From contig JAJRWX010000026.1 of NCBI GenBank assembly GCA_024276605.1, positions 1 through 64,000 of the forward strand: DNA of 64,000 nt, read 5' to 3'. This document shows, in pieces, positions 1-64,000 of the stretch (position 1 is its first letter; each line of letters starts with the position of its first letter). Under the pieces are notes generated by a model that was not told the origin of the DNA, ran no database searches, and saw nothing but the letters and a program-made list of their open reading frames with translations. The translations under genes were made by a program, and so were the position numbers. Source of the stretch: Planctomycetota bacterium. GTDB taxonomy: Bacteria; Planctomycetota; Phycisphaerae; UBA1845.

Positions 1-129
1 ACGCTTCGTGAAGAAACGGCTGCCTGGTCAACTGATGTTAATGCAACGCAACGAGGCGTTGATTGGCAAATGAAAATCGAAGACGCACGGTGCAAACTGA
101 AGTCCGTATATCCCAAAATTAAGGCGTGA
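1..129 (+). CDS. IS630-family transposase, C-terminal fragment (5' end outside window)
   Basis: Frame 1 is open from the first base to a TGA at 127-129 and encodes 42 residues. Its features match the end of IS630-family DDE transposases: an N-A-T-Q-R segment, then V-D-W-Q, then E-D-A-R-x-K-L and a final Y-P. The catalytic part lies upstream of the window, so activity cannot be judged. IS630 elements insert at TA dinucleotides, and a TA lies at 138-139, nine bases after the stop. This makes it likely that the right end of the element is there and that the following cysteine-rich gene was cut by the insertion. Family assignment rests on a short tail only. Confidence 0.7.
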   Translation, partial: TLREETAAWSTDVNATQRGVDWQMKIEDARCKLKSVYPKIKA

Positions 130-150
130 CAAAGCACTAGGGAAGCAGGG

Positions 151-465
151 ATGATCTGCATTGAGCAGGACTGTGATGAATTGCCCAATTGCGAAGAATT
201 TTGCCGCATGGCCGGTGGACGGATTATCCGTGCTTGCCGAGATCTTGAGAATGAAGGTCTTCATTGTATGCACCGTGGGGCTTGGTTTGTCGGCAGATGT
301 CTTCGAGACGCCTGCGACATGCCGGAAGCATGTGTAGCTGTTTGTCGCACTGAAGCCGACTCTCTGTTAACGGAATGTGATGAACTAGAGGAAGATCAGG
401 AAGATTGCCGACGCGAGGTGCATCAGGCGTTCGACGATTGTGTGCTCGAATCCTGCGAGCCGTAG
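151..465 (+). CDS. Cysteine-repeat protein, probably truncated at its 5' end by the IS element
   Basis: A 104-residue acidic protein with 14 cysteines at residues 3, 8, 14, 18, 29, 39, 50, 55, 61, 65, 76, 86, 97 and 102. The spacing repeats exactly every 47 residues: C-x4-C-x5-C-x3-C-x10-C-x9-C-x10, twice, then C-x4-C at the end. Apart from the cysteines the two units are quite different in sequence, which points to a disulfide-held or metal-binding helical repeat fold. No signal peptide is visible, as expected if the N-terminus was lost: the frame runs back only to the transposase stop at 127-129, 21 bases upstream. The ATG at 151 has a GGAAGCAGGG tract just before it, but may be a chance start. 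I do not recognise the family. Confidence 0.6.
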   Translation: MICIEQDCDELPNCEEFCRMAGGRIIRACRDLENEGLHCMHRGAWFVGRCLRDACDMPEACVAVCRTEADSLLTECDELEEDQEDCRREVHQAFDDCVLESCEP

Positions 466-688
466 ATTTAGATGAATGCCCGTCGGCGACAGCGCAACCT
501 GGCAAGCATCTGCTTCTTGGCACAAAGTTGATGGATGGGATCCAACGGATGACGCTTGTCAGGCTGCGTCTTTCGCGGGCGAGAAGATATTTGCTGGAGC
601 AAGCATTACTGGGCTGTAAAGTTCAGAGTGTGTATTAACTTTAGGGTTTAAGCATGATTCAACACTACGCTGGGACTAAGAGCGCTGC

Positions 689-1300
689 ATGGTTATGACT
701 GCCACACTGCCTACTGACGTTGATGCTGCCTGGGTTACGCTTATCGCGCGGGCCAAGCAATTAGACCCTGATGCGCTGGATGTCATCGTGGATCAATATG
801 CGACCAGGCTATATGGTTTTTTTCATCGCATGATGGGTATCCGTGACGGCGTTGAAGATTTGGTACAGGAGGTGTTCGTTCGAGTGGTACGTATGATCCC
901 ACAATACGATGAAAAAGGACGATTCGATTCCTGGTTGTTTAGGATCGCCGCTAATCTAAATCGAGACCGTATTAGAAAATTGCAGCGTCATCCGGTTGTC
1001 TCTCTGGACGAATCGATCGATTCGCGGGGAGAAGAGGAAGTGGAAAATCAGTTCGTCCACAGGTATGATCAAGAACACAGCCCTCAATCTTGCGCAGACC
1101 TGAATGAACAGTTAATTAGTATGCAACATTGCCTGATGAAATTATCATCTGAAGAGCGTACGGTTGTGTTATTGCGACATTATGGCCAGCTTGAATTTTC
1201 AGAAATCGCCGAATTGATGGAAACACCGATTGGCACAGCGTTGGCAAGGGTGCACCGGAGTTTGCGTAAACTTCGTCGGATGATGGAGTCAGAAACATGA
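689..1300 (+). CDS. ECF-type RNA polymerase sigma factor (RpoE-like)
   Basis: 203 residues, the usual size for an extracytoplasmic-function sigma factor. Region 2 is at about residues 30-95, with D-L-V-Q-E-V-F-V-R and a W-L-F-R-I-A-x-N-x-x-R-D stretch that melts and binds the -10 element. Region 4 is at about 140-195, with L-S-x-E-E-R-T-V-V-L-L-R and a helix-turn-helix that reads the -35 element. The gene overlaps the next by 4 bases (ATGA), so the two are translationally coupled. With the membrane protein and secreted helical protein that follow, it forms a typical sigma/anti-sigma/envelope cassette. An ATG six bases downstream (695) is an equally possible start. Confidence 0.9.
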   Translation: MVMTATLPTDVDAAWVTLIARAKQLDPDALDVIVDQYATRLYGFFHRMMGIRDGVEDLVQEVFVRVVRMIPQYDEKGRFDSWLFRIAANLNRDRIRKLQRHPVVSLDESIDSRGEEEVENQFVHRYDQEHSPQSCADLNEQLISMQHCLMKLSSEERTVVLLRHYGQLEFSEIAELMETPIGTALARVHRSLRKLRRMMESET

Positions 1301-1902
1301 GCCATGATAGTCACAGAAAACCCAATGCGGCTTCTGAGGAAGCTTGGCTAAAAGAACAATTGATCGACGAAGAGCAGATCAATACCGACTTTATCAAGCT
1401 ACGAATGCGTATCGAAATCGAGGAGCAGTGGTTTGGCCAACAACTGCAAGACGATATCTTACCTGACGCTGCTGATGCATTACGATCGGCCTTGCGGAAA
1501 AGAATAAGACAAGAAATAGATACCGTGCAAGTAGATCAGAAACGAAAATCTCGCCGACATTTTTCGGGTTGGCCGAGATGGGCGGGCGGAGCGATAGCTG
1601 CGGTAGCGGCGGTTATGTTGGTTGTATCTCAATCTCCGAAAATCGAGAATACGTCGTCTACCGATTCCACTGAATGGCTATCGGCGTTTGAGGCTTACGC
1701 GACTGATGAATTAGGTGTTGAAATGTCTGATATCGAAGTGGAGTTAAGCACCATTGCCAACGCGTTGGCGACCCTGGATAACCCCTGGCCTATAGATGAT
1801 TGGTCTGCCGAACCGACTGATATAGATGGGTATGATACGACCAATTCAAATTGGCACGAAAAGGTGCCCAAGCGAAGTGGGGGAGTGGAGTCAGGCACAT
1901 GA
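1297..1902 (+). CDS. Putative anti-sigma factor, single-pass membrane protein
   Basis: 201 residues. The first 90 are charged and helical, followed by one hydrophobic segment at about residues 95-112 (rich in Ala and Val), then about 90 outer residues. This topology, and the ATGA overlap with the ECF sigma factor upstream, indicate a membrane anti-sigma factor that holds the sigma factor in the cytoplasm. No zinc-binding HxxxCxxC anti-sigma motif is present, so the family is not confirmed by motif. It also overlaps the next gene by 4 bases. Confidence 0.7.
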   Translation: MSHDSHRKPNAASEEAWLKEQLIDEEQINTDFIKLRMRIEIEEQWFGQQLQDDILPDAADALRSALRKRIRQEIDTVQVDQKRKSRRHFSGWPRWAGGAIAAVAAVMLVVSQSPKIENTSSTDSTEWLSAFEAYATDELGVEMSDIEVELSTIANALATLDNPWPIDDWSAEPTDIDGYDTTNSNWHEKVPKRSGGVESGT

Positions 1903-2714
1903 GACATCTTAACAAAAACAAAAGTTCTTGGCGTCACAGCGCAGTAGCCATCTTCTGTTTTGCCTGCGGGTATAGTTTGCCCATGAACTCGGCGCTGGCA
2001 CAAAGCCATGATCTAAACGAAAAACCGAATAACCGTTCAGGGTGGAAAGACACACGGCCACTGCGTGAAGGACCGTCTGACATACGCAATGGACGCCATG
2101 GCTCACATCCTATGCGACGAGGTCAACGTAATAAAAACGGTCGTCCTCCACGCGATGGATTCGATGGTCCTGCCGGTCGACGTGGCAAGGAAGGGAAGAG
2201 GTGGCAAGACCTTACCCAAGCGCAACGCAAACAGATTATGCAATTTCTGGATACACATTTCCCGCGCATGTCCGTGGAGCTAAGAAACTTAAAACAGAAC
2301 AAGCCCGAGGTTTTCAAACGCCGTATTCGTCGCGTTATACCGGAAGTACGACGGGTTATGGAAATGATGAAGGTCAACCCGCAGCGTGCAACCTTACACA
2401 TCCAGCAACGTAGATTGGATATGCAAATGCGGCAGAAGGCACGTATGTATCGCAAACATGTCGATCAGCAGCAGCAGGCACAGTTGCGTAAAGAGCTTCA
2501 CAATCTAGCAACCCAGGCCTTTGATATACAACTTCAACTGCATCAAATGGAGATTACTGATCTTCAAGTGCGTTTGGGGGAGTTGGTGACGAGGGTGGAA
2601 GAAACCCGTGAACTGCGTCCGCAGTTGATTCGACAGCGAGTGGAGATGCTGCTGTCATCCAATCAAAATCATCCACTTGATGGCCCGTTGACACAACCGA
2701 AGGTGCCAAGATAG
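1899..2714 (+). CDS. Secreted basic helical protein (third gene of the sigma cassette)
   Basis: 271 residues. I chose the ATG at 1899 because it overlaps the preceding stop (ATGA) and gives a clear signal peptide (basic start, hydrophobic core at about residues 14-30, then A-L-A-Q). A Pro/Arg/Gly-rich stretch follows to about residue 105. The remainder is long, Arg/Gln-rich amphipathic helix with an L-T-Q-A-Q-R-K start that recalls the LTxxQ style of CpxP/Spy periplasmic stress proteins. A role as an envelope sensor or chaperone working with the anti-sigma factor is inference from this resemblance and from gene order. Confidence 0.6.
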   Translation: MRHLNKNKSSWRHSAVAIFCFACGYSLPMNSALAQSHDLNEKPNNRSGWKDTRPLREGPSDIRNGRHGSHPMRRGQRNKNGRPPRDGFDGPAGRRGKEGKRWQDLTQAQRKQIMQFLDTHFPRMSVELRNLKQNKPEVFKRRIRRVIPEVRRVMEMMKVNPQRATLHIQQRRLDMQMRQKARMYRKHVDQQQQAQLRKELHNLATQAFDIQLQLHQMEITDLQVRLGELVTRVEETRELRPQLIRQRVEMLLSSNQNHPLDGPLTQPKVPR

Positions 2715-3191
2715 CAACTGATAAGTTTTGTTATTTTCAAATGTATGCAAGCTGTTCGCTCTACTCTACTTGTCTAAAACCGATGCAAAGCAAGAATAGG
2801 CTGTTAGAAAGTATTTCGGGACACCAGGGAGGGATGCAGAGCGGGATTACAAAATAACCCGCCCTGCATCCACATGCCGGTGCGTCATCCCGGCGAAGAA
2901 TGTAAGTGGTTGGCGTCGAGCACTCAGCGATATCTACAGGTACCAAGACGTCTTACACGCCAAACCCACGTCAAATATCTACGACTACAAAGCATCTTAT
3001 AGGGTGGACACAAACAAGCCCAGGTAACCCAAGGCTAGCCGCTCCACCTTCGAGCAGTCTAAGCATCCATCTATTATAGTCACGAAACTCGCGAGGTTAT
3101 TGCAATTATTAAGGAGAATTCGTGTATTTTTTTGTGACGCGTTTGTCATCCGACGCCGCATGATTCATTCACTATTGAATCAATGCGCCGC
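2715..3191. other. Intergenic region between the sigma cassette and a two-component system
   Basis: About 480 bases between a plus-strand gene end and a minus-strand gene end. No convincing ORF or RNA gene is seen. It contains the hairpin at 2833-2870, which may help end transcription from either side. Confidence 0.6.
2833..2870. terminator. Hairpin, possible terminator between convergent genes
   Basis: Arms gatgcagagcgggat and acccgccctgcatc pair over about 14 positions with one or two mismatches around a short A/T loop. There is no downstream T-tract, so it is not a classical intrinsic terminator, but its place between converging operons fits transcript end formation. Confidence 0.4.
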
Positions 3192-3875
3192 TTACGGGAC
3201 AAACTTGTATCCTATACTGTGTACCGTCACAATATGCCTGGGCTGTTTAGGGTCAGGTTCGATTTTTCGCCGTAAGCTCACGATATGATTATCAACCGTG
3301 CGGGTTGCGGGAAATCCCTCTAACCCCCAAATCACATCCAGCAGGCGATTTCGCTCTACAGGCTGTTCAGCCTTTTCTACCAGCAACTTGAGAATTTCCA
3401 GCTCAAAGTGACCAAGGTTGTATGTTGTCCCATCTCGTTCAACTTTACCTTTGACGAGATCAACGGTGGCTGAACCGATGGTCAGGATACGCGACAGCCC
3501 CTTGCCGGCATCGGTACGGCGTAAGGCCGCTTTGATTCGTGCGAGCAATTCTCTGACGCTGAATGGCTTATTGATGTAATCATCTGCGCCGACTTCCAAG
3601 CCTCGGACGATGTCGATTTCCTGGCTTTTGGCCGTCAACATGAGAATGGGCATGGTGTGCCCGGCCTGCCTGATCCGGCGACAGACTTCCAGCCCATCCA
3701 GCTTGGGCATCATGATGTCGAGCAGGATGAGGTCCGGACTTTCAGACAAGGCTGCAGCCAGTGCCGCCTCGCCGTCCTCAGCCACTAATACCTGATAATG
3801 TTCAAATTCCAGGTTATCACGAAGTCCTGATACAATGTCAGCCTCGTCGTCGGCTACTAGAATCCTCGTTGGCAT
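3192..3875 (-). CDS. OmpR/PhoB-family response regulator
   Basis: 227 residues, full length. The receiver domain (1-120) has the acidic pocket D9/D10, phosphoacceptor D53 in L-L-D-I-M-M-P, the switch T81, and K103 in N-K-P-F. The C-terminal winged helix (about 130-227) ends with the typical T-V-D-N-H-I-x-x-L-R-x-K-I and G-Y-K-F motif. It lies 74 bases downstream of a histidine kinase on the same strand, so the two form an operon and almost certainly a cognate pair. The target genes and signal cannot be read from the sequence; the motif set resembles PhoB-type regulators. Confidence 0.92.
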   Translation of the reverse strand: MPTRILVADDEADIVSGLRDNLEFEHYQVLVAEDGEAALAAALSESPDLILLDIMMPKLDGLEVCRRIRQAGHTMPILMLTAKSQEIDIVRGLEVGADDYINKPFSVRELLARIKAALRRTDAGKGLSRILTIGSATVDLVKGKVERDGTTYNLGHFELEILKLLVEKAEQPVERNRLLDVIWGLEGFPATRTVDNHIVSLRRKIEPDPKQPRHIVTVHSIGYKFVP

Positions 3876-3949
3876 GGTTATGATCTCCGCTCGTCCCAGG
3901 TTATATTCCGTATCGCATTGTACCGTGATTGCACGGTTAAGTCTGTGCT

Positions 3950-5524
3950 TTACTGTAGGTTTTCGTCGCCAGGGTTAGACATTTCCGTATTCGTCGGCTT
4001 ATTGAGCACTCGTGGCAGAAAGATCCTGAATGTACTGCCTTTTACAAGACGGGATTCTACATCAAGTATGCCATCGTGGGCATCCACAATTTGTTTCACC
4101 AGTGCCAGACCTAGGCCTGTGCCGCGCTGACGCCTGACTCGACTATCAGATGCCCTGAAAAAGCCGTCCATGAGCCTGGATCTATCCTCCGGGCGAATGC
4201 CGATGCCGTGGTCGTGAAGTGAAATGAGAATACCATGACGGCCTCGGCGCGTTTCGGTCGTTAGTTCTATCTTCAAGAATCTTTCATCGGTGCTGTATTT
4301 TACAGCGTTGCTGATCAGGTTGATCAACACCTGTGTCATGGCATCTCGATCAGCTGAAATGAGGGGTAGATGATCATCTATTTCCAAGCTATGTTGAAAA
4401 CCGGCCCTTTCAAGCTGCTCCCGATAGGCTGCGTAGGTTTCTTGTGCAACTAGGCCAATATCAATGGGAAGAAATTCATAGACTTGTCTTCCGGTTTCAA
4501 TACGCGAAAAGTCCAGAATATTATTGATGAGATTGGTTAGCCGGGTACTCTCACGGGTGATGATATCGTAGTAGTCCTGTCGTTTTTCATCAGTCGTGAT
4601 GCGACCGGATTGCAAAGTCTCACTGTACATGCGAATGACAGCTAACGGTGTTTTTAATTCGTGGGAGACATCAGCCACGAAATCCGACTTCATTTGGGCT
4701 AAATCCAACTCTTTTCTGGCTAATCGTACGAGAATCCACATCGCACCAAGTAGCGTCATTAATGCGAAACCGGTCAAACCAAGATCGAAGGCTGTTTGAC
4801 CGTAAACCGTGCGGCGCAATTTCTTGACGTACTCCGGCTTTGGTTTAATGGTCCAAAATTTCATGGCACTGAGCATTTGCTGAGACCAACGTGATGCTAC
4901 TCCGTCACTACGCACTAGCATGAGTCCCGTAGATGGAATAATTAACGGCTCAATCAAGTCTGTGCGAAGTATGGGTAACACAATGCGCGTAGCTACGGCT
5001 ATTTCTTTATCATCAGTGTCGACGGTTCGATAGTAAGCGAGCACGATTTTAGTTCCCGCGAGTGTGTCGTATAACAACTCTATGCCTTGAGGCGTGACTT
5101 CCGGCAGCGTGTCAAATGAACGAACAGTGAACCTGGAGATCATCAGATCGTCGAGTTGCGCCGGGGCATGTTTAGCCGCAACGATGGTCACTAGATGACT
5201 ACCATCCCAGGTGTATATCCCATCAATCCAATTGGGCCAATGGTTTTGTGGATGCCAATCTGATACTGTCTGGTTTTGGATATGACCAGCCGCCACATCC
5301 AGCGCATCCGACAGCTTGTTATGGAAAAGAGCACGGGCGTGATTAGCGATGTAGGTGGCGCGGTCTTCTACTTGTACCATCAGAATGTTCATAAGTGATT
5401 GGGCATGTTGAAGGGAGAGTACGACGCCCAACACGGCTAACCCTATAGCAAGCACAACCATCCATAATCCAGCCACGCGCCAAGTTAGGGTGCGGGTTCT
5501 TGCTCGGGGTGTCGTTGCCGCCAT
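3950..5524 (-). CDS. Membrane sensor histidine kinase
   Basis: 524 residues from the ATG at 5524, preferred over an in-frame TTG at 5548 because GGGAG sits seven bases before it. Transmembrane helices at about residues 18-38 and 245-267 flank a roughly 200-residue periplasmic sensor region of unknown fold. The dimerisation domain has the H-box D-V-S-H-E-L-K-T-P (phospho-His about 288). The ATPase domain has N-L-I-S-N-A-V-K-Y, D-H-G-I-G-I and G-T-G-L-G-L-A-L boxes. It phosphorylates the response regulator encoded just downstream. The ligand is unknown. Confidence 0.9.
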   Translation of the reverse strand: MAATTPRARTRTLTWRVAGLWMVVLAIGLAVLGVVLSLQHAQSLMNILMVQVEDRATYIANHARALFHNKLSDALDVAAGHIQNQTVSDWHPQNHWPNWIDGIYTWDGSHLVTIVAAKHAPAQLDDLMISRFTVRSFDTLPEVTPQGIELLYDTLAGTKIVLAYYRTVDTDDKEIAVATRIVLPILRTDLIEPLIIPSTGLMLVRSDGVASRWSQQMLSAMKFWTIKPKPEYVKKLRRTVYGQTAFDLGLTGFALMTLLGAMWILVRLARKELDLAQMKSDFVADVSHELKTPLAVIRMYSETLQSGRITTDEKRQDYYDIITRESTRLTNLINNILDFSRIETGRQVYEFLPIDIGLVAQETYAAYREQLERAGFQHSLEIDDHLPLISADRDAMTQVLINLISNAVKYSTDERFLKIELTTETRRGRHGILISLHDHGIGIRPEDRSRLMDGFFRASDSRVRRQRGTGLGLALVKQIVDAHDGILDVESRLVKGSTFRIFLPRVLNKPTNTEMSNPGDENLQ

Positions 5525-5644
5525 ATATTTACTCCCAATGTCGGACAATTATAACCGAACGGCGAGCGCAAGCGACCCGTGTTTTCAAAAACGCTATACA
5601 CCGCCAACATCTAGAATATTTCTATAAGAGCAGCAATACCAAGG

Positions 5645-5663
5645 CGCCAGGCGCTGGCGTTTT
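5645..5663 (+). terminator. Short GC hairpin with T4 tail
   Basis: CGCCAG-GCG-CTGGCG forms a perfect 6-bp stem with a 3-base loop followed by TTTT on the plus strand. No plus-strand gene ends here, so it may instead be read as part of the leader or trailer of the minus-strand genes on either side. Function uncertain. Confidence 0.3.
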
Positions 5664-5764
5664 CGGCTAGGATAAAGTGCACAAACATTTACGAACATCG
5701 GATGATGTGATCACCTAATTACAGACAGGTGAGCGTGAAACCATCCATCGGAAATGCTTGACAA

Positions 5765-7360
5765 TTATGGTGACAATACAGGAAGAGGTACGGATGCCGG
5801 TGGGTTGGTCATGGTTTCCGGCACGCCCAGATCGAGCTTATGGATTTGACTGGTACGAACGAGTTTACCTTCTAAAGATGGGTCCAACAGCCGCACATCC
5901 CAAAAGTCTTCCTTGAACCCATCCACCCATTCAATTCTGGTTAAGCCACGCTTGCCTATCTTGCGTCGCAATATAATGTAGAAAAAGGCATGAATGTTAT
6001 CGCGGAAATGACTCAAACTACGAATGCGCTGCAACCGTCTCGCAAACATGATAGGGCGGTTATAGAATTTCTTATGCGCTTCATCATACATCACGTTGAT
6101 CTGCTGAGGTGACACTGTAGGTAGCGTCATAATAGCACTACTCAGTTCATATTCCCCCCAATCTTCAGTGTTGAGGTAGCCGTACTCCTTGGCCCAATTG
6201 AACATCTGTGTACCAGGATATGGGGTTGTAATATTGAACAAGGCCAAATCGGGATCGAGTTGTAGCGCATAGTCAATGGTGCGCTGCATGGATTCGACTG
6301 TTTCCGTGGGGTTGCCGAACATGAACGTCGCTCGAACTTCCAAGCCGACTTTTTGAGCCACCTTAACAGACCATTCCGTCTTTTCACGATCGATAGGCTT
6401 GCGTATCACGTCAAGGATGTCGTCGTCACCACTCTCCACGCCGAACATGACCTGATGACACCCGCCATCTTTCATAGCCTGTGCTAATTCCACGCTGAAG
6501 CAATCCGTGCGAACGAATGCCGTCCAACTTACACCCAGCTTTCGTTCCTTCATCAATTGACAAAAACGCATCACATTCGGTTTGAAAATCGTGAACGTAT
6601 CGTCGTAAAATTGAATCTCACGAATGCCATACGTCTCACGCATGTGCTGAATTTCATCAACTACCTTATCCGCCGAACGTGCTCTAAGTGTCGTTTCTGC
6701 GCTATTACAAAATGTGCACTTACCGGGACAACCCCGCGTCATCAGCATATTGATCGCCGGTAATCGACGATAAGCCCCGAGAGCAGGATAATACTTCTTC
6801 ATCGGTACGAGATGATAGGCGGGCATCGGCAACGAATCCAAATCCAGAATAACATCCGCCGGAGGATTATGGATGGCTATGTTATTTTTTCTATAACTTA
6901 CGCCGCGAATGTTTGCTATCGGATCGCCTTTGACAATACGATTCAATGTCAATTCACCGTCACCACGTACGACTAGATCAATCGCACTATTTTTCAGGCA
7001 CTCACCGGGCATGGCTTCCGCGTGAACGCCACCTACCACAACGATGCAATCCGGATGTATCTCTTTGGCAATCCGTGCGATTCTGTTCCCCGCAATCGAC
7101 GTAGCCGTCATCAGGCTGATACCGACATAGCGCGGCTTGCATAGACGTAAAGCCGCTCGAAACTCATTGGGATCCCAGTGCTCCACATGGACATCCATCA
7201 TGCCAACGCGATGACCCTCGCGCTCTAAGTAAGCTGCGATGCTCAACAGTCCCAGCGGAGGCATAGCCGCCTTAATCCCATGCCATATATTTTGATCCTT
7301 GCTGACCCAAGGAGGGTTAATAAGTAAGGCATCAAGCAGTTGTGGTTCGACTATTGACAT
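5765..7360 (-). CDS. B12-binding-domain radical SAM protein
   Basis: 531 residues. The N-terminal cobalamin-binding fold (about 1-150) starts L-L-I-N-P-P and has P-P-L-G-L-L-S-I-A-A-Y-L and V-V-G-G-V-H-A. The radical SAM core follows with the cluster motif C211-x3-C215-x2-C218. This is the class B (BchE-like) architecture used for methyl transfers, ring closures and hopanoid or lipid modification. The substrate cannot be told from sequence. The C-terminal 150 residues are helical with no motif I recognise. The gene is on its own, 240 bases upstream of the histidine kinase on the same strand. Confidence 0.85.
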   Translation of the reverse strand: MSIVEPQLLDALLINPPWVSKDQNIWHGIKAAMPPLGLLSIAAYLEREGHRVGMMDVHVEHWDPNEFRAALRLCKPRYVGISLMTATSIAGNRIARIAKEIHPDCIVVVGGVHAEAMPGECLKNSAIDLVVRGDGELTLNRIVKGDPIANIRGVSYRKNNIAIHNPPADVILDLDSLPMPAYHLVPMKKYYPALGAYRRLPAINMLMTRGCPGKCTFCNSAETTLRARSADKVVDEIQHMRETYGIREIQFYDDTFTIFKPNVMRFCQLMKERKLGVSWTAFVRTDCFSVELAQAMKDGGCHQVMFGVESGDDDILDVIRKPIDREKTEWSVKVAQKVGLEVRATFMFGNPTETVESMQRTIDYALQLDPDLALFNITTPYPGTQMFNWAKEYGYLNTEDWGEYELSSAIMTLPTVSPQQINVMYDEAHKKFYNRPIMFARRLQRIRSLSHFRDNIHAFFYIILRRKIGKRGLTRIEWVDGFKEDFWDVRLLDPSLEGKLVRTSQIHKLDLGVPETMTNPPASVPLPVLSP

Positions 7361-7764
7361 AACGTATTCAACAAATCCAGAAAGACCATCATCTTCAGTC
7401 AGAATGCGGAATGCGTGTTTATCGGCACGGATTTGGTCCGTATTGATTAGCGAGATTTGCTGCTAAAGCGCCCCTATTTATTGTGTCTCACTGTCTTGGG
7501 GCCGTCTCTCGATGATTATTGGATACAATCCGTGAAGCGGTCTGATAAAGCGTCTGCGTCGCCACTAAAAAACGATAGAGGATTGCCCTATCGCTGAAAT
7601 GAAGCTTGTGGTTAGAATTGCCAAACGCGGGAAGTTGGTGTGCCGATAATTACATCATACCAAACCAGTCGGTGTGGAATGGGGGTAAGCGATGGCTTAG
7701 CCGTAGTGCATGGCACTCATCCATGCCAACGTGACTATAATCTATTCAGCGTAAGGAAACTGAG
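7361..7764. promoter_or_regulatory. Divergent intergenic region with a promoter for the acetyltransferase gene
   Basis: About 400 bases between divergent genes. TATAAT at 7736-7741 lies 23 bases before the ATG at 7765 and could be a -10 box, although no good -35 box is 16-18 bases upstream. An inverted pair TGGCA (7711-7715) / TGCCA (7723-7727) sits where a -35 box would be and may be an operator. A small CGATAG/CTATCG hairpin lies near 7573-7593. Nothing else is seen. Confidence 0.4.
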
Positions 7765-8385
7765 ATGACATCACCGACGGAGGTAATTAGCGAAACCAGA
7801 ACATTCGTACATCCCACTGCGTTATGTGAGACCAGCCAAATCGGAGCCGGTACACGCGTATGGGCTTTTGCTCATGTAATGGACGGTGCCATCGTCGGCA
7901 AATCATGCAATATCTGCGACCGTGCATTTATTGAAAGCGGCGCAAGCATCGGCGATCGTGTTACCATCAAGAACAACGTGCTCATATGGGACGGTGTGAC
8001 AATTGCTGATGACGTATTCGTAGGTCCAGCCGTTGTGTTCACGAATGACCGCTATCCACGTAGCGCACGCATGACCGAAGTCTCTTCGCGCTACGCACAT
8101 AAGGAAAACTGGCTGCAAACCACGCACGTCGGTCGCGGCGTAAGCATCGGGGCAGGGGCGATCATATTGTGTGGCTTGGCTATCGGTGAATTCGCAAGTA
8201 TCGCGGCAGGAAGCTTGGTCACTAAAGATGTCCCAGCCCACAGACTGATCATCGGCCATCCAGGAAAGCCTGTAGGCTGGGTCTGCAAATGCGGAATCAT
8301 ACTGGACGCTAATCTAGTTTGCCCACAATGCCAATTAACCTATCAAGCCAATGAAGATGAGATTTCACTCATACCGTCCACTTGA
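7765..8385 (+). CDS. Left-handed beta-helix sugar N-acetyltransferase (WbpD/WlbB-like)
   Basis: 206 residues made of hexapeptide repeats (I-G-A-G-T-R, I-V-G-K, I-G-D-R, I-A-D-D-V-F-V-G) with an F-T-N-D-R-Y-P motif. This is the pattern of UDP-2-acetamido-3-amino-2,3-dideoxy-glucuronate N-acetyltransferases and related acyl-CoA-dependent sugar acetyltransferases of surface-polysaccharide synthesis. A C-terminal zinc-ribbon-like tail has C-x-C and C-x2-C, common in this subfamily. RBS aaggaa precedes the ATG. No other polysaccharide genes are adjacent, so the exact sugar substrate is an inference. Confidence 0.8.
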   Translation: MTSPTEVISETRTFVHPTALCETSQIGAGTRVWAFAHVMDGAIVGKSCNICDRAFIESGASIGDRVTIKNNVLIWDGVTIADDVFVGPAVVFTNDRYPRSARMTEVSSRYAHKENWLQTTHVGRGVSIGAGAIILCGLAIGEFASIAAGSLVTKDVPAHRLIIGHPGKPVGWVCKCGIILDANLVCPQCQLTYQANEDEISLIPST

Positions 8386-8509
8386 GGTCGCTCGGTTAAT
8401 TGCTTATAAGATTCGCAAGAAGCGATCTGATGCAGTCTTTGCTGCAACTGCACAAATCTGACATAACAACCGTCCTTTAGGGCCAATCATGACTGACGAG
8501 ATCTAAATT

Positions 8510-8562
8510 ATACCAAATTGGTCATATTTCCTCTTGCAATATGACCGATTTAGTAATATATA
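8510..8562 (+). promoter_or_regulatory. Promoter and overlapping palindromes upstream of the SUF operon
   Basis: A promoter TTGCAA (8534-8539), 17-base spacer, TATATA (8557-8562) is overlapped by two dyads: ACCAA-A-TTGGT at 8512-8522 and GGTCATATT (8520-8528) / AATATGACC (8538-8546), a perfect 9-bp inverted repeat with a 9-base gap. The second covers the -35 box. The first gene downstream encodes an Rrf2 regulator, so self-repression in response to Fe-S status is likely, as for IscR and related proteins. The operator assignment is inference. Confidence 0.6.
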
Positions 8563-8639
8563 GATATAGTGGATAGTGGACCTGCGGGCATCAGCGATCT
8601 CACGATTGTCTGATGGTACGTAAGTCACTTGAAAATAAG

Positions 8640-9095
8640 ATGCTTACGTTAACACGAAAAACCGACTACGCCTTAGTCGCCATGACGGAATTGGCCCGCT
8701 GTGCGCCTGAGCAGCTTAGTGCACGCAAGATCGCGGAGCTTTCTGGATTGCCACTGCCTATCCTGTCAGGTGTGTTACATCAGCTACACGCACACGGGCT
8801 GATAGTATCCGTGCGAGGCAAGCAGGGTGGGTATTCCCTAATGCAGTCGCCGGATGAGATTTCGCTGGCTGACATGATAGAGGCCATTGAAGGCGGCACA
8901 CGATTGGCGGTCTGTTGCCATGAGGATAGTCCTACGAATAGTGATGAGTGTGATATAGCATCCAACTGTCGCATTAAAGAGCCTATCCGACGCGTAAACG
9001 AAAGTTTTCAACGCTTTTTGAGTCAGGTCAGCTTGGCGCACGTGGCGTTTGATAAGGTGAGTTTGGACCTTGCAAGTTTAAGAGCTAAGTTTTGA
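8640..9095 (+). CDS. Rrf2-family transcriptional regulator of the SUF operon
   Basis: 151 residues from ATG 8640, which gives the standard Rrf2 start (M-L-T-L-T-R-K-T-D-Y-A-L); an in-frame ATG at 8613 would add nine residues. The winged-helix N-terminus carries the family's G-x-x-G-G-Y-S-L wing. Cysteines in a C-C-x10-C-x5-C arrangement near residue 95 can bind an Fe-S cluster, as in IscR/SufR-type sensors. As first gene of a full SUF operon with palindromes over its promoter, it most likely senses cluster supply and represses the operon. Confidence 0.85.
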   Translation: MLTLTRKTDYALVAMTELARCAPEQLSARKIAELSGLPLPILSGVLHQLHAHGLIVSVRGKQGGYSLMQSPDEISLADMIEAIEGGTRLAVCCHEDSPTNSDECDIASNCRIKEPIRRVNESFQRFLSQVSLAHVAFDKVSLDLASLRAKF

Positions 9096-9166
9096 AATGA
9101 GATTGGTGGCGCGCCGACTCACAGGCGCAGCTAATAGACGATTTCACGCTAGATGGAGAGATACGT

Positions 9167-9520
9167 ATGGCTATTACATTAACAGAGGGTGCGGCTAAGG
9201 AAGTCAAGAACATCATGTCCCAACAAAGTGACATGGCGAAGAAAAATGGCGAAGAGCCGAAGAAGCTTTATCTTCGCGTGGGCGTAAAGGGTGGGGGGTG
9301 TAGCGGGTTTAGCTATTCGCTCGACCTAACTGAAACCATCAACGATACCGACGAGCAATGGGAGCATTTCGGTATTGATGTCATCTGCGACTCAAAAAGC
9401 CAATTGTACCTTGACGGCACCAACGTCGACTTCAAGGACGAGATGATGGGGCGCGGATTCGTATTTAGTAACCCTAACGCTTCAAGCTCATGTGGCTGCG
9501 GTAGTAGTTTCTCCGTGTAA
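9167..9520 (+). CDS. sufA: A-type Fe-S carrier (IscA/SufA/HesB family)
   Basis: 117 residues. The three cluster-binding cysteines are visible: one in G-G-C-S-G-F-S-Y and two in the C-terminal S-C-G-C-G-S-S-F motif. The family receives 4Fe-4S clusters from the SufBCD scaffold and hands them to target enzymes. RBS GGAGAG lies shortly before the ATG. Its place directly before sufB supports a SufA-type role; sequence alone does not separate SufA from ErpA or IscA. Confidence 0.9.
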   Translation: MAITLTEGAAKEVKNIMSQQSDMAKKNGEEPKKLYLRVGVKGGGCSGFSYSLDLTETINDTDEQWEHFGIDVICDSKSQLYLDGTNVDFKDEMMGRGFVFSNPNASSSCGCGSSFSV

Positions 9521-9587
9521 CGATTTCGCGGCTAGATAGGCATTATCCAGGGCTAAGCATTGAGAGTTTTTTGGAGTAGTCACCGCA

Positions 9588-11042
9588 ATGACTAAAGCGC
9601 AAACTGACACAGCTATCGATCAATGGTCGGCGCAGGAATATAAGTACGGTTTCGTCACCGACATAGAAGCGGACAGCGCGCCGCCCGGTCTTAGCGAAGA
9701 TACCATCAGGTTCATTTCTGCCAAAAAGAAAGAGCCGGATTGGCTGTTGGCCTGGAGATTAAAGGCCTATCACCGCCTGCTCACCATGAAAGAGCCGACT
9801 TGGGCTAATCTCCATTATCCAACCATCGATTACCAATCGATTATTTATTACTCCGCACCCAAGCAGGCTAAGGATCAGCCCAAAAGCTTGGACGAAGTCG
9901 ATCCCAAACTCCTCGAAACCTACAACAAGCTAGGTATTCCGCTCGAAGAGCAGAAAATGTTGGCCGGCGTAGCCGTCGATGCAGTCTTTGATAGCGTTTC
10001 AGTGGCTACAACTTTCAAAGACAAACTAGCCGAGATAGGCGTCATCTTTTGCCCATTTTCTGAAGCGGTGCATGATCATCCGGAATTGGTACAAAAATAT
10101 CTCGGCTCCGTTGTCCCTTATTCAGACAACTACTTCGCCACCCTTAACTCCGCGGTGTTCACTGATGGTTCTTTCGTGTATATCCCCAAGGGTGTTCGCT
10201 GCCCGATGGACTTATCAACCTATTTCCGTATTAACGCCAAATCCACCGGACAGTTCGAACGCACCTTGATTATCGCGGAAGAGGGAAGTTACGTGAGTTA
10301 TCTTGAGGGGTGTACGGCTCCGATGCGAGATGAGAATCAATTGCACGCTGCGGTGGTGGAGCTTGTCGCGTTTGACGACGCTAAAATTAAATATTCCACT
10401 ATCCAAAACTGGTATCCCGGCGACAAAGACGGCGTAGGTGGTATTTATAATTTCGTAACAAAACGCGGCAAATGTGCTGGTCGAAATTCGCATATCTCAT
10501 GGACACAGGTTGAAACAGGGTCCGCGATTACCTGGAAATATCCCAGTTGCATCTTGCAGGGTGACAACTCCGTCGGTGAATTTTACTCCGTAGCCATGAC
10601 CAATCACCATCAACAAGCAGATACCGGCACCAAGATGATCCACATTGGTAAAAACACGCGTAGTAACATCGTTTCAAAGGGGATCTCGGTCGGCTACAGC
10701 AAGAATACTTATCGAGGTGGCGTAAAAATCAACACTGGTGCTACGAACGCCCGCAACTTTACGCAATGCGATTCGCTACTCATTGGCGACAAGTGTGAGG
10801 CTCACACCTTCCCCTATATCGACGTCAAAAACAGCACCGCTACTATGGAGCATGAAGCCACGACTTCGAAAATTGGTGACGATCAAATGTTCTACTGTAA
10901 CCAGCGAGGCATCAATGATGAAGATGCGACCGCTATGATTGTCAACGGATTTTGCAAGGAAGTCTTTCGAGAATTGCCTATGGAATTCGCGGTGGAAGCA
11001 CAAAAACTTTTGGAAATTAGCCTGGAGGGAAGCGTTGGCTGA
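9588..11042 (+). CDS. sufB: Fe-S cluster assembly scaffold SufB
   Basis: 484 residues, the normal SufB length. The beta-helix core carries [23 protein letters not shown], and the C-terminal R-G-I-N-D-E-D-A-x-x-M-I-V-N-G-F SufB signature. It forms the SufBC2D scaffold with the ATPase and SufD encoded downstream, where the cluster is built from sulfide delivered by SufS/SufU. The last 8 bases overlap the next gene, a rhodanese. Confidence 0.95.
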
Positions 11043-11373
11043 TCAAACTGTTCAGATCGATGAAATAAGTGCTACCCAGTTGTCGGTCCAGTTAACCGGT
11101 GATGCGCCCCCTCGACTAATTGATGTGCGAACAGCGGAGGAGCGGGCGACAGCTTGCATCAAAGGATCGCTATGGGCAGATGATGAACAGGTGAAAATCA
11201 TATTAGAAACATGGGACAAATCGACACCTATTGTGGTGCATTGCCACCACGGAGGTCGCAGCCTACAAGCGGCTGGTTATCTCATGCAACATGGGTTCAC
11301 TTGTGTTAAAAACCTGACGGGTGGGATCGATGCCTGGTCGTTAGAGATGGATACCCAAGTACCAAGATACTAG
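11035..11373 (+). CDS. Rhodanese-like sulfurtransferase inside the SUF operon
   Basis: 112 residues if it starts at TTG 11035, which has GGAGGG at 11024-11029 and overlaps the sufB stop, so translation is coupled. A single rhodanese domain: P-R-L-I-D-V-R near residue 20, and the active-site loop H-C-H-H-G-G-R-S with the persulfide cysteine. Single-domain rhodaneses carry sulfane sulfur. Its position between sufB and sufC suggests a role in sulfur supply or relay to the scaffold; this is inference. No upstream ATG gives a sensible protein without running deep into sufB. Confidence 0.85.
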
Positions 11374-11461
11374 ATACATGCAAGAACCCATGCGCCCAAG
11401 TATCATGGTCCACAGACCAGGAAATGGTAAAGAAAAAAATGGTAATCATTAGGGAAGTAAC

Positions 11462-12232
11462 ATGCTAGAGATTCGCAACCTACATGCTCACATCGATGGG
11501 CATGAAATCCTGAAGGGGATTAACTTAACCGTTGGCGCCGGTGAGGTGCATTCCATCATGGGGCCAAATGGCTCAGGAAAAAGTACGCTTGCACAGGTAC
11601 TCGCCGGTCGAGACACATACGAAGTAACCCAAGGTGATATTCTTTATAAAGGCAAAAGCATTCTGGCATTATCACCGGATGAAAGGGCTTGCGAAGGCAT
11701 GTTCCTCGCTTTCCAATATCCTGTGGAAATCCCCGGCGTTACGACCAGCTATTTTCTGCGGGCGGCAGTGAATGCCATACGCAAGCACCGCGGCGACGAA
11801 GAGCTTGACGCCATGGACTTCCTCAAAATTGTCAAAGAGAAAGCCAAGCTCATTAAGTTGGATCAACAGCTTTTGAGTCGAGCCATCAACGAGGGTTTTT
11901 CCGGCGGCGAGAAAAAACGTAACGAAATCTTCCAGATGGCGGTGCTCGAACCCTACCTTGCTATTCTGGATGAAACGGATTCAGGCTTGGACATTGACGC
12001 GCTAAAAATAGTCGCAGAGGGTGTCAATGCACTGCGTAGCCAGGACCGAGCCATGATTATCGTCACGCACTACCAGCGTTTGCTCCATTATATCGTTCCG
12101 GACTTTGTTCATGTGCTCGTTGATGGAAAAATAGCTCATTCGGGCGGTAAAGAACTCGCGCTGGAGTTAGAAGCCAAAGGGTACACGTGGATTGCAGACG
12201 ACGCAGACAAGGCAACTGCTGTCGCATCCTAG
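11462..12232 (+). CDS. sufC: SUF ATPase SufC
   Basis: 256 residues, a soluble ABC-type ATPase: Walker A G-P-N-G-S-G-K-S-T, signature F-S-G-G-E-K-K-R-N-E (the SufC form), Walker B L-A-I-L-D-E-T-D-S-G-L-D, and the switch His in V-T-H-Y-Q-R. It drives the conformational change of SufBCD. An 88-base gap separates it from the rhodanese gene; sufD starts 19 bases after its stop. Confidence 0.95.
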   Translation: MLEIRNLHAHIDGHEILKGINLTVGAGEVHSIMGPNGSGKSTLAQVLAGRDTYEVTQGDILYKGKSILALSPDERACEGMFLAFQYPVEIPGVTTSYFLRAAVNAIRKHRGDEELDAMDFLKIVKEKAKLIKLDQQLLSRAINEGFSGGEKKRNEIFQMAVLEPYLAILDETDSGLDIDALKIVAEGVNALRSQDRAMIIVTHYQRLLHYIVPDFVHVLVDGKIAHSGGKELALELEAKGYTWIADDADKATAVAS

Positions 12233-12250
12233 CTAGTGAGATTTCAGCAT

Positions 12251-13591
12251 ATGAGCGTAGCCAACATGACACAAAGCAAGGACGTTTTCCTCGCACACTT
12301 TGAGCAACTGGAAAAGCAAAGCAGTGGGGGGGCAGCGTGGCTGTTACCTACCCGCAAGGCAGCCTTTGCACGCTTTGCCGAAGAGGGCTTTCCGACCACG
12401 CGCGACGAGGACTGGCGATATACCAATGTAACCCCGATCGCCAAAACATCATTCACCCGTGCGTGCAGCGTCGCATCCGAAGTGACCGCTAAACAGATTG
12501 AGTCTTATCTGTTCACCAAAGACTGCGTGCTGCTTGTGTGTGTTAATGGCCGCTTCGATCAGAATCTTTCTGCGGTGGGTGAACTACCTAAGGGTGTCAT
12601 GGCCTGCTGTTTATCCGATGCTGCGCGAACGCAGGGTGATTTGATTGAAACGCATATGGCCAGGCATGCCTTAACCGAACAAGCGCCATTTGCCGCGTTA
12701 AACACAGCCATGATGGACGATGGCTTGTTTCTCCATATCGATCAAGGTATCAGTGTTTCCGTGCCCATCCACGTACTGTATTTAATTGACGCCGACGCCG
12801 AGCCGGTTTCTACTCATCCTCGAAATCTTATTATCGCCGGACCTTCCAGTCAGGTTTCCGTTGTTGAAACATACGGCACGGTTGGTGGCGGGGGATCTCA
12901 CTTTACAAATGCTGCGACTGAAATCATCGCCAATGATCATGCCCACGTGTCACATTATCGCGTGCAATGCGAAAGTGACGACACCTACCATGTGTCCACT
13001 TTGCAAATCCAGCAACACCGCGACAGTCAGGTACAAACTTTTACCATGTCCCTCGGCAGTGCGCTAGTGCGAAACAATATCGCCACCGTGCTCGACGGGC
13101 TAGGTGCGGATTGTTCGTTAACCGGGTTATATCTAGTGGACGGCAGACAACACGTTGATAACCATTTAACGGTCGATCACGCCAAGCCGCATTGCACCAG
13201 CCGAGAATTTTTCAAAGGCGTTCTGCAAGATGAGGGTAAAGGTATTTTCCGAGGTAGAATTATCGTCCGGAAAGACGCGCAAAAAACCGATGCGGTTCAG
13301 ACCAATCGCAGCCTGCTTCTTTCAGACCGGGCCATGGTAGAGAGTAAGCCGCAATTGGAAATTCTTGCCGACGACGTGAAATGCACACATGGTGCGACTA
13401 TCGGGCAAGTCAATGAGGACGAACTGTTCTATCTGCAAACCCGCGGCGTCAATAAGCAAACCGCGCGTAATCTGCTGGTTTTCGCCTTTGCTAATGAGTG
13501 TTTATCAGACGTGCGTATAGAACCTCTGCGAAAACACCTCTCTCAACGATTATTGACGAGGTTGCCGCATGGCGAGATGTTAGGTGATTAG
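12251..13591 (+). CDS. sufD: Fe-S assembly protein SufD
   Basis: 446 residues from ATG 12251; an in-frame GTG at 12236 would add five. The N-terminus has the SufD-type F-P-T-T-R-D-E-D-W-R-Y-T-N. The beta-helix core and C-terminus match SufB/SufD (C-T-H-G-A-T-I-G-Q near the end, which carries the conserved His, and Y-L-Q-T-R-G-V). It pairs with SufB as scaffold partner of SufC. A G7 run occurs near 12326 without disturbing the frame. Confidence 0.93.
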   Translation: MSVANMTQSKDVFLAHFEQLEKQSSGGAAWLLPTRKAAFARFAEEGFPTTRDEDWRYTNVTPIAKTSFTRACSVASEVTAKQIESYLFTKDCVLLVCVNGRFDQNLSAVGELPKGVMACCLSDAARTQGDLIETHMARHALTEQAPFAALNTAMMDDGLFLHIDQGISVSVPIHVLYLIDADAEPVSTHPRNLIIAGPSSQVSVVETYGTVGGGGSHFTNAATEIIANDHAHVSHYRVQCESDDTYHVSTLQIQQHRDSQVQTFTMSLGSALVRNNIATVLDGLGADCSLTGLYLVDGRQHVDNHLTVDHAKPHCTSREFFKGVLQDEGKGIFRGRIIVRKDAQKTDAVQTNRSLLLSDRAMVESKPQLEILADDVKCTHGATIGQVNEDELFYLQTRGVNKQTARNLLVFAFANECLSDVRIEPLRKHLSQRLLTRLPHGEMLGD

Positions 13592-13594
13592 CCC

Positions 13595-14866
13595 ATGGTC
13601 TCTACGTCGATGAATCATACGCATGTGAAGTCATCTAGTGCCGGTGCATCCTTAGACCCACAGCGCATCAAACAGGATTTCCCCGTGTTGCAACAGGAGA
13701 TCAATGGCCATCCGCTGGTCTATCTCGACAGTGCCGCTACTTCACAAAAACCGCAATGCGTGATTGACGCCGTCAACCATTTCTACACGCATGATAACGC
13801 CAATATCCATCGCGGTGTTTACGAACTCAGCATGCGCGCCACCCAGGCCTACGAAAACGCGCGGGCGACGATCGCAAATTTTCTCGGCGCATCACGCCCC
13901 GAAGAAATCATTTTTGTACGCGGTACCACCGAAGCCATCAACCTCGTCGCACAAACTTTCGTTCGAGATCGTATGGGTGTTGGTGATGAGATTCTCGTGA
14001 CGACCATGGAGCATCACTCCAATATCGTCCCCTGGCAGTTGCTTTGCCAACAAACCGGCGCTGTGCTGAAAGTGGCACCGATCAACGATGCCGGTGAGAT
14101 CATCCTTGACGCCTTTCGAGAAAAGCTCACAAAACAAACGAAATTCGTAGCGATCACACATGCCTCTAATGCGTTGGGCACCATCAACCCAGTCGCCGAT
14201 ATGATCGCTTTGGCCCATGACAAAGACATTCCAGTTCTTTTAGACGGTGCCCAAGCTGCGCCTCATTTACCGATCAATGTCGCTACGCTAGGTTGCGATT
14301 TTTATACTATTTCCAGTCACAAGATGTTTGGTCCGACGGGGGTGGGGGCGCTGTACGGACGATACGATTTACTAAGTGATATGCCTCCTTATCAAGGCGG
14401 GGGTGATATGATCCGCTCCGTCACCTTTGAACAAACTACCTACAACGATGTGCCGCATATATTTGAAGCCGGTACGCCGCACATCGCCGGGGCCATCGGA
14501 TTCGCAGCCGCTGCTCAATACATCCTTCAACTAGGCTTCGACAAACTGCTAACCTACGAGAAAGAGTTGCTGGATTACGCCACGAAGGCACTCATCGCTA
14601 TCCCTGAAATTCGCATCATTGGTACAGCCTCAGAAAAAGTCCCCGTCTTATCTTTTATCATCGAGGGTGTTCACCCGCATTACGTGGGCACCATTTTAGA
14701 TCAAAAGGGCATCGCCATACGAAGCGGACATCACTGCGCTCAGCCCATCATGGATCGCTTCGAAATACCGGCGACGGTGCGTGCTTCATTAGCCATGTAC
14801 AATACCAAAGAAGATATTGACGCGCTAGCTGCATCATTGAAAGATGTGTTGGAGGTGTTTCGATAA
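13595..14866 (+). CDS. sufS: SufS-type cysteine desulfurase
   Basis: 423 residues, class V PLP aminotransferase fold, group II cysteine desulfurase. PLP lysine K243 in S-S-H-K-M-F-G-P-T-G; catalytic C381 in R-S-G-H-H-C-A-Q-P, the short-loop form typical of SufS. It takes sulfur from cysteine and passes it as persulfide to SufU, encoded with a one-base overlap (taATGa). Another ATG 15 bases in (13610) is a possible start. Confidence 0.95.
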   Translation: MVSTSMNHTHVKSSSAGASLDPQRIKQDFPVLQQEINGHPLVYLDSAATSQKPQCVIDAVNHFYTHDNANIHRGVYELSMRATQAYENARATIANFLGASRPEEIIFVRGTTEAINLVAQTFVRDRMGVGDEILVTTMEHHSNIVPWQLLCQQTGAVLKVAPINDAGEIILDAFREKLTKQTKFVAITHASNALGTINPVADMIALAHDKDIPVLLDGAQAAPHLPINVATLGCDFYTISSHKMFGPTGVGALYGRYDLLSDMPPYQGGGDMIRSVTFEQTTYNDVPHIFEAGTPHIAGAIGFAAAAQYILQLGFDKLLTYEKELLDYATKALIAIPEIRIIGTASEKVPVLSFIIEGVHPHYVGTILDQKGIAIRSGHHCAQPIMDRFEIPATVRASLAMYNTKEDIDALAASLKDVLEVFR

Positions 14867-15318
14867 TGAGTGACCTTCAAGACCTTTATCAAGAGCTTAT
14901 TCTAGACCACAACAAGTCGCCTCGTAACCAGGGCAAGCTTGAGGATGCCAATCGCCAAGCACAAGGCTATAACCCACTTTGCGGCGACAAGCTCAAGGTG
15001 TACTTACATGTCGAGGACGGCATCGTAAAAGATATTTCGTTCGAAGGCTCCGGCTGTGCGATCTCGACAGCCTCAGCCTCGCTGATGACACAATCCGTTA
15101 AAGGAAAGACCATTGAACAGGTTCGCGCCATGTTCGACTCCTACCATCAGATGTTAACACAAGACAGCACCAGCGAATCAGACGAATCCTCCCTTGGTAA
15201 ACTCGTCGTATTTTCCGGTGTTTGTCAATATCCTGCGCGAGTAAAGTGCGCAACGTTAGCCTGGCACACGGTAAAAGCGGCCTTGGACGATGCAACGGTG
15301 CAAGTGACCACAGAGTAG
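14866..15318 (+). CDS. sufU: SufU/IscU-like sulfur acceptor
   Basis: 150 residues. The zinc-binding fold is shown by N-P-L-C-G-D, G-S-G-C-A-I-S-T-A-S-A-S-L-M and a third Cys in R-V-K-C-A-T-L-A-W. The insertion between the second and third ligands is typical of SufU rather than IscU. In Gram-positive-type SUF systems SufU accepts persulfide from SufS. It overlaps sufS by one base. Confidence 0.92.
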   Translation: MSDLQDLYQELILDHNKSPRNQGKLEDANRQAQGYNPLCGDKLKVYLHVEDGIVKDISFEGSGCAISTASASLMTQSVKGKTIEQVRAMFDSYHQMLTQDSTSESDESSLGKLVVFSGVCQYPARVKCATLAWHTVKAALDDATVQVTTE

Positions 15319-15371
15319 CCATAGAGGATTGGCCTTGGCTAACTAGCCGCCACAGCGGGAGTTCATCACGC

Positions 15372-15788
15372 ATGACCGACACAACACCGACAAGTAAATC
15401 ACCCCTGCCCGATCAAGAGGCTGTGATTGAGGCGATCCGGCAGGTTTTCGATCCGGAAATTCCCGTCAATATCTACGATCTAGGGCTTATCTATCACATT
15501 GAAATCAACGACGACGCCACCATAGACATCCAAATGACCTTAACAACGCCCAACTGCCCGGTTGCTGAACTCATTCCCGTCCAGGTAGCAGGTAAAGTCA
15601 AAGAACTCGACGGCGTCGTAGATGTCCGCGTCTCACTCGTTTGGGAGCCGGCATGGACACAGGACCGCATGTCAGAAGATGCTAAACTCATCCTGGACAT
15701 GCAAGGGGGCGTCATGCCTAAACCACAACAACTGTTCAACATCAGCACACCTACGCAACGCAAATCATCCGAAGATCGCCGCCACTAA
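15372..15788 (+). CDS. sufT: SufT / MIP18-family (DUF59) Fe-S maturation protein
   Basis: 138 residues from ATG 15372; an in-frame ATG at 15222 would overlap sufU by nearly 100 bases. The MIP18 core has D-P-E-I-P-V-N-I-Y-D-L-G-L-I-Y and T-T-P-N-C-P-V-A, with the single reactive Cys in the loop. SufT acts in cluster maturation and is often the last gene of SUF operons, as here. Confidence 0.9.
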   Translation: MTDTTPTSKSPLPDQEAVIEAIRQVFDPEIPVNIYDLGLIYHIEINDDATIDIQMTLTTPNCPVAELIPVQVAGKVKELDGVVDVRVSLVWEPAWTQDRMSEDAKLILDMQGGVMPKPQQLFNISTPTQRKSSEDRRH

Positions 15789-15853
15789 AGCATGGCTTGT
15801 GCCATCCATTCAAGCTGCGGACTTTTATCCCGGCCGGGGCTTAAAATTGTATC

Positions 15854-15901
15854 TTGACTTACATGTGAAGTAGTATATATTATAGTATACTGTAATTACA
15901 G
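15854..15901 (+). promoter_or_regulatory. Strong promoter with a perfect 12-bp palindrome behind the -10 box
   Basis: TTGACT at 15854-15859, an 18-base spacer, then TATTAT at 15878-15883. CTGTAATTACAG at 15890-15901 is a perfect palindrome just after the -10, in very AT-rich DNA with repeated TATA steps. The layout fits a repressor operator. The protein encoded immediately downstream has a winged-helix domain, so self-regulation is plausible but not shown. Confidence 0.55.
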
Positions 15902-15927
15902 TTATATAGTATATAGAGATATATAAC

Positions 15928-16443
15928 ATGCCAAAGAAACCCACAAGACACAAAAGAGTAGCCAAAGCCAAAAAGAAAACGCCCACAAAGCGAAAAGCTA
16001 TCGTTCTACCGGCTCGCGGTGCGACGGTTCTTGTCGGCGAACAGGTGGTGGGGGAGCTTGATGTAGCCGTCGCTTCTACAGGTAACCATTGGTGTGCAAA
16101 GCAACGAGTATTGCGCAAAGTGTTTGACAAGACCAAGCGTTCCACCCGTTCTCTATCTGCAGCAACCTGTGCTGCCTTAGCCGCGGTGGGGCATCAGCAA
16201 AGGGGAAAATTGCTTTCCAAATTGCTCGAAGGCCCAGCCACGTATCAAGCCCTCAAGAAAGTAACTAAATTAAGCCCCGGCCCGCTGTACCATCACATCA
16301 ATCAGTTAAGATTAGCCAAGCTGATATTTCCCAAGCAGCGCGATCTTTATGAGTTGACGCGTGGGGGAAGAAATCTCATTCTCATTGCCCAGGCAATCGG
16401 GCCGCTTATTGGTGACGCTAGACGCAGGCCAATGGGGCGATGA
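15928..16443 (+). CDS. Basic protein with a C-terminal winged-helix DNA-binding domain
   Basis: 171 residues. The first 30 are rich in Lys, Arg and Thr, like a histone-type tail. Residues about 80-160 look like an ArsR/PadR-type winged helix (G-K-L-L-S-K-L-L-E-G-P-A-T-Y, then G-P-L-Y-H-H-I-N-Q-L-R, then Y-E-L-T-R-G-G). It stands alone between the SUF operon and a glycosyltransferase gene with its own strong promoter and palindrome. A repressor or nucleoid-binding regulator is likely. The target is unknown. Confidence 0.6.
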   Translation: MPKKPTRHKRVAKAKKKTPTKRKAIVLPARGATVLVGEQVVGELDVAVASTGNHWCAKQRVLRKVFDKTKRSTRSLSAATCAALAAVGHQQRGKLLSKLLEGPATYQALKKVTKLSPGPLYHHINQLRLAKLIFPKQRDLYELTRGGRNLILIAQAIGPLIGDARRRPMGR

Positions 16444-16480
16444 TCGGATCTGAGTTGTTCTGATCCATGGATACAATCAT

Positions 16481-17623
16481 ATGGGACAATCACTTCGTGT
16501 TGGTGTACTCGAACCTTACTACGGCGGATCTCACGCCGCTTTTGTAGATGCGTTCATACAGCATTCACGGCACGACTGTGTGCTAGCGACGCTCCCCGCA
16601 CGCAAGTGGAAATGGCGCATGCGCGGATCAGCCATGTGGTTTGCTTTACAGGATATTTCCTGGCTACAAGGCGGGGGGGCAAAGCCGATCGATGTGATTC
16701 TATGCAACGATATGCTTAGCGTAGCCGACCTACGCTCGCTATTACCCCAAGCCATGCGAAGTGTTCCTATTGTCTGTTATTTCCATGAGAATCAATTGAC
16801 TTATCCATTGTCCGATGATGACATGCAAGACTATCAGTATGGCATGACCAACATCACTTCGTGCCTGACTGCTGACAGCGTCTGGTTTAATTCGCTATAT
16901 CATCAGCGATCTTTTCTTTCCGCTGCAGATACTTTACTTAAGAAAATGCCTGACCACGTACCCACAGAAATCATCCAATGTATCGAAAATAAATCTCAGG
17001 TAGTGTACCCAGCCGTAGATGTAGGGAATCAAACATCAGATGCCAATCATGAGAATAAGAAAGGCCCAATAACCATACTATGGTGTCACCGTTGGGAATA
17101 CGACAAGAACCCCAACGCATTCTTCGATGCTATCCGAGCAGCCGACCAATTGTCTCTGGATTTCGACATCGTCGCTGTGGGTGAACAGTTTCGAACCGCC
17201 CCGCCGATTTTTTCAAAATTTTTCAACGAGCTGAGTCATCGTGTCCGCCACGCTGGATTTGTACACGAACGATTAGACTATCTATCCCTAGTAGCCGGCT
17301 GCGATGTAGTCGTCAGCACAGCCAATCAGGAAAATTTCGGTATCGCCGTAGTCGAAGCGATGCTGTTGGGTTGTCAACCATTGTTCCCCAATCGCTTGTC
17401 GTATCCTGAATTGTTACCCGGCCAGTTCCACGCTGATTGCATATTCCAAAATGACAACGACTTTACGGCACGACTATTATCCATCATCAGAGGAGAAGGT
17501 CGATTGTCGCCGGAGCGGCGGTTACTGCTCACCGACCAATTAGCCAAAAGATTCGCAGCGACTCAACAAGTGCAGAGAATGGATGATCGGCTCGAAGACA
17601 TATTCATCGGTATGTCCAAATGA
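16481..17623 (+). CDS. Glycosyltransferase of the DUF3524/GTDC1 type (tRNA-queuosine alpha-mannosyltransferase-like)
   Basis: 380 residues. The N-terminal domain has L-E-P-Y-Y-G-G-S-H, L-P-A-R-K-W-K-W-R, Y-F-H-E-N-Q-L-T-Y-P and D-Y-Q-Y-G, which are marks of the family that includes animal GTDC1, identified as the enzyme that mannosylates queuosine in tRNA-Asp. The C-terminal half is a GT4-type donor-binding domain with N-F-G-I-A-V-V-E-A-M. Bacterial members have little functional work. That it modifies queuosine here is inference from family membership. No queuosine genes are adjacent. Confidence 0.72.
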   Translation: MGQSLRVGVLEPYYGGSHAAFVDAFIQHSRHDCVLATLPARKWKWRMRGSAMWFALQDISWLQGGGAKPIDVILCNDMLSVADLRSLLPQAMRSVPIVCYFHENQLTYPLSDDDMQDYQYGMTNITSCLTADSVWFNSLYHQRSFLSAADTLLKKMPDHVPTEIIQCIENKSQVVYPAVDVGNQTSDANHENKKGPITILWCHRWEYDKNPNAFFDAIRAADQLSLDFDIVAVGEQFRTAPPIFSKFFNELSHRVRHAGFVHERLDYLSLVAGCDVVVSTANQENFGIAVVEAMLLGCQPLFPNRLSYPELLPGQFHADCIFQNDNDFTARLLSIIRGEGRLSPERRLLLTDQLAKRFAATQQVQRMDDRLEDIFIGMSK

Positions 17624-17793
17624 TGAATCACCGCGATATAGAACAGAAAAACCCTTATTATCGCCCCCTATTCAAATAGTCCGATAATATATGTTATGTT
17701 GCATTGACGGCATGAAGGGCGATGCAGTGTATCTGCCTACCATGTTAATTACCGGCGCTTATTGCCGACTGCTAGTTAAGGGCGGCGTCCGCG

Positions 17794-18117
17794 TTAAGAT
17801 CGTCCGGCTGGTTTGCGTTTACCCGGTTGCCGAGATGATTTTTTCGCTAGAGGCGCTAGATCCATACCTGCGCTGAGTTGGATACGGTTGCCTACAAAGC
17901 GGTAAACGCCAACACGCTCGGATGATGTATCCATGATATAGAGATATTCTTCATTATCCGTGGAACCAACACCGACGGTCACAACGTATTTACCTGCCTT
18001 GGCAGTCATGCCGGCTCCCAAAGCCTGGGACGGCAACATATTGACCACGAGAATACCAACCAACAAAACAACACTTGTCGTGGAAAGGACGGCTATGGTC
18101 ATATCTTTTGTATTCAC
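17794..18117 (-). CDS. Small single-pass membrane protein, paralogue of its upstream neighbour
   Basis: 107 residues from GTG 18117, which has GGAAAGGAG eight bases before it. One transmembrane helix at about residues 8-30 is followed by an outer segment with Y-L-Y-I-M-D-T-S-S-E-R and a basic tail. The pattern of helix, Gly/Ala-rich linker, then V-Y/L-Y-x-x-D-x-x-S-x-x-x-x-V matches the neighbour at 18139-18441, so the two look like a duplication. Function unknown; no known family recognised. Confidence 0.6.
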   Translation of the reverse strand: MNTKDMTIAVLSTTSVVLLVGILVVNMLPSQALGAGMTAKAGKYVVTVGVGSTDNEEYLYIMDTSSERVGVYRFVGNRIQLSAGMDLAPLAKKSSRQPGKRKPAGRS

Positions 18118-18138
18118 GGCAGTAACTCCTTTCCTGAA

Positions 18139-18441
18139 TCAGTTTGTTTTACCGGAAAAATCTTTGGCAAGGTCTCTAGTGCCCGCATGTCTGAGCTGAC
18201 CATTTTGAATATTTGAGGGTACGAACACATGAAGCTGGTCGCTGGCCTGATCCACTACGTAGACGACGTCGTAGGTTTGCCCGGATGGTTTTACCGTAAC
18301 AAGGGCTATATTGCCGGCTCTACCACCAACTCTCGCCATCGCACGGGGTAGCGCCAGCGTACCGGTCTGTACAAGAAGCAATAATAGCAAGATGACATTC
18401 ACGCCAATCAATGCAACGATAATCGTTTTCTTTTTCAGCAC
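18139..18441 (-). CDS. Small single-pass membrane protein, paralogue of its downstream neighbour
   Basis: 100 residues from GTG 18441, preferred over an ATG at 18486 because GGAGGGAG lies just before the GTG. It has a K-K-K-T start, a hydrophobic helix at about residues 7-28, then G-G-R-A-G-N-I-A-L-V-T-V and V-V-Y-V-V-D-Q-A-S-D-Q-L-H-V-F. The last part aligns with the downstream protein at equivalent positions. It is 21 bases from the next gene, so they are co-transcribed. Function unknown. Confidence 0.6.
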   Translation of the reverse strand: MLKKKTIIVALIGVNVILLLLLLVQTGTLALPRAMARVGGRAGNIALVTVKPSGQTYDVVYVVDQASDQLHVFVPSNIQNGQLRHAGTRDLAKDFSGKTN

Positions 18442-18490
18442 GGAACAATCTCCCTCCACACAAATGTCGGCTAATCGGGCCACCAAGCGA

Positions 18491-18691
18491 CTATGTCATG
18501 TGTGTTCGTTTGGGGTTCAAAAAAGATGACAGACCCGTGACAATGATGATGCCCAAAGCGATGACCCATGTCAAAGTGGTTCCTTCTGCATCAGGAAGTC
18601 CAACAGGCACCTGCGCCAATACCGGAGTCGCCACTAGATTAAACATAATTATAGCCAATACAATCCGCCCCAAGCTTGCGCAACGTATCAT
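18491..18691 (-). CDS. Small exported or membrane protein, first of a three-gene set
   Basis: 66 residues: a signal-peptide-like segment (about 8-26, ending V-L-A-Q) and a second hydrophobic stretch (about 41-58) with a short basic end, N-P-K-R-T. It lies 49 bases upstream of two paralogous small membrane proteins on the same strand. No family recognised. An in-frame stop immediately upstream fixes ATG 18691 as the earliest start. No clear RBS. Confidence 0.5.
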   Translation of the reverse strand: MIRCASLGRIVLAIIMFNLVATPVLAQVPVGLPDAEGTTLTWVIALGIIIVTGLSSFLNPKRTHMT

Positions 18692-18797
18692 CTATCGCGC
18701 TCATGCACAGTACAAAATCCCTTATCTCCTCTACGAGCATTATAGTAGCCGAAAATGACAGGTAAAGAGAGCCGCAATATGTGGGTATAGTCATGCT

Positions 18798-19304
18798 CTA
18801 GGCCTTTTGCAGCGGTTGTATCAGCTTCCGAAAAGCGCGCGTTGGCATGGACACCGTCCCCCAGCTTGGCGAACGCATGCGAGCATGTTGGGCATATTGT
18901 TGGGCAGAAATCCATGCAAATGCGTAATAGCGGTCTTTGTAAAGGTGGCAATCCAACCCCGAGGCGTCATTTCCAGAGCCAATAAGCCAATAGGCAAATA
19001 CGAACCCCGGCTCAAAACCTTCACCAAATACGTTTTCCCACTGATGTAAGCCGTCTAGATCAAGCTCTGTCACCCAATTTTCCCAATATCGTTTTCCGTT
19101 CATACCTTCGTAGGGGAACTTGCGACCTTTGATGTCGACTAGCCAAGCTTTTTTTCCGGGTCGATACACCAAAAAATCGAACGATTTTACACGGGCACCG
19201 GAAAAGATAGCCTTTTTCTGCTCATCCACAGGAATGTATGGCCAGCCTCGGGATCGGACATAATCCTCGAACGCTGCTTCATAGTGGTTGTGTCGCTGGG
19301 CCAT
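18798..19304 (-). CDS. HYExAFE family protein
   Basis: 168 residues. The N-terminus contains the family-defining H-Y-E-A-A-F-E motif (residues 7-13), followed by F-D-F-L-V-Y-R and W-L-V-D-I-K-G-R-K-F. The V-D-I-K-G-R segment with the preceding D and the E of the motif looks like a D-(E)xK nuclease-type core. The family is known mainly from planctomycetes and has no assigned role; a nuclease-like fold is my inference. It is transcribed with or next to the YkgJ-like gene 18 bases upstream. Confidence 0.78.
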   Translation of the reverse strand: MAQRHNHYEAAFEDYVRSRGWPYIPVDEQKKAIFSGARVKSFDFLVYRPGKKAWLVDIKGRKFPYEGMNGKRYWENWVTELDLDGLHQWENVFGEGFEPGFVFAYWLIGSGNDASGLDCHLYKDRYYAFAWISAQQYAQHARMRSPSWGTVSMPTRAFRKLIQPLQKA

Positions 19305-19322
19305 GTGCCTCTTTTTTTACTG

Positions 19323-19760
19323 TTAGACGGTTAGCTGAACGAGGGGTGATTTTTTCTTTTTCGCCACTTTCTTCCGCGTTTTTCTAATGGCTGGGCTTGT
19401 CGCATAGGGCAATTTCTTACCCGTTTTTCTCTCGTAAAAAGCTTCGACTTGCGAAGCATGTGTGAAATAATGATCGTATCCATGACTACCGCCACTATAG
19501 TCGCAGTCTTTCGCTTCATATTCACGGCATATTCCCGGACGATTATCGTAGACTTGGCACAGATTATCTACGCCGAGGCTTTTGCATCTTGTTGCATACT
19601 GGACATACCAGTCGCCCTCATCGACGAAAATGGTGATACCTTCGTGCATCAGATACCACCTCATGTCGTCATAATCACGCCCAGACGTCGGTTTATCGAT
19701 AGGTAACGCCAAATACTGACAGCATGCGGCTGCACAGTGCTCGCAAAGGGTAGATCCCAT
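19323..19760 (-). CDS. YkgJ-family cysteine cluster protein
   Basis: 145 residues. Cysteine pattern C-x2-C-x4-C-C near the N-terminus, then C-x8-C-x8-C in C-K-S-L...C-Q-V-Y...P-G-I-C-R-E-Y and a final C in K-D-C. This matches the YkgJ/UPF0153 family, thought to bind zinc or an Fe-S cluster. The last 25 residues are Lys-rich. The metal and role are not established. Confidence 0.82.
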   Translation of the reverse strand: MGSTLCEHCAAACCQYLALPIDKPTSGRDYDDMRWYLMHEGITIFVDEGDWYVQYATRCKSLGVDNLCQVYDNRPGICREYEAKDCDYSGGSHGYDHYFTHASQVEAFYERKTGKKLPYATSPAIRKTRKKVAKKKKSPLVQLTV

Positions 19761-19870
19761 AGCCCCACTCTCTCTTCATGTGTAATGCTTGCCAACTAAT
19801 CCAGCTGGATCGATTATAATAGCCGGTTATATACGTCGCAATGAGGCTATTAAACATCAGCAGGCATGTT

Positions 19871-20464
19871 ATGAGAATAATTGCAGGGCAGTGGCGATCT
19901 CGCCGACTTCTTTGGCCTAAGGTTTCAACCACAAGGCCCATGCCGGACCGTATCCGTCAAGCGCTATTTGATCGTTTAGGCGTGTACTATAGCCAGCCTG
20001 GCACGCTGCCCCCCCTCCTTGTGGCTGATGTATTCGCAGGCAGTGGATCGATGGGTCTTGAAGCGTTATCAAGAGGGGCATCGAATTGTTGTTTCTTTGA
20101 AACCGAGCGAGAAGTGATCAACATATTGCAACAGAACATCCAATTGCTTGATGCCACGCCTATGGCCACCATCGAACGTCGCGATGCGTGGTCGGCGGTA
20201 TCGACCCGATCTGCTATAAAGCCCTTCGATTTACTCTTCCTTGATCCACCGTACGCCCAGTCGCAGGATTTGTCCCCCGAGGGGAAGGTCGGCATGTTGC
20301 TTGAGTCCCTGGCTAGGCATCCATCGAATAAGCAGCTAGTTGTGTTACACGTGAAAAAGGCAACCACCATTGAAATGTTTGCCTCTTGGCGCGTGCTCGA
20401 TCAACGCCATTACGGCTCACATATCATCCTGATGTTAGAGCGTGGAAGCGGAGAGTCAGCGTAA
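19871..20464 (+). CDS. rsmD: 16S rRNA (guanine966-N2)-methyltransferase RsmD
   Basis: 197 residues from ATG 19871, which gives the family's M-R-I-I-A-G-Q start; an in-frame start at 19841 would add ten residues. Class I SAM fold: V-F-A-G-S-G-S-M-G-L-E-A (SAM binding) and catalytic D-P-P-Y. It methylates G966 of 16S rRNA in the 30S subunit. The next gene starts one base after its stop. Confidence 0.9.
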   Translation: MRIIAGQWRSRRLLWPKVSTTRPMPDRIRQALFDRLGVYYSQPGTLPPLLVADVFAGSGSMGLEALSRGASNCCFFETEREVINILQQNIQLLDATPMATIERRDAWSAVSTRSAIKPFDLLFLDPPYAQSQDLSPEGKVGMLLESLARHPSNKQLVVLHVKKATTIEMFASWRVLDQRHYGSHIILMLERGSGESA

Positions 20465-20465
20465 T

Positions 20466-21725
20466 ATGTCGCCACACGACTATACGGCGAAACAGGCTGC
20501 GATTGCAGTGATCGCACATCTTCGACACAAGGGCGCAACCGCCCTACTCGCCGGTGGATGCGTTCGGGATGAGCTGCTCGGCCTAACGCCTAAGGATTAT
20601 GACATAGCAACCGACGCCCTACCTGAACAAGTCCGCGCATGGTTCCCACGTGCTCGGGAAGTCGGTGCACAATTCGGCGTCGTCTTGTTACGCAAGTATG
20701 GCCACGATATCGAAGTGGCCACGTTTCGTACGGATGGCTCTTACAAGGATGGACGACATCCTGAAAGCGTTCATTTTACCAATGCCCGGGAGGATGCGCA
20801 GCGCCGAGATTTCACGATCAATGGGTTGTTTTACGACACAGAGAAGAACGAAGTCATTGATTATGTTGGCGGGCAGGAAGATTTACGCAATGGTCTATTA
20901 CGGACTATCGGTGATCCTGCTAAGCGATTTGCCGAGGATCACCTGCGTATGTTACGAGCCGTAAGATTCGCCGCCCGGCTCGGATTCCAGATTCACGAGG
21001 AAACCGTTTCGCATATCAATAAGCTGGCTCCAAAACTTTGTAACATCAGCGCAGAGCGTGTGGCGATGGAGCTTGAAGCCATACTCACAGTCCCGTCGCG
21101 TCGCCGAGGCTGGCGGTGGCTGGTAGATACGGGATTACATGGATTTCTAGCACCAAGCTGGCGCGATGATACGGTTGGAAACAAGATCGTCCTATCACGC
21201 CTGTCCTACTTACCCGACCACAAAATTTCCGAATCTTTAGCATACGCATCTGTATGGTGTCATCTACCAGTAGACAATGTTAAGCAAATCTGCAGAGAGC
21301 TTCGACTAAGTAATCGACTTACGGGTGACATACTATGGCTCATCAATTCGTTGTCCAAGGCGGCCATTTCAAAGCAACTTGAACTGGCTGATCTAAAACA
21401 ACTACTGGCACATCCAAGCTGGCCCGATCTTGTGCTACTGCTTCAGGCAGACCAACAAGCGCAAGACAAATCCTTACAGGCCTATCACGAACTTATAGAA
21501 AACACACGGGACATCGACAGGCAAACCATAGCCCCAATTCCCCTACTCAACGGCGATGATCTCAAAGTGCATGGCATAAAAAATGGTCCGCAGATGGGAA
21601 AACTATTAGCCGAACTGTACCGCGCGCAACTCAACGAGCAAATTGTCTATCGCCGGGACGCACTAGCTTGGTTGGATCGATTGCGTTTTGGTAAGGATGA
21701 CCAATCGAACAGAGGCTCAAAGTAG
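20466..21725 (+). CDS. CCA tRNA nucleotidyltransferase / poly(A) polymerase family
   Basis: 419 residues from ATG 20466; an in-frame GTG at 20442 would overlap rsmD. The class II nucleotidyltransferase head has G-G-C-V-R-D and D-Y-D-I-A-T (metal-binding D-x-D), then R-R-D-F-T-I-N-G-L and D-H-L-R-M-L-R-A-V-R-F. These fit enzymes that add CCA to tRNA or A-tails to RNA. Sequence does not separate the two activities. The tRNA-Ala gene in this window lacks an encoded CCA, so a CCA-adding enzyme is needed by this cell. Confidence 0.88.
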   Translation: MSPHDYTAKQAAIAVIAHLRHKGATALLAGGCVRDELLGLTPKDYDIATDALPEQVRAWFPRAREVGAQFGVVLLRKYGHDIEVATFRTDGSYKDGRHPESVHFTNAREDAQRRDFTINGLFYDTEKNEVIDYVGGQEDLRNGLLRTIGDPAKRFAEDHLRMLRAVRFAARLGFQIHEETVSHINKLAPKLCNISAERVAMELEAILTVPSRRRGWRWLVDTGLHGFLAPSWRDDTVGNKIVLSRLSYLPDHKISESLAYASVWCHLPVDNVKQICRELRLSNRLTGDILWLINSLSKAAISKQLELADLKQLLAHPSWPDLVLLLQADQQAQDKSLQAYHELIENTRDIDRQTIAPIPLLNGDDLKVHGIKNGPQMGKLLAELYRAQLNEQIVYRRDALAWLDRLRFGKDDQSNRGSK

Positions 21726-21756
21726 TCGCCTTAATGGTGACAAAGTCCTGGTGCTT

Positions 21757-22134
21757 TTATCCACCCATCGCCTTGATGCGATCTTCGACCGTTTTTGTAT
21801 TGGTCAGACGAATGCCGAATGACTCAGCCACTTTCACGGCGTGTCCGACGCCTATCTCTTCATTCGCAACAAACAAGCGCAGTTCGGAATCAAAGGATGT
21901 GTCGAACTCGATAATCGTACCTACGCGTATACCGAGGATGTATTCGATGGGCATATCTCGTTCAACCAGCACGACTGTAAGGGGGACGCTGATATGGAGA
22001 ATACGCTGTACATCGTTCGTTCTCATCGTCGCAGGCGCAGATACCGGTGGTGCCGCTACTTCAGGGGTAGCAACCTCCGGCTCCTCACCCGGAAACAATG
22101 CATTGATGTCAGCTTGCGACAGTCCCATGTTCAA
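21757..22134 (-). CDS. FliN-like flagellar switch (SpoA-domain) protein
   Basis: 125 residues. C-terminal SpoA domain (about 45-125) with V-P-L-T-V-V-L, I-L-G-I-R-V-G-T-I-I-E-F, L-F-V-A-N-E-E-I-G-V-G and a final I-K. The N-terminus has L-S-Q-A-D-I-N-A-L-F, which resembles the CheY-binding start of FliM and FliY, joined by an Ala/Pro linker. It would sit in the flagellar C-ring. No other flagellar gene is nearby; CheW and a chemoreceptor are 20 kb away. Confidence 0.8.
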   Translation of the reverse strand: MNMGLSQADINALFPGEEPEVATPEVAAPPVSAPATMRTNDVQRILHISVPLTVVLVERDMPIEYILGIRVGTIIEFDTSFDSELRLFVANEEIGVGHAVKVAESFGIRLTNTKTVEDRIKAMGG

Positions 22135-22248
22135 TGGGATATCGTCCTGATAGCGTACACACCTTAACGCCGCCTACAATTTTATAGGACGTATTGGAGG
22201 TTAAATACCGCACTTACTACCCGACCCGGTCGCTTTAGGGCTTTACGG

Positions 22249-23490
22249 TTAATCAGTGAAAGTTTTCAACACAATACAGGCATTGTGACCGCCGAAGCCA
22301 AACGAATTGTTGATCGAAATGTCGATATTCATGTCTCTAGCTGTATTGGGGCAGTAATCCAAATCGCATTGTTCATCTGGGTTTTCCAGATTGATGGTTG
22401 GCGGCACTACGTGTTGCTGCATGCCGATCAACGTCGCAATCAACTCGATTCCCCCACTTGCACCCAACGAATGACCTACTGAACTTTTCGTACTACTCAC
22501 GACAAGTTTGTAGGCGTGATCCCCGAAAACCTTTTTGATGGCCAGCGTTTCAGCCACATCACCCAGCGGCGTACTCGTGCCGTGGGCATTGATATATTGT
22601 ACTTCTTCGGGGCTTAAACCCGCATCAGCGACGGCCCTACGCATAGCCTCTGCCGCACCACGACCGTCCTCACAAGGTTGGGTAATGTGTTCGGCGTCTG
22701 ATGTTGAAGCAAAACCAATCACCTCAGCCCGTATGTCAGCGCCACGGCGTTTAGCGTGTTCCAACTCTTCAAAGATAACCGCTCCAGCACCTTCTGACAG
22801 CACAAAGCCGTCTCTGTCCCGATCGAACGGACGACTAGCACCCTGGGGGGTGTTATTTCGCTGGCTCAAGGCTTTCATGGCAGCAAACGCTGCCAAAGCT
22901 AAAGGAGATAAAGCCGCTTCAGCGCCGCCGGTAAAAACAACATCCGCTTTATCGCGTCGTATGTACTCCAACGCTGCGCCCATCGCATTTGTCGCTGAGG
23001 CACATGCCGTAGAGACTGCGATACTTTCACCACGCGCACCGTAAGCAATAGATATGTTGCCACTGGCTGCGTTGACCATGAGCTTGGGGATGGTAAAGGC
23101 CGAAACCTTGCTAGGCCCCTTTTGCATCAATCTCAACGCTTGCTGCTCAAGCTCATTCATGCCGCCGATACCGGAGCCGAAAATGACAGCTGAACGATAG
23201 GCGTCGATTTTCGACATGTCCAAAGAGGCGCTCTTAAATGCCTCATCCATAGCGATCATGGCAAATTGCGCATAGCGGTCGAGACGCTTTACTGCTTTAC
23301 GTTCTAAATAATCCGTCGCATCGAAATCGGGAACCTGTCCGCCAATAAGCACAGAATACCCTTCGAGATCGAAGAGCGTGTTCATGGACAGACCACTACG
23401 CCCCTCGATCAACGCATCCCAGAACGTATCGACGCCAACGCCAAAAGGCGTAACGGCGCCGATCCCGGTGACAACCACGCGTCGATTCAT
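22249..23490 (-). CDS. fabF: 3-oxoacyl-ACP synthase II (FabF)
   Basis: 413 residues, usual KAS II length. Catalytic triad C163 in S-T-A-C-A-S-A, H303 in N-A-H-G-T-S-T and H340 in S-S-V-G-H-S-L-G-A-S. It extends acyl-ACP with malonyl-ACP. It is the last gene of the minus-strand fatty acid cluster, 18 bases after acpP. Confidence 0.96.
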   Translation of the reverse strand: MNRRVVVTGIGAVTPFGVGVDTFWDALIEGRSGLSMNTLFDLEGYSVLIGGQVPDFDATDYLERKAVKRLDRYAQFAMIAMDEAFKSASLDMSKIDAYRSAVIFGSGIGGMNELEQQALRLMQKGPSKVSAFTIPKLMVNAASGNISIAYGARGESIAVSTACASATNAMGAALEYIRRDKADVVFTGGAEAALSPLALAAFAAMKALSQRNNTPQGASRPFDRDRDGFVLSEGAGAVIFEELEHAKRRGADIRAEVIGFASTSDAEHITQPCEDGRGAAEAMRRAVADAGLSPEEVQYINAHGTSTPLGDVAETLAIKKVFGDHAYKLVVSSTKSSVGHSLGASGGIELIATLIGMQQHVVPPTINLENPDEQCDLDYCPNTARDMNIDISINNSFGFGGHNACIVLKTFTD

Positions 23491-23508
23491 TTCTCGTTCT
23501 ATCTGTTG

Positions 23509-23763
23509 CTAAGAATTACTTTCGAGGTGTTTCGTTATGTAGGAGATGGCTTCTCCGACGGTTTTGAGATTCTCTGCATCCTCGTCAGGGATAGTCAGGT
23601 CAAACTCGTCTTCTAACTCCATGACAAGCTCAACCGTATCCAACGAGTCCGCATTAAGATCGTTGACAAACGAGGTTTCTTTCGCAATCTCACCTTTGTC
23701 AACGCTCATTTGTTCACTAACAATCTGGATGACTTTGTCTTCTATTTCCGTTGCCGTAAGCAC
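23509..23763 (-). CDS. acpP: Acyl carrier protein
   Basis: 84 residues, strongly acidic, with the phosphopantetheine site S40 in A-D-S-L-D-T-V-E. The start is a GTG at 23763 with GGAGG eight bases before. It carries the growing acyl chain for the Fab enzymes around it. A 157-base gap upstream separates it from fabG and could hold a separate promoter, as ACP is needed in large amounts. Confidence 0.95.
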
Positions 23764-23920
23764 ACCTGAATCCTCCGGACAGAGCTTTAATTACCCTTCA
23801 ATACAATCTCCAGCCAACAATCATGGTACCTAGTACCCACCAACCGGGCAAGTACGCCCCAACCAAGGCCGTTGAGATTACTATATCCAGCAACAGTCGG
23901 GAAAAGACCATAGCTGTGAT

Positions 23921-24661
23921 TTACATATGCAGGCCGCCGTCAATAACCACGACCTGCCCAGTTACATAAGAGGCTGACTCGCTTGCTAGAAAAGCAATAA
24001 CAGCGGCCACCTCCGGCGTTTTTCCAAATCGAGCCATAGGAATGAGCTGTTTGGCCCCTTCTGTGACTTTTTCCGGAAGTGAGGCGGTCATATCCGTCTC
24101 AATAAAACCAGGCGCAACTACATTACACGTAATGTTACGCTTGGCCAATTCCTTGGCTACGGATTTGGAGAATCCGATCAACCCGGCTTTACTCGCGGCG
24201 TAATTAGTCTGGCCGGCATTTCCCATAACGCCGGAAATGCTGCCGACATTGACAATCCGACCATACCGTTTACGAACCATAAGACGAGAGGCTGCTCTGC
24301 ACATCCAGAATACCGATCGCAAGTTAGTGGTCAACACATCCTCGAACTGGTCATCGTCCATGTTCATCAATAAACCGTCGCGTGTGATGCCGGCATTATT
24401 CACCAGGATATCCAGCTTTCCTGCGGACTCTCCCACGTGCTCAACAAATGCATCAATAGCCGATTTATCGGTCACATCGAGCACGCTCGGCTGAATCGAT
24501 CCCCTCAACTCTTGCTGCTTGGCCTGGTGGCAAACCTCTTGTAATGTCACCTCATCCCGCCCGCACGCGAACACGTTTGCCCCACGCTCAGCCAATGCCA
24601 AGCAGGCCGCGCGGCCAATGCCTCGGCTTCCACCGGTGACAATCGCTGTACGATTTTCCAT
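23921..24661 (-). CDS. fabG: 3-oxoacyl-ACP reductase FabG
   Basis: 246 residues, short-chain dehydrogenase fold: cofactor loop G-G-S-R-G-I-G (10-16), N-N-A-G (88-91), catalytic S141, Y154 and K158 in Y-A-A-S-K. Ends with the FabG-type Y-V-T-G-Q-V-V-V-I-D-G-G. It performs the NADPH-dependent first reduction of each elongation round. Confidence 0.95.
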   Translation of the reverse strand: MENRTAIVTGGSRGIGRAACLALAERGANVFACGRDEVTLQEVCHQAKQQELRGSIQPSVLDVTDKSAIDAFVEHVGESAGKLDILVNNAGITRDGLLMNMDDDQFEDVLTTNLRSVFWMCRAASRLMVRKRYGRIVNVGSISGVMGNAGQTNYAASKAGLIGFSKSVAKELAKRNITCNVVAPGFIETDMTASLPEKVTEGAKQLIPMARFGKTPEVAAVIAFLASESASYVTGQVVVIDGGLHM

Positions 24662-24697
24662 AATTGACCTATCCCGTACTCATCTGCGCCGGCGATA

Positions 24698-25636
24698 TTA
24701 TACCGGTTCGCCGATTATTTTTTCAATGGCTTCAACGGAACTCATATTCAGCGCCGTGGCTTGGCGATCTATTTTTTTCATCATACCGGTCAGCACCCTA
24801 CCTGGTCCAACTTCGACAAAACGATCTACGCCCTCCGCTATCATGCGCTCGATCGACTTTTGCCAGAGAACCGGTTGAGTGACCTGGCGACAAAGCCAAT
24901 CTCGTATGTCGTCCGGATTGGTATGGTCCTTGGTATTCACATTGGCAACCACCGGAATACGCGGCGTCTGAAAATTTGTGGCTATGAGCATGTTCTCCAG
25001 CGCGTGCGCTGCCGACTGCATCAGGGTTGAATGGAACGCACCAGCCACCGCCAACGCGATCGCCCGGCAACCCACATCACCAGCTAAGTCTACTGCACGA
25101 GCACACGCCTCACGATCTCCGGAGATGACGATCTGCCCGGGACAATTATAATTAGCCGGTGACAAAACACCGTCCCCACGTGCGAGATCGCAAAGTTGTC
25201 GCGCTTTCTCCTCATCAGCGCCGATCAAAGACACCATCCCACTAGGTGTAGCGGCTGCAGCTTCCTGCATCAGTGCCCCTCGATGCTGCACCAATCGAAC
25301 GGCATCCGCAAAGCTTAATGCACCTGCAAAATATAGCGCAGTGTATTCACCCAGACTCAATCCGCCAGTACATTGAAATTGCTGCACATCGCCGCCCGCT
25401 TGGCGATAAGCTTCGAGAATGGCGACACTCGTGACTAGAATAGCCGGCTGTTGAATATCCGTCGGCTCCAATTTTTCTGCCGGTCCTTCAAAACAGAGCT
25501 TCGCCAGATCAAAACCAATGACCTCATTGGCCTCGTCAAAAACATCCTTGGCACGAGAACTAGACGCGTACACGTCACGGCCCATACCTACAACTTGTGA
25601 CCCTTGCCCGGGGAAAATGATTGCTGATTTACCCAT
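24698..25636 (-). CDS. fabD: Malonyl-CoA:ACP transacylase FabD
   Basis: 312 residues. G-Q-G-S-Q at 10-14, nucleophile S94 in G-L-S-L-G-E-Y, and the catalytic His in G-A-F-H-S. It loads malonate on ACP. 36 bases upstream of fabG and 46 downstream of fabH on the same strand. Confidence 0.95.
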   Translation of the reverse strand: MGKSAIIFPGQGSQVVGMGRDVYASSSRAKDVFDEANEVIGFDLAKLCFEGPAEKLEPTDIQQPAILVTSVAILEAYRQAGGDVQQFQCTGGLSLGEYTALYFAGALSFADAVRLVQHRGALMQEAAAATPSGMVSLIGADEEKARQLCDLARGDGVLSPANYNCPGQIVISGDREACARAVDLAGDVGCRAIALAVAGAFHSTLMQSAAHALENMLIATNFQTPRIPVVANVNTKDHTNPDDIRDWLCRQVTQPVLWQKSIERMIAEGVDRFVEVGPGRVLTGMMKKIDRQATALNMSSVEAIEKIIGEPV

Positions 25637-25682
25637 ATCTTCTTGTCTATTGATTGAAGGTTAGTGAGATTCGCTTCCGCCA

Positions 25683-26675
25683 TCAAAGTCTAACGATCAT
25701 CGTCCCCCACACCAACCCTGAACCAATGGCAACCATTAAGACGATGTCGCCTTTCTTGACGACGCCCGTACGGCGGGCCTCATCCAGGCCCATAGGCACG
25801 GATGCTGCGGAGGTGTTACCGTAATGCTGGATGTTGATGCTGATCTTTTCAAGGGGAAGCCCCATCCTTTCCCGCACGGATTCAATGATGCGTAAATTTG
25901 ATTGGTGCGGAATAACCAAGGCCAAGTCGCTTGGTGTGAGATTGGCGGAGGTCAGTGCTTCGTCAATGAGTTGTTGCATCTTCACCACTGCAAACTTGTA
26001 GACTTCTCGACCTTTCATGTGCAACGTGTGCATGTGCCCGTCTACGGTGTGATGAGCTGCCGGCAAACGTGAGCCACCAGCGGGTACCCAAATATGGTGC
26101 GATCGTGAACCGTCACAGCCCAAATTGCAGTACATCATTGCGCTTTCAGGATCTTCGTTGATACCAAGCACGGCTGCTGAGGCTGCGTCTCCAAACAAGA
26201 CAGCCGTCGTGCGATCCGTCCAGTTGGCAAACCGTGAAAGCGCCTCGGCCCCAATAACCAAGGCCCGTTTATACATGCCTGCTCCAAGAAAACTCGATGC
26301 CGTGATACTTGCATACAAAAAACCAGCACAAGCTGCACCGATGTCGAAAGCGGGAATTTGCTTAGCCCCAATTTTTTCTTGCACGATGGCCGCAGTGGCC
26401 GGAAACTGATGATCGCCGGTGGCTGTAGCTACTATGATGATGTCGATGTCATCAGCAGATAACCCTGCGTCTTCCAACGCCCTTTTTCCCGCCAAGGCTG
26501 CTAAATCAGAAGTGGCTTGGTCATCGGCGGCAAAATGTCTCTCGCGGATACCGGTACGTGTAACAATCCATTCGTCCGAGGTGTCCAAGTTTTTTTCAAA
26601 AAAGTGATTGTCGCGTACCTTCTCTGGTACGTAGGTGCCCGTGCCAAGAATGCATATCGGCAAAGCTTTGGTCAT
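25683..26675 (-). CDS. fabH: 3-oxoacyl-ACP synthase III (FabH)
   Basis: 330 residues. Catalytic C116 in G-A-A-C-A-G-F, His in I-P-H-Q-S-N and Asn in Y-G-N-T-S-A. It starts chain synthesis by joining acyl-CoA with malonyl-ACP. It starts 10 bases after plsX ends, so the two are coupled. Confidence 0.96.
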   Translation of the reverse strand: MTKALPICILGTGTYVPEKVRDNHFFEKNLDTSDEWIVTRTGIRERHFAADDQATSDLAALAGKRALEDAGLSADDIDIIIVATATGDHQFPATAAIVQEKIGAKQIPAFDIGAACAGFLYASITASSFLGAGMYKRALVIGAEALSRFANWTDRTTAVLFGDAASAAVLGINEDPESAMMYCNLGCDGSRSHHIWVPAGGSRLPAAHHTVDGHMHTLHMKGREVYKFAVVKMQQLIDEALTSANLTPSDLALVIPHQSNLRIIESVRERMGLPLEKISINIQHYGNTSAASVPMGLDEARRTGVVKKGDIVLMVAIGSGLVWGTMIVRL

Positions 26676-26685
26676 CGATCAACCT

Positions 26686-27693
26686 TTAGTTGGAATGTGC
26701 CGCTAGCCTACTGACCAGCGCCCCATTGATGTCTCGTTCAACAAATTGCCTGGCTACGCTAATCGCGTTGGCTACGGCATGTTCGTTACTTCTACCGTGG
26801 CAGATGATACAGACGCCGTTGATTCCGAGTAATGGCGCTCCACCATAGCGACTGTAATCGTGCCTGGCCCACACGCGGTCAATAGCGCTAAGAAATATTC
26901 CTCTAATTTCTTCTCTTTCCGCCTCGACTTCGCGTTTGATGGTTCTGACAAAACCCTCAGCCAGGCCCTCGACAAATTTTAACACAATGTTTCCCACAAA
27001 ACCGTCACAGATAGCCACATCACAACGATCCTCAAACAAATCACGCCCCTCCGTGTTGCCTACAAAATGGAGGGAGGTATCTTGAGAGAGTAACTCAAAA
27101 GCTTGTTTGACCAATCCGGTGCCTTTTCCTCTTTCTTCCCCCGTAGAGATCAGTGCAATTCTGGGATTCTCTATCCCCAGAACGTGTTCGGCAAAAACGC
27201 CAGCCATGACCGCATACTCGTATAAGTGTTGTGGTTTGGCCTGGATATTAGCGCCAACGTCACATAATACGAACGGACCATAAAACGATGGGATCGTCAC
27301 TGCAATTCCCGGTCGCTTCACGCAAGACAGCGGCTTTAGAGTCAACTGGGCCACCGCAGCCAACGCCCCGGTGTTGCCTGCACTAATCATTGCATCTGCC
27401 TCTCCACGCACGCACAACTGAGCCATACGTACCATGGAGGCGTTCTTGTACTTACGCAAAGCCTCAACTGGCGCTGCATCCATAGGGATTACCGCGTCAG
27501 TATGCACAATGGAGACACGAGATTGATCACACGCTTGCGATTCAACATCTAGCAACGATTGGATGCGTCCTTCATCGCCGACGAGAACAATATCAAGATC
27601 AGGGTAACGGGATGAAGCCAAGACAGCACCCCGGACAATGGCCTGCGGTGCGAAATCACCACCCATGGCGTCCACGGCGACGCGGACAGCCAT
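26686..27693 (-). CDS. plsX: Phosphate acyltransferase PlsX
   Basis: 335 residues, starting V-A-V-D-A-M-G-G-D-F-A-P, the PlsX signature. It makes acyl-phosphate from acyl-ACP for phospholipid synthesis. Its start codon overlaps the rpmF stop by one base, the common rpmF-plsX-fab arrangement. Confidence 0.95.
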   Translation of the reverse strand: MAVRVAVDAMGGDFAPQAIVRGAVLASSRYPDLDIVLVGDEGRIQSLLDVESQACDQSRVSIVHTDAVIPMDAAPVEALRKYKNASMVRMAQLCVRGEADAMISAGNTGALAAVAQLTLKPLSCVKRPGIAVTIPSFYGPFVLCDVGANIQAKPQHLYEYAVMAGVFAEHVLGIENPRIALISTGEERGKGTGLVKQAFELLSQDTSLHFVGNTEGRDLFEDRCDVAICDGFVGNIVLKFVEGLAEGFVRTIKREVEAEREEIRGIFLSAIDRVWARHDYSRYGGAPLLGINGVCIICHGRSNEHAVANAISVARQFVERDINGALVSRLAAHSN

Positions 27694-27878
27694 TACCCTT
27701 CCTTTGTTTCCGAGGAGAGCGACAACTTAGCGCTGACATAGCCACAAACACCACAAGCCGCGTGAGGTAGCTTAGGCTTCCCACACTTGGGGCAGGAACT
27801 AAGATTGACCGGGCTAAGGGCGTGATGGGCACGCCTTGTACGTGTCCGACATTTGGATTTCTTTTGAACGGGAAGCAT
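27693..27878 (-). CDS. rpmF: 50S ribosomal protein L32
   Basis: 61 residues. Basic N-terminus with S-K-C-R-T-R-T-R-R-A-H-H, then a zinc ribbon C29-x2-C32 ... C42-x2-C45 and G-Y. The zinc-binding form is complete. It leads the rpmF-plsX-fabH-fabD-fabG-acpP-fabF operon, tying membrane lipid synthesis to ribosome production. Confidence 0.93.
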   Translation of the reverse strand: MLPVQKKSKCRTRTRRAHHALSPVNLSSCPKCGKPKLPHAACGVCGYVSAKLSLSSETKEG

Positions 27879-28119
27879 ATCAACCCCAATGTTTCAATGT
27901 CAGTCAATAAAAGAACGCGAGACTGGACCTACCAAGCTGCCAGCCTAACAATCCACCATACACAGACTAAAAGCGATCACCCAAACTGTCAAGCATGACC
28001 CACTTGAACGGGTGCGATCATGGAACTTCGCCATCACATTCATAAGAGCGTCGTTCCAGCTAGATGTTGTACACCCCTGATTCGTATGATATATCGGTCC
28101 TTTCATACGTAAAAAATAC

Positions 28120-28156
28120 TTGACTTTTGTTCGTAATATTGCGAACATATAGGAGG
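28120..28156 (+). promoter_or_regulatory. Promoter, operator-like dyad and RBS of the toxin-antitoxin module
   Basis: TTGACT (28120-28125) may be the -35 box. An 18-base dyad at 28129-28146 has arms GTTCG and CGAAC and matches itself at 16 of 18 positions. It covers the spacer and any -10 box (AACATA near 28144 is the best candidate). AGGAGG at 28151-28156 precedes the ATG at 28162. This is the usual place for antitoxin binding and autoregulation. Confidence 0.55.
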
Positions 28157-28161
28157 CAACT

Positions 28162-28514
28162 ATGCCCCGTGTCGAAGTTGTCTTCTTTCGGGAAGACGAG
28201 GAGGCGGTACCGGTTCGAGACTGGCTCGATAGCATACCGAAAAAGACTCAGGCTAAATGAAGCTCGGTAGGCTTGAGGAACTAGGCCATGGACTTCGTCG
28301 CCCCGAAGCCGATTACCTTCGGGACGATATTTACGAGCCTAGGATCCGATTTCAGAGTGTGAATTATCGTATGCTCTACTTCTTTCATGGACTAATGGCA
28401 GCGATAGTCTCACAGGGTATCAAGAAGGAGAAAGAAGTTCCGCCAAAGGAAATCGACCTCGCCATCATGCGAAAACGATTATTTGAAACGGACCCGGAAG
28501 CGCATACGGAGTGA
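28162..28514 (+). pseudogene. HigB/RelE-type toxin, broken by a one-base frameshift
   Basis: Two consecutive reading frames encode the two halves of one protein. 28162-28260 gives the N-terminus (V-E-V-V-F-F-R-E-D ... V-R-D-W-L-D) and ends in TGA. 28257-28514, one frame over, gives the rest (R-L-E-E-L-G-H, P-E-A-D-Y-L, Y-R-M-L-Y-F-F-H-G). They join smoothly if one base is added after about 28259, turning TG-AAG into TGn AAG. The family is the phage-derived Gp49-like/HigB RNase toxins. The antitoxin downstream is intact. A sequencing error cannot be excluded; the two ORFs also overlap as ATGA. Confidence 0.75.
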
Positions 28515-28520
28515 ACAGCT

Positions 28521-28850
28521 ATGGCGAAGAAAAAAGTATTTAAGTCGAAGTCACTACAGGCGGCCTATGACCGCTACATCGGCGACGATTCTGAACAAAA
28601 GGAGGCTTTCGAGCAAGCTCTCGCCGACTACGATGTCGCCCGAAAAATATACGACTTGCGAACCAAGGCCGGACTTTCGCAAAGAAAACTTGCCCAACGC
28701 ATCGGCACCACCGCGTCGGTCATCTGCCAACTAGAGGATGCCGACTATCAAGGCCACTCACTCTCCATGCTCCGACGAATCGCATCCGTACTCAATAAAC
28801 GTGTTGAAATTCGATTCGTCTCAATCAAGCGAAAGGCGCAGCCAGCATAA
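28521..28850 (+). CDS. HigA-like antitoxin, XRE-type helix-turn-helix protein
   Basis: 109 residues. The Cro/C1-type helix-turn-helix lies at about residues 50-100 (A-G-L-S-Q-R-K-L-A-Q-R-I-G-T-T, I-C-Q-L-E-D-A-D-Y, M-L-R-R-I-A). It follows the toxin remnant by 6 bases in the toxin-first order of higBA modules. It should bind the dyad upstream and repress the operon. It may persist only as a regulator if the toxin is dead. Confidence 0.85.
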   Translation: MAKKKVFKSKSLQAAYDRYIGDDSEQKEAFEQALADYDVARKIYDLRTKAGLSQRKLAQRIGTTASVICQLEDADYQGHSLSMLRRIASVLNKRVEIRFVSIKRKAQPA

Positions 28851-28902
28851 TTCTATCAGTTCACAAGTAGAATACCCATTACTCGCTTGATGCCATTCAG
28901 CG

Positions 28903-29628
28903 TTATTTGGCTTTTTTGAGAGTAGATTTCTTTTTATCGTCGGATGCCATTTCCGCCACGCCGGCAGATGGGCACAGCTTGGCCAGGGTACAACTTGGGC
29001 AATCCGGCTTCCTTGCCATGCACACCTGTCGGCCATGCCATATGAGCGCATGGGATAAGTAGGTCCAATTTTTTCTAGGTATGATCTCCATGAGGTCACG
29101 TTCAATTTTGACTGCGTCCTTAGAATCCCTGCTCTGCCAGGTAAGCGCCAAGCGAGTAGCTAACCGTCCGACGTGAGTATCAACCACCACACCTTCGTTT
29201 TTTCCAAATGCCGTACCCAACACAACATTGGCCGTCTTACGAGCTACACCGGGCAGTGAAATGAGATCATCGAGCGTATCGGGCACCTTCCCTTTGAATT
29301 CGTCAACTATGGCCCGTGCAGTTCCCTGAATACTTTTAGCCTTTTGACGGAAAAACCCTGAGGCGTGGATGATTTCCTCAATCGCCTCGCGCGGAGCAGC
29401 CGCTAGAGCTTTCGGGGTCTTGTATTTAGCAAACAAGACAGGTGTAATTTTGTTTATCGTTTCATCCGTCGATTGGGCTGACAATATAGTTGCGATCAAT
29501 AACTTAAACGGATTTTTACGATGCAGGGCACAATCGGCATCCGGATAGAGCTTTCGCAATCCCTTAAGAATCTTTCCTGCTCTCACCTTTCGGTCGGAAT
29601 CATTTTCGTTCGATACCATCATTGTCAT
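28903..29628 (-). CDS. nth: Endonuclease III (Nth)
   Basis: 241 residues. Helix-hairpin-helix L-P-G-V-A-R-K-T-A with catalytic K131, catalytic D150 in V-V-D-T-H-V, and a 4Fe-4S motif C203-x6-C210-x2-C213-x5-C219. It removes oxidised pyrimidines and nicks abasic sites in base excision repair. The last 20 residues are Lys-rich. It follows the MoaD-MoaE gene by six bases. Confidence 0.95.
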   Translation of the reverse strand: MTMMVSNENDSDRKVRAGKILKGLRKLYPDADCALHRKNPFKLLIATILSAQSTDETINKITPVLFAKYKTPKALAAAPREAIEEIIHASGFFRQKAKSIQGTARAIVDEFKGKVPDTLDDLISLPGVARKTANVVLGTAFGKNEGVVVDTHVGRLATRLALTWQSRDSKDAVKIERDLMEIIPRKNWTYLSHALIWHGRQVCMARKPDCPSCTLAKLCPSAGVAEMASDDKKKSTLKKAK

Positions 29629-29634
29629 TTAAGG

Positions 29635-30348
29635 CTACATCTCCGGTTTGGTGATCGACTCCTGCGTTACATGTGGTGAGCCGCTCCACCGAACATAGCC
29701 ATCTTCGAAAACATCCTTTTTCCAGATAGGTACATCGCGTTTGAGGGTATCAATTAGCCAACGGCAGGCATCGAAGCATTCGGTCCGATGCCCCGCCGCA
29801 ACACCGATGAACACCGCTAGCTCACCAAGGGCTACCGACCCGACTCGATGCACGACGGCAATCCGGCGAAGCATCCACCGCTTTCGTGCCTCCTCCGCAA
29901 GTCGTAGCATCACATCCTTAGCCATGTCTTCATAGGCTTCATAGTCTAAGCGAATGAGCTGTCCATGCTCATCGTCCAACTCGGCTCGGGTCATACCCAC
30001 GAATGTCACTTGCCCCCCGCATTGCGTATCACCACCGAGAAACTGCTCAATCGCGCATACATCTATAGGGGTAGACAATAGATTGATCATCGTATCCAGT
30101 GGCTGGCCTCCCGATACGGGTGGGATCATAGCAATCTCGTCATTCCGGCAAACCGTAGTATTATCAAGTGCATAGTTGTTATTCACGGCAAACCGGACAG
30201 CTTCCAATTTCCCTTGCAACGCTGGGCATTGTAGTTCCAACTGCTCGCGCACCGTGGCGATGGTCGCATCTTCCGGCACCTCCAGCATCATATCTTCGCG
30301 TAGCGCGAGGTCTTTACCCGGCCCTAGAAAAATGACATGAATCTGCAT
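29635..30348 (-). CDS. MoaD-MoaE fusion: molybdopterin synthase in one chain
   Basis: 237 residues from ATG 30348; an in-frame GTG at 30357 overlaps the preceding stop. Residues 1-81 are MoaD: ubiquitin-like, ending P-P-V-S-G-G at 76-81. MoaE follows directly, with G-A-V/T-F-V-G-M-T-R-x-E, Y-E-A-Y, H-R-V-G, and the catalytic lysines in L-K-R-D-V-P-I-W-K-K. Normally the MoaD C-terminal Gly-Gly is free and carries the thiocarboxylate. Here it is internal, so cleavage after the Gly-Gly is likely needed, as reported for MoaX-type fusions. No other moa gene is in the window. Confidence 0.9.
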   Translation of the reverse strand: MQIHVIFLGPGKDLALREDMMLEVPEDATIATVREQLELQCPALQGKLEAVRFAVNNNYALDNTTVCRNDEIAMIPPVSGGQPLDTMINLLSTPIDVCAIEQFLGGDTQCGGQVTFVGMTRAELDDEHGQLIRLDYEAYEDMAKDVMLRLAEEARKRWMLRRIAVVHRVGSVALGELAVFIGVAAGHRTECFDACRWLIDTLKRDVPIWKKDVFEDGYVRWSGSPHVTQESITKPEM

Positions 30349-30353
30349 GGATG

Positions 30354-30854
30354 TCACCGTAAAAATGATTTCCCCAGTAGTCGTCTAATCGACGCAATCT
30401 GACCGGCATGAAACCCTTCGTGTCTGGCACAGTGACAAATGGCACCAGCTATGTCCTTGTAGTGTGGATGAGGTTTTCCTTCCGCCCCGGTACAAGGCTC
30501 GGCCAACGTTTCGTCATGCATACCGCGAATCGCGGTGAGTGTTTTGACATGCAGGTCAGCCATCACATCGAGCACGTCTGTGATGGGTGGATAATCATGT
30601 TCCTGAGCAGACTTTACCAGCCCGCCGATTGGGAAATGAGCGAGAAAAGAGGTATCGAGGATAGGATTACCCAGGCACCGGTCGTGAATGAGCACGTTCT
30701 CAGATGCGGCTAAGTGTCCACAAAGCCAGAGTGAATGAGCCATGCCTTGAGTGGGCTGGTAAAACCAATCATCGCCACTGAGATCGGCGATAAGTTTCAA
30801 GGTCCATATTCTCGATCCTTCAATCAGATCAGCCAGGAGTTGTGCATTATTCAT
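30354..30854 (-). CDS. DinB-family metalloprotein
   Basis: 166 residues from ATG 30854, chosen because GGAG lies just before it; an ATG at 30872 has no RBS. Four-helix DinB/YfiT fold with candidate metal-binding His residues in W-L-C-G-H-L-A-A-S-E and in C-H-C-A-R-H-E-G-F-H-A-G-Q. Family members bind nickel or zinc, and some are thiol-dependent transferases; most are of unknown role. Its stop is six bases from the MoaD-MoaE start, so they are co-transcribed. Confidence 0.8.
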   Translation of the reverse strand: MNNAQLLADLIEGSRIWTLKLIADLSGDDWFYQPTQGMAHSLWLCGHLAASENVLIHDRCLGNPILDTSFLAHFPIGGLVKSAQEHDYPPITDVLDVMADLHVKTLTAIRGMHDETLAEPCTGAEGKPHPHYKDIAGAICHCARHEGFHAGQIASIRRLLGKSFLR

Positions 30855-30898
30855 ATTTTCTACTCCATACAAGTTGTATGAACCGCCTTGGGATTCCT

Positions 30899-31981
30899 CT
30901 ATTCGATCGTCAGCGTAGGTGCCGCTACCTGTAACTGACTTTTTACGCTGACCTGCCCTGCGGTATTTGAAACCACCCGGTCCAGGGCTTGCCTGACATA
31001 ATCAGGCGTGCCGGTGAACAATTTCTCCGGCTTACCGCTATCACCGTTTATTCTAATCTCGACGTTGAGTGGAATGTCACCCAGAAAGGGTACGGCTAAT
31101 TCGTCCGCCGCGTGCTTGGCGCCGCCATGATCGAACAATTCATCGCGATGACCACAGTTGGGGCAAAGGTAATAGCTCATGTTTTCAATGATGCCCAGAC
31201 AACACACATTGAGTTGTTCGTACATTTTCACGGCTCGTCGTGCGTCGATCAAAGCCACGTCCTGGGGGGTGCAAATCACAATAGCTCCGGTCATGGGAAT
31301 CGACTGGGCCAGGGTTAACGGCACATCGCCCGTGCCTGGAGGTAGATCGACGATAAGATAATCCAGCTCGCCCCAATCGACTTGTTCGAGAAATTGTTTG
31401 ACGACGCCGTGAACCATTGGCCCGCGCCAGATGAGCGGTTTTTCTCGATCGACCATAAAGCCGATGCTCATGATTTTGACCCCGCCAGCGTCTAATGGAA
31501 TTATTTTTTCACCACTTACTTCGGGTCGAGCACCTTCAATCCCCACCATCGTGGGAATGCTCGGTCCATACACGTCTGCATCCATTAACCCGACCTTAGC
31601 TCCCGCCCGATGAAGCCCGTAGGCTAGCAGGACCGAGGCTGTGCTTTTTCCGACACCCCCTTTGCCCGCCCCCACCGCGATGATATTTTTCACGCCGGGA
31701 AGCTGTGTGGTTGATGCTGACCGACTAGACCGCACTTGTGCACTCCATTCGATATGAACCTGGTCGACGCCGTCAATGCGCTTGATCGCGCTGGTTACAT
31801 CGCCCCCAATTTGATCTTTCAATGGGCAAGCCGGTGTGGTTAATTCGATGTGAACGTGTACGTTCGCCCCATCAACGGAAACATCTTTCACCATCCCCAG
31901 TGTGACGAGGTCTTTATGTAGTTCGGGATCTTGCACCGTTTTTAGTTGTTCGAGAATCTGCTCGTTAGTGGCTATCGCCAT
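30899..31981 (-). CDS. Mrp/ApbC-type P-loop ATPase with N-terminal MIP18 domain
   Basis: 360 residues from ATG 31981 (GGAG nine bases before; TTG three bases upstream is less likely). The N-terminal DUF59/MIP18 domain (1-90) has D-P-E-L and T-T-P-A-C-P. Then a deviant Walker A in G-A-G-K-G-G-V-G-K-S-T, the V-D-L-P-P-G-T-G-D-V motif, and C-P-N-C for cluster bridging in a dimer. It carries Fe-S clusters to target proteins, so it acts downstream of the SUF system encoded 16 kb away. Confidence 0.93.
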   Translation of the reverse strand: MAIATNEQILEQLKTVQDPELHKDLVTLGMVKDVSVDGANVHVHIELTTPACPLKDQIGGDVTSAIKRIDGVDQVHIEWSAQVRSSRSASTTQLPGVKNIIAVGAGKGGVGKSTASVLLAYGLHRAGAKVGLMDADVYGPSIPTMVGIEGARPEVSGEKIIPLDAGGVKIMSIGFMVDREKPLIWRGPMVHGVVKQFLEQVDWGELDYLIVDLPPGTGDVPLTLAQSIPMTGAIVICTPQDVALIDARRAVKMYEQLNVCCLGIIENMSYYLCPNCGHRDELFDHGGAKHAADELAVPFLGDIPLNVEIRINGDSGKPEKLFTGTPDYVRQALDRVVSNTAGQVSVKSQLQVAAPTLTIE

Positions 31982-32070
31982 CAAATTTGATCTCCGTCAT
32001 ATTAAGTTCGACTCGGCTGAGATAGTTGTTATCGCAAGCGAGCCGTCAAAATTATTCCATACTCCCTACA

Positions 32071-32160
32071 CAGAATATAGTTGGTAAGGCACCGCCCGAC
32101 AATTGCCAGTGGATGGAATTACATGCTTTGGTTCATCATGGGGGGATCACCTAATCCGAT
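32071..32160 (+). repeat. Left 90-bp direct repeat bracketing the RAYT/REP array
   Basis: Begins with CAGAATATAG and ends with GGGGGGATCACCTAATCCGAT-type sequence. The same 90 bases recur with scattered changes and no length change at 33748-33837. The last 62 bases are the best conserved. Confidence 0.8.
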
Positions 32161-32168
32161 ATTCGCTC

Positions 32169-32216
32169 GTAGGGCAGGTCGTTTTTTCGTCCTTCAAGGC
32201 GAAAGGTTGACCTGCC
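32169..32216 (+). repeat. REP hairpin 1, plus orientation
   Basis: Starts GTAGGGCAGGTCG and ends GGTTGACCTGCC, forming an imperfect hairpin with a mismatched middle. The GTAG foot is typical of REP elements served by RAYT transposases. Confidence 0.8.
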
Positions 32217-32313
32217 TTTTTACCATCACGCTTCGACTTTTCTTTGAGTTGCGATGTTGGGTCGTGCGGCTCTGTTTCGTCTATCACGGTGTTTACGCGT
32301 GTCTATGGTTTCA

Positions 32314-32367
32314 GGCAGGTCAACCTTTCGCCAATTTTAGGATTGGCGAAAGAACGACCTGCCCTAC
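32314..32367 (-). repeat. REP hairpin 2, minus orientation
   Basis: GGCAGGTCAACC ... CGACCTGCCCTAC; read on the minus strand it starts with the GTAGGGCAGG foot. Between the outer arms is a second near-perfect pair TTTCGCCAAT / ATTGGCGAAA. Confidence 0.8.
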
Positions 32368-32415
32368 AGGGCTTCGACTTTTCTTTCGGCGCGATGCTTG
32401 GTAGCGCGACGGGTT

Positions 32416-32563
32416 GGTCAGAGCACCACGGCGCAAGCCTGGTGACACGATGGCGAGCTGGCGTGGGTGGGTTTGCTGAATCATGTGGATTTGTTCACGT
32501 TCGCTGGTCCGCAGGCTGGCGCCGTGCGGCTCTGATTTGGCGGTTGCGTGCGTCTATGACTTC
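32416..32563 (+). repeat. 148-bp direct repeat, copy A
   Basis: Runs from GGTCAGAGCAC to GCGTCTATGACTTC and recurs at 33355-33502 with a modest number of substitutions and no length change. Holds no gene. It is part of the REP array and may have spread with it. Confidence 0.75.
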
Positions 32564-32564
32564 A

Positions 32565-32618
32565 GGCAGGTCAACCTTTCGCCAATTTTGGGATTGGCGA
32601 AAGAACGACCTGCCCTAC
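32565..32618 (-). repeat. REP hairpin 3, minus orientation, overlapping the RAYT stop codon
   Basis: Same sequence as REP 2 with few changes. Read on the minus strand its GTAG foot supplies the TAG stop of the RAYT gene (32615-32617). Confidence 0.8.
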
Positions 32619-33181
32619 AATGATTCGACCTTCCTTTGGGTTGCGATGTTTGGTAGCGCAACGGGTGTTGATCCGGGCCATGCTCGGTCCAACCACCCCA
32701 AGCGCACATGACGATGGAAACTTGACCACAGCCAATCTTCCGGCTTGTCGACCAACTCGTGTTTTACGGGGTTGAGGTGTATATAGTCACGATGGCGGAC
32801 ATAGTCGTCCTCATCTCGAATTCTGTGCTCGTAATAACGTGGCTGCCAAATACCGCGTCGTCCTTGTTTCCGGCTTTGTGCAGTCGTGTCCCAATCGCGT
32901 CCTCCGTGGGCGAGGTAAGTGCGGGTGAAATAAGATTTGATCTGTCGCCAGCGTGTGGGAAAGTCATCATCGTCGTCGGGCAGTGTCCAGATGCAATGCA
33001 GATGGTCGGGGAGCAGGACGAATGCCTGGACGTCGAAAGGGAGACGGCGTTGCACCGAACGAAAAGCTTCACCGAGAAGTTCGCGACACAGGTCGCCGGT
33101 CAATATGCGCTGCCGCCGGTATGTCACGACGGTGAAGAAGTACGTGGCACCTTCGGTTCGCCATCTTACGTAGGTCGGCAT
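32615..33181 (-). CDS. REP-associated tyrosine transposase (RAYT, Y1/HUH family)
   Basis: 188 residues. The HUH motif is D-H-L-H-C-I-W-T-L-P, and the catalytic Tyr is expected in R-D-Y-I-H-L-N-P-V-K-H; W-x-W-S-S-F-H-R-H closes the domain. These are the marks of the RAYT branch of IS200/IS605-type single-strand transposases, which are single-copy host-tied enzymes that act on REP hairpins. Five full REP hairpins and one half copy with a GTAG foot flank it here. All motifs are intact, so it may be active. Confidence 0.92.
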   Translation of the reverse strand: MPTYVRWRTEGATYFFTVVTYRRQRILTGDLCRELLGEAFRSVQRRLPFDVQAFVLLPDHLHCIWTLPDDDDDFPTRWRQIKSYFTRTYLAHGGRDWDTTAQSRKQGRRGIWQPRYYEHRIRDEDDYVRHRDYIHLNPVKHELVDKPEDWLWSSFHRHVRLGWLDRAWPGSTPVALPNIATQRKVESL

Positions 33182-33250
33182 AATGATAGGGTAAACGTTG
33201 TTGGTCGCAAATACCAGCCGTGTAGGGTAGGTCGTTCATTCTCCGCAGTC

Positions 33251-33298
33251 GTAGGGCAGGTCGTTCTTTCGCCCTTCAAGGCGAAAGGTTGACCTGCC
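33251..33298 (+). repeat. REP hairpin 4, plus orientation
   Basis: GTAGGGCAGGTCGTTCTTTCGCC ends in GGCGAAAGGTTGACCTGCC on the other arm. It lies upstream of the RAYT start and points away from REP 3, so the RAYT gene is framed by opposed REPs. Confidence 0.8.
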
Positions 33299-33354
33299 TG
33301 TAGCTATTTATGCTTCGGACTTGTCTTTGGGTTGCGATGTTAGGTTACGCAACG

Positions 33355-33502
33355 AGTCAGAGCACTACGGCGCAAGCCTGGTGACACGATGGCAGGTTGG
33401 CGTGGGTGAGCTTGCTGAATCAGGTGGCTTTGATTACGTTCGCTGGTCCGCAGGCTGGCGCCGTGCGGCTCTGATTTGGCGGTTGCGTGCGTCTATGACT
33501 TC
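33355..33502 (+). repeat. 148-bp direct repeat, copy B
   Basis: Second copy of the repeat at 32416-32563, on the other side of the RAYT gene, with small differences. Confidence 0.75.
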
Positions 33503-33506
33503 TGGT

Positions 33507-33531
33507 GCCCCATCTCGATTTCGAGGTGGGG
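33507..33531. repeat. Hairpin within the REP array
   Basis: CCCCATCTCG-ATTT-CGAGGTGGGG: 10-bp stem with one wobble pair. Not related in sequence to the REPs. Confidence 0.5.
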
Positions 33532-33596
33532 TAGACGATGATCGAAACGGTAGATGACCTGAACGTTTGATCATCGACCGATTTATCATCGACTCC

Positions 33597-33622
33597 CCCA
33601 GGTCCAAAAAACAGGACCTGGG
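33597..33622. repeat. Perfect 9-bp hairpin within the REP array
   Basis: CCCAGGTCC / GGACCTGGG around an 8-base A-rich loop. The arms share the CAGGTC/GACCTG core with the REP stems but lack the GTAG foot. Confidence 0.5.
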
Positions 33623-33679
33623 CCACCCAGTCCCAGTCTGATTCGACTATTACGATAGTTGTGCGTGTTTATGACTTCA

Positions 33680-33733
33680 GGCAGGTCAACCTTTCGCCAA
33701 TTTTAGGATTGGCGAAAGAACGACCTGCCCTAC
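33680..33733 (-). repeat. REP hairpin 5, minus orientation
   Basis: Nearly identical to REP 2, including the inner CGCCAAT / ATTGGCG pair and the CTAC (GTAG on the minus strand) foot. Confidence 0.8.
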
Positions 33734-33747
33734 CGGGCTCCCGATAC

Positions 33748-33837
33748 CAGAATATAGAATGTCAGGCTCTAACCCACAATTGCTAGCGGATGGAATTACA
33801 TTCTTTGGTTCGTCATGGGGGGATCACCTAATCCGAT
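33748..33837 (+). repeat. Right 90-bp direct repeat bracketing the RAYT/REP array
   Basis: Same orientation and length as 32071-32160, with scattered substitutions. Marks the right edge of the repeated region. Confidence 0.8.
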
Positions 33838-33861
33838 GTTAGTCGTCGGCAATAGTTTGCC

Positions 33862-35133
33862 CTACCCGGCGCCGGCGACCCATTTGAGCAAGTGCATGCA
33901 AACTAGGCCTGCATAGGTACCCAATACATAACCCGCAACAGCTAACAATGCGCCGACAGGTGCAAGCGATGGATGGAATGCCGCAGCTACCACAGGGGCG
34001 CTAGCCGCCCCACCGATGTTGGCTTGAGAACCGACGGCCATGAGAAAAACCGGCGCACGAATGAGTATGCCGACGGTCAATATGATTGAGATATGCACGA
34101 ACATCCACAGGAAGCCGACCACGATAAAGCCGGGGGCTTCGATGATTTCTCTGAAATTGGCTGATGCGCCGATACAGGCGATGAGTAGATAAATCATGAC
34201 CGATCCGATTTTTGATGCGCCTGCACCCTCGAGATTGCGTACGCGGGTGAACGATAAGCCAACACCTAGGCTGGTCACAATGATGTATTTCCACGTTGAG
34301 TGGGAAATGGTGGTTGCGCCTTGGCTATCGTGAATCTCAGGAAGGGCCATGCCGATGCTGTACGCGACCCAACTTCCCACGAAACCCAATGCTACAATGG
34401 ATAACAAATCGGACATAGTGGCGATTCGATTGGTGCGCTCGTGGAACTCCGTCATGCGCACTTCGAGATCACGGATAGCCTGGGCGTTTGCTCCGGTTTG
34501 CCGATCAATAGATTTTTGCTGGCCCGACATATATAGCAACACGCCCATCCAAATGTTTGCTACGAGCACGTCGGGGACCACCATAAGGGCCATCATAGAC
34601 TCGGAGGTTTCAGCAATATGCCCGATAGCTACGAAATTGGCCCCACCGCCGATCCAACTGCCGGACAGCGCAGCTAAGCCTCGCCAGGCGTCAACAGGTA
34701 GTGCCCAGGATTCGGGTAGAATGGATTGTGCAACCCATAACGCGAGCGGACCGCCTATGACGATGCTGAAAGTTCCAGCTAATAGCATGATGATGGCTTT
34801 GCCACCCAATCGAACGATAGCCGGTAAGTCGAGGGCAATGATAAGTAGCAGCAGGCTGGCTGGTAGGACGTAGTCCTTAACCCAACTGTATAGGGGTGAT
34901 TCTTTGGGGATGACGCCAAGCGTGGTGAGTAATGTAGGGACGAAGTAGCAGAAAACTATAGCCGGCACTACTTTGAAAAGACGGCCAAAGGTCGGATGTT
35001 TCACGAGCCAAAAGATGGTGGCTAGTATGCCAAGAAGAATGGCCAGCAACCCAGCAGGCTCGTCCACCATGACGGTAGATACATGCGACGAATGATTAGC
35101 TTGGCCTAGCAATAGGCCATGATATCCGAACAT
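33862..35133 (-). CDS. DUF819 family membrane protein
   Basis: 423 residues with about 10-12 hydrophobic helices. Conserved Gly-rich stretches G-S-W-I-G-G-G-A-N and S-Q-A-N-I-G-G-A-A-S-A-P-V lie in the two halves and suggest an inverted-repeat transporter fold. DUF819 (YjcL-like) proteins are putative permeases with no settled substrate. A hydrophilic loop sits at about residues 205-245. No neighbour points to a substrate. Confidence 0.82.
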   Translation of the reverse strand: MFGYHGLLLGQANHSSHVSTVMVDEPAGLLAILLGILATIFWLVKHPTFGRLFKVVPAIVFCYFVPTLLTTLGVIPKESPLYSWVKDYVLPASLLLLIIALDLPAIVRLGGKAIIMLLAGTFSIVIGGPLALWVAQSILPESWALPVDAWRGLAALSGSWIGGGANFVAIGHIAETSESMMALMVVPDVLVANIWMGVLLYMSGQQKSIDRQTGANAQAIRDLEVRMTEFHERTNRIATMSDLLSIVALGFVGSWVAYSIGMALPEIHDSQGATTISHSTWKYIIVTSLGVGLSFTRVRNLEGAGASKIGSVMIYLLIACIGASANFREIIEAPGFIVVGFLWMFVHISIILTVGILIRAPVFLMAVGSQANIGGAASAPVVAAAFHPSLAPVGALLAVAGYVLGTYAGLVCMHLLKWVAGAG

Positions 35134-35204
35134 GCGGCATTACATAATGGAAGGTGATAGTAAAGTCCATAGCGATCATGGAAGCCCGTATTATCATTGG
35201 TTGA

Positions 35205-35645
35205 TCAAATGAAGGAGGCTTTATCGTTGGTGCCTCTTGCGGAATGCGGTGCATCGTGCGTTTGTTCTGCTTTTTCGTCGGCATGCTGATGGTCGAATTG
35301 GACGGAGATGATATATTCGAGGGCAATGGCTATGCTCTTGCGTAACGGTAGCGTGCCAGCAATAACCGAAACTGCGGCGAGCATGACGAACGTCAATCCC
35401 AGCCAGGTGTTTGAGGGGTGAAGTGTGAACATGGCTATGACGATGAAACCCGTTAAGGCGGCGGTGGTCATGTACATAAACGCCCAGGTATCGCCGGCAC
35501 TGGATTCGTAGCGATAAGCACAATCACGACATCTATCGAATAACGTATACCAATGTTCGAAAAGACAGCCTTTACCACAGCGGGGACACCGCTTGCGTAA
35601 GCAGCGCTTCATGATGGTTGCTAGTGTTGCGCTGCGCGTTTTCAT
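35205..35645 (-). CDS. DUF983 family membrane protein
   Basis: 146 residues. An N-terminal zinc-ribbon-like C-P-R-C-G-K-G ... C-R-D-C pair is followed by two hydrophobic helices (about 55-75 and 82-100) and a charged His-containing tail. This is the DUF983 layout. Function is not known. Possible starts at residue 12 (ATG) also exist. Confidence 0.8.
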   Translation of the reverse strand: MKTRSATLATIMKRCLRKRCPRCGKGCLFEHWYTLFDRCRDCAYRYESSAGDTWAFMYMTTAALTGFIVIAMFTLHPSNTWLGLTFVMLAAVSVIAGTLPLRKSIAIALEYIISVQFDHQHADEKAEQTHDAPHSARGTNDKASFI

Positions 35646-35709
35646 GTTGTCATCTATCGTTCGGTTTCAGGCCTTTTCAACTGCTGTGCGAACATTTTCG
35701 TTAACAACA

Positions 35710-36234
35710 TCAAGATTGCATGGCGTCGTAACCGTCGAAGGGTTCTTCTTTGCTTTTATCAATACCGAAAAAATCTAACCACTCATCCGCATCCTGGGAT
35801 AGAAGTTTACTCGGGTCGGGCTTTTTCGTGGAAGAGCCGCCTTTGTTTTGTTGTGGTGGATATAACTCATGGATGAAGGAGACACAATCCGTGGTTTGAC
35901 ATCGGCGTAGTTTAGCTTCGTACTGAATGGCCGTATCCGAACTGACCACACGCATTTGGCCGGGGTTTTTTGTACGTTTCACTTGAGCGACGATGATATC
36001 GTCTGCTGATTGTGGTGCGCTGAATTGCACGCCGATGCGCGGCGAAGCAAGTTGGATAGCCATGCCTCCTCGTGGTTTTGGTCCATCGAATATCACACTA
36101 ATATCATCATCACCTGTGCGTGCCCAACGCTCCACGATTCTCACGAGTGTCTCACGGCCAACCGTCGGCACGGGCGCATGCTCGCGCATAGCATAAAGGA
36201 GATTGTTCCCATCAATGAGCACTGTCTGAGTCAC
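35710..36234 (-). CDS. NYN/YacP-like PIN-fold RNase domain protein
   Basis: 174 residues from GTG 36234, which puts the conserved T-V-L-I-D-G-N-N-L-L-Y-A core at the N-terminus as in other family members; an in-frame ATG at 36300 would add 22 residues with no clear RBS. The PIN/NYN acidic residues are in I-D-G-N-N, S-V-I-F-D-G and S-A-D-D, and V-V-S-S-D. Members are putative RNases of rRNA or tRNA turnover. The Lys/Ser/Pro C-terminal tail is variable. Confidence 0.75.
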   Translation of the reverse strand: MTQTVLIDGNNLLYAMREHAPVPTVGRETLVRIVERWARTGDDDISVIFDGPKPRGGMAIQLASPRIGVQFSAPQSADDIIVAQVKRTKNPGQMRVVSSDTAIQYEAKLRRCQTTDCVSFIHELYPPQQNKGGSSTKKPDPSKLLSQDADEWLDFFGIDKSKEEPFDGYDAMQS

Positions 36235-36364
36235 AGTGTATAAGTATGACAGAATCGAAGACGCGCGGCGAGTTTGGGATGGTTTCCGCCCAGTCAGCAT
36301 TCAGCCATGCCCATCGAGTAACTTGGCCAAAGTTGAATCATCGGTTAGGGTTATAGCAAGTATC

Positions 36365-36437
36365 GGGGCCGTAGCTCAGTTGGGAGAGCGCCTGGTTTGC
36401 AACCAGGAGGTCGAGGGTTCGAGTCCCTTCGGCTCCA
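36365..36437 (+). tRNA. tRNA-Ala (anticodon UGC)
   Basis: 73 bases fold as a full cloverleaf. Acceptor GGGGCCG / CGGCTCC includes the G3-U70 pair that marks tRNA-Ala. The anticodon stem CCTGG/CCAGG encloses TTTGCAA, anticodon TGC. The T arm has GGTTCGAGTCC. Discriminator A, no encoded CCA. The 3' part is the integration site of the element to the right; the tRNA stays whole because the element carries a copy of the 3' end. Confidence 0.96.
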
Positions 36438-37638
36438 GTTTTCGTGACGATTCAGTGCCACTCAATGCGGTTTCCTGCGAATCAGACGGGTTTGTTGATT
36501 CCACGTGCGACACCTTGCGAGCCGAAACGGCTACAGACTGCGCCGCATTCTGCGCCGCCTTGGTGAACAGTTCATCGGGTACATCGTTGACGTAATGCCG
36601 ACCGCTTATCGTGATGCTGTGACCTATCCATTTACTCACCGCATACTGCGGGAAAGTCATCGCCCATTCTTTTTCGCAGCTGGACCGCAGGGTTTGCCAC
36701 ATACCCTTCCACGGATCGACACCAGCCCGCATGATGATCTTCTCGAATGTTCGTCGTAGATGCCCACCCTTAGTCGTCAGAAGACGCTGTTCCCCATCCT
36801 CCGCCGCATCAAAACAATCTTGTAGTAGTTCCATCAGCTGGGGCGTGATCGGTACTTGGCGACGCTCATGGCCAGCGTGATGCTCTGTCTTTACGGATCG
36901 AACATTCAATCGGGCGTTGGCCCAATCAACATCATCCCAGTTCAGGCTATGCGACTCGCTAACGACTCGGAGTCCGGCCAGCCGGGCAAGTCCAAAGATC
37001 AATCGGGTTTTGGCGTTAGGGCAAGCCTCTAGGATTTTTGTCGTTTCGTCGGGGGTGATGTATCGGTTATTGGCGCTTCTCGTGGAGCCGGACTTCAGGT
37101 GTCTGAATGGCGACTCCGTGACTAGCAGCCGCCGCTCAGCTTCCGCGAAGATGGTCTTAGCGTTGCCACTGTGGACCTTTACCGTTGCTTCACTAAGTCC
37201 TAGACCTGCAAGCCATTGGCGCCAGTCAGACGCTTGATTCGGCGTTATTTTACGGATGGGTATGTCCGGAAGAAAATCTTTAAGCTTGTCGATGGTTTGC
37301 CCCAGCTTGAGCAAACTCGTGGGTTTCAATTCCTTAGCTCTACTGGCGAAGTACTTATCCAGCCATGCCCCCAGCTGTGAGCACTCACGTGGTTTTATAA
37401 GCCCCACATTGGCCAGCTTGGCATGTAGTACATCGTCAAGCTTACTCACCCACCTAGTGACCTCATCATCCGGCGGATGCCCTACGATGTTCGCCGCCAC
37501 AAGCTTTTCCACTTGCAGGCTGAATACGTTGGCCAGCTTACGTGTAACCCTGCCCAGTCGAATCGTCCGCCGCTTACCATCGGCTCCGACGAACAGGATA
37601 CGTTTGAGTCCATTCGGATCGTTTGCCACACTTGCCAT
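36376..37638 (-). CDS. Tyrosine recombinase (integrase) of the tRNA-Ala element
   Basis: 420 residues. SAM-like N-terminal domain at about 95-170; catalytic domain with R in A-G-L-R-V-V-S-E, R in T-L-R-S-S-C (Gln in place of the usual His three before it), G-H-S and the nucleophile Y in G-R-H-Y-V-N. The last 20 codons lie inside the att core and tRNA-Ala gene on the opposite strand. Four bases separate it from the XRE gene upstream. When the element is a circle the frame continues past the core into 42349-42131, giving a 480-residue form. Confidence 0.93.
   Translation of the reverse strand: MASVANDPNGLKRILFVGADGKRRTIRLGRVTRKLANVFSLQVEKLVAANIVGHPPDDEVTRWVSKLDDVLHAKLANVGLIKPRECSQLGAWLDKYFASRAKELKPTSLLKLGQTIDKLKDFLPDIPIRKITPNQASDWRQWLAGLGLSEATVKVHSGNAKTIFAEAERRLLVTESPFRHLKSGSTRSANNRYITPDETTKILEACPNAKTRLIFGLARLAGLRVVSESHSLNWDDVDWANARLNVRSVKTEHHAGHERRQVPITPQLMELLQDCFDAAEDGEQRLLTTKGGHLRRTFEKIIMRAGVDPWKGMWQTLRSSCEKEWAMTFPQYAVSKWIGHSITISGRHYVNDVPDELFTKAAQNAAQSVAVSARKVSHVESTNPSDSQETALSGTESSRKLEPKGLEPSTSWLQTRRSPN
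36415..36439. repeat. Attachment site at the tRNA end (attL)
   Basis: 25 bases, GGGTTCGAGTCCCTTC then GGCTCCAGT, identical to 42350-42374. It covers the T arm and acceptor 3' strand of the tRNA. On the minus strand it encodes L-E-P-K-G-L-E-P near the end of the integrase. Confidence 0.93.
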
Positions 37639-37642
37639 AGTC

Positions 37643-37870
37643 TTACCTACCTCTTTTCCGTCGCTTCGGTCGGATGATGATTTCCATACCCAGATAGTTG
37701 GCCAGCTTGTCCAAACTATCTAGCGATAGTCCGCGATGCCCAGCCACGAACCGCGACATAGCGCCTTGGTCGATACCCGTCGCCTTGCAGATTGCGTAAC
37801 GACTGGAGCCGCTTGTTTTAACCAGCTGGCGTATCTGATCGCTGAATAATTTATGTTTGCGTTCACTCAT
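37643..37870 (-). CDS. Small XRE-type helix-turn-helix regulator
   Basis: 75 residues: HTH at about 17-60 (S-R-Y-A-I-C-K-A-T-G-I-D-Q-G-A-M-S-R-F), then a strongly basic end. It is four bases upstream of the integrase start and translationally coupled to it, so it probably controls integration or excision. Confidence 0.85.
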   Translation of the reverse strand: MSERKHKLFSDQIRQLVKTSGSSRYAICKATGIDQGAMSRFVAGHRGLSLDSLDKLANYLGMEIIIRPKRRKRGR

Positions 37871-38132
37871 GTTTGACAGCCTACCTCTATGGTTGTCGTT
37901 ATGTCAAGTAGCCTTTTCTTCTTTCACGGGGGGCCTCTAGCACGCACGTGGTAAATACTGGAAAAAATGACGGAGTGAGGGGGTAAGGGTGAAAGAGGTA
38001 TATAGATATAAAATCATTATTATTACCCTCTAAACACACATTCTGGATTCACCTTTATTCACCTTTGTTTCACCTTGTTCCACCATTCTGTTGCTTGTTA
38101 CCCTACCGAATTAGGGTTCTTTCACCCACTGG

Positions 38133-40217
38133 TCATTCTACCAAACAGTATGACCTCGCGTTTCTCCCCTGCGTGGGATTTAACTTTTCCGAAACGGTTC
38201 CCTGTTCCATTAGGGTGCCAATGACATTCTTAAAGGTGGCTCTATCTAGTTTTATGCGTTTCAATAACAAACTGTGCGGGATCGTCTTGTTGGGCGCTTT
38301 GCGTAATTTTTCGATCACTCGCAAACACAGCGATTGAAACCGAGTATCCGCCACGTTGGCAGACACCATGAACAGCATTCGAGCAATCTGATACTCGTAA
38401 AAATCGATCGCCCAGGTAACTGCCGCCTCGCCTATCTCCGGATCGTCGTGCCTCTCTGATATGGCGTAGATCAACGCCAGCTTGCGGACCTGCTCGCCGA
38501 ATCTGCTCAGTACCGCAGCCGTCGCGTTGTCGTCATCGCTGTGGGCCTTGATAATCTTTTTAGTGTTGGCTGTTCGGGACTCTGATAAAATCGCCTGTGC
38601 GGCCTCTGTGGTGGGCACGATGATTGGTTCCGGGGCAATGTCGCTTATGTTGCCCTCAGATATTTGCAGCCCTGCCCACCAACCAACGATATCCATAATT
38701 TCTTGTGGCGGATCGATTATCTGTGCTCGCTGATCTATTCGCTCGCCGAATGACTCCAGAATGATTGATCGCCCTAAAAAACCATTGGTTAGCAGGTGCT
38801 CAGACAAAGCGCCGTAGTAATTTTTGGGGATGGCTGATCCCAGCAGGGTGAGGGACGGTTGATACACGGGGCATGGCGGCTCCGATCCGGCCCGCTTGCG
38901 GGTATAAAATATCGAGGCCGACGATGTATATAGCGTCAGCAGCGTGGACATAACCGTTTCCCAGCGTGACTCACGTGAGTTGGCCACGCATTGCAGCATC
39001 GAATCAATTTCGTCGGTTTGGAAGAATATGTTTGGTCGGCTTTGCACAGCGTCCTGAATGCCCTCGCCGCTCGCAAATCCGTTGCCCAGGCACAAGCCCA
39101 GATTAGCATTGGTCATAATCTTAACGTTTAGTTTTCTCGGCCAGTCCTTGCCCGATCCTGACAACCCTAATCCAAGTACCATGATGTTGGTACGGTTATC
39201 CTCAACATCGCGCACTTTGCGACCACCTAAAAATGCCTGCAATGTTAGTGCTCCGCAAAATGCCATGACGGGATTGGGGCAAGGCGCAGTTTCCAGGCAG
39301 TAGTCCTGCACCATATTAATAAAACCAGGTACGCGAATCAGGCGTGGTGGCATGTCACCGGGATTGGGCACCGCTTTAGGTTTCGGGGGTAGAGTCGTAT
39401 TGATTGATTTCCAATCATCCTCGAAATTGTCGTAGACGAATTTTTGGACCAGCGGCTCGCAACCCTTGCTGATTATGCTCTTGGCGATGCGGTCAACTTC
39501 GGCTCGCGGTAGGGGCGGGTTGCAGTGCCGTTCATTTTCTATGTGTAATACATCGTATACGGTGTCGTGATTCAGTCCGGGGCGTACAAGCATTCCTGCC
39601 ATTTTTGTTAGCGTACTGTTCCGCTGCCCTTCGGGTATCGATCTCGTACCGTCGCCGTTGATATGCTCGTGTGTTTGTGGTTGGTTGGGCCGCTCAATAT
39701 CTTGCACTAACCATGCAGGCGGTGATGGTAACTGGTCGGGTGATATATCAAGCACGCTACCCGGCGCCCATCGGTATGCTGCGTTTTTTCCATCGCTTGG
39801 CGCAACGATGATGTAGCCGTCGTCACCACGTATATCAACTTTATTAGCGATCTTACTGGCAGAGTTTTTGTACGCTTTACCGTTCGAAGAAAATATGTAA
39901 TGTCGTCCGCCCGATGGGGTTATTGCGCTTGGTGCTCGGGTAAAATCTATCGACTTGGTTTCGTCGTTTGGCCACGTGTTTGCATTGCCGTCAACATCAA
40001 CGACCAACATACCAATTGTGTGTAATCCAATGTTTGCATTAGGTGTTTTCGCCCACCATTTTTCGATTTGTTCGGCGCTCGAGGTGGCGTCCTTAAATCC
40101 GTGACCACCTAGCGGATGCTTGCCCCTTGGAGCACAGGGGAAAACTTTATATCCTAAGTCAGCATAGGCTAATGCGGCTTGTAATAACTTGACATTTTTT
40201 TGTGATTTTTCTAGCAT
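38133..40217 (-). CDS. Replication protein with Prim-Pol and DUF3987-like ATPase domains
   Basis: 694 residues. Residues about 10-165 are an archaeo-eukaryotic primase-polymerase domain: V-F-P-C, metal-binding D74-V-D76, G-G-R-H-Y-I-F at 103-109. Residues about 195-265 look like a primase C-terminal helical domain. Residues about 290-600 are DUF3987-like with G-S-G-K-D in the P-loop place and Q-T-D-E-I-D as Walker B. It would prime and unwind the element's DNA. The P-loop has Asp where Ser or Thr is usual, so ATP use needs testing. Confidence 0.85.
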   Translation of the reverse strand: MLEKSQKNVKLLQAALAYADLGYKVFPCAPRGKHPLGGHGFKDATSSAEQIEKWWAKTPNANIGLHTIGMLVVDVDGNANTWPNDETKSIDFTRAPSAITPSGGRHYIFSSNGKAYKNSASKIANKVDIRGDDGYIIVAPSDGKNAAYRWAPGSVLDISPDQLPSPPAWLVQDIERPNQPQTHEHINGDGTRSIPEGQRNSTLTKMAGMLVRPGLNHDTVYDVLHIENERHCNPPLPRAEVDRIAKSIISKGCEPLVQKFVYDNFEDDWKSINTTLPPKPKAVPNPGDMPPRLIRVPGFINMVQDYCLETAPCPNPVMAFCGALTLQAFLGGRKVRDVEDNRTNIMVLGLGLSGSGKDWPRKLNVKIMTNANLGLCLGNGFASGEGIQDAVQSRPNIFFQTDEIDSMLQCVANSRESRWETVMSTLLTLYTSSASIFYTRKRAGSEPPCPVYQPSLTLLGSAIPKNYYGALSEHLLTNGFLGRSIILESFGERIDQRAQIIDPPQEIMDIVGWWAGLQISEGNISDIAPEPIIVPTTEAAQAILSESRTANTKKIIKAHSDDDNATAAVLSRFGEQVRKLALIYAISERHDDPEIGEAAVTWAIDFYEYQIARMLFMVSANVADTRFQSLCLRVIEKLRKAPNKTIPHSLLLKRIKLDRATFKNVIGTLMEQGTVSEKLNPTQGRNARSYCLVE

Positions 40218-40241
40218 ACTGTATCCTTAATTTGTTATTGT

Positions 40242-40280
40242 GCGACGCTCGGACTATCACTCCGGGGCGTCGCTTTTTTT
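40242..40280 (+). terminator. Intrinsic terminator-like hairpin, plus strand
   Basis: GCGACGC / GCGTCGC, a perfect 7-bp stem (plus inner CGG/CCG), followed by seven T. The genes here are on the minus strand, so it may block transcription entering from the chromosome on the plus strand, or act as a structured spacer between the HTH and primase genes. Confidence 0.55.
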
Positions 40281-40283
40281 ATG

Positions 40284-40502
40284 TCACATATATGACACTT
40301 TTTTAGATTTTTCTGACAACCACTGCCGTAGTTCACGAACCGGGTACACGATGCACCGCCCGATTTTTGTGTGTGGAATGCCGCTTGTGGTGTCGGCTGT
40401 GATACTCCAGAGCAACCTTTCAGATATGCCCATCGCCGCCGCCGCCTGTTTTGGGCGAAGGGCTAACGGCTGGATGGTTTCGTCGGGGACATGGTTACTC
40501 AT
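40284..40502 (-). CDS. Excisionase-like helix-turn-helix protein
   Basis: 72 residues from ATG 40502, preceded by GGAAGGGG. An AlpA/MerR-type HTH: L-R-P-K-Q-A-A-A-A-M-G-I-S, then I-P-H-T-K-I-G-R, then Y-P-V-R-E-L-R-Q-W-L. Such proteins direct excision or regulate integrases in small elements. It overlaps the upstream HTH gene by 8 bases. Confidence 0.82.
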   Translation of the reverse strand: MSNHVPDETIQPLALRPKQAAAAMGISERLLWSITADTTSGIPHTKIGRCIVYPVRELRQWLSEKSKKVSYM

Positions 40503-40725
40503 GGTCACACCCCTTCCGTGCATCAATGGCGTGAAGTTCATGGCGAACCTGGGCCAGGGCATCGCTGTCATAGAGTCGCTGGCGTCCAGCCAGGGCAGTC
40601 GGTTTGATATGCCTTCGAGTTTGCAGGATATACAAAACCCGATGTAACCGAACCCCTAATTTTTCGGCCAAGACACTGGGAGTTCGAAGTCTTGGAATGG
40701 GTTGAACAATCACTGTGTCACTCAC
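40495..40725 (-). CDS. Small helix-turn-helix protein of the element
   Basis: 76 residues from GTG 40725; a TTG at 40779 is the only longer start and neither has a clear RBS. HTH-like segment T-P-S-V-L-A-E-K-L-G-V-R-L-H-R-V followed by R-Q-R-L-Y-D-S-D-A-L, a MerR-like wing. It is coupled to the excisionase-like gene by overlap. Probable regulator; target unknown. Confidence 0.65.
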   Translation of the reverse strand: MSDTVIVQPIPRLRTPSVLAEKLGVRLHRVLYILQTRRHIKPTALAGRQRLYDSDALAQVRHELHAIDARKGCDHE

Positions 40726-40809
40726 TTTCTGCGGCTTGTTGCCACATAAGTAAGCGAAAACAATCGTGCGATTGCTCAAAAACTACTATATTTTAAGGGT
40801 TTGGTTGTC

Positions 40810-40838
40810 CGCGATTAATCGCGATTGCGACCGCGATT
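40810..40838. repeat. Candidate iterons or operator: three CGCGATT repeats
   Basis: CGCGATT occurs directly at 40810, 40820 and 40832; the first two make the perfect palindrome CGCGATTAATCGCG. It lies in the gap between the 328-residue HTH protein and the small HTH gene. Short spaced repeats beside a replication gene set suggest an origin or operator. Confidence 0.5.
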
Positions 40839-40842
40839 GGTA

Positions 40843-41829
40843 TCAAGCGTGCTTGCGTTGCGGATATTCACGACGGGCTAATTCTTGATCTTGATACAGC
40901 TGCGCCATCTTCCGGCGCCCATTGCCGTCCAGTTGCTCAAGTTTTTTTCGTTCGCCGGGTGCAGATATGTCAATAACCTCACCTATCAACCGGTCCACGT
41001 CTTCGTCGGACAGCTGGTTTGACGGATCAACTTCGGTGTCCTGCCGGATGCGATCAAGCTCCCAATCGGACAAATCGACTGCTGGTGGTGCAGCCTTTTT
41101 ATCCTTGGTTTTCCTCCATTGTTTCAATCCCTCATCAGTCGTGACCGCTTTATGAACCGTTGATTCTGAACAGCCAACACGTTCGGCTAGTTCTTTTTGA
41201 CTTGTATACGGCTGTCCTTGGTTCATCAGTCTTATCAGGCGATCCCTCGCTTCCGTCCGGGACATCTTATTCGTTTGGTGATTGGCCGCGTTGGCATCCT
41301 GTGCATGTTCGATCGTTACTGCTTCATTGTATTCGGGCTGTGGAATACCTATCTCTCGATTTATAAATGCACTCACAGGTCCAGCTGCTATAGCGCGATT
41401 GATCAGTTCGAGTCGTTCGTCAACGTCGGCAATATCTTTTATTTCTAGACCTCGCTCGGAAAGGCACACCTCGAATGGCACAACAGTAGTCTCGCATACA
41501 ACTTGGACCACACCATCATCATCGGTAAGCCCGCTATAAATAACTGCATCACTTGATATTCTATCCGAGATGAATTTATTAAAAGGTCCACCAGCAAAAT
41601 ACACGAATCGCCGCGACTTTTCGCCATCTACATCGATACACACATTACATCGCAAGTAAGCCAATCCACTAGCGCACAGCTTACTGATTACCAGTTTTAC
41701 GGACGTGGGTAACTTGTTCCAAGGTGCCGTTGACCAGTCAACAGTATGGCACTGGATGAACGCATCTAGCTCTAGCATCAGCGATATTGTCAGTAGGAAT
41801 TTTTTAGACTGGAGCAGGCTATCAGACAT
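40843..41829 (-). CDS. Element-encoded protein with a central helix-turn-helix, function unknown
   Basis: 328 residues. The first 180 have no motif I recognise. Residues about 195-245 hold an HTH (S-Q-K-E-L-A-E-R-V-G-C-S-E-S-T-V-H-K-A-V) after a charged helix (M-S-R-T-E-A-R-D-R-L), in the style of ParB/KorB-type or replication regulators. An acidic then basic C-terminus follows. It is the first gene of the element's operon and lies beside two repeat clusters that it may bind. Confidence 0.65.
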   Translation of the reverse strand: MSDSLLQSKKFLLTISLMLELDAFIQCHTVDWSTAPWNKLPTSVKLVISKLCASGLAYLRCNVCIDVDGEKSRRFVYFAGGPFNKFISDRISSDAVIYSGLTDDDGVVQVVCETTVVPFEVCLSERGLEIKDIADVDERLELINRAIAAGPVSAFINREIGIPQPEYNEAVTIEHAQDANAANHQTNKMSRTEARDRLIRLMNQGQPYTSQKELAERVGCSESTVHKAVTTDEGLKQWRKTKDKKAAPPAVDLSDWELDRIRQDTEVDPSNQLSDEDVDRLIGEVIDISAPGERKKLEQLDGNGRRKMAQLYQDQELARREYPQRKHA

Positions 41830-42130
41830 ATCATCACCTACAAAAAACTCTCGCGCGTGTTGTTGGCGCCATTGCTTTTGAAAATGACCACGCGCAAGAG
41901 TCGGTTTTTAGGATCACACAACAAACGCCAACAAATTCATCATCCCACAGCCGCGGAGTTGGTGCAAATCCATGTTCGGAGTCTGATAGGAAGGGTGTGC
42001 GTTTGGTGAATTGTCATCGTTGATGGCTTATACAGTGTTGCTGGATTTTTTACATTTAATATGTCGTCCGGGCGCGATGCCCCGACCCGCGCGCTCTATT
42101 CGGCCAGGAAGTACCTTGGAAAACAATCCC
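41830..42130. promoter_or_regulatory. Control region of the element with two interleaved inverted repeats
   Basis: ACTCTCGCGCGTG (41847-41859) pairs with CACGCGCAAGAGT (41889-41901) at 12 of 13 positions. TTGTTGGCG (41860-41868) pairs with CGCCAACAA (41926-41934) exactly. The arms alternate, so the two stems cannot form as simple nested hairpins. The region lies just upstream of the first gene of the operon and probably holds its promoter or an origin. No gene is seen in the rest. Confidence 0.5.
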
Positions 42131-42349
42131 TCATTGCAACGTCCCAGGCATGGTCTGATCGCCGTAGCATATCGCCAGGATGCGAGCCTGTGTGGCCTTG
42201 GGTAGCGTCGGCCATGCGTCGATCAGCTGGACTAGTTCAGGGGGGATATTGGGAGTCGTTGTCTGGGTTTTGGATATGAGGTGCGCCGGATTCTGCGCCG
42301 CCTGTTTTGACAAACCCTTGTTTTCTCGATGTTTTTCACGCAAGGCTAG
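42131..42349 (-). CDS. Detached alternative C-terminus of the integrase (read through attP in the circular form)
   Basis: 72 codons and a stop in frame with the minus-strand reading L-E-P-K-G-L-E-P of the attR core. It starts L-A-L-R-E-K-H-R-E-N and continues A-A-Q-N-P-A-H and I-D-A-W-P-T-L-P. The integrase at the other end reads the same core in the same frame, so excision would fuse it to this segment. In the integrated state it has only a TTG (42343) as start and may not be made. See the finding for the frame count. Confidence 0.75.
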   Translation of the reverse strand, partial: LALREKHRENKGLSKQAAQNPAHLISKTQTTTPNIPPELVQLIDAWPTLPKATQARILAICYGDQTMPGTLQ

Positions 42350-42374
42350 GGGTTCGAGTCCCTTCGGCTCCAGT
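42350..42374. repeat. Attachment site at the distal end (attR)
   Basis: Exact 25-base copy of the tRNA-Ala 3' end at 36415-36439. Only the 3' part of the tRNA is present, so no second tRNA is made. Confidence 0.93.
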
Positions 42375-42600
42375 GAACGTAAATGCTGAATTCATAACGG
42401 TTTATGAATACCTGCCATCGTGGCGGCGCGGCTGTAATCAGGGCGTAAATGGTATACAAGTATACCTTTTTCTATCTGGGAGGCTGCTGTGATGTCAGAA
42501 AAAGTAGTCATGAAATGCAGGCAACATAAGCGCGGTCGATCAATTCTCCCTCACTGAGTCAGTCCTTGAGTTTTGGGTTCTTACCCAGAACCATTATCAC

Positions 42601-43155
42601 CTACCGAACCGTATCCACAGCGCGATCCACTATGTCAGTCATCGCTGCTAGGTCCATCAGTTCTTCGGTTGTTAGCACTTTGTCGATGTCGAGCAGAATC
42701 TTGACTGCATCTGCAACCTTGCCCATGCCGAGGATGAATGAGGTATCTACGGAACCTCCCATCGATGGAGGTGGTTCGATGTTCTCGCCTTTAATGTCCA
42801 AAACTTCAGAAACAGTATCCACGATGATGCCGATCTGCTTTCCGACATCCACCACAATAATGCACGTCTGCTCGGTGTGATCGATTTCATCAAGACCGAA
42901 CTTCAAGCGAAGGTCGACCACTGGGATGACCTTGCCACGCAGGTTAATAACACCCTTCATATAAATGGGCATACGCGGAACGGACGTTATGTCCATGATG
43001 CCAATAAGCTCGCGGACTTTTAGAATTTCCACGCCGTATTCTTCGTCAGACAGCTTGAATGTCAGATACATGCTCTCTTCATGGTTGATCGTCTGCATTA
43101 CATTGTCGCTGCTTGTCTGACCGGCTTTCAGGCTGTCAAGTAAGGTCGTAGTCAT
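42601..43155 (-). CDS. cheW: Chemotaxis coupling protein CheW
   Basis: 184 residues, slightly long. The CheW domain shows Y-L-T-F-K-L, Y-G-V-E-I-L-K-V-R-E-L, V-P-R-M-P-I-Y-M-K-G-V-I-N-L-R-G-K-V-I-P-V and L-G-M-G-K. It links chemoreceptors to CheA. The receptor gene lies 123 bases upstream on the same strand. CheA is not in the window. Confidence 0.93.
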   Translation of the reverse strand: MTTTLLDSLKAGQTSSDNVMQTINHEESMYLTFKLSDEEYGVEILKVRELIGIMDITSVPRMPIYMKGVINLRGKVIPVVDLRLKFGLDEIDHTEQTCIIVVDVGKQIGIIVDTVSEVLDIKGENIEPPPSMGGSVDTSFILGMGKVADAVKILLDIDKVLTTEELMDLAAMTDIVDRAVDTVR

Positions 43156-43278
43156 TTCGTCATACCCCTGTTAGTCTGTTATAAGCGTTGGCTCGGTTAC
43201 GTTCTGTGCAGTCAGGCAATGCAAACGCCGTGACACTGAGAAATCGGCACTCGCCCCAATCCATGAACCTCGGCATGC

Positions 43279-44913
43279 CTAGAAGTCATTCAGACCGCTG
43301 TTGTCATCGAATGACATGAACTCCTCGGCGTTCTCTACCTGCTTGCCGGTACTGACAAGATTCGATTTATGTCCTACGTGTGACTGTCCTGCACTGCCAT
43401 GAAACGGCTTTTTTGCAACTGTGTGGATTGGGAGCCCGACATCATGGGAACGCGAAGTCGTAACAGCACTATTGCCGTTCTTACCGCTAACCAAGCCTGT
43501 CAGCTCGTTAACCATACCTTTTAGCGCCTGTGCCTGGGCAGCCAGTTGCTCAGATGCTGATGCCGATTCCTCAGCACCGGCCGCATTTTGCTGAGTGACT
43601 TTGTCCATCTGTGAGACCGCCGTATTGACTTGATCGACACCCTGTGCCTGTTCATCGCTGGCCTTAGCTATACCGTCAACTAACTCCGAGACTTGCGTTA
43701 CGTCCCCTACAATGGCGCCGAGCGCCTTGCCAACCTCGCTCGCCACGTTGGTACCTTCATTGGCTTTGCTGGTCGAGTCCTCTATGAGTCCGGTGGTCTC
43801 CCTGGCCGCCTGAGCGGCGCGCTGTGCCAGATTGCGCACCTCATCGGCCACGACGGCGAATCCCTTGCCATGCTCACCGGCACGGGCAGCTTCCACGGCT
43901 GCGTTCAGCGCCAAAAGGTTGGTCTGGAAAGCGATCTCCTCAATCACTTTGATGATTTTACTGATCTTGCCGGAAGAATCGTTGATTCCTGTCATGGCAT
44001 CGTTGAGCTGATGCATGGTCTTGTCGCCGGCTTGCGCGGCATCTCTCGCCTGAGTGCTTAGCTCATTTGCCTGCTTGGCGTTCTCGGCATTGGTACGAGT
44101 TATGGCGGCCATCTGTTCAAGGGCGCTGGAGGTTTCTTCAAGCGAGGACGCCTGTTCGCTGGCACCTTCTGCGGATTGCTGACTGGCGCTTGACACCTGA
44201 GCAGCAGCATCGTTAACTTGGTCAACACCTTCGTTCAAACCGACGATGATGCGGTTGATCGGCTTGGTGATGGAACGCGTGATAGACCAAGACAAAAGGA
44301 AAACAAGGACAACGGCACCAATGGAGGCAAACAACACACTCGATTTCAGCTCGGCGCCTTCTGTCACGATACCAGTCATGGATGCACTCAGTTCCTCGTT
44401 TTGTTGTTCGACAAGGGCTTCAACGCTCTTCTGCATAGCTTCGGCATACCCGTCAAACTCATCCATCATCTTGTTTCCTTCGGTTGGTCCCCCTTCGATA
44501 TAGGCCAGCGCCATCTTCTTTCCCATTTCGTAAAACTCATCAAAGGTCTTTCCAAATTTGTTGATCCGCTGCAAGTTCTCTTGATCATTCTCCTCCTCGT
44601 ACATCCGGCGGAATTCATTGAGTCCCTCTTTTAACGTTTGAGCGTGCTTCTCAGCTTCTTCGAACCCGTCTGCGTAACCTTTAGCCGCCCGTGTGGCAGA
44701 AATGTCGGTCAGCCACTGCTGGACCCCAACCAAATCCAGCTTAATGTCCTTGGCCAAGGCAGCGTACACAGCCGACTCATTCTGTGTGAAGATGGCCTTC
44801 TCCTGTACTGTCTCAGCCTGCGAGTACGTGAACGCACTGATCACGACTAGGACGACGAGAGGTACCGCGAATCCTAAATAGAGCTTGGTGCTGAGTTTCA
44901 TATTTTTGAGCAT
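43279..44913 (-). CDS. Methyl-accepting chemotaxis protein
   Basis: 544 residues. Transmembrane helix at about 10-30, a periplasmic four-helix-bundle-type sensor (30-185), second helix at about 190-210, HAMP, then a long cytoplasmic coiled coil with the tip sequence [17 protein letters not shown] and [10 protein letters not shown]. It senses an unknown small molecule and signals through CheW encoded downstream. It ends in an acidic Phe-containing tail rather than the NWETF tether. Confidence 0.93.
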
Positions 44914-45183
44914 GAGTTCGATCTCCGAGCCAGTGCCTAATCTCAGGCAGCTATGTTCCTATTGTTGTGAATCCCACATATTTGACGCGAGCCGGGATTC
45001 GGCTCACACGATGTCACGATAGTGTCTGCCGTTTGAGCGGAAGACGCTGATTACATCCCATACCTCGGCGTATTCGATCTAATGATATGCGGAGTTCCGC
45101 GCGCTGTAAGGCCTCACGCGAGTTGGATACGCCGCTCGTTATGCCAATTGATCCCCTTCTTCTGCGCTCAACCCTGATCGCGT

Positions 45184-45666
45184 CTATGAGACAGCTACGG
45201 ATTCACGAAGATCCCTTGAGAGACATACCGAACGTACACATGCGAGGGCATCCTCGTCAGTGCAAACCGAACCAGCAAGCCCTTCTAATGTCTCACAAGC
45301 CAGTGCGCGTCGCATCCTATCCTCCAAACGCAGCAGGCCACAGTGGGCATTACACATTCTGTCTTTGTCTCCTTGGCATATTTCAGCTCGTAGATAATTC
45401 TGGTCCCGTAACGGGTTCAGAGCATCGAGCACATCAACAACTCGAATCTCTCCCATCTTCTTAGCGAGCCAATAGCCGCCATGCCTTCCTCGAACGGATG
45501 AAACAACACCCGCCATAGAGAGACTCTTTAGCACCTTGGCAGCGTGTGTCTGAGTGATACCCAGTGCTGCCGCAACTGTTGCTGACGGAATAACGTCTCC
45601 GGCTTGCTGACGGCTCAGGTAACAGATCGCGTAAATCCCATGGACCGCAGTCCTTGAAAAAAACAT
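45184..45666 (-). CDS. Rrf2-family transcriptional regulator
   Basis: 160 residues. Winged helix with I-P-S-A-T-V-A-A-A-L-G-I and the wing R-G-R-H-G-G-Y-W-L-A. Cysteines C-x7-C-x3-C near residue 105 could hold an Fe-S cluster; four more follow at the C-terminus. It is divergent from an OprB-type porin, with a 23-base dyad between them. It differs clearly from the SUF regulator at 8640. Confidence 0.85.
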   Translation of the reverse strand: MFFSRTAVHGIYAICYLSRQQAGDVIPSATVAAALGITQTHAAKVLKSLSMAGVVSSVRGRHGGYWLAKKMGEIRVVDVLDALNPLRDQNYLRAEICQGDKDRMCNAHCGLLRLEDRMRRALACETLEGLAGSVCTDEDALACVRSVCLSRDLRESVAVS

Positions 45667-45752
45667 GGCGCCTCCTCCTTGATTCGCATTTTGATTGTGG
45701 CCACGCAGCCGGTTGCGTTATGAATCGACCAAAGAATATAACTCGACAAGAT

Positions 45753-45779
45753 AAAAGTACTCATCAAGTACTTTTTTTT
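45753..45779. promoter_or_regulatory. Dyad AAAAGTACT-N5-AGTACTTTT in the rrf2/porin intergenic region
   Basis: Perfect 9-bp inverted repeat with a 5-base gap (23 bases in all), followed by more T on the plus strand. The size and AT-rich ends suit an Rrf2-dimer operator; the T run also allows an intrinsic terminator or attenuator on the plus strand. The promoter boxes are not clear. Confidence 0.5.
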
Positions 45780-45789
45780 TCAGGTCAGT

Positions 45790-45860
45790 GTTATGGACTC
45801 CGATAACAACCGGCAGAGTGATAGAAACATCGTTCCAATGCCGTCGGCCGACTCCATAAC
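45790..45860 (+). promoter_or_regulatory. Possible structured leader of the porin mRNA
   Basis: GTTATGGA (45790-45797) pairs with TCCATAAC (45853-45860), enclosing a CGGCA/TGCCG pair. About 40 bases before the porin start, and just downstream of the T-tailed dyad. May form a 71-base stem-loop. Confidence 0.3.
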
Positions 45861-45901
45861 GTTGGCATACGAGCTGTTTTTTTTGGGTATGGAGAAGTCA
45901 T

Positions 45902-47221
45902 ATGACCAGGATCATCCACATCTCGTTAGCTTTTCTGTGGGTATTACCGGCTTATGGGCAGGTTACTGACACTACGCAGACACAAACACCGGTCGAACAA
46001 GCACAAACTGAGCCGGAGAGGGACTGGACACCACGGCCCTCGTGGCGTACTCAGCTACTAAAACTGAGCGAAGACGTTGGTTTGACCGGGTTATGGTGCG
46101 GCATCCGGGATGAACTAGAAGCGCAGGGTTTCACACCCAATCTCGAGTATGTCGGAACTTTGTTCACCAATACGCACGGAGGTGTGAACACTCAGCGAGC
46201 TGTTGAGTATTCCGGCAATACGCATCTAACACTCTCTTTGGATACCGGTTCCCTCGGTTGGTGGGAGGACGGCGAATTCTTCATCTACATCGAAGAACGC
46301 TATGGACAGGGTATCACTGAGCGGCATGTCGGTGATTTGTTCGCGTTAAACAACGACGAGGAACGCAGTTTTGTTCAAGTATCCGAGTACTGGTGGCAAC
46401 AGAGAATGTATCATGACAAGCTCTGGTTCAAGGTCGGCAAGATGGACGGAGCGGCGGATTTCCAAGTCATCGAGTATGGTTTGGAGTTCATCAATTCCGC
46501 CTTTGGCGTCATCCCTATGATTCCCTTACCCACGTTTCCCGATTACGCCTTGGGAGCCGTTGTATCAGTTGAGCCAAACGAGTGGTTATATCTCATGGCC
46601 GGTATCTACGACCAGCAGGCTTACGGCGGAACCTCTGGATTTGATTCAGCATTCCATGATCGTGCCGACACCGTTTCAATGTTTGAGTTAGCTTTGATGC
46701 CGAAATTTAAGGTACGAGAGCGTTCCTATCCCGGGACGTATCGTATCGGTGGTTGGTACACTTCCGGCGACGAAGACGTATTTTACAACGATCTCGGCGG
46801 GCGCCTCCACCCACGAACACATAGTGGCAACGCCGGGATTTACCTCGCGTTCGATCAGTTGATCTTCAAGGAGAATGATGACCCCAGCGACAGTCAGGGC
46901 ATTGGTGCATTCTTCCAATTCGGTTGGGCACCGTCAGCTTACAATGAGATTAGTCAATACTACGGCACAGGCATTCAATGGATCGGTGCGCTGCCCGGGC
47001 GAGACGACGACATACTTGGCTTAGCCATGGGACATGCGTCCCTTAGCGGGCGCGTTCAATCGCTTGAGCGCCGATACGATGAAACCGTAGTCGAATTGTT
47101 CTATAAAGCTCAGGTGACGTCATGGTACAGTTTTATGCCTGATGTGCAGTACATCGTCAACCCGGGCGGCGACGGGCAGGATGCGTTCGTGTTCGGTATA
47201 CGAACGCAAATTTCGTTTTGA
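45902..47221 (+). CDS. OprB-type outer-membrane porin
   Basis: 439 residues with a signal peptide (ending A-Y-G-Q), a hydrophilic Thr/Gln linker, and a beta-barrel domain of the carbohydrate-selective porin family: L-E-Y-V-G-T-L-F-T-N, F-K-V-G-K-M-D-G-A-A-D-F, and the C-terminal F-G-I-R-T-Q-I-S-F ending in Phe, as outer-membrane barrels do. RBS GGAGAAG. Which sugar or solute it passes is unknown. The divergent Rrf2 gene may control it. Confidence 0.85.
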   Translation: MTRIIHISLAFLWVLPAYGQVTDTTQTQTPVEQAQTEPERDWTPRPSWRTQLLKLSEDVGLTGLWCGIRDELEAQGFTPNLEYVGTLFTNTHGGVNTQRAVEYSGNTHLTLSLDTGSLGWWEDGEFFIYIEERYGQGITERHVGDLFALNNDEERSFVQVSEYWWQQRMYHDKLWFKVGKMDGAADFQVIEYGLEFINSAFGVIPMIPLPTFPDYALGAVVSVEPNEWLYLMAGIYDQQAYGGTSGFDSAFHDRADTVSMFELALMPKFKVRERSYPGTYRIGGWYTSGDEDVFYNDLGGRLHPRTHSGNAGIYLAFDQLIFKENDDPSDSQGIGAFFQFGWAPSAYNEISQYYGTGIQWIGALPGRDDDILGLAMGHASLSGRVQSLERRYDETVVELFYKAQVTSWYSFMPDVQYIVNPGGDGQDAFVFGIRTQISF

Positions 47222-47291
47222 GCAAATGTGAACTTGCTTTTGTTGTATTGAAACATTCGCACTATTTAGTTTAAGAAAAAAGAAAGGGAGT

Positions 47292-47495
47292 ATGATGATT
47301 AAGAATCGCTATCCGAAATTGATGGGGTTGTTGGTATTGAGTTTATCTACCTGCTTCGCGGGTACCTGTTCGACGGGTTTGCGTGACGCCGTGATGACTG
47401 GATTTTTCGACTACGCCAGCGGCACCGTGACTGAAACGCTGGGATCGGTTATATCAGTATCGGACCTCCTAAACGACACCACGGGGGGAGAGTAA
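47292..47495 (+). CDS. Small exported protein
   Basis: 67 residues with a signal peptide (hydrophobic core about 10-22, possible cleavage near C-F-A-G). The short mature part ends I-S-V-S-D-L-L. GGGAG precedes the paired ATG codons. It resembles in layout the 51-residue lipoprotein at 51747. Function unknown. 70 bases downstream of the porin. Confidence 0.55.
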   Translation: MMIKNRYPKLMGLLVLSLSTCFAGTCSTGLRDAVMTGFFDYASGTVTETLGSVISVSDLLNDTTGGE

Positions 47496-47762
47496 CGGCA
47501 TGATCCGGCACGCGATGTGACGAGATGTTTGCACTATGGCGCTAATGTCCGGAGGGTGTTTCCACGCCGTGCATGCGTCCAATAAGGTATCACTTTCTAC
47601 AACGGAAGCAACTTGATTTTGACTCAGGCAGACGGCATGAATAGACTTAAGTGTCTGCGAACTATTGAACTCATAGGGTGTCCGACGATTGCCGAATACG
47701 GGAATCTTGTGAGGCACTGTCAAGTGCGAAGCGCATCGACCGCTCGTTGAGGAGAAAAACTG

Positions 47763-48224
47763 ATGAATACAACTAAATGCAGAATATGGTTGCTGAGTTT
47801 GGCGATACCGGCCTTGCTCGTAGGCTGCCAATCTACGCAGCGTATGGCAGGTTCTAAGTCTACGGTACAAGAAATTCCCAGGTTGACGTCCGCTTATCTA
47901 GCCGTTACCCAGCCGCGTCAGGATCCACACCCTTCGACCCGACTTCCCATCCGCAAAGCTCATAGGCGGAACCTCAAGATCCTAGCAAATCAGTGCGAGA
48001 AACTTTTGAAAGATGTCGAGGCGTGGGACAGCGATGCGCGGCTCATTTCGGTGGAAGCGGCTGAGCGGGATGAGGTTCGTGCCACTGTGGCCTCGTTTCG
48101 GGACTCTCTACAAAACCTATCGGACGCCGCTGCGAAGTCACGACGATCGAGCATACGCAAGCATTATGCCGCAGCGTTGGCATCTTATCGGCATTTGACT
48201 GTGATTACGGAAAGCGACAACTAG
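47763..48224 (+). CDS. Putative lipoprotein
   Basis: 153 residues. Lipobox L-L-V-G-C at residues 16-20 of a clear signal sequence; the mature part is basic and helical. RBS GAGGAG. No family recognised. A 267-base gap separates it from the previous gene, so it may have its own promoter. Confidence 0.65.
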   Translation: MNTTKCRIWLLSLAIPALLVGCQSTQRMAGSKSTVQEIPRLTSAYLAVTQPRQDPHPSTRLPIRKAHRRNLKILANQCEKLLKDVEAWDSDARLISVEAAERDEVRATVASFRDSLQNLSDAAAKSRRSSIRKHYAAALASYRHLTVITESDN

Positions 48225-48315
48225 GTCTCAGCGTCGCATTCCACGACTTCTCTTTACCGCCATTCGTATCTTAGAGTTCTCCTGTCGGACGATAGTCCGA
48301 CGGGGGGATTTGAAG

Positions 48316-49179
48316 ATGCGATTTGCGGCAATTTTGTGCGCTTGCGCGGTATTTTTAGTGACTGGTTGTGCGGCTACTCACTGGACGGCCCATCTAACCG
48401 CCGAACAGCAGTGGGAAGCGCTTTGCCGCCGTATGCCGCAACGCCAGGTACTTGTCGCTTCCGGCGAGGCCTATCGATCATCACTTACTCGTGAGCAGGA
48501 GACGACACTTAAGCGTATCGCATTGGTGGCGTTGGATTCCGTCGTTCAAATCAAGAGTGCAAGCCCGGTCCAGGAGGAATCTCGGAACGATTTTTCAAAT
48601 GTGCATGCTATCTCAAGCCGCTCGGGTGGCACTGGAATTGTTATCTCGTCTGATGGCTTAATTCTTACCAATGAACACGTTGTACGGCACACCCGTGGTA
48701 TCTCAGTCGTGTTCAGCGATGGCAGGGAGTATCCTGTTGTTGCAATGGTTGTTCATCCGCGTCTGGATATCGCGGTCCTGCAAATCGACCGATCTCACAT
48801 AGCGTGCGTCTCACCTTCACTTGAACCGGTACAATCGGGGACACCCGTTGTGGCCATCACCTGCGCGACCGATCAACGCCAGCACTGCTACCGAACGGGG
48901 GTTGTCACGAGTGGGCGAAGATCACTTCAACGCGAACTAGATCCGGCTGGACGGCGAGACTACGGCGATCTTGTCGAAACGACCGTCAAGCTTGAACCAG
49001 GGTTTAGTGGTGGCCCATTACTGAACTCCGAAGGCCACGTCGTCGGACTTAATGTAGCGGTCATGGGTTCTCCGGGAACCGATCAACACCGAGGATACGC
49101 CATCCCCTTCGACGACAAGATGAACAAAGCCATCGGACAACTTGTAGCGTTAGCTAAAGCGACGTCGGTATCTCCTTAA
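48316..49179 (+). CDS. Trypsin-like serine protease lipoprotein
   Basis: 287 residues from ATG 48316, with GGGGGGA seven bases before. Lipobox V-T-G-C. The S1C protease domain (about 85-285) has the full triad: His in T-N-E-H-V-V, Asp in R-L-D-I-A-V-L, Ser in P-G-F-S-G-G-P-L. There is no PDZ domain, unlike HtrA/DegP, so it may not form large cages. Likely periplasmic, tethered quality-control or processing protease; substrate unknown. Confidence 0.82.
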   Translation: MRFAAILCACAVFLVTGCAATHWTAHLTAEQQWEALCRRMPQRQVLVASGEAYRSSLTREQETTLKRIALVALDSVVQIKSASPVQEESRNDFSNVHAISSRSGGTGIVISSDGLILTNEHVVRHTRGISVVFSDGREYPVVAMVVHPRLDIAVLQIDRSHIACVSPSLEPVQSGTPVVAITCATDQRQHCYRTGVVTSGRRSLQRELDPAGRRDYGDLVETTVKLEPGFSGGPLLNSEGHVVGLNVAVMGSPGTDQHRGYAIPFDDKMNKAIGQLVALAKATSVSP

Positions 49180-49717
49180 TGCCAACGATCTTAAGACTCT
49201 CGGTATGGCGCTGTATCCCTGCGTAATCCATCAGCTTGTTATGTAAGTGGACAATGCTACCAAGACAAGAACGCATGTGGGTAGCACATTTCCCTAACAG
49301 TGCTGAAACATAGTTTTTAAACATCAAATGCTATTTGACTTGACGAGTAGTCTATCATGACTACATAGGCATGTTCACACCGAACCGAGCCGCGGGCTAT
49401 TAATCCGTGTAGTACTCAGATATCAATACGCCAAGCTGCTTTAAGACCGTCAAGGTGATTCTAACGCTTTCGTATTATTAAAAGTGATATCTACGAAACC
49501 CGACCAACCGATTAGCCGATAATTCGGTGCTACATTGGTTGGACGTTGCCTTGTCGCATGGCTTACGTTTACCAAGATCGATGGCTTATTCCGGGTCAAC
49601 TCATGGGAAGTTAGAATAACAAGGTATGTCCGCAACGTATCGCCACACCTACAGTTACTCTGCAGTTACCACGCGGAGTTGACCGCACCGAAAGGCCAAA
49701 CTAGACTTTTATCCAAG
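49180..49717. promoter_or_regulatory. Long leader region of the metal efflux operon, with promoter-like dyad
   Basis: TTGACT (49335-49340) overlaps a second box TTGACG (49340-49345). A perfect inverted repeat GTAGTC-TATCAT-GACTAC at 49347-49364 follows, then TACATA at 49362-49367 as a possible -10. A dyad between the two boxes is where MerR- or ArsR-type metal regulators bind. No regulator gene is adjacent. The remaining 350 bases to the first gene hold no clear ORF. Confidence 0.5.
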
Positions 49718-50092
49718 ATGGGTCGAATACTAATTATTTCTGTTTTCCTAACTTCGCTTCTCGCCGTACCGGCGTTGTGCATGGGTGGTGTTATTATACA
49801 TGCTTGCGAGTGTGCCGAGGAAATGGCCGACCCCTGCAATTTGGATTGCGAGCACGATTCCGGGTGTGGTCATGAGGGTAGTTGCTCCGACGACCCCTGC
49901 AATATAACGGTTCTTCGTGTTGGACGGGCATACAGCGATGTTGCGGTAACTCTTCAGCCTACAACGCTGGTTGCGACTATCTCCAAAGATGATAAGCGAT
50001 TTACGACTCACAGGATTGATGTCTTCCGATATGTATTATTGCGCCGAAGCCACGATCCATACCCTCCCGGTGAACTTCCACTTCTAATCTGA
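49718..50092 (+). CDS. Small secreted Cys-rich acidic protein at the head of the efflux operon
   Basis: 124 residues from ATG 49718; longer in-frame starts (49535) give no signal peptide at the front. Signal peptide (about 4-22), then a Cys/Asp/Glu/His-rich segment (about 28-62) with C-E-C, C-N-L-D-C, C-G-H-E-G-S-C and D-P-C, able to bind metal. The end is P-Y-P-P-G-E-L-P-L-L. Possible periplasmic metal binder feeding the pump; inferred from composition and position. Confidence 0.6.
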   Translation: MGRILIISVFLTSLLAVPALCMGGVIIHACECAEEMADPCNLDCEHDSGCGHEGSCSDDPCNITVLRVGRAYSDVAVTLQPTTLVATISKDDKRFTTHRIDVFRYVLLRRSHDPYPPGELPLLI

Positions 50093-50220
50093 TTTCCTTT
50101 TTCCAATTTTTTTTTTGTGCTGTTCTGAACTGCGCAAGCGGTGTGTGCGGCACTCTCAGCATACGCCATCTTTGCGATACGCGAAACTTTGGCTGATATT
50201 GGCTTCAAGGAATCGATTAC

Positions 50221-51750
50221 ATGTACAGAATAATCCTATACACCTTCTCGTTATTCAGTGCGCTGGTTGTGGTCAGTGGTTGCGCAACGATCAATCCGCA
50301 ACATGACTATGCACGCGTTGGCCATTACGTTACGGATGCTACCGGACAGGAACGGGTCTATCTCCCCGAAGACGATGAGCTAGTTGATGAGTTGGTTGAT
50401 GAACTGTTACAGGGTGGGCTTACGGCTGACGAGGCGGTCCAGATTTCATTACTCAACAACCCTCTCCTCCAAGCAGCCTTCATGGATGTCGGTATGGCTC
50501 GCGCAGATGCCATCCAGGCTGGGTTGTATACCAATCCGTTCTTGGAAGTCACGGCGTTGTTTCCCGACGGCGGTGGTTTGGCGAATCTACAATCCACAGT
50601 CGCGCAGAACATCGCGGAGCTATGGCAGATTCCCGTCCGTGAGCACATGGCGGAGCATTCCCTTGAAGCAGCGATTGTTACTCTTGCCAACACAGCGGCG
50701 AGCCTCGCCGCGGATGCAAAGTCTGCGTACTACTCAGCTGTCGGTGCGGATGAACGTCTTCGGATCGCCCGAGAAAATCTAGTTATCGCTAAGAACTTGC
50801 TCGAATTGACGCTAACACGTCAAAAAGCAGGAGCGGCTAATGAACTCGATGTGAACTTATCTCGTGGTGTGGCAGTAGATTCAGAAATCGCGGTCGAACG
50901 AGACCGATTATTAGCTGCCAACGCCCGCCGAGACATGGCCACCATACTCGGCCTAGTGGTCGATGCAAACAGCTTGGTTCTAAGCGATCGGTTACCTGAC
51001 GATCTCCCTGAAACACTCGGTGCTAAACCGCTTTTGAAATTGGCCAAGATGTGGCGCTTGGATATTCAATCTGCCGGGCAAGTTGTCGCTGCTGCTCAAG
51101 CTAAGTTGGAGTACGAATATTTGCTCGTCTGGCCGCAGGTGCAAATTGGGCTTTCCTTGGAACGATCGGAACGCGCTAGTCAGGGTGGTCGTGACGTATT
51201 GGCAGACACGGCGCGGGCATCAGTCGCTAATGGAAGCTTGACTGCCCCCGGCATTCAACCTCGATCCGAGCGGAACAGCCAGCGCGGCCAAGATTTGATC
51301 ATTGGCCCGAGTCTTGGTATCGAACTTCCCATCTTTGATCAAAACCAAGCCCAGATAGCCAGAGCACAATACGCCTTGCATCAAGCCCTCAAGACTATGG
51401 ACGCGCTCGATCGAGCTGTCACGCAGGAAGTGCGAAGCGCCGTCGATCGAGCGATGACAGCGTGGCGCTTAATGCGCATGTACCGTGATCAATCTATTCC
51501 ACTGGCAAAAAGTAATCTCGACCTATCCCGAGAAGCCTACCGCGCAGGGCGCGCGTCGTTTCTTTCCGTGCTCGAAGCACAGCGCTTCTTTCTGGAAACT
51601 CGTCGCGGGTACGTCGAAGCCTCGCAATCCGCAGCCACGATGATCCCCGAGCTTGAACGAACGATTGGGCTGCCGTTCGAGAAGTTCCTTGAGGAAGCAA
51701 ATAAGGACACGGAATCCAACCAAGACACTGACGAGGGAAACGGGTTATGA
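50221..51750 (+). CDS. TolC-family outer-membrane efflux lipoprotein (CzcC/CusC-like)
   Basis: 509 residues. Lipoprotein signal V-V-S-G-C. Two OEP repeats with long helical coiled coils (A-K-S-A-Y-Y-S-A-V, L-R-I-A-R-E-N, and E-V-R-S-A-V-D-R-A). It forms the outer-membrane tunnel of the tripartite pump. The adaptor and pump genes follow. It overlaps a small lipoprotein gene by 4 bases. Confidence 0.92.
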   Translation: MYRIILYTFSLFSALVVVSGCATINPQHDYARVGHYVTDATGQERVYLPEDDELVDELVDELLQGGLTADEAVQISLLNNPLLQAAFMDVGMARADAIQAGLYTNPFLEVTALFPDGGGLANLQSTVAQNIAELWQIPVREHMAEHSLEAAIVTLANTAASLAADAKSAYYSAVGADERLRIARENLVIAKNLLELTLTRQKAGAANELDVNLSRGVAVDSEIAVERDRLLAANARRDMATILGLVVDANSLVLSDRLPDDLPETLGAKPLLKLAKMWRLDIQSAGQVVAAAQAKLEYEYLLVWPQVQIGLSLERSERASQGGRDVLADTARASVANGSLTAPGIQPRSERNSQRGQDLIIGPSLGIELPIFDQNQAQIARAQYALHQALKTMDALDRAVTQEVRSAVDRAMTAWRLMRMYRDQSIPLAKSNLDLSREAYRAGRASFLSVLEAQRFFLETRRGYVEASQSAATMIPELERTIGLPFEKFLEEANKDTESNQDTDEGNGL

Positions 51751-51902
51751 GCAACAAACGATTGAGACGTGGTATCACACAAGTGGCCCTAGCCATCTAC
51801 AGCATGACGCTCTTGGGTGGTTGTACGCATGCCGCCCCTATGAGCATTGAACAATTTCTGACGGAACTATTACGCAATGCGGCGGCGGCATTACTGCTAT
51901 AA
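51747..51902 (+). CDS. Small lipoprotein of the efflux operon
   Basis: 51 residues, ATG overlapping the previous stop as ATGA. Basic start (K-R-L-R-R), hydrophobic core, lipobox L-L-G-G-C at about residue 26, then I-E-Q-F-L-T-E-L-L-R and an Ala/Leu-rich helix to the end. It lies between the outer-membrane and adaptor genes, which suggests co-production with the pump. Function unknown. Confidence 0.6.
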   Translation: MSNKRLRRGITQVALAIYSMTLLGGCTHAAPMSIEQFLTELLRNAAAALLL

Positions 51903-51933
51903 CGGAAATACGCCAACAACGAAGGATACTCTG

Positions 51934-53526
51934 ATGAACAAGAAGATAACACTGGCGATGTTGATCGCAGTTAGTGCCGTTTTTGTGATTGGGACCACGT
52001 GGTCGAGATTTTCGGCGATCGCAACCGCACAGGCGCAGCATCAAGACCACGATCACGGCGACCACGAGGATGATGCCAAGAAGGGGCATGCTGATCATGA
52101 CGACAAGCATGAGGATCATGGAGACCATGACGAACATGGACATGAGGAAGGCGGTCACGATGGGCATGAGGGACATGAAGAAGGTGTTGTGCATCTCAAC
52201 GCGGCACAACTTTCCGGGTTGTCGCTTACCCATGTGGATGTAAAACGCGGCTCACTCACAACGATGGTTGAGCTTCCGGGTGAAGTAGCATGGAATGCCG
52301 ATCGACTCGTACACATTTCGCCGCGCGTCAGTGGCATCGTTCACTCTGTCGATAGAACGCTCGGTGATAGAGTAGAAGTTGGGGAACAACTCTGCGAATT
52401 GGAATCGCGTGAGATGGGCAATGCCAAGATGGAATACCTGGCAGATCAAAGTCGGTTCGAGGTAGCCCGCGCTGATTATAAGCGTGCCCAAACAGTCTAC
52501 GAGAACACGAAGAAACTCTTGATCATCCTCGACCCGGAACCTGCTCCTGAGGTTGTGCTTGCAAAGGCGCACGACCTCCCAGTGGGGGACAACAAAAACC
52601 AACTTCTAACGTCCTACACACGGATGAAGGTGAATTTCCGCAACTTCAAACGGAACGAGGAGCTTCTGGCCAGCAAGATTGCCAGCGAAGCTGAATACCT
52701 CGAAGCCCAGGGCGAGTATGAAGTCTCACGGGCTGACTATCTATCCACACGCGAAGAGATATCGTTTGATCTGGAACTTCGATTCCTTCGCGCGGAGAAA
52801 GATTACAAGGTAGCAGAAACGGAAATGCGCAACGCGGAGCGTGCCCTGCACATCCTAGGGCTTACGAATGAACAAACCGAGGAGATTGCCCAGCACGGCG
52901 ATGAAGTGGATACGGACATTGCCCGCGCTACGCTCGCCAGCCCGATATCCGGCGTCATCATTGATCGTCACCTAACACGCGGTGAACTCGTCAATACGGA
53001 TACGCGGCTATACACCATTGCCGATCTCTCCGACGTTTGGGTCATGGGACGTGCGTATGAAAGAGATATTCGTTTTCTTAGACCCGGACAAAAGACGACG
53101 GTTCGGCTCGATGCTTTCCCTGGAACATTCTTTGAAGGTCAAGTCGATTATGTGGCTAGCCAGCTTGATACCGATACGCGGACGGTAGAAGTCCGAGTTG
53201 TACTACCAAACCCTGAAAACCGAATTCGGGCCGGCATGTTTGCAACGGTCGTCATTCACGTCAATGGCAAACAAGATTCGGCAGAACGCATGGGCCTGCT
53301 CGTCCCCACTGGCGCGCTGCAACGTGTGAAGGGCGGATTCGTTGTGTTTCAGGCTACCGGACCCGGCGAATACAAACTCATTCCAGTTCAGGTTCTAGGA
53401 AAATCCCGAGAATTCGCCGAGGTGACGGGTGCCATTTCCATGGGTGATAAGGTTGCCGTGGGTGACACCTTTGTGCTCAAGTCTGAAGTAGGCAAAGAAG
53501 AAATGGGTGGCGGCCACTCGCACTAG
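51934..53526 (+). CDS. RND efflux periplasmic adaptor (CzcB/CusB-like) with His-rich N-terminus
   Basis: 530 residues from ATG 51934. After the signal anchor (about 5-25), residues about 35-85 are a His/Asp/Glu/Gly stretch with more than 15 His, a clear metal-binding segment. Then the usual order of barrel-sandwich, helical hairpin and beta-barrel: I-S-P-R-V-S-G-I-V, L-A-S-P-I-S-G-V-I, and T-I-A-D-L-S-D-V-W-V. It joins the pump to the TolC-type tunnel. It ends G-G-G-H-S-H, another likely metal ligand. Confidence 0.92.
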   Translation: MNKKITLAMLIAVSAVFVIGTTWSRFSAIATAQAQHQDHDHGDHEDDAKKGHADHDDKHEDHGDHDEHGHEEGGHDGHEGHEEGVVHLNAAQLSGLSLTHVDVKRGSLTTMVELPGEVAWNADRLVHISPRVSGIVHSVDRTLGDRVEVGEQLCELESREMGNAKMEYLADQSRFEVARADYKRAQTVYENTKKLLIILDPEPAPEVVLAKAHDLPVGDNKNQLLTSYTRMKVNFRNFKRNEELLASKIASEAEYLEAQGEYEVSRADYLSTREEISFDLELRFLRAEKDYKVAETEMRNAERALHILGLTNEQTEEIAQHGDEVDTDIARATLASPISGVIIDRHLTRGELVNTDTRLYTIADLSDVWVMGRAYERDIRFLRPGQKTTVRLDAFPGTFFEGQVDYVASQLDTDTRTVEVRVVLPNPENRIRAGMFATVVIHVNGKQDSAERMGLLVPTGALQRVKGGFVVFQATGPGEYKLIPVQVLGKSREFAEVTGAISMGDKVAVGDTFVLKSEVGKEEMGGGHSH

Positions 53527-53632
53527 AGCCAACTCTATGATGTTACAGTCCGCGTATGAACTATAGGAATCCCGAAAGGTTTACAGTGCACACGGTGTGA
53601 CACTGTCAAGAAACTGCCAACACGGAGCGACT

Positions 53633-56600
53633 ATGTCAAGCATTATTGACTTTTCACTGAATAATCGATTTCTGGTTCTTGTCCTTTGGTTGATGGTTGT
53701 GGCTGTTGGCCTGGATTCCGTAACCAAACTTCCCATGGATGCCGTACCGGACGTAACCAATGTCCAGGTGCAAATCCTAGCGAACTCTCCCGGACTTCCA
53801 CCAGAGGAGGTGGAGCGTTTTATTACGTTCCCGGTCGAAACCTCGATGAGCGGTCTGCCGGCCATCGAAGAGGTTCGCTCCGTGTCTAAGTTTGGGCTGT
53901 CGGTTGTCACGGTCGTTTTCGAAGAAGGCACTGACATCTATTGGGCACGCCAACTTGTAGGCGAGCGGCTTGTTGAGGCGCGCGAGCGGATTCCTGAAGG
54001 TTATGGCGAACCGAGCATGGGTCCGATTTCAACCGGCCTCGGTGAGATCTATCAATTCGAGGTTCGTGGCGAAAACCACTCCCCCATGGAGCTTCGCACG
54101 ATCCTCGATTGGTACGTGAACTATCAATTGCGCGGTGTTCCCGGTGTCGTCGAGATCAATGCCTTTGGTGGTGAATTGAAAACCTATCAGGTAACGCTCG
54201 ACCCGGATCGCCTGGCTGCATTGGATATACCGGTGGGTGACGTTCTCGAGGCTTTGCGAGGCAATAATCGTAACGTCGGTGGCGGTTACATCGAGCATCA
54301 TGGTGAGCAGTATCTCATTCGGGGCGAAGGCTTAGTTGAAACGCTACACGACCTCGACAACATCATCGTAAAACATGACGCCGACGCGGGGACGCCGATT
54401 TTCGTGAAGGATATCGGGACCGTCGAGTTCGCTCCTATGATACGCCAAGGCGCGGTAACGCGTGATGGAAACCGTGAAGCTGTGGTCGGCATCGTCATGA
54501 TGCTGATGGGCGAAAATTCTCGCGTTGTCTCGCAAGCCGTTGACGAGAAAATCGAGGATTTGAAGCAATTCCTCCCCGAAGGCGTCACGATTGATACGTT
54601 CTACAATCGAACGGAACTCGTAGACCGGACCATCATGACCGTCGCCAAGAATCTAGCGGAGGGTGGCATTCTGGTGATCATCGTGCTGCTGCTTCTGCTA
54701 GGCAATTTGCGCGGTGGTCTGATCGTTGCGTCATCTATTCCCTTGTCCATGATGGTCGCGTTCATTGCCATGCGGTTGACCGGACTCAGTGGAAACCTCA
54801 TGAGTTTGGGCGCGATCGACTTCGGAATCATCGTCGATGGATCCGTCGTGATGATTGAAAACGTTGTACGCGTTCTTCGGGGACGTCAGAAAGGCTCCGG
54901 CTCCCATATGGAAGCCGTACGCAATGCGTGCCGCGAGGTGGCACGACCAGTCGCGTTCGGTGTGATGACCATCACGATTGTGTATCTTCCCATCATGGCG
55001 TTGCGTGGGATTGAGGGCAAGATGTTCCGCCCGATGGCGTTAACTGTTGTTTTTGCTCTGATTGGCTCGATGATCTGTGCCCTAACGCTTATGCCGGTTT
55101 TGGCGTCGCTGTTTCTGAAGAACGTATCGGAGAAGGAGCCTATTTTATACCGTTTTGCAAAACGCCTGTACTACCCACTATTGGAAAAAGTCATGGGGTA
55201 TAAAGCGCGCGTGTTCGGCGGCGCATTCGCGGTGTTTCTAGCCAGTTTGTGCTTCGTACCGTTTATGGGTGCGGAGTTCATGCCCCGCCTCGATGAGGGC
55301 GCGATTGCCATGCAAATCTGGCGGTTGCCAAGTGTCTCACTGGAGAAGTCGAACGAGATCAGTCTTCATGCGGAACGTGTTCTCATGGAAGAGTTCCCCG
55401 AAATCGAAACCGCGGTTTCCAGAACCGGTCGAGCCGAAATCGCCACTGATCCGATGGGCGTTGAGATCAGCGATACCTATTTGATTCTCAAAGACAGGTC
55501 AACGTGGCGCTATGATTCAAAGGAGGCGTTAATTGAGGCAATCGACGAAACGCTCAAGGAGAAAGTCCCCGGAGCCATTTTTAGCTACTCTCAGCCTATC
55601 GAGTTGCGTGTGTCGGAACTTATTTCCGGCGTCCGAAGCGATATCGGAATCAAGATTTACGGCGACGACCTCGAACTGATGAAGCAGAAAGCAGATGACG
55701 TCGTACGACTCATTAAACGCGTGGAGGGTGCTGCTGACGTCAAAGCAGAACAGGTGATTGGCCTGCCGACGATGCGTGTGCGGATCGATCGTGACGCTAT
55801 CGCGCGCTACGGGATCAACGCCGAGGACGTTCTCGAAGTCATTGAATCAATCGGCGGTAACCAAGTCGGCACCGTTTTGGAGGGTCAAAAACGGTTTGCC
55901 CTTCAAGTACGTTTCGGCGAAAGTGTTCGTGCTGATCTCGACCGAATCGGCGATCTTAAGATTGCCGGACCGCCTCAAGGTGACGGCCCGGCCCGATTGA
56001 TTCCTCTGTCGCAGCTTGCGTCCATTGAAATCGAGGAAGGCCCTGCACAAATCAGCCGTGAAAACATTAGTCGACGTATCACCGTTGAAGCTAATGTCCG
56101 CGGACGCGACCTGGCCTCATTCGTCGCTGACGCCCAAGCGGTGCTGCGTGCTGAACTCGACCTACCATCCGGTTGGTACATTGATTGGGGCGGGCAGTTT
56201 GAGAATCTTCAGGAGGCTTCGAAACGCTTGGGGGTTCTGGTGCCCATGGCCTTGCTCTTGATTTTTGTCCTTCTCTACACGACGTTTGGTACGACGAGAC
56301 TCGCGTTACTGATTTACTTGAACGTACCCTTAGCCATCACCGGCGGCATTATCGCGCTGGTGGTTCGCGGCTATCCGTTTTCCATCTCGGCGGGTGTGGG
56401 ATTCATCGCCTTGAGCGGAATTGCAGTACTCAACGGTGTCGTTTTAGTCTCGTATATTCAGGAGAAGCGTAAGTCAGGTATGTCACCGGAAGAAGCCGCC
56501 CGGCATAGCGCCCGTGTTCGTTTGCGTGCGGTACTTATGACTGTCGTTACGGATGCGTTGGGTTTTTTACCGATGGCTATCTCTACCAGTGCTGGTGCAG

Positions 56601-56725
56601 AAGTACAGCGCCCGCTCGCCACCGTGGTCATCGGTGGCTTGGTGACTTCTACTTTTTTGACGCTTTTCGTCCTTCCTACGGTTTATCGTTGGTTTGATCC
56701 CGGCGATAAGGAAGTGGAAATCTAA
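53633..56725 (+). CDS. Heavy-metal RND efflux pump (CzcA-like)
   Basis: 1030 residues from ATG 53633 (GGAG just before; the frame opens at 53597). Starts S-S-I-I-D-F-S-L-N-N-R-F. The key TM4 motif D-F-G-I-I-V-D-G-S-V-V-M-I-E-N has all three acidic residues (D, D, E) found in CzcA-type pumps for divalent ions. CusA-type copper/silver pumps lack the first. So zinc, cobalt, cadmium or nickel is the likely cargo. It uses the proton gradient. Confidence 0.93.
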   Translation: MSSIIDFSLNNRFLVLVLWLMVVAVGLDSVTKLPMDAVPDVTNVQVQILANSPGLPPEEVERFITFPVETSMSGLPAIEEVRSVSKFGLSVVTVVFEEGTDIYWARQLVGERLVEARERIPEGYGEPSMGPISTGLGEIYQFEVRGENHSPMELRTILDWYVNYQLRGVPGVVEINAFGGELKTYQVTLDPDRLAALDIPVGDVLEALRGNNRNVGGGYIEHHGEQYLIRGEGLVETLHDLDNIIVKHDADAGTPIFVKDIGTVEFAPMIRQGAVTRDGNREAVVGIVMMLMGENSRVVSQAVDEKIEDLKQFLPEGVTIDTFYNRTELVDRTIMTVAKNLAEGGILVIIVLLLLLGNLRGGLIVASSIPLSMMVAFIAMRLTGLSGNLMSLGAIDFGIIVDGSVVMIENVVRVLRGRQKGSGSHMEAVRNACREVARPVAFGVMTITIVYLPIMALRGIEGKMFRPMALTVVFALIGSMICALTLMPVLASLFLKNVSEKEPILYRFAKRLYYPLLEKVMGYKARVFGGAFAVFLASLCFVPFMGAEFMPRLDEGAIAMQIWRLPSVSLEKSNEISLHAERVLMEEFPEIETAVSRTGRAEIATDPMGVEISDTYLILKDRSTWRYDSKEALIEAIDETLKEKVPGAIFSYSQPIELRVSELISGVRSDIGIKIYGDDLELMKQKADDVVRLIKRVEGAADVKAEQVIGLPTMRVRIDRDAIARYGINAEDVLEVIESIGGNQVGTVLEGQKRFALQVRFGESVRADLDRIGDLKIAGPPQGDGPARLIPLSQLASIEIEEGPAQISRENISRRITVEANVRGRDLASFVADAQAVLRAELDLPSGWYIDWGGQFENLQEASKRLGVLVPMALLLIFVLLYTTFGTTRLALLIYLNVPLAITGGIIALVVRGYPFSISAGVGFIALSGIAVLNGVVLVSYIQEKRKSGMSPEEAARHSARVRLRAVLMTVVTDALGFLPMAISTSAGAEVQRPLATVVIGGLVTSTFLTLFVLPTVYRWFDPGDKEVEI

Positions 56726-56981
56726 AGAAGATAACCCCCGCTTTGAACATAATCCAAGAAGGAAATCAAAGCCCTCAAAAAAATAAACGCGTCAAAAACT
56801 AGAAAAAGACTGTAAAAGGGCTGTTTCAGATCGCGTGCAGATTGATGATCGTATGATTTACGATATGGCGGACTGTTGTCGATTGAGTTATTCGGCTTGC
56901 TGGACTACGATGGTGATTTGAGAATCGTAACATGGGAAATGCCAGCTATAAGCTGTCATGATTTGAAAGTGAGGTAGACAT

Positions 56982-57716
56982 ATGCACGGGAAGTTTACGA
57001 AACTGTATCGTACTGCAGTTATCGGATTGCTCATGAGCGGGACCGCGTTTGCGCAGGACAATACAGGCGAGGTACAGGATCTAAAGAAAGAGGTCCAAGA
57101 ACTCAAGCAAGAAATCAAGGCCTTGAGGAATGATCTCAAAGGCATGCGCGGGGACATCATGAAGGCTGTAGCTGCTATGAAATCTGGGCGTCAACCAGCT
57201 CGCCCACAGCAGCAACGACCGGCGATGACCATGGTGGGGAAGAAGTCGCCCCAATTCAAAGTGACGACGATTGACGGCAAGCAAATTCAGGTTGGCGGTA
57301 AACGGGAGAAGCCACAGGTTCTCTTCTGTTATGCCTCATGGTGCGGCTTCTGTAAGAAATCTTTCCCCTGGATGGAATCAGTTCATAAGAAATACAAGGA
57401 TCAGGGTGTTGAGGTTTTGGCGCTTAACCTGGACGCACGCGGTGAAGGTGGACGAGCACGCACGGAAGATCAAACACTTACACAATTTCGGGGTCTGAAT
57501 TTTACCATGCCAATGACGATGACGACCAGCACCAACGACACGGCGAAGATTGGGATAGCCTACAAGGCTCGAAGCTTCCCTACCCTGTTTGTCTTGGGGC
57601 AATCCGGAGAAGTTGAGTCGGTACATATCGGTGCTAAGCAGGGTTTGGCAGACATTATCGGCAAAGAGCTTGATCTTCTATTGCAAGGCAAGAACAGGAC
57701 GGCCTTTCCGAAGTAG
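56982..57716 (+). CDS. TlpA-like thioredoxin-fold protein with coiled coil
   Basis: 244 residues. Signal peptide (about 5-24), a heptad-patterned coiled coil (about 30-60, V-Q-D-L-K-K-E-V-Q-E-L), a linker, and a thioredoxin domain from about 85 with active site W-C-G-F-C-K-K and cis-Pro in S-F-P-T-L-F. Probably periplasmic thiol oxidoreductase. The coiled coil may make it oligomeric. RBS GAGGTAG. 256 bases downstream of the pump, so the link with metal efflux is uncertain. Confidence 0.85.
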   Translation: MHGKFTKLYRTAVIGLLMSGTAFAQDNTGEVQDLKKEVQELKQEIKALRNDLKGMRGDIMKAVAAMKSGRQPARPQQQRPAMTMVGKKSPQFKVTTIDGKQIQVGGKREKPQVLFCYASWCGFCKKSFPWMESVHKKYKDQGVEVLALNLDARGEGGRARTEDQTLTQFRGLNFTMPMTMTTSTNDTAKIGIAYKARSFPTLFVLGQSGEVESVHIGAKQGLADIIGKELDLLLQGKNRTAFPK

Positions 57717-57875
57717 AGGATCGAATGTCGGAAGGCCGACACTCACGAACGATGCTGTAGGCGGACACACACGTAAGCGAAAAAACGGATACTTCACCCG
57801 TGACCTCGCATACGTGGTTGTTGTGATAAAAAATAAATCCTACAGCACGTAGAATCCTTAATCTATGATCAAATC

Positions 57876-57919
57876 ATCCACGGGGAGGGCGAGATAAACT
57901 CGCCCTCCCAACAGTGGAT
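57876..57919. terminator. Long perfect hairpin between convergent genes
   Basis: GGGAGGGCGAG-ATAAA-CTCGCCCTCCC is an 11-bp perfect stem, extended by ATCCAC/GTGGAT outside. It lies between the plus-strand thioredoxin gene and the minus-strand dockerin-like gene and probably ends both transcripts, though no T-tract follows. Confidence 0.7.
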
Positions 57920-57928
57920 AATCAATTT

Positions 57929-58840
57929 CTACTCACATCCCGGCGACGGTGGGATACACTGCCCCGCAGTCTTGCAACCCGTAACACCGCTACCGAACAG
58001 GTCACCGGCGAAAGCACGAACCGCTCTAAGGATGTCACCCGACGTAGCCACAGCATTCGGAACGGCACCATCAGTATCTACTCGTGCCAAAAGCGCAGCT
58101 TCAGGATCCAAACCAAACTTCTTCACCGCAGCCACAATATCACTGGTAGTCACCAGACCATCCGGTGCTGTCCAAACACCGGCAAAAAATCCTCCAACCG
58201 TATCACCGAAGGCACGACTGGGGAATGGCGCTAGTGTCGTGATGATCGGCAAATCAGCCGAGAACGCAGACCCATCGATTGTCATAGCTATGTTATATGT
58301 GTTACCAGGAACCACACTACAACCTCTTACGTGTAATCCGGTGGTCATACCACTTAAATCGCAGTAGTAGGTCGTATCACCGGGGGCCGGCAACGGACCG
58401 TCGATCAACGCCGCATACCAACCATCCGCACCCTTATCCTCCAACGAGGCGCAGTCTACGAACTTATCCGTTGTGCTACCCACACGCGTTACGCGCGTCG
58501 CCACAAGTTCGGCACCGTTATTGGTTGGATTGAAGGATACATAGCGATCTTTACTAAACCCAGGCTCACCGGCTAACACGCCCGGAGGGTTTGCCGGAGT
58601 CGCAGACAACGCAAGCAAGCAACCGACGCTTCCCACCTCGATCGTATATGAAGCACTGGTCATGGTACCAGCGAGGGTTTGTCCAACCACGGCCATCGTG
58701 CCGTCTGCGAGGATATACGATCCTCGGTTCAGGTTTCCACATATCAGCTCGTCGGCCGCCACGTTTGAAACTGGCAACCATAATCCAGCCAATAGCACGA
58801 TAGTATAAGGCGCTATTCTTTGTATTCTCATCTTATTCAC
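57929..58840 (-). CDS. Secreted dockerin-like protein, copy 1
   Basis: 303 residues from GTG 58840 (GAGGAGG seven bases before). Signal peptide, an N-terminal S-Y-x-L/I-x-G-T segment, a middle domain with K-D-R-Y-V-S-F-N-P and R-V-T-R-V-G-S-T-T, then at about 235-290 two helix-loop units with D-G-x-V-T-x-x-D-I and A-x-x-G-D-I-L-R-A-V, like degenerate dockerin/EF-hand repeats. It ends with a short Cys-Pro tail. Paralogue of 61891-62871. Likely extracellular, perhaps docking on partner surface proteins; unproven. Confidence 0.75.
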   Translation of the reverse strand: MNKMRIQRIAPYTIVLLAGLWLPVSNVAADELICGNLNRGSYILADGTMAVVGQTLAGTMTSASYTIEVGSVGCLLALSATPANPPGVLAGEPGFSKDRYVSFNPTNNGAELVATRVTRVGSTTDKFVDCASLEDKGADGWYAALIDGPLPAPGDTTYYCDLSGMTTGLHVRGCSVVPGNTYNIAMTIDGSAFSADLPIITTLAPFPSRAFGDTVGGFFAGVWTAPDGLVTTSDIVAAVKKFGLDPEAALLARVDTDGAVPNAVATSGDILRAVRAFAGDLFGSGVTGCKTAGQCIPPSPGCE

Positions 58841-58929
58841 TGAGCACCTCCTCACTCAAGCGCAACTGATAGAACCCTGGAAGTTCAACGTATTTATGTC
58901 TAGCTCCTTTCTCATGTAATGGTGCCATC

Positions 58930-61284
58930 TTATTCTTCCTCCCCATCGGTCATGGGAAGTTCAGACGATTCACGTGGGAACATCCTGTGACGCTCCAAGA
59001 GATCGATCCGCCTTTGCTCACGGGGCTGAAGTGGTCGCGTATTCATCCATTCACGATCTGCACGAACAGGTCGTGAGCCGGGACCACCAGCTTGTGGCTG
59101 AAGGTTTTCGGTTTCACCATTTACAGTCGTTGGTGCATTCGCTTGGACACCTACATCTTGAGTAAGATTGGCACTTACGTCTGCCGTGGGTTGTTCATTC
59201 TGTTCTTTTTGTCTTAGTGCATCTTGTTCGGCCATCTCCTTTGAATAGTGGATACCCATCTCGACAGGCTTACCGAGTGCCTCGGTATCCAAGTATTTTC
59301 CACGATCTGACGCAAGCTTTAGCACTTCAACCGGTGCGCCAAATTTTTTCATACGTTGATCGTTTCTTACACCCGTGACCATCCATGACACTTTGTTCCC
59401 CGCCTGACCACCAGCAATCTGGAATGTGTTGCCTACGATTTCCTTGGCAATATGGAGTTGTGGCATGGATGCACCAACAGCTGTTAGTTGATAAGAAAAA
59501 TCACGGTTAATACTCTCAAAGTAGGATGGTAGTACGACTTGCCCCGCGCCAGCGGCATCAAGCACCACCGTACCACGGTAGACATTTAGCACTTCAGGGC
59601 TTTCCAGTGCATAGTGATAGAGAAATTTGTTCTCAGGATCGAGTGGGTGATCTATCTTAAAAGGCTTCGTACCTGATGCGGAAAGATTTCCAGTAACATG
59701 CACATTGCCAACAAAGTAACCTGCGTATCTTGTTGGTGCACTCCCGGAAGTCTTGGCATAAATACCGTAAGTTTTGGTACCGGTAGGGTTACTCGTAGAA
59801 GCATGTGCATAAATTCCGTACGCTGTGTCCGTATCTGTTTTAGCATAGGCATACACGCCATACGCAAAATCGTCAGCAAAAGCAGTAAAGTCGCCTCCAT
59901 AAGCGTCGGCCATTGACCCCGTAGAGTTGTTGGCGTCTGCATATCCTCTCACCCCTACAGCATCACTAGTTGACGTAGCATTATCGAAAGCGGCAGTACC
60001 ATAAACACCGTATTGAGTACCCCCGTTTCCTATGGCACGACCGTAAACGCCATAATTGCTCCCGCCGGCCTTGTTGTTTTCGGCTCGAATTGCAAATGTT
60101 TTTCCGTTTGTGAAGGTGTCCAACTGGGCTCCAGGCGCGTTGGTTCCAATGCCGACTCCACCGTTAGCGCGGATCAGGAATTGGTCATTGGCGGTAGAAG
60201 CAAAATCAGCTATAGTACTATCTCCCCAAACAAAAGATCCTTGGTGGTTTGCAATTGCCCTTCTGCCTGCGGCAAAACTATAGTCACCCAAAGCCGTATT
60301 TTCAGATCCCCCAGGTACGGTTGAATAACTACCAGACGCAAGATTACCATAACCGCCTCCCACAGCTCCGCCCTGTCCGCTTACAGTATTGCCATACCCG
60401 CCAGCTACTGTTCCTTCTGTATGACTAACCATATTGAGATCTCCCCCCCCGATAGTCGAATAAGCGCCACTTACGGTATTTCTAGACCCACCAGCAATGG
60501 TCGCCCTAGAACCAGCAGCTTTGTTTTTATAACCGCCTCCGACGGTGGCATAAGTGCCATTACTAGTAATACTGTCATCACTACCAGCGTAATTAAATGC
60601 CCCCCCCCCCACAGTCCCGAAATCGTCCGTTACTTTATTCTCCCAACCACCTGGTCCGCCTCCTCCGCTGATCGTAGCACCGTATACACCAGCTTCGATA
60701 CTGTTGGTCACAAGCCCGGCGATTACATTCGGGCCGTTTGGATCGTCCACAATGCGAATGCACGGTACACCACTGCCCGGTGCATTCATCTGTTCGGATG
60801 TCGCCGGCGCGGTGACCATCTCCAGCCGTGACAAAGGTACACCGTCGACGAGTACGTCGAGCCAACGCGGGGTGCCGTCGAATGACACTGGTTTCACCGG
60901 TCCGAATTTTGTAGATAGCACACCATCGGTCACTGAAACAGCCAACGATTCTTTGACGTCTTCTCCGACGACGTTCTCAACCGTGCCGTCACCATCCATA
61001 TCAACGAGATTGCCGCCCACCTCCGCGTCGTAAATACGAAACTGCAGGTTAACATTTCCGTTCACGGGATCACCAACGCCGTCTTTAATAAACCCTTGAA
61101 AGCTCAACATCCCGGATGTCTGCCCCAGGGCCGGTGTGACAATCAACCCCAACATGGCAAGCAGCGCTGCCTTACCGCAGAAAGAGCCAAACTTTACTTT
61201 GCCCACCATAGATTTGCCTGCAAAATCCATAGATTGAGAAAACGTTTTCTCTACGTCGACCGGACACCTACTTTGAATCTTCAC
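58930..61284 (-). CDS. Secreted YadA-head-like repeat protein, copy 1
   Basis: 784 residues from GTG 61284, which has GGAGG nine bases before (an ATG at 61293 touches that RBS). Signal peptide ends T-P-A-L-G-Q. Then a beta domain (G-M-L-S-F-Q-G-F-I-K-D-G), at least nine head repeats of the form V-G-G-G-x-x-N-x-A-S-G-x-x-S-T (Hep/Hag type), a Y-G-V-Y-G / Y-G-I-Y-A repeat region, and a conserved tail with P-F-K-I-D-H-P-L-D-P-E-N. No membrane anchor of the trimeric autotransporter type is present. It contains G11 (60600-60610) and G8 (60443-60450) tracts. Confidence 0.78.
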   Translation of the reverse strand: MKIQSRCPVDVEKTFSQSMDFAGKSMVGKVKFGSFCGKAALLAMLGLIVTPALGQTSGMLSFQGFIKDGVGDPVNGNVNLQFRIYDAEVGGNLVDMDGDGTVENVVGEDVKESLAVSVTDGVLSTKFGPVKPVSFDGTPRWLDVLVDGVPLSRLEMVTAPATSEQMNAPGSGVPCIRIVDDPNGPNVIAGLVTNSIEAGVYGATISGGGGPGGWENKVTDDFGTVGGGAFNYAGSDDSITSNGTYATVGGGYKNKAAGSRATIAGGSRNTVSGAYSTIGGGDLNMVSHTEGTVAGGYGNTVSGQGGAVGGGYGNLASGSYSTVPGGSENTALGDYSFAAGRRAIANHQGSFVWGDSTIADFASTANDQFLIRANGGVGIGTNAPGAQLDTFTNGKTFAIRAENNKAGGSNYGVYGRAIGNGGTQYGVYGTAAFDNATSTSDAVGVRGYADANNSTGSMADAYGGDFTAFADDFAYGVYAYAKTDTDTAYGIYAHASTSNPTGTKTYGIYAKTSGSAPTRYAGYFVGNVHVTGNLSASGTKPFKIDHPLDPENKFLYHYALESPEVLNVYRGTVVLDAAGAGQVVLPSYFESINRDFSYQLTAVGASMPQLHIAKEIVGNTFQIAGGQAGNKVSWMVTGVRNDQRMKKFGAPVEVLKLASDRGKYLDTEALGKPVEMGIHYSKEMAEQDALRQKEQNEQPTADVSANLTQDVGVQANAPTTVNGETENLQPQAGGPGSRPVRADREWMNTRPLQPREQRRIDLLERHRMFPRESSELPMTDGEEE

Positions 61285-61347
61285 TTTGTTCATCCTCCAT
61301 TGTAAATTGGAATATTTACTTCCTCGTCTACACATTAAACAACACAA

Positions 61348-61890
61348 TCGATACTACGGCATCAGTGATGCCTCTCATGTGGTACTCCCCCTTTCAGTTT
61401 TGAACCTTGGACATGAACCCGGCAAGACACATCGTTGCCGGAGAAAGTTCTTTTTTTTCTTGTGGGACGTATGGCTCATCCTCTGTGGCGATAGATTTTC
61501 GATTGGAGTGTCGTCATCATCACCCCCACGTCTGAAGACATGGGTCACTCTGTCTCGCTCGACTGCAGGACCACCAGGTCTATGACCAAACCGCTACCAG
61601 CTCACCAAATGACTGGTTTGCAGCGCAAAGCCTTTAAGACCAAGGAGGCGTAACTCTACGCCTCGCCTATGTAGATAAGCAACATTGACGCTTGGCGCGC
61701 CCACAAAAAATAAAAAATAATTTAAGAAAGTGGAAAATCGGCCCTGTTGACCCAATAAGGGCATGTATCGCCATTAGATAGGCAGCGAAAAACCGACCCG
61801 CCCAGCCATATCAATTAATATGAAGAGTAATACGCTTAACCATTTGTAGGCGGTAAGGGTATGTTGATGCCCTCCCGAGTTTCAGCATAT
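61348..61890. other. Intergenic region between the two surface-protein modules
   Basis: About 540 bases with no convincing gene. CCGGCAA (61419-61425) / TTGCCGG (61435-61441) makes a perfect hairpin with a T8-9 run about nine bases on (plus strand). A GGAGGCGTA/TACGCCTC hairpin lies near 61645-61665. The rest is probably the leader of the minus-strand gene to the left and the trailer of the one to the right. Confidence 0.5.
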
Positions 61891-62871
61891 CTACGGACAA
61901 CTCGGTATACAGGTTCTTGACAAGCAATTCGTTACGCCAAAGCCGAAGTCGCCACCGGCGAAGGCCACCACAGCTCGTAGGATGTCATTACTGGCGATAA
62001 TACCGTTGGGTGTTTTGCCGTCATTATCCACGCGCGACAGATGCGGTGCCGTAGGGTTAAGTTGGAATTTCTGCACGACGGCTGTGATGTCGTTTACTGT
62101 GACAATCCCATCCGGTGCGGTCCATGCGCCAGCTAACAAGCTGCCCACGATGTCACCGAACTGTCGACTAGCACTGATCTGAGGTGCAGTCGTTAGTATC
62201 GATAGTGATGGGGAAAAGTTGACATCATCCAGTGTGGCTTCGATTACATATTCATTGCCCGGCACGATTTCGCAACCACGAACGTGAATAACAGAGTCCG
62301 TCCAATCGCAGAACTCCGCGGTGGACACCAATGCGCTAAGCTTACCATCCATCCCGGCATCTTGCAGTGTACAACCAACGTACCAGGGTGTAGTCGAACC
62401 TACGCGCGTCACGCGTAAGGCAATTTGTTGCCCCACATTTGAGCTTGGATCAAATGAGAGGTAGCGGTCTTTTGTCATATCATGCGGCGCTACCGCTGAC
62501 TCAGGTGCGTTTACAGCCATCCGTCGTCCCCAAAATCCGGCTTGTAACGCATAGCCACCGCCAGTATGTGTACCTGCATCGTGTTGGGCTATGGTGCCCT
62601 TAAGGGTATAGCCACTCGCGGTGCTGGTTCCTCCACCGCAGTCGAGGGAACTCTTCACTATATTGTATCCCCCCCCGGATTGAGCGAAGACCATGTTCGC
62701 ACCCATCAATAGACACAGACACATCAACGCTGCACACATGACAGCTACGTTGCACTGTCGATGACGTTTTCCTGATGCATGATGCGTGGTGACTATCATG
62801 CGAGCAGCCACTCGCGTTTCATGGGTGGACTGTGTGTCATACCGATTCACTGTATAATCGTTTTCGTTCAC
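61891..62871 (-). CDS. Secreted dockerin-like protein, copy 2
   Basis: 326 residues from GTG 62871, with AAGGAG eight bases before. A long signal region (hydrophobic core about 43-62, ending V-F-A-Q), then S-G-Y-T-L-K-G-T-I-A-Q and G-G-Y-A-L-Q-A-G-F-W-G, the K-D-R-Y-L-S-F-D-P and R-V-T-R-V-G-S-T-T domain, and two dockerin-like units near the end (D-G-I-V-T-V-N-D-I and I-A-S-N-D-I-L-R-A-V). It aligns through its length with copy 1. A G8 tract sits just after the signal peptide (62669-62676). Confidence 0.75.
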   Translation of the reverse strand: MNENDYTVNRYDTQSTHETRVAARMIVTTHHASGKRHRQCNVAVMCAALMCLCLLMGANMVFAQSGGGYNIVKSSLDCGGGTSTASGYTLKGTIAQHDAGTHTGGGYALQAGFWGRRMAVNAPESAVAPHDMTKDRYLSFDPSSNVGQQIALRVTRVGSTTPWYVGCTLQDAGMDGKLSALVSTAEFCDWTDSVIHVRGCEIVPGNEYVIEATLDDVNFSPSLSILTTAPQISASRQFGDIVGSLLAGAWTAPDGIVTVNDITAVVQKFQLNPTAPHLSRVDNDGKTPNGIIASNDILRAVVAFAGGDFGFGVTNCLSRTCIPSCP

Positions 62872-62901
62872 GACGTTATCTCCTTGTAGAATTTCATAAT
62901 C

Positions 62902-64000
62902 CTATTGCGTGTCGTGACACATGAAGTGCACCCACTGGCCATTAGTCGCAAGCACATCGCATGACAGCATATCCATTCCACTGGTTTTTTTTGCGAAAAG
63001 GAATCTTATGTCCGAACCGTTGGGGCTTACATTTATATCTACGGTACCGCCGATAACGAGCGTACCCGCAGTGCGTACACCGTTCTTGTAGTACACATAG
63101 GTGCAACCACTGCTGTGTACACACGCCAAACGAAAAGTCGTGGACGAACTGATTCGTTTGATCTGAACATACGAATTCGCATAAATATCGGTTGTTCCAT
63201 TGATGGAATCCTTGTACTCAAAATGTCTGACGCCGCCAACATAGCTGCACGCATTCACCGCACCGCATGAACCGACAGCATCCACATCGCAAGCAACCGT
63301 ACCATCCGCATTGATGCTTTGAATGGCTCCACTGGCGCACACCCCGTTGACGCGTCGTTGGACCTGAGCGGAATCGATGTCGCCACTATCGATGCAGTTA
63401 GTACATTCAAAGTCCGTCGCCTTTGCGACGCCCACAACATCCAATGACGCAGACGGTGTGTTGGTTCCGATGCCTACGCCGCCGCTTGCGCGAATTAGGA
63501 ATTGATTGATATTGGTTGATACGAAATCAGACCCGATTCCGCTGTTCTCGTCCGCCCAGACAAATGTACCATCATGATTGGCCTTGGCTCGACGTCCGGC
63601 AGCGAATGAATAGTCGCCCGCAGCCGTATTAAGAATTCCGCCGGGAACCGTAGAACTGGCGCCGGTAGCGTTATTTTGAGAGCCGCCACCAACCGTCGAA
63701 TTTGCCATGATTGCGTGATTGTTGAGCCCACCTGCAACGGTAGCCGAGACGGCTTGGGCTGTATTGATCGCTCCTCCGCCAATCGCCGACCAATTTCCAC
63801 TGGCTACATTGGTATCGCCGCCGGCAACGGTTGCATTCATACCGCTGGCTTGGTTTTGATAACCACCACTCACGGTTGCACTCGACGCAGATGCGGTATT
63901 TTGTAACCCACCAGCCACAGTGGCAGTGGTCGAGGAAGCGATATTGCCTCTGCCTCCACCAACAGTGGCGAATTGTGCATTATCAACTTCACCATTGTTG
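62902..64000 (-). CDS. Secreted YadA-head-like repeat protein, copy 2 (5' end outside window)
   Basis: At least 365 residues; the frame stays open to the window edge, so the internal GTG at 63918 is not the start. At least ten head repeats (V-A-G-G-x-x-N-x-A-S-G) end in the same D-Y-S-F-A-A-G-R-R-A and G-G-V-G-I-G-T-N motifs as copy 1. The C-terminal 190 residues differ fully: a Cys-containing domain with S-C-G-A-V-N-A-C and L-A-C-V-H-S-S-G-C. So the module keeps the head and swaps the tail. It is followed 30 bases on by dockerin-like copy 2. Confidence 0.78.
   Translation of the reverse strand, partial: NNGEVDNAQFATVGGGRGNIASSTTATVAGGLQNTASASSATVSGGYQNQASGMNATVAGGDTNVASGNWSAIGGGAINTAQAVSATVAGGLNNHAIMANSTVGGGSQNNATGASSTVPGGILNTAAGDYSFAAGRRAKANHDGTFVWADENSGIGSDFVSTNINQFLIRASGGVGIGTNTPSASLDVVGVAKATDFECTNCIDSGDIDSAQVQRRVNGVCASGAIQSINADGTVACDVDAVGSCGAVNACSYVGGVRHFEYKDSINGTTDIYANSYVQIKRISSSTTFRLACVHSSGCTYVYYKNGVRTAGTLVIGGTVDINVSPNGSDIRFLFAKKTSGMDMLSCDVLATNGQWVHFMCHDTQ

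Follow-up and report, generated by a model that had tools for sequence, protein, structure and literature searches.

Attachment sites within genes

In phage λ, attP lies outside the int gene, and λ Int is not known to have a detachable tail domain. For the integrase of the Myxococcus phage Mx8, the primary papers are those of Tojo (1996) and Magrini (1999), and the lysogen form of the enzyme was reportedly found to be less active by Magrini et al. in 1999. The Mx8 attP site is located inside int, and integration provides the gene with a new 3′ end; the enzyme is altered but not inactivated (PMC6070905). In the Mx8 record, the phage form of Int reads through an antisense tRNA T-arm, GGGACTTGAACCC (...STGLEPVL...), and then continues for more than 100 residues.

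Two other systems place an attachment site in a coding sequence. In the archaeal SSV-type integrases, the att site is situated in the integrase gene, which is partitioned on integration; these enzymes are described as suicidal, and suicidal integrases as exclusive to archaea (PMC8371274). In mycobacteriophage BPs, attP resides in a regulatory gene, the product of which ends in another C-terminal sequence once the phage has integrated (PMC4557955).

A tRNA-Ala element that divides its integrase gene

The element analysed here is a 5.9-kb mobile element inserted in a tRNA-Ala gene of a Planctomycetota bacterium (assembly GCA_024276605.1). It lies in the window, the stretch of 64,000 nucleotides that forms positions 1 to 64,000 of contig JAJRWX010000026.1. 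The element is bounded by direct repeats of the tRNA-targeted attL/attR type: an exact 25-bp core, GGGTTCGAGTCCCTTCGGCTCCAGT, is present at the integrase end (36415-36439) and again at the tail end (42350-42374). The attachment target, an intact tRNA-Ala(TGC) called by ARAGORN (36365..36437, plus strand), adjoins the integrase end, and the predicted excised circle measures 5935 bp.

The tyrosine integrase, identified as an open reading frame with Pfam matches, occupies 36376..37638 on the minus strand. From its start at 37638 to the core edge at 36415, the gene spans 1224 nt, or 408 codons; beyond the core, the integrated copy reads 12 antisense tRNA-Ala codons and stops at 36376, which gives a short form of 420 aa. 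The right-hand core is followed in the integrase frame by 72 codons and a stop (42131..42349, minus strand), which constitute the detached C-terminal tail. Joining the ends as in the circle yields an integrase frame of 480 aa. The original prediction, drawn from the letters of this DNA alone, had given the repeat, the frames and the lengths, and all of these were correct to the base on recomputation.

The integrase matches PF00589 (Phage_integrase, E 1.5e-10) and PF13102 and has a SAM-like core-binding domain. The catalytic residues R224, R318 and Y349 are invariant in the integrase alignment (A2), which places the cut beyond the catalytic tyrosine and leaves the integrated form with a whole catalytic domain. 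SSV-type partition differs in this respect: there, integration parts the catalytic domain, which falls in the C-terminal fragment, from the N-terminal part and leaves two pseudogenes, whereas here the N-terminal piece keeps the entire catalytic domain and only the tail is lost.

Directly upstream of int is a small Cro/C1-type HTH regulator (37643..37870, minus strand; PF13443, E 7e-7), followed by a Prim-Pol/PriCT-1 primase-polymerase (38133..40217, minus strand; PF09250, E 1.9e-33) and an HTH_17 protein (40284..40571, minus strand; PF12728, E 4.3e-5, just under the gathering score), which is a candidate excisionase (RDF). Close relatives of the element were absent from the plasmid and named-phage collections, and no free copy of the window element itself was seen. 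Another tail, which has a GFEPTT core-like stretch, lies near an end of contig C105 of the same genome (71558-73024), so that a second such element is probably present in the host.

A conserved tail domain

A search with the single tail sequence returns weak matches in 24 of 294 genomes of the phylum, centred on PPELxxLIDAWPTLPxxxxARIL. Nearly all of them directly follow a stretch that reads as an antisense tRNA T-arm, in one of three frames (GLEP, TRT and SNP types). The tail profile A1, built from 26 tails, has matches in 102 of the 392 Planctomycetota genomes searched; some of these contain as many as 10 copies. At least eight tails occur in each of three single genomes (G277, G029 and G395, the genome of locus L192), which suggests many co-resident elements of the same kind.

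The window tail is a divergent member of this family, with the conserved domain PEL..L..AWP.LP....RAGILAMV at 42158..42250 on the minus strand (profile A1, E 3.3e-15). It had originally been characterised as a basic, Ala-rich tail; the basic stretch is indeed present, but ‘Ala-rich’ is a loose description, and the conserved hairpin PELxxxxxAWPxLPxxxxARIL, with an invariant Trp, comes after the basic part. The window tail ORF has no Pfam match, and comparison of the tail profile with solved structures gave no significant match (best E 0.19). Modelled alone by AlphaFold, the window tail forms two helices (mean pLDDT 73), and the tail is predicted to be a two-helix hairpin that follows a disordered linker.

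In a set of 68 different tails, variation is greatest at third codon positions, and half of the conserved residues are encoded by differing codons. The median dN/dS of ∼0.25 is a value biased downwards because the tails were recovered by a protein profile. These codon patterns indicate that the tail is under selection at the protein level.

The location of the conserved part bears on a comparison with BPs. There it is the repressor gene that is switched, and the free-form tail serves as a degradation tag, whereas here attP lies in the integrase gene. By the same logic, the planctomycete tail would make the free-form integrase short-lived. Conservation is confined, however, to a two-helix hairpin in the interior, and the extreme C-terminal residues vary with no common tag, so that a degradation signal of this sort is quite improbable.

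Integrase and tail in one frame

Taken alone, the window is weak evidence for a connection between integrase and tail, because the chance that a random frame in it stays free of stops over 72 codons is ∼15%. The int gene could simply overlap the tRNA gene, as in many tRNA-targeted integrases, with a frame at the far end that is open by chance.

In the DNA downstream of the tails, integrases were located by an iterated profile, and all integrase domain matches in these tail-centred regions lie on the strand of the tail. An integrase, a tail and a common core, in most cases derived from a tRNA, were recognisable in 29 elements, and in 29/29 the integrase and the tail are in one frame through the core (1/3 expected for each; p ∼1e-14, (1/3)^29). 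The targets comprise tRNA-Leu, Ala, Val, SeC, Asn, Ser, Gly, Ile, Met, Arg and Tyr, all three T-arm frames are used, and the elements range in size from 3.7 to 19 kb. The integrase is usually antisense to the tRNA; in two elements (L075 and L089) it reads tRNA-Leu in sense with the tail still in frame, and the layout is thus independent of tRNA orientation. The count includes one element (G247) on the basis of a 12-bp core overlapping the tRNA, as well as a few cores without an overlapping tRNA call, and leaves out L066, which has an integrase fragment only. Repeats of 11-12 bp outside tRNAs at L073 and L195, and a pairing at L192, were rejected as cores and put down to arm-repeat or chance matches.

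A second search started from the integrase (alignment A2), with no reference to the tail. It yields eight loci at which both tRNA-derived cores are present; six of these loci also belong to the 29 elements, and in 8/8 a matched frame extends 56-83 aa past the core. The tail motif is present in 6/8; at the other two loci, L150 and L164, the tail is in frame but lacks the AWP motif, which shows that tails vary. Integrases and tails of the kind described here are also carried by two genomes titled Vicinamibacteraceae and Actinomycetes (L143 and L206). The L143 genome, picked as an out-of-phylum control, grouped with the same Planctomycetota set, and on this account the titles of the two records may be wrong.

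The conserved tail domain and the 29/29 frame match refute chance read-through, the probability of which is negligible. They also lend strong support to the original prediction of a long integrase in the circle and a short one in the chromosome. That integration swaps the C-terminus of the integrase throughout the phylum is strongly supported by these comparisons of sequence, and the tail swap is almost certainly a real, selected arrangement.

Each tail in the integrated state nevertheless forms an independent open frame, for which the window offers a possible TTG start at 42343, and might encode a separate small protein; alternatively, it could be the far-end remnant of an integrase gene that has no relation to the resident one. 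Start signals are not enriched in front of integrated-state tails (3/72, versus 8 and 1 in control frames), a result that speaks against a tail peptide made on its own, and a remnant would not display the protein-level constraint that the tail does. Together with the frame match and with the fused genes of phages and tandem copies described below, these observations refute both versions as a general account, and either is highly improbable.

Free and tandem forms

In two nearly identical IMG/VR records (L106/L107), a single uninterrupted integrase ORF of 520 aa contains the catalytic domain, arm-like repeats, a tRNA-Ser-like core and the tail. It lies among phage genes, with those for tail fibre and virion proteins to one side and that for an exonuclease to the other. 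An uninterrupted integrase-core-tail ORF, with a different tail sequence, is found near a terminase gene in L122. In the tandem array L101, the integrase of the upstream copy runs through the core into the tail of the next copy, and that of the last copy runs into the tRNA. These loci are natural examples, from relatives of the window element, of the predicted junction. The attP core is directly seen inside the free-form int ORF in L107, L122 and L101, and the circle of the window element would have it in the same position.

Full-length related integrases with the tail had been proposed as the forms to search for, and the phage contigs L106/L107 and L122 and the tandem L101 provide them. No free element was seen in which the frame ends right after the core; in L107 and L122 it continues into the tail. 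The uninterrupted genes of free phages and tandem copies, and the selection on the tail protein, likewise favour the predicted alternation between a long and a short enzyme.

A likely attP module inside int

Two near-identical 21-bp repeats flank the core in the window, ∼100 bp from it in int (36539..36559, minus strand; GGCGGCGCAGAATGCGGCGCA, coding for AAQNAA) and ∼50 bp from it in the tail (42282..42302, minus strand; GGCGGCGCAGAATCCGGCGCA, coding for AAQNPA); they agree at 20/21 positions. The repeats that flank the L122 core are identical over 20 bp, and L107 has similar ones. These repeats are likely to be the P and P′ arm sites, in which case the whole of attP, core and two arm sites, would be contained in the 3′ part of the int gene.

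In an AlphaFold model of the fused L107 protein, the N-terminus forms an arm-binding type of domain, made of a beta-sheet and helix, and the body is λ-Int-like (best PDB match 1z1b, E 1.1e-11); residues 385-456, which are encoded by attP, are disordered, and the C-terminus is folded and helical (pLDDT ∼80). Both the body fold and the likely arm sites on either side of the core resemble those of λ-type heterobivalent integrases.

Housing attP in int keeps site and enzyme together, and the swap, though conserved, could be a mere side effect that this compact, portable module tolerates. The integrase would then need the tail to work normally in the circle, and replacement of the tail would have no switching role. 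The argument on the other side is that a folded tail beyond attP, in place of a stop before it, recurs in many unrelated integrases and tRNA sites, which suggests that its conditional loss is useful. An arrangement without a switch is doubtful on this argument.

A putative integration-state switch

The explanation favoured here is a tail swap in which the tailed form integrates and the short form stabilises the integrated state; it is assigned a probability of about 0.68 as a whole. In the circle, the 480-aa integrase would consist of arm-binding, core-binding and catalytic domains, a disordered linker encoded by attP and the conserved two-helix tail, and this would most likely be the integration-competent form. 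As the sequence shows, recombination with the tRNA gene cuts int at the core and leaves the tail coding sequence at the far end of the element. The integrated copy would make the 420-aa enzyme, in which the catalytic domain is complete and the tail is replaced by residues encoded by the tRNA. Both forms, we infer, are expressed. Loss of the tail would lower or redirect activity and stabilise the integrated state. Excision would be carried out by the short form with an excisionase, for which the HTH_17 protein is a candidate, and excision, or tandem insertion, would restore the tailed gene. The direction of the change in activity is taken from the precedent of Mx8 Int and IntX, and could with equal reason be held or doubted.

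Loss of the tail might, alternatively, inactivate the integrase and make integration suicide-like and irreversible; excision would then require a tailed integrase from elsewhere, either a tandem copy or another element entering the cell. The archaeal SSV-type integrases, which are split by integration and seen as suicidal (PMC8371274), set a precedent; the tandem array L101 recreates a tailed integrase frame, and several genomes hold many tails. Yet the cut falls after the catalytic tyrosine, in the alignment as in the L107 model, so that the catalytic domain is intact, the element has a candidate excisionase, and the lysogen form of the Mx8 enzyme is not inactivated (PMC6070905). An irreversible outcome is unlikely in the light of these points.

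A self-sensing switch between insertion and excision, as originally proposed, is plausible and fits both the data and the Mx8 precedent. The likeness to Mx8 Int/IntP and IntX lies in an attP within the free-form int ORF and in a new C-terminus with the catalytic domain kept. There are two differences: the tail profile fails to detect the Mx8 tail (-1.0 bits), and Mx8 is one phage lineage in another phylum, while the tail is conserved phylum-wide in Planctomycetota. Since Mx8 Int does not match the profile, the planctomycete system would work like that of Mx8 but is not demonstrably homologous to it. The principle is already known from Mx8, and by the same profile comparison the tail of the Planctomycetota elements is unrelated to that of Mx8. 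No description of a planctomycete tail-swap system was found in the literature searched, most subscription journals being outside its coverage.

The Mx8 switch has so far looked like an isolated curiosity; among the mobile elements of Planctomycetota, the same logic now emerges as a widespread design. It is an evenly balanced proposition that, in a phylum-wide family with many tRNA targets and divergent integrases, the conserved detachable C-terminal domain serves as a built-in sensor of integration state, by which an enzyme that edits its own gene sets its own direction. A recognisable tail domain can be deleted, swapped and tested, which makes the sensing of integration through an integrase's own gene structure testable in many systems. 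The tail swap also explains the antisense-tRNA ends of these planctomycete integrases and the small orphan ORFs with an AWPxLP motif beside tRNA-derived repeats. The AWP-less, in-frame tail of locus L164 is found in a cultured organism with a complete genome, Adhaeretor mobilis HG15A2 (1711818-1733047), and perhaps represents another class of tail.
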